Below are positions 1 through 10,531 of a DNA stretch of 10,531 nt, piece after piece. The first letter of the stretch is position 1, and every line of letters begins with the position of its first letter. Below the pieces are notes generated by a model. The model did not search any database. It was not told where the DNA came from and saw only the letters and a list, made by a program, of their open reading frames with translations. The DNA comes from Candidatus Eiseniibacteriota bacterium. Lineage in GTDB: Bacteria; JAFGKV01. The stretch covers positions 1 to 10,531 of the forward strand of contig JALOPK010000088.1 in the NCBI GenBank assembly GCA_025453925.1, written 5' to 3'. The position numbers and the translations under genes are program-made.

Positions 1-2
1 AC

Positions 3-605
3 CCTCAAATCTGCGCGGAAATCGGGTATGCGCGTGTTCAGTCCGACTTCGCCGAACTTGAGAGAGCGATCCAGCACCTCTACGACACGAACGCAACCTT
101 GCGAGGCCATGGGCTGGAAGCCGGCGTATTCAAACGGGAGACACATGGCCTCGCTCTTGGGGTCTTGACGCGCTTCAGCCCCCGTCTTGCGGCGGGGCTC
201 ACCGGAGTCCTCACAAAGAGCTCTTCGGTCACGGGTGCGGCGATGGGAGAAGTGCGGGTACGACCAGGCGTCGGTTTCTGCCCCTGGCTGAGTGCGGGCA
301 TGATGTGGCAGAGGATCCGCGTGAAGGATCACCAGTATGTGGAGGTGCAGAGTCAACCCGACAGGTGGTTCTTCAAAGGTCTGACATGGAAGGCGCCCAC
401 CAGCGCTTTCGCGCTGGGACTGCGATTCGACACGGCTCCCGATATCGGGGCCGGACTGACGTTCGCCTTCTACTGGGTCAGCTCACCCCACATTCATAGC
501 ACAATCCACGGCGACTGGAGTCAGTGGAACCCTCTGGCGGGCGAGTTTCCGGCGTCCATCAGGATCGACACGCTCGTCTTCACCGCAGGACTGCAAATCA
601 ACTGA
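3..605 (+). CDS. Outer-membrane beta-barrel-like protein, 3' part
   Basis: The reading frame is open from the first bases of the window to a TGA at 603-605, so the start lies upstream. A TTG at 99 could act as a start, but the upstream codons also read as normal protein (residues such as ICAEIGYARVQSDFAELERA), so I treat the gene as 5'-truncated by the window edge. The visible ~200 residues alternate short hydrophobic and polar stretches rich in Gly and aromatics (LAAGLTGVLTK, FALGLRF, IGAGLTFAFYW, LVFTAGLQIN). This pattern suits antiparallel strands of an outer-membrane barrel, and there are no transmembrane helices. It ends 16 nt before a lipoprotein gene on the same strand, so the two are probably co-transcribed. 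Family and function are not recognised; the barrel call is an inference from composition. Confidence 0.6.
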   Translation, partial: PQICAEIGYARVQSDFAELERAIQHLYDTNATLRGHGLEAGVFKRETHGLALGVLTRFSPRLAAGLTGVLTKSSSVTGAAMGEVRVRPGVGFCPWLSAGMMWQRIRVKDHQYVEVQSQPDRWFFKGLTWKAPTSAFALGLRFDTAPDIGAGLTFAFYWVSSPHIHSTIHGDWSQWNPLAGEFPASIRIDTLVFTAGLQIN

Positions 606-606
606 C

Positions 607-613
607 GGGAGGT
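607..613 (+). promoter_or_regulatory. Ribosome binding site of the lipoprotein gene
   Basis: A GGGAGGT sequence starts 2 nt after the upstream stop codon and lies 8 nt before the ATG at 622. It fixes the start of the lipoprotein gene, and the signal peptide begins directly at that ATG. Confidence 0.7.
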
Positions 614-621
614 AATGGACC

Positions 622-2187
622 ATGTCTACGTACCGGACGACGTTCGCTCTCCTAGTTGTGGGCCTCCTAGCTGGAGGATGCGGGGTGTCCTCGCACTATC
701 GCTTCGCGTACCCGAACATGTTGAGACAGGGCCCCTATCCCCGTGATCTACGGTTCGTGACCAGAGACGGCTACGAGTACAAACTCCGTGCACAAGGAGC
801 GGACTCCACCTCAATCCAAGGCGCAGGCGGTCGTCGCAGAGAGCCGACCGCTGATTGGGTTCAGTTCACAGGCTCGGTGTGCGTGGACAGTATCGTGCTG
901 GCAGCTGAACCGAGTGTCGGAGCGCTGCGGGGCGCGCTCACCCTCGCGAGCTTCGTCGCAGCAGCGGCAGCGACCCAAGGCGCCTTCAAAGGAGGTGAGG
1001 GCACGCTGACTGCAGATTTCTATCATCCGACCGGTGGCGGCGGCGGATCCTGCCCATTCGTCTACAGCAACGATGGACGAGGCTGGGTGTTCGAAGCCGA
1101 GCCGTTCGCAGGCGCGGTGTTCCGAGGAATGCAGCGAACCACCGTTGATCGGCTGGATCATTCGGGCCTTACGAAGGGAATCGCCCGGCTCAAGATCACC
1201 TGTGAACTGGACGAAACCGAGCACATCGAACAGCTCAGGTTCCAGGTCATAGATCACGCCGTGGGGACCATCATCATTCCCGCGGAGGACGGGCGGCTCT
1301 GCGTCCTCGGCGCGGTCGAATCCCCCATCTGGGCAATGGATTCTGATGGGTTGGATGCCATGGACTTCATCACCGAGTCGGATGAGCAGGAGTGGTCAGC
1401 TAGCCTCGCGGGGCGGGATCCGGACCAACCTGATCAGGTCCGCGCGGGGCTGACCATCGCCTTTCAACGACCGCCCGACGCAACCGAAGCAGTCCTTGTG
1501 CTTGATCTCAAGAACACCCCCTGGGCGACGCGCATGCTGCGGGAAGTGCTCGAACTCAACGGCCGGGAACTGGAGTCGTGGTACACGACCTTGAACACCT
1601 CGCCCCTGGTGCGGAGTGCGTTCCTGAACGCCCTGAACCGGGAGGCGATGCTGCAGGTCGCCATCAGGGAGGATGATTCGTGGCGCCCCTGCGGCCGAGT
1701 GGGCGCGGTGGGCCACGGGGTGAACAAACTGACCGCCGTCGTCGTTGACCTCGCCGGTTCTACCGGTGACACGGTGACCATCCGGCTCGACTCGGGAGCG
1801 GGGTTCTGGGCCATCGACCGCATCGGTATCGGGTTCTTCCCGACGGATCCCGTGGCAGTGACCACACTCGAACCTACGATGGCCCGTGACCAAGACGGCC
1901 ACGATCTGCGCGACGCGCTGCGTTCGGTGGATGGGGTGTACTACGAGATGCCGACCACGCAGGACTGGGCAGAGCTGGAGTTCACGGTTCCGCCGGCAGG
2001 GATCTCATGCCAGAGATCCTTCGTGCTGGAGACGACTGGCTACTACAAGATGCACATCCATCCGGAGGGAGAACCTCGCCAGGACCTCCTGGCGAGGTTC
2101 ATGGTCGAGCCCGGAGCATTCGCCGCCTATTCCATGGAGCGCTACCGGGAGGTCGTCTCCGCACAGGCAGAACGTGGGCAACCCTGA
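622..2187 (+). CDS. Predicted lipoprotein of an uncharacterised family
   Basis: The 521-residue protein begins with a lipoprotein signal: hydrophobic residues 8-19, then LAGGC with the lipidated Cys at 20. The -3 residue is Ala rather than the usual Leu, a mild deviation. Residues ~40-118 hold a small domain (RFVTRDGYEYKL, then a Trp-containing strand and an Ala-rich hydrophobic stretch at 100-117) resembling the start of other bacterial lipoproteins of unknown role. After a Gly run at 138-142 comes CPFVYSNDGRGWVFEAEPF (144-162), with FAGAVFRGMQRT and ELDETEHIEQLRFQVIDH. I recall this pattern from unnamed proteins of little-studied Gram-negative phyla. Near the end, RSFVLETTGYYKMHI (465-479) recurs in the same kind of protein. 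The stretch between is beta-rich with no catalytic motif I can name. It is likely anchored to a membrane facing the periplasm or outside. A perfect 13-bp hairpin lies in its 3' end. Confidence 0.8.
   Translation: MSTYRTTFALLVVGLLAGGCGVSSHYRFAYPNMLRQGPYPRDLRFVTRDGYEYKLRAQGADSTSIQGAGGRRREPTADWVQFTGSVCVDSIVLAAEPSVGALRGALTLASFVAAAAATQGAFKGGEGTLTADFYHPTGGGGGSCPFVYSNDGRGWVFEAEPFAGAVFRGMQRTTVDRLDHSGLTKGIARLKITCELDETEHIEQLRFQVIDHAVGTIIIPAEDGRLCVLGAVESPIWAMDSDGLDAMDFITESDEQEWSASLAGRDPDQPDQVRAGLTIAFQRPPDATEAVLVLDLKNTPWATRMLREVLELNGRELESWYTTLNTSPLVRSAFLNALNREAMLQVAIREDDSWRPCGRVGAVGHGVNKLTAVVVDLAGSTGDTVTIRLDSGAGFWAIDRIGIGFFPTDPVAVTTLEPTMARDQDGHDLRDALRSVDGVYYEMPTTQDWAELEFTVPPAGISCQRSFVLETTGYYKMHIHPEGEPRQDLLARFMVEPGAFAAYSMERYREVVSAQAERGQP
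2071..2100 (+). repeat. Perfect 13-bp inverted repeat, 4-nt loop
   Basis: The left arm GAACCTCGCCAGG (2071-2083) and right arm CCTGGCGAGGTTC (2088-2100) are exact reverse complements around the loop ACCT. It lies inside the lipoprotein coding sequence (encoding EPRQDLLARF), about 90 nt before the stop. No T-run follows it, so it is not a classical intrinsic terminator. RNA copied from either strand would form a very stable hairpin. Confidence 0.85.
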
Positions 2188-2346
2188 TGCCGCGGCCGGG
2201 ACGTGGGTCACGCAGGTTGAAGCGACAGAGCTTCTGCCCTCCTCAACGCAAAGCGTGCCACAACCCTGAGGCGTCTCACCCACAAGGACGCCCAATGCAT
2301 AACGGGCAAGGAACCCCCGGCGGCCGGGTCTTCTCCGGACCGGGCA
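2188..2346. other. Convergent intergenic spacer with weak hairpins
   Basis: This spacer separates the ends of the lipoprotein gene (plus) and methyltransferase gene (minus). It contains GGCGTC (2270-2275) and its complement GACGCC (2287-2292) around an 11-nt loop, plus a GC-rich stretch around 2318-2345 with short CCCGG/CCGGG complementarity. Either could aid termination, but no T-tract is present. No plausible small gene was seen. Confidence 0.3.
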
Positions 2347-3147
2347 CTACCGGCCAGATCGGGGAGCCTGTTGGGGCTTGAGGGCAAGGGTGGCGATGAA
2401 GGTCGCGGTGAAGCGCTCGAGAACTTCCCGATCATCGTCTCCTGAACGATCCTCGAAGAATCCCGCGAGAACGAAACCAGCTTCGATCTGTCCCCCGATC
2501 TGCTCCTCGAGGGTGTGACTGAACTCCAGCGGTGAACCCTGCTCGAGCCTCGCACACTGCTCTGCCTCTGAGAGGAACTCGGCATCGGAGTAGGGCAGCC
2601 GATGCTTCGCCTCGAGGACCCCACGTTCGTAGGCATCCCCGTCAAAGACATAGAGGATGGGGTTTGTGATGCCGGACATGATGCGCCCTCCAGGCCTCAA
2701 CACCCGATGCGCTTCTCTCCAGACCGGCCGGATCTCGGGCACGAATACATTGGAAACGGGATGCACGACAAGGTCAAACGACGCGTCGCCGAACGTGGAG
2801 AGACACCGCATATCTCCCTCGACCGTGCGGAGTGGGAGGCGGTGGAGATCCGCCAGCGAACGATCCCTTTCCAGCTGCCTGGGCGAGTTGTCGAAGACGG
2901 TGACCCTCGCGCCCGCAGCGGCCAGGAGGGGACCCTGTTGACCGCCACCCGAGGCAAGGCACAGCACTTCGGCCCCGACCAACGCGGGGAACCAGGCGGC
3001 CGGCACCGGCCTCGACGGCGTGAGGAGAATCTGCCACTCTCCCCGGCGCGCGGCGGCAATCTGCACGTCACTCACCGGGATGGTCCACCGATTGCCCAGG
3101 TCAACCTGGCGATCCCACGCGTGGCGATTGTGTGCCCGAACATCCAT
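2347..3147 (-). CDS. Class I SAM-dependent methyltransferase
   Basis: This 266-residue protein is a Rossmann-fold methyltransferase of the Methyltransf_11/UbiE-like type. The N-terminus [19 protein letters not shown] is typical of a recognisable soluble subfamily. Motif I is VLCLASGGG (61-69), preceding the strand VTVFDNS (82-88) whose Asp86 should bind the SAM ribose. EGDMRCL, FDLVVHP and the post-motif [14 protein letters not shown] follow. I chose the ATG at 3147 because homologues of this type begin there and GGGAG lies 7 nt upstream. The frame stays open to 3219, but those 24 extra residues look non-conserved. The substrate cannot be told from sequence. It lies 163 nt downstream of the small membrane protein gene on the same strand, so co-transcription is possible but not certain. 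Confidence 0.88.
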
Positions 3148-3310
3148 GACGAGACTCCCGTGTCGGTATGGCCGTTCTCGCGCCGCTCGCCCACAGCCGT
3201 CCAGGGCAAGATTGCCCATGTTCGCACTTGGCAGAGCGCCGCGGCTGCTGACCGGCGGGGGCCAGTGAGCAGCCGGGCGGACACGGCGTCAAGTCGTCGC
3301 GAGCACCGGG

Positions 3311-3736
3311 CTATGCCGTCTTTGCCTCCTTGTGCCGGTCGGCAAGAAGCCATACGGCCAGGTTTGCGACCCCGAAGCCGAGAACCACCAGTCCAGCAAT
3401 GAGCAAGAGCCCCATCTGGGCCCACGGTTGCGCGAAGGCGGGCACAAGCCCAGGAGCATGGCCGACCACGTCCTCGGGGATCGCCCTCATGAACACCCGC
3501 AGCATCAGGGGAATGATCACCAGGACAAGGCCGAAGACCGTGCCGAAGATGCCACGCCGGAGCGAACTGCCGCGGGTATGCGCTTCCAGCATGCGCAACG
3601 CTTCGCGTTGTGTATCGGGACCAGACGAAGGTGACTTGGCGATCTCCAGATAGGTGCGGGTGAGTCGCCGTCTTCGCTCGAAGGCGAGCAAGGCGGCAAG
3701 GAACACCAGCGGCATCAACACGAGCACATGAAACAC
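3311..3736 (-). CDS. Small three-helix membrane protein, unknown function
   Basis: The start is a GTG at 3736, chosen because a strong GGAGGT ribosome binding site lies 5-6 nt upstream. The 141-residue product has three predicted membrane helices: residues 3-19, 62-83 and 107-131. Between the first two is a basic, probably cytoplasmic stretch (ERRRRLTR... and a short helix EALRMLEAHTRG). The protein ends in a charged tail, DRHKEAKTA. It vaguely recalls small membrane proteins found beside ECF sigma genes (the DUF6249-like type), but I cannot assign it to a family. It is transcribed divergently from the ECF sigma gene across a 173-nt shared upstream region, which makes it a candidate target or accessory of that sigma system. 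This link is inferred from position only. Confidence 0.75.
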   Translation of the reverse strand: MFHVLVLMPLVFLAALLAFERRRRLTRTYLEIAKSPSSGPDTQREALRMLEAHTRGSSLRRGIFGTVFGLVLVIIPLMLRVFMRAIPEDVVGHAPGLVPAFAQPWAQMGLLLIAGLVVLGFGVANLAVWLLADRHKEAKTA

Positions 3737-3740
3737 AGGG

Positions 3741-3748
3741 CACCTCCA
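3741..3748 (-). promoter_or_regulatory. Strong ribosome binding site fixing a GTG start
   Basis: On the minus strand the sequence reads TGGAGGTG followed by CCCT and the GTG start at 3736. The near-consensus Shine-Dalgarno at proper spacing is the main reason to accept the GTG start of the small membrane protein. Confidence 0.65.
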
Positions 3749-3789
3749 GTTTGGGATTGTCGCCGTCTCCGCCTTATGAGTATCGGGAA

Positions 3790-3818
3790 TTGGCGGATTG
3801 TTTCAGGGAACCTATGTT
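3790..3818 (+). promoter_or_regulatory. Candidate sigma-70-type promoter before the ECF sigma gene
   Basis: TTGGCG (3790-3795) and TATGTT (3813-3818) are separated by 17 nt; each matches four of six consensus bases. It would give a leader of about 85 nt before the sigma GTG at 3910. Consensus promoters vary in such lineages, so this is only a candidate. Confidence 0.25.
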
Positions 3819-3838
3819 GGGCGGGATGAAACCGGGAA

Positions 3839-3851
3839 CGCACTTTGTGCG
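3839..3851. repeat. Small inverted repeat in the divergent promoter region
   Basis: CGCAC-TTT-GTGCG is a 5-bp perfect inverted repeat between the divergent small membrane protein and sigma factor genes. It could be a regulator site or a leader hairpin, but a repeat this short can arise by chance. Confidence 0.25.
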
Positions 3852-3909
3852 ACTAATGCGGATGAAGCTCAGGATCAATGCATAGCCCGGAACCGCCTGG
3901 AGTTGTGAA

Positions 3910-4428
3910 GTGGGACGCGACGGGGACACGCTCGTAGACCAGCACAAGGACCTCGTGTACCATGTCATCAACCGCATGATCCCCGACCCGCAGTATCATG
4001 ATGACCTGTTCCAGGAGACGTTCCTCAACGTGGCGAGGAGTATGCCCACGTTTCGTCGCGAATCGAAGCTGTCGACGTGGATCTACCGCGTGGCGCAGAA
4101 CACCTGCCTCTCGCATATCAGGCGCATGCGTGGGGATCCGGCCTACTCGCTGGACGAGTGGCGCGAGGAGGATCTTGAGTCACAGACCATCCCTGCCATC
4201 GCCGACAAGGCCGAGGAGGGAGAGAGGCGGACGACTTTGGATCACGCGCTCGACCGGTTGCCCCTCAAGTACCGCATGCCCGTCACGCTCTACTACCTTG
4301 AAGAACTCAGCTACAGGGAGATCGCCGCGTGTCTCGCGATCCCCATGGGAACCGTGAAAACCAATATCCACCGCGGCCTGATGCGACTTCGGACCGTTCT
4401 CGGGGAGGACCCTGATGCGCATTTGTGA
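3910..4428 (+). CDS. ECF (sigma-70 family, group 4) RNA polymerase sigma factor
   Basis: The 172-residue protein has only the two domains of an ECF sigma factor. Region 2 spans residues 8-72, with DDLFQETFLNVAR (31-43, the core-polymerase-binding and -10 recognition helices) and STWIYRVAQN (55-64). Region 4 spans 108-161, with helix-turn-helix LSYREIAACLAIPMGTVKTN that should read the -35 element. The linker (73-107) is acidic. The GTG at 3910 is the only reasonable start: an in-frame TAG lies at 3883 and GGAG sits 7 nt upstream of the GTG. The N-terminus is a little short, but region 2.1 (LVDQHKDLVYHVINRM) is complete. The stop overlaps the anti-sigma gene by 14 nt, implying translational coupling. 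The membrane anti-sigma factor presumably holds it inactive until an envelope signal arrives; its regulon cannot be read from the sequence. Confidence 0.95.
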   Translation: MGRDGDTLVDQHKDLVYHVINRMIPDPQYHDDLFQETFLNVARSMPTFRRESKLSTWIYRVAQNTCLSHIRRMRGDPAYSLDEWREEDLESQTIPAIADKAEEGERRTTLDHALDRLPLKYRMPVTLYYLEELSYREIAACLAIPMGTVKTNIHRGLMRLRTVLGEDPDAHL

Positions 4429-5008
4429 CGACGAACTGGTCAAGCTCGACTATGTGAATGGGGAACTCGGCCTCGCGCGACGGCTGCGCTACGCGCGGCA
4501 TCTGGCTCACTGTCCGACGTGTGCCCGTGCCGTCGAGGAGTTGGCCACGATCTCGTCACTGGTTCGCGCAATTCCTCAGCCACGCGTTTCACCGGACCTC
4601 ATTGCACACACCACGCAGTCACTCGCCGCAGTCCAACCAGGCACCAAGGTGGCGCCAAGGGAGATCGGGTGGTTCCTTGAGGCCTGGGAGCAACCCCGGG
4701 TGGTGGCGGCCGGTGCTCTGGCGGCAGCAGGCGTGACTGGCCTCGTGATCACCCACCTGAACGGTACCCTCAAAGCTCTGCTGGCGACGGTGTCCACGCT
4801 TGACGTCTGGGCTCTGCTCGTCGGCGTGCCGTCTCAGCCGGACAGCACGATTCTGGTGCCCCTAGGCGCGGTACTCCTGATTGCCGCCTTGGTGTCTGTC
4901 CCATCGCTCATCGACAACGCCATAGGGCTTTCCCTCCACCGTGCCGTCGTGAGGTCATGCGCGCAGGGCAGCAACGGCTCCGCTGATGCTCTTCGGCGGC
5001 GCATCTGA
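4415..5008 (+). CDS. Membrane zinc-finger anti-sigma factor (ZAS/zf-HC2 type)
   Basis: This 197-residue protein starts inside the end of the sigma gene. GGGGAGG at 4402-4408 lies 6 nt before the ATG at 4415. Its N-terminal domain follows the anti-sigma pattern: CDDELVKLDYVNGELG, then His29-X3-Cys33-X2-Cys36 (HLAHCPTC), the zinc-binding signature of ZAS domains. Cys4 may be the fourth ligand. A ~50-residue linker leads to a hydrophobic segment at 96-115 and another at 146-165, with a further hydrophobic stretch at 121-138. Two or three membrane passes are likely, with the sigma-binding domain in the cytoplasm. The role is inferred from fold and gene order: it binds and blocks the ECF sigma factor encoded just upstream. 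The C-terminal half matches no sensor domain I know. Confidence 0.88.
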   Translation: MRICDDELVKLDYVNGELGLARRLRYARHLAHCPTCARAVEELATISSLVRAIPQPRVSPDLIAHTTQSLAAVQPGTKVAPREIGWFLEAWEQPRVVAAGALAAAGVTGLVITHLNGTLKALLATVSTLDVWALLVGVPSQPDSTILVPLGAVLLIAALVSVPSLIDNAIGLSLHRAVVRSCAQGSNGSADALRRRI

Positions 5009-5023
5009 GGGGTCAGGACCCCT
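5008..5023. terminator. Hairpin between convergent ends (bidirectional terminator candidate)
   Basis: AGGGGTC (5008-5014) and GACCCCT (5017-5023) are exact complements, giving an effective 6-bp GC-rich stem with a 4-nt CAGG loop. The arms start at the last base of the anti-sigma stop and end one base before the stop of the phosphatase remnant on the other strand. The lack of a strong T-run makes intrinsic termination plausible rather than certain. Confidence 0.5.
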
Positions 5024-5572
5024 TCATACCATCTCCATCGCCACCATGGTGGTATCGTCGAGCGGCTCCAGCAGCGCCGCGATGCGCCCTTACCGCAGCA
5101 TCAATCTGCGCAAGGATCTGGTCCAGCGGCGATCGGCAGGCTCTCATCCCGATCACGTCGTGGCGCCCTGTGACGAACGCCTCGCCCCCGGAGGCGAACG
5201 CGTCCACCCGCCCGTTGGTGTGAACGAAGAGGGATCTCCGGCGTGAGTGCCTATCAACCGCTCAGTGAACTGCCCTCCCGGGCGGATGCCCAGCGGCCTG
5301 CCCGCAGCGGAGGAAGACACGAAATCCCCTGCCGACCAAATGACATGGAGGGCATGGTGGCCCGCGTTGAACGGGCAACCCACGCCTCCTCCTTCCCGAG
5401 GGTCATGGCAACTGGACTGCGTTGCAGTGCGATGGGTCGTGCGTGAGTATGAAGGAATGGGCGAGGCCGTCGGCGAAACCAGCGGTGGTCTGTCCCTCTC
5501 GCCCACCACGCGGATGTCGTCGTGCACCGGGACATGCCGCTGCTTCCACCGGAGGTTCCGCGGCGGCCTCAA
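5024..5572 (-). pseudogene. Decayed SpoIIE/PP2C-type serine phosphatase
   Basis: Reading the minus strand across frames recovers the C-terminal half of a SpoIIE-type phosphatase. HDPREGGGVGCP and FNAGHHALHVI (FNAGHH at 5371-5354) match the family's 'DP..G...YANAGHNPPL' core. AAGRPLGI matches 'GLPLG', and LFVHTNGRVDAF matches 'LLLYTDGVTEA'. LDQILAQIDAAVRAHRG is the usual helix, and LDDTTMVAMEMV before the TGA at 5026-5024 matches the terminal 'DDITLVVL'. The frame changes after GGAGAT near 5233 and changes back near 5092-5077, so single-base indels are likely. The catalytic TDG Asp reads as Asn. The N-terminal half (family 'GGDxYD' and 'GDVSGHG' motifs) is not recognisable in 5408-5572 and is probably deleted or decayed; support is firm only for 5024-5407. 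Intact family members dephosphorylate anti-anti-sigma proteins. Sequencing errors are an alternative to decay. Confidence 0.65.
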
Positions 5573-5949
5573 TTGTGTCCTCTGTGCAAGGGTCGTACCA
5601 GTGCGCCGTCACACCACCGCGATCCCCTGTCATGGAGAGAACTGCCCACCAGCGCTTGACCCTCCGCCGTTCACCATCCGGCGGTCAGGCATACGGCGCC
5701 TATACCAAAGGCTCGAGCCCGTGGATCGGGGCCGGCACGGGTGGACAGGCCTGTCCGGAACTGGACGCCGTTGTTCCTGCGCGTCGACCGAAAGGCCCCG
5801 AGCCACGTTATCTTCCGGGTTCCCGGAGGCATGTGGCGAGGTAGGAAGTACTCCAGACGTGCATAAGCCTCTCGACCGCGGTAGATTGCGTTCGTTCATG
5901 CTCAGAATTCCTGCGCGTGGTCCACCTCGTGAGAAGGAGGAAGTGCGCG
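5573..5949. other. Non-coding stretch upstream of the second barrel gene
   Basis: No frame here has convincing protein-like sequence; open frames on both strands are rich in Arg, Pro, Ser and Gly and look like GC-driven noise. Two inverted repeats are visible: CCGCCG (5664-5669) with CGGCGG (5679-5684), and TCCGGG/CCCGGA around 5814-5827. It may hold further decayed phosphatase sequence and the promoter of the gene at 5950, but I could not pick out convincing -35/-10 boxes. Confidence 0.4.
5935..5940 (+). promoter_or_regulatory. Ribosome binding site deciding the ATG at 5950
   Basis: AGGAGG lies 9 nt before the ATG at 5950. This favours that start over an in-frame upstream start at 5917, which would put a charged extension before the signal peptide. 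Confidence 0.65.
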
Positions 5950-6774
5950 ATGAGTGGTGCCCGTTCTCAGAAAGCGGTCGCGCTCTCCATCATTCTCGCC
6001 TTGGCGCAGGGTGCCTGGGCCCAATCGCTGCTCCTGCAGACGCCGCCCGAACGGGTGAACCTCGTGGGCGTCCGTTTCCTCCATCCCGACCTGGCGCATG
6101 GGCCGGACGCGTCGCTGACGTCAGGCGTCTATGAGTTCTCTGTCGCGTTCGCCGTCTCCTCTCGCTCCGCCGTAGGAATCACCCTCCCCCTTGTGAACAG
6201 CGACCCATCGGACCTCGAGAGTACGCGCGCGCTGGGCAACCTGTCTCTCCAATTCCAGAAGAGAACGGCGGGTGTCGGGCGGCGGCAGTCGTCTTTCTCC
6301 ATCGGGATCACGATTCCGACGGCCGATGAAGAGAACTTCTGGACCCTGATCTATGGGTGGGTGACGGACTATCCGTGGCTTCACAAGTATGCGGCCGAAG
6401 TGATGACGCTGTCCTGTGGTGTGCAGGGCCAATGGCCGGCGTTCCGAACGGGCTCGGTGCGACTCGACGTCGGCCCGCATGTCATGGTTCCCACTGGGGA
6501 GGGAGGGGACACCGAGATCACTCTACGGTACGGGTTGGGGCTCGCTGCAGGGAGCCCAGTAATCCAGGTTCTCGCGGAGTTCGTCGGCTATGTCTGGTTG
6601 ACCACGGAGTCCGGCCCATTCGAAGATAGATCCACCCACTGTGCCGCAATCGGCGTGGTCCTTCCGGCGGGGGCGATCCGGCCGTCGCTGTTCTACGAGA
6701 AGTACCTGAATGGGGATCTAAGCGAGGATGTCGACGGCATTCTGGGCATCAAGCTCCAGGTGGCAACCCGATAG
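5950..6774 (+). CDS. Secreted outer-membrane beta-barrel protein
   Basis: The 274-residue protein starts with a classical Sec signal peptide: basic n-region SGARSQK, hydrophobic core AVALSIILALAQ, and cleavage after GAWA-QS near residue 25. No lipobox Cys is present. The mature part is a chain of amphipathic strands with Gly and aromatic turns: YEFSVAFAVSSRSAVGITLPL, NLSLQFQKR, FSIGITIPTADEE, VRLDVGPHVMVPTGEG, ITLRYGLGLAAG, VIQVLAEFVGYVWL, IRPSLFYEKYLNGD and ILGIKLQVATR. The 'GITLPL...GNLSLQ...GITIPT' rhythm resembles the broad family of small outer-membrane channels (Phenol_MetA_deg/'transporter' type), but I would not claim a substrate. The ATG at 5950 is chosen because of AGGAGG upstream and the intact signal peptide. 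It stands alone, with a long non-coding region in front. Confidence 0.75.
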   Translation: MSGARSQKAVALSIILALAQGAWAQSLLLQTPPERVNLVGVRFLHPDLAHGPDASLTSGVYEFSVAFAVSSRSAVGITLPLVNSDPSDLESTRALGNLSLQFQKRTAGVGRRQSSFSIGITIPTADEENFWTLIYGWVTDYPWLHKYAAEVMTLSCGVQGQWPAFRTGSVRLDVGPHVMVPTGEGGDTEITLRYGLGLAAGSPVIQVLAEFVGYVWLTTESGPFEDRSTHCAAIGVVLPAGAIRPSLFYEKYLNGDLSEDVDGILGIKLQVATR

Positions 6775-6805
6775 AACCAAGATACCCCCGGAAAGGCGCA
6801 TTCGG

Positions 6806-6841
6806 ATGACGGTGCACTTGATCAACTGGCAGGCCGCATGA
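6806..6841 (+). other. Possible 11-codon leader ORF coupled to the DUF3159 gene
   Basis: An ATG at 6806 with GGAAAGG 9 nt upstream opens a frame encoding MTVHLINWQAA. It ends in a TGA that overlaps the ATG of the next gene (ATGA at 6838-6841). The main gene has only a weak AGG in front of its start, so translational coupling from this mini-frame is plausible. Such short frames are also common by chance. Confidence 0.25.
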
Positions 6842-7524
6842 GCATGTTCGCGAAGACGGTCCGCGAACTCGCTGAGGAGTTTCGCGCGGTACTCGGGGGG
6901 AGGGGAGGCCCCATTGACTCAGTGGTTCCACCCTTGGTTTTCGCGGTAACGGCACGATTCTCCCCCATCCTGCATGCCGGGGCGGCTGCCGTCGGGTGCG
7001 CAGCGCTCATTGCCGGCCTCCGTCTCGCTCGCGGGCACCGGTTGGTCTACGCGGGGATCGGCATGGCAGGTGTCGTGGTGGCGGCCGGCCTCTCATGGTC
7101 ACTCGGCCGTGCCGAAGCCTACTTCCTTCCCGGAATCGTCAGCAATGCGTTCACGATCCTGCTGTGTCTCGTGAGCGTTGTGGTGCGGCGGCCGATGGTT
7201 GCCCTGACCAGCCACCTCGCCAGGCGATGGCCCGCGCGATGGTATCGGCACCCGAAGGTTCGCCCGGCATATGATGAGGTCACACTTGCCTGGGCGACGT
7301 TCTTCAGCCTCCGGCTCGCGGCCCAGGTTGTGCTATTCCGGCGGGGATCGGCGGGAACCCTTGCCGTGGTGCAGTTCCTCACCGGATGGCCGTCCACCGT
7401 GCTGCTTCTCGCGGTGTCGTACCTCTACGGCCTACGCCGACTGCGCGCCCTCGGCGGCCCCAGCGTCGAGGAATTCAAGACCGGCAGCCCGCCGCCATGG
7501 AGTGGCCAGCCAAGAGGATTCTGA
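6838..7524 (+). CDS. DUF3159 family integral membrane protein
   Basis: The 228-residue protein matches the DUF3159 pattern. A cytoplasmic lead (VRELAEEFRAVLGGRGG) is followed by PIDSVVPPLVFAV (25-37), where the family has 'GG.RG.ve...P.lvF'. The family hallmark GRAEAYFLPGI lies at 90-100, followed by the N103 region. Later come RWYRHPKVRPAYDEVTLAWATFF and FSLRLAAQVVLF, matching the family's 'rdprlrrAYt.aTllWa..fa.RlavQ..ly'. About five or six membrane helices are predicted (roughly 29-45, 47-64, 70-88, 98-116, 155-168 and 180-200). The function of the family is unknown; it is best known from Actinobacteria. The ATG at 6838 overlaps the stop of a possible leader frame; a second ATG at 6844 is an alternative. 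It is 63 nt after the barrel gene and may share its transcript. Confidence 0.85.
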   Translation: MSMFAKTVRELAEEFRAVLGGRGGPIDSVVPPLVFAVTARFSPILHAGAAAVGCAALIAGLRLARGHRLVYAGIGMAGVVVAAGLSWSLGRAEAYFLPGIVSNAFTILLCLVSVVVRRPMVALTSHLARRWPARWYRHPKVRPAYDEVTLAWATFFSLRLAAQVVLFRRGSAGTLAVVQFLTGWPSTVLLLAVSYLYGLRRLRALGGPSVEEFKTGSPPPWSGQPRGF

Positions 7525-7599
7525 TCGGGCATCAGCTGGCGGTCGGCCTGGGCCCCCGCGCCGCCTGGAAATCGCTTTCTGGAATCGCGTGGACGGCGA

Positions 7600-7634
7600 A
7601 GCCCTGAGCACGTCAGGCTCGCGGCTGCTAGCCG
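7600..7634. terminator. Hairpin cluster between convergent DUF3159 and tyrS genes
   Basis: Two small stems lie in the ~100-nt gap and at the tyrS stop. AGC(C)CTGA pairs with TCAGGCT (7600-7619, one bulged C), and CGGCT-GCT-AGCCG is perfect at 7622-7634, overlapping the tyrS TAG. No T-run is present, so a bidirectional terminator role is tentative. Confidence 0.3.
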
Positions 7635-8818
7635 TGGGAGCCGATGATGCGAGCGATCCTGCGTCGGCCGACCTGCACAAGAAGGGGAGTCGCCCCGATG
7701 CAGACGGTCTGCGTCACCTCGGCAACCACATGTCCGTCCACTTTGACGCCGCCGCCTCGAACGAGCCGCCCGGCCTCTGACCGGGAAGGGGCAAGGGCTG
7801 CTTCTGCCAGCAATGCCTGGATTGTGCGATCGCCCGGCGGAAGTTGGATCTCGGGGATCTCATCGGGGAGTTCCCGCTGCCGAAACACCTTCAGGAACTG
7901 CTCGCGGGCCGTCCTGGCCTGGTCGAGCCCGTGATAAAGCGTCACGATCTCCTCCGCCAGAACAAGTTTGGCCTCCATGGGATTCATGCCACTCAGGAGC
8001 GCGGCCCGGAGCTCGGTGACCCTGCCTAGCTCGACCCGTGTCGTGAGCTCGAAGTACGGGATGATCAGCTCGTCCTTCAGGCGCATGACTCTCCCGAACT
8101 GCTCTTCGGGCGGATCCGCCATTGCGATGATGTTGCCGTAGGTGGTGGACATCTTGCGCCCGTCTGTCCCCTCCAGCATGCCGAACGTGATCACATCCTG
8201 AGGAGGCTGCCCGTAGGCCCGCTGGATGGTCCTGCCCGCCAACAGGTTGAAGAGCTGATCGTTCCCGCCCAGCTCCACGTCCGCCCGGACTGCCACGCTG
8301 TCGTACCCCTGCATGAGCGGGTAGAGGAACTCCCTGAGGGAAATGCGCTTCCCTTCCTGGAACCGTTTCGAGAAGTTGTCACGGTCCAGCATCTCCGCCA
8401 CGGAGAAGTGGTTTGCGAGGTGGGCGACCTCTTCGAAGGACATGGTCCCGAGCCAGTCCGAGTTGTAGGTTACTTCGACCCGGTCCATGTCGAGGATGCG
8501 GCCGATCTGGGCCATGTACCCGGCCATGTTGGCCTCCACCTCCTCACGGCTCAGCATGCGCCGCTCGGCGTCCTTGTCGGATGCATCACCGATGCGGCCC
8601 GTGAAGTCACCGATGACGATCACTGGAAGATGGCCCAAATCCTGAAAGGCTCTCAGTTTGAGCAGCGGGACCGCTCTACCCAGATGGAGCAACGGCCCCG
8701 TCGGATCGATGCCGAGCTTGATTCTGAGAGGCGCACCTGCCGCGGCTCGCCGGCGCAGGTTCTCCTGGTCGATGGCCTGCGTAACGCCACGGGTGAGCAG
8801 TTCATCAATGGGGTTCAT
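7628..8818 (-). CDS. tyrS: Tyrosyl-tRNA synthetase
   Basis: This 396-residue class I synthetase charges tRNA-Tyr with tyrosine using ATP. The Rossmann catalytic domain opens with KLGIDPTGPLLHLGR; HLGR (45-48) stands for HIGH. VIGDFTGRIGDASDKDAERRML follows, then YPLMQGYDSVAVRADVELGGNDQLFNLL (166-193), the tyrosine/tRNA-site region typical of the shorter bacterial TyrRS type. The second signature is GRKMSTTYGN, with KMSTT (222-226) for KMSKS. The C-terminus (about 330-396) is an S4 RNA-binding domain (SRSEAGRLVRGGGVKVDGHVV). Length is normal and no frame is broken. The ATG at 8818 has GGGAGGT just upstream. It lies 36 nt downstream of the branching-enzyme gene on the same strand, so they likely share a transcript. 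Both signature motifs are substituted, as in a TyrRS subgroup I recall from candidate phyla (HIGR/KMSSS forms), so I expect it to be active. Confidence 0.96.
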   Translation of the reverse strand: MNPIDELLTRGVTQAIDQENLRRRAAAGAPLRIKLGIDPTGPLLHLGRAVPLLKLRAFQDLGHLPVIVIGDFTGRIGDASDKDAERRMLSREEVEANMAGYMAQIGRILDMDRVEVTYNSDWLGTMSFEEVAHLANHFSVAEMLDRDNFSKRFQEGKRISLREFLYPLMQGYDSVAVRADVELGGNDQLFNLLAGRTIQRAYGQPPQDVITFGMLEGTDGRKMSTTYGNIIAMADPPEEQFGRVMRLKDELIIPYFELTTRVELGRVTELRAALLSGMNPMEAKLVLAEEIVTLYHGLDQARTAREQFLKVFRQRELPDEIPEIQLPPGDRTIQALLAEAALAPSRSEAGRLVRGGGVKVDGHVVAEVTQTVCIGATPLLVQVGRRRIARIIGSHG

Positions 8819-8822
8819 TCGC

Positions 8823-8829
8823 TACCTCC
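8823..8829 (-). promoter_or_regulatory. Ribosome binding site of tyrS
   Basis: GGGAGGT on the minus strand lies about 4 nt before the ATG at 8818, inside the 36-nt gap after the branching-enzyme stop. No promoter or hairpin is evident in that gap, which supports co-transcription of the two genes. Confidence 0.65.
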
Positions 8830-8854
8830 CAGATCAAGCCGCCTCGGGCGGCCG

Positions 8855-10435
8855 TCAGGCAAAAACCCGGTAGTCCATCTCCTGGAAGATCGTGTCCCGG
8901 GCCTCCAGCTCCTCGATCCATCTCGGTTCCAGCCGATTCTCCACGATCTGCACGTAGATGCCGTTGAAGTGGTGAAGGTGGTCCCTGGTTCTCTTCTCGG
9001 CGTACTCGACCACGGTTCCCGCGTTCATGATGAACGCCCAATCCGACGCCTGGGCCAGCATCAGCTCACGGGCAGCCTGGTTCAGCGCCCGCCGGGTGAG
9101 CCCCTCGCTCTCCGGATACCTGCAGGCCAGTTCGATCATCCGTTCTTCCGCCTTGTGGAGATGCCGGTAAATCCAGTCGTTGCGCTCATTGAGCCAGACA
9201 TCGAAGTAGCCCCCCGCGCCCCATGATGACCGCTGAGGGACCACCTCCTGGTTCTGAGGGTATCGCTCCAGATAGGCGTGTGCCGTGAGCGGCTGGATCC
9301 CACGATCATCCTGGGCCAGTTCCCGCATCAACGCTTCGAGAAACAACGGGCCTTCGAACCACCAGTGACCAAAGAGCTCCGCGTCGTAGGGGGCGACGAT
9401 GACGGGCGGGCGGCCCAGCACTTCGGCCAAGTGTCGGCTCTGAACGAGCCGGTTGCGCACGAAGTCGGCGGCGTGGAGGGCGGCCTTGGCGCACGCGGCC
9501 CCGGGGTCGTAGACGGCCTTTCGGTGCAACGGAACCCTTCCGGTGACTCGGTGGTACTTCAGTCCGACATTGCGGCGAACGCCGTCCCGCATCAAGAACG
9601 GGCGGATCTGGTCGTACTCCGCGTCAAACCCCAGGTCACGGTAGAACTCGCGGTAGTCGGGATCGCCAGGGTACCCCGCATCCGCGGACCACACCTGGTG
9701 ACTCGTCTCTGGGTCGCGTGCGAACGCCGCAACGCCGTTGGGACAGTAAACCGGAGCATACACGCCCCGCCGGGGTCGGGGTGAGGCGAACAGCAGACCA
9801 TGGGTATCCAGGAAGAAGTAGCTGATCCCTTCCTCGGCAAGGATGGTCTCTAGCCCGGGGGCATATGCGCATTCGCCCAGCCAGATGCCGGAAGGCTCAC
9901 GGCGGAAGTGCTTGCGGTAGTTCCGAACGGCAGCTCGAACGTGGGCCCGCTTGCCCTGGTCGGTCGCACAGAAGGGGAGGATAGGGTGGGTCCCGGGGCA
10001 CGTGACGATCTCAATCAATCCCGCATCCTGGAAGGCTCCGAACCCCGCCACCGCCGTGCACCAGCGCTGACGCAGCTCGCGAATCATGGCATACTGGCGC
10101 GCATACATCGCGGTCACCGGTTCCCGCTCGGTGCCCCTGGTCCGCGAGGTCTCGAGCGCGAGCAGTGCATCCATCCTGTCCAGATGGCGCCGGTACCGTT
10201 CCTGCAGGAGTGGATCCACCAGCATCTCGCACAGAGAAGGGGTCAGCGACATGGTGAAGGTGAACGGGACCGCATCCCGCTGGAGCCTGCCCAGCACGCC
10301 CAACAGAGGGTAGTAGGTCTCGTCCAGTGCTTCGAACAGCCAGTTCTCCTCCAGAAACTCCTCATGCTCGGGATGGCGGACAAATGGAAGATGGGCATGG
10401 AGCATGAGCAGCAGATGCCCTGTCGGCGCGATCAT
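8855..10435 (-). CDS. GH57 1,4-alpha-glucan branching enzyme
   Basis: This protein (526 residues from the chosen start) cuts alpha-1,4-glucan and rejoins the chain by an alpha-1,6 bond, building branched glycogen-like storage glucan in the cytoplasm. It belongs to glycoside hydrolase family 57. The N-terminus has HLLLMLHAHLPFVRHPE (7-23). The catalytic Glu is Glu188 in GIWLGECAYAPGLE and the acid Asp is Asp351 in APYDAELFGHWWFEGP; these positions agree closely with characterised GH57 branching enzymes of Thermus and Thermococcus. The C-terminal helical DUF1957 domain (WGAGGYFDVWLNERNDWIYRHL and ASDWAFIMNAGT) marks a branching enzyme rather than an amylase. I chose ATG 10435 because it gives that numbering; the frame stays open through ATG 10507 to the window edge, so a longer start is possible. 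No good Shine-Dalgarno precedes either. tyrS follows 36 nt downstream. Confidence 0.93.
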   Translation of the reverse strand: MIAPTGHLLLMLHAHLPFVRHPEHEEFLEENWLFEALDETYYPLLGVLGRLQRDAVPFTFTMSLTPSLCEMLVDPLLQERYRRHLDRMDALLALETSRTRGTEREPVTAMYARQYAMIRELRQRWCTAVAGFGAFQDAGLIEIVTCPGTHPILPFCATDQGKRAHVRAAVRNYRKHFRREPSGIWLGECAYAPGLETILAEEGISYFFLDTHGLLFASPRPRRGVYAPVYCPNGVAAFARDPETSHQVWSADAGYPGDPDYREFYRDLGFDAEYDQIRPFLMRDGVRRNVGLKYHRVTGRVPLHRKAVYDPGAACAKAALHAADFVRNRLVQSRHLAEVLGRPPVIVAPYDAELFGHWWFEGPLFLEALMRELAQDDRGIQPLTAHAYLERYPQNQEVVPQRSSWGAGGYFDVWLNERNDWIYRHLHKAEERMIELACRYPESEGLTRRALNQAARELMLAQASDWAFIMNAGTVVEYAEKRTRDHLHHFNGIYVQIVENRLEPRWIEELEARDTIFQEMDYRVFA

Positions 10436-10531
10436 CACGATTCCGTCTCGCTCTGCGAGTTCCCGCCCAACCGTGCCTGCCATATGGACGGGGAACACGC
10501 CTGCCATCTCCCCGAACGGTCGAATCCCCCT

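Follow-up and report, generated by a model that had tools for sequence, protein, structure and literature searches.

The locus and the genomes compared

The window, i.e., the whole stretch of 10,531 nucleotides that was analysed, corresponds to contig C17 in full. This contig belongs to G000, a metagenome-assembled genome of 3.9 Mb in 502 contigs with a completeness of 82%. The window encodes an intact ECF sigma factor and its zf-HC2 anti-sigma factor, on whose gene the remnant of a SpoIIE-type phosphatase gene converges tail to tail. Upstream of the remnant lie a non-coding hairpin and a sigma54-type promoter motif and, on the opposite strand, an orphan gene and a DUF3159 gene (Table 1). The comparison set consisted of one genome of the same genus (G001) and one more of the family (G002), the phylum being represented by these genomes and G000. 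Two contigs of G001 were used: C147 (7.8 kb; locus L014), which carries an intact SpoIIE gene, and C284 (locus L015), which carries the ECF/anti-sigma genes.

The genes neighbouring the remnant are open along their full length, as judged from the ORF list and Pfam, and the contig is therefore not generally error-ridden. Its ends (1-189 and 10420-10531) match the ends of the G000 contigs C171 (97%) and C326 (88%), respectively, which probably reflects unresolved assembly joins or strain variants. Two genes of the window (622-2187 and 3-605) have no Pfam match and no DNA-level match in G001, and an inverted repeat is located within coding sequence at 2071-2100 (opposite-orientation self match, 93% over 30 bases).

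Table 1. Features of the window discussed in the text, with their positions, strands, and supporting evidence
Feature	Position	Strand	Evidence or remark
ECF sigma factor gene, intact	3910..4428	+	PF04542 3.9e-18, PF08281 1.2e-15
zf-HC2 anti-sigma factor gene, intact	4415..5008	+	Pfam; convergent with the fossil
Palindrome GGGGTCAGGACCCC between two convergent stop codons	5009..5022	.	Sequence
SpoIIE-type phosphatase remnant, final 114 codons and stop	5024..5368	-	Frameshift-aware alignment, 54% identity
Junction between the hairpin and the fossil; the relative's codons 1-611 are missing	5369..5460	-	Alignment at shuffle level
Non-coding hairpin, ~108-112 nt	5461..5572	-	Conserved apical core 5500-5540, covarying outer stem
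Sigma54-type -24/-12 motif TGGTACGACCCTTGCA, GG-N10-GC	5585..5600	-	Predicted +1 near 5574
Orphan gene, putatively exported	5953..6774	+	N-terminal signal-like stretch by eye; between leader and DUF3159
DUF3159 gene	6838..7524	+	Pfam; a homologue also neighbours the intact SpoIIE gene in G001

A remnant of a SpoIIE-type phosphatase

Four C-terminal motifs of SpoIIE/PP2C phosphatases follow one another on the minus strand: FNAGHH and GRPLG in one frame, HTNGRVDAF in a second frame, and DDTTMVAMEMV-stop in the first frame again, with the stop codon at 5024-5026. Pfam and NCBIfam scans of separate single frames gave no SpoIIE match, an empty Pfam scan being expected for a frame-broken fragment, and a frameshift-aware local DNA-to-protein aligner (own script) was written after they had come up empty. 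In the resulting alignment, window 5368-5027 corresponds to residues 612-725 of the intact G001 protein, with 62 of the 114 residues identical and a score of 271. By comparison, 60 dinucleotide-preserving shuffles of the locus scored 44±5 (maximum 61), and the best segment of the window clear of any overlap with the fossil reached 56 in the same type of alignment. Both frameshifts were located by the aligner itself, at 5234 (-1) and ~5071 (+1). When 13 further SpoIIE proteins from the three genomes were aligned, the highest score was 118. The remnant is therefore a specific relative of the G001 protein, and the same comparison rules out G000's own SpoIIE paralogues as the source of the fossil.

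An earlier, sequence-only reading of this DNA had named all of these motifs in the same order across two frames, placed the frame switches near 5233 and 5092-5077, noted the change of the TDG Asp to Asn together with the absence of the N-terminal metal-site motifs, and proposed a frameshift-aware search as a check; the alignment agrees with these switch points. The extent that it had given to the phosphatase (5024-5572) held for 5024-5368 but not for 5461-5572, a non-coding hairpin that had been included because an ORF starts there.

The remnant belongs by homology to PF07228 (SpoIIE/RsbU/RsbP PPM serine phosphatases, in their HAMP-linked membrane form), as seen from the frameshift-aware alignment to an intact member, and it likewise contains NAGH, GRPLG, T(D/N)G, and DDTTMV in order. 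In contrast to the enzymes of this family, it retains only 114 of 725 codons, and these are not in one open frame: the SpoIIE domain is interrupted by two frameshifts, and 611 codons are absent. The invariant Asp residues of PP2C phosphatases are located in motifs 1, 2, 8, and 11 (PMC6213207). In the remnant this set is incomplete, motifs 1 and 2 being deleted and the TDG of motif 8 being replaced by TNG (Asp to Asn), so that the DD of motif 11 alone is kept. Judged from its sequence, the segment at 5024-5368 is a pseudogene whose codons 1-611 are gone, a homologous remnant rather than a functional SpoIIE member, and no active phosphatase can result from it.

At the three codon positions, identity to the G001 relative is 0.68/0.81/0.51 for the remnant and similar, at 0.76/0.85/0.48, for DUF3159, a functional neighbour. 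This profile suggests that selection probably acted on the gene during most of the period after the split of the lineages, and most of the divergence of the remnant probably arose while it still did so.

It is extremely improbable that assembly or sequencing errors have disfigured a gene that is intact in the organism. Such errors might be expected in a metagenome-assembled genome of 502 contigs and 82% completeness, and the matches of the window ends to other contigs of G000, at 97% and 88%, hint at a strain mixture. However, the two frameshifts, the change of the catalytic Asp, and the loss of 611 codons would all have to be erroneous next to neighbours that are open. Moreover, no intact orthologue was found elsewhere in G000, where the best candidate shows 37% identity, although the assembly may lack 18% of the genome.

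The intact relative and the missing N-terminal part

The intact relative in G001 is a 725-codon ORF (L014:5544-7721), in which translation probably starts at the GTG at L014 5646. The protein comprises a weak Cache-like match (below the Pfam cut-off), a HAMP domain, and a SpoIIE domain that matches PF07228 over 191 of its 192 positions. Residues 1-611 of this protein left no trace in window 5369-5960 (score 34 in the frameshift-aware alignment, shuffles 41±6). The SpoIIE segment that remains is separated from the conserved unit upstream of it by ~90 bases in the window, compared with ~1.95 kb in the relative.

The sequence-only reading had also proposed a search for an intact copy at the same place in related genomes. 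The intact copy does exist in G001, on a contig other than that of the anti-sigma gene. It is located beside DUF3159, as in the window, together with DUF5916 and aminotransferase genes, and no sigma factor gene was seen on its 7.8-kb contig. The orphan gene of the window has no match in Pfam or NCBIfam and no homologue in G001 or G002, and G001 has no gene at the corresponding place.

The ECF sigma/anti-sigma neighbourhood

The ECF sigma/anti-sigma pair beside the fossil, reported already from the sequence alone, is real: the sigma factor has both the Sigma70 r2 and r4_2 domains, the anti-sigma factor is of the zf-HC2 type, and their genes belong to the same operon and overlap at 4415-4428. 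The fossil converges on the anti-sigma gene and thus is not part of its operon, and the promoter-like site and the leader of the fossil lie on the side away from the anti-sigma gene. Between the stop codons of the two converging genes lies a palindrome that is possibly a shared terminator, albeit one with no U-tract, or a small palindromic repeat. Similar palindromes (GGGGTC-NN-GACCCC-like) occur in G001 at L015 114 and 225, i.e., two within 240 bases.

On C284 of G001, a SpoIIE tail of ~27 codons (L015 1-240; score 90, shuffles 33±4) likewise follows the anti-sigma gene, tail to tail. Beyond these codons C284 runs into unrelated sequence, the intact gene being located on C147. In addition to the intact gene, G001 thus possesses a second and more deeply decayed remnant in the form of the tail on C284. 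As the G001 anti-sigma gene also adjoins a SpoIIE tail, the adjacency of anti-sigma and SpoIIE genes is old.

In SigB/SigF switching, the partners of the SpoIIE/RsbU/RsbP phosphatases are an anti-sigma kinase and a STAS antagonist (PMC7522486). The present locus resembles these systems (RsbU/RsbV/RsbW and SpoIIE/SpoIIAA/SpoIIAB) in that a phosphatase of the same family adjoins a sigma/anti-sigma pair. It differs from them in the ECF type of the sigma factor, in the anti-sigma factor, which is a zinc-finger (zf-HC2) protein and not a HATPase-domain kinase such as SpoIIAB/RsbW, and in convergent transcription; further, no gene for an anti-sigma kinase (HATPase) or a STAS antagonist was recognised in the window or on the contig of the relative.

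The sequence-only reading had concluded that the phosphatase represented a second control layer of the ECF pair, acting by partner switching and subsequently lost. This is very unlikely. The adjacency in the window, and its age as indicated by the tail in G001, speak for such a layer, but the convergent orientation and the separate promoter-like site argue against it, as do the zf-HC2 type of the anti-sigma factor, the lack of a recognisable kinase or STAS gene beside the fossil, and the position of the intact relative, which is not beside any sigma gene.

The tail on C284 also bears on the origin of the remnant, which could be partly mosaic: its last 15 codons would come from a C284-like, anti-sigma-linked tail and the rest from a C147-like, DUF3159-linked gene, with the +1 frameshift made at the junction. 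The stretch at 5027-5068 matches C284 at 40/42 positions and C147 at 33/42, the stretch at 5069-5110 matches them at 22/41 and 26/41, respectively, and the step coincides with the frameshift at ~5071. A mosaic is nevertheless rather doubtful, as the stretches are short, the comparison involves three sequences only, and the first stretch encodes a conserved protein motif.

At a larger scale, window 2324-5068 is an identity mosaic relative to L015. Against a background of ~74% (tyrS/GH57 region), identity is ~95% in 2400-4450 (methyltransferase, membrane gene, and ECF; 87-94% at third codon positions), ~70% in most of the anti-sigma gene (65% at third positions), and ~94% in 4980-5068, after which the match is lost. 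As far as these identities tell, the ECF block looks like a recent exchange between lineages. Other very stable folds are predicted on both strands at window ~3170-3280, between the methyltransferase and membrane genes, and at L015 ~1905-2070, likewise between the methyltransferase and membrane genes.

A conserved hairpin upstream of the fossil

Window 5468-5600 matches the DNA upstream of the intact SpoIIE gene of G001, and a related hairpin unit is also located upstream of a DUF5916/CBM9-like gene in both G000 and G001. Exactly two copies are detectable in each genome, one before SpoIIE and one before DUF5916. The hairpin is 105-112 nt long, and its apical core is nearly invariant in all four copies; the stem sequence of the SpoIIE copies differs from that of the DUF5916 copies with pairing kept, and 12 base pairs have changes on both sides. 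The covariation score of 0.405, for an RNAalifold structure that was fitted to the same four sequences, was reached by none of 500 shuffles (0.200±0.035) and drops to 0.04-0.125 when the partners are slid. Compensatory changes of this kind, as selection on structure would produce in a structured RNA, are thus present in four sequences, and they may stand for few events, given that these sequences come from two genomes and form two groups of two.

Folded as single strands, the copies have z-scores of -2.4 to -3.7; when 3516 segments of this DNA are folded, 0-1.3% of them fold better. The copy of the fossil folds no worse than the one before the intact G001 gene, and a strong fold is likewise predicted for the opposite strand of three of the four copies. 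At the DUF5916 loci, the hairpins of G000 and G001 are 87% identical without gaps, compared with 77% for the coding sequence and, in ungapped columns of the flanks, 53% for the remainder of the leader and 51% upstream. At the SpoIIE loci, the hairpins are 85% identical versus 41-49% in the ungapped flanks, despite the dead gene in G000. The leader sequence from the hairpin to the start codon is not conserved.

A function of 5461-5572 as N-terminal coding sequence of SpoIIE was ruled out, as the segment is unlike residues 1-611 and its core contains a 1-nt indel in G001; a high-copy repeat was ruled out by the presence of two copies per genome. The hairpin has no Rfam 15 match at gathering score, and a match to SNORD23 (22 bits versus a gathering score of 64) was dismissed as chance. 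An Infernal search of 384 other genomes with strict filters did not detect it, and viral contigs (exact pattern), plasmids, and phages likewise yielded no copy. No convincing intrinsic terminator was present 3' of the hairpin.

The sigma54-type promoter motif

Each hairpin is preceded by a motif that resembles the sigma54 -24/-12 consensus TGGCAC-N5-TTGC (as cited in PMC3333780), a likeness noticed after looking at the same sequences. The GG-N10-GC spacing of sigma54 promoters is present in all four copies. The sequence TGGYACGNNNYTTGCA is exact in three of them and has two mismatches in the fourth; TGGYACG-N4-TTGCA likewise fits three copies, the motif of the fossil reading TGGTACG-N4-TTGCA. 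The distance between motif and hairpin is nearly equal in all four copies, and the hairpin begins within ~5 nt of the transcript start predicted from the motif. In contrast to sigma54 promoters in general, the putative sites described here come with a conserved hairpin where the transcript is predicted to start. No motif for a sigma54 activator was found in the loci compared.

The inverted-repeat shape of the hairpin, the location of its copies in intergenic DNA, and the strong folding of the opposite strand in three of four copies would also suit a MITE- or REP-like element, small and either mobile or palindromic, that acts as DNA and not as RNA. This explanation is unlikely, since there are only two copies per genome, in conserved gene contexts and on the same strand relative to the gene, and since the promoter-like motif occurs at a near-fixed distance and the apical core is more conserved than the stem. 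The near-fixed place of the hairpin at the predicted start, its constant strand, its near-invariant core, and the kept pairing point instead to an RNA. On the four sequences available, the segment at 5461-5572 is regarded as a candidate leader or small RNA.

Proposed history of the locus and function of the hairpin

With high probability, the locus combines a pseudogene with a conserved upstream unit. The ancestral gene would have encoded a membrane sensor phosphatase, with the weak Cache, HAMP, and SpoIIE domains seen in the relative, and would have faced the anti-sigma gene. A deletion of ~1.9 kb with respect to the relative presumably eliminated the first 611 codons along with most of the 5' leader; the two frameshifts and the TDG-to-TNG change could have arisen before or after it. 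The upstream unit survives intact, with the sigma54-type motif and a predicted start at the foot of the ~110-nt hairpin. Sigma54 RNA polymerase would transcribe the unit, the copy of the fossil included, and the hairpin might act as RNA, either as a small RNA or as a 5' leader that puts two genes in one regulon. The chances that the upstream unit is indeed a sigma54-transcribed RNA are about even.

The lack of conserved sequence between the hairpin and the start codon argues against a classical riboswitch with an expression platform and against a direct translation switch; it favours a small RNA, or a 5' leader that binds a protein or affects the stability of the transcript. The survival of the hairpin beside a dead gene is compatible with an independent function as a small RNA or, more simply, with a recent death of the gene. 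Like structured leader RNAs and sigma54-dependent small RNAs, the hairpin combines a near-invariant core with a varying paired stem at a predicted transcript start. It differs from them in having no Rfam family and no conserved expression platform, and in being found as two copies per genome in one genus.

More tentatively, the hairpins could constitute a new structured RNA of a Fermentibacteria genus, which, with its sigma54-type promoters, would place the sensor phosphatase and the DUF5916 protein (probably exported) in one regulon, and which would have outlived the fossil gene as a free-standing small RNA. The chances are somewhat against a new RNA family that still works at the fossil locus.

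Significance

As such, the pseudogene is ordinary: several SpoIIE paralogues are present in these genomes, which evidently lose some of them. It is of value as a control: the coding part has decayed, and the promoter-like motif and the hairpin upstream have not. At the DUF5916 loci, the hairpin is more conserved than the adjoining coding DNA and far more than the remainder of the leader. Should the hairpin prove to be an RNA, a candidate phylum that has been little studied would gain a new regulatory element, and the type of its promoter would predict how it is switched on.
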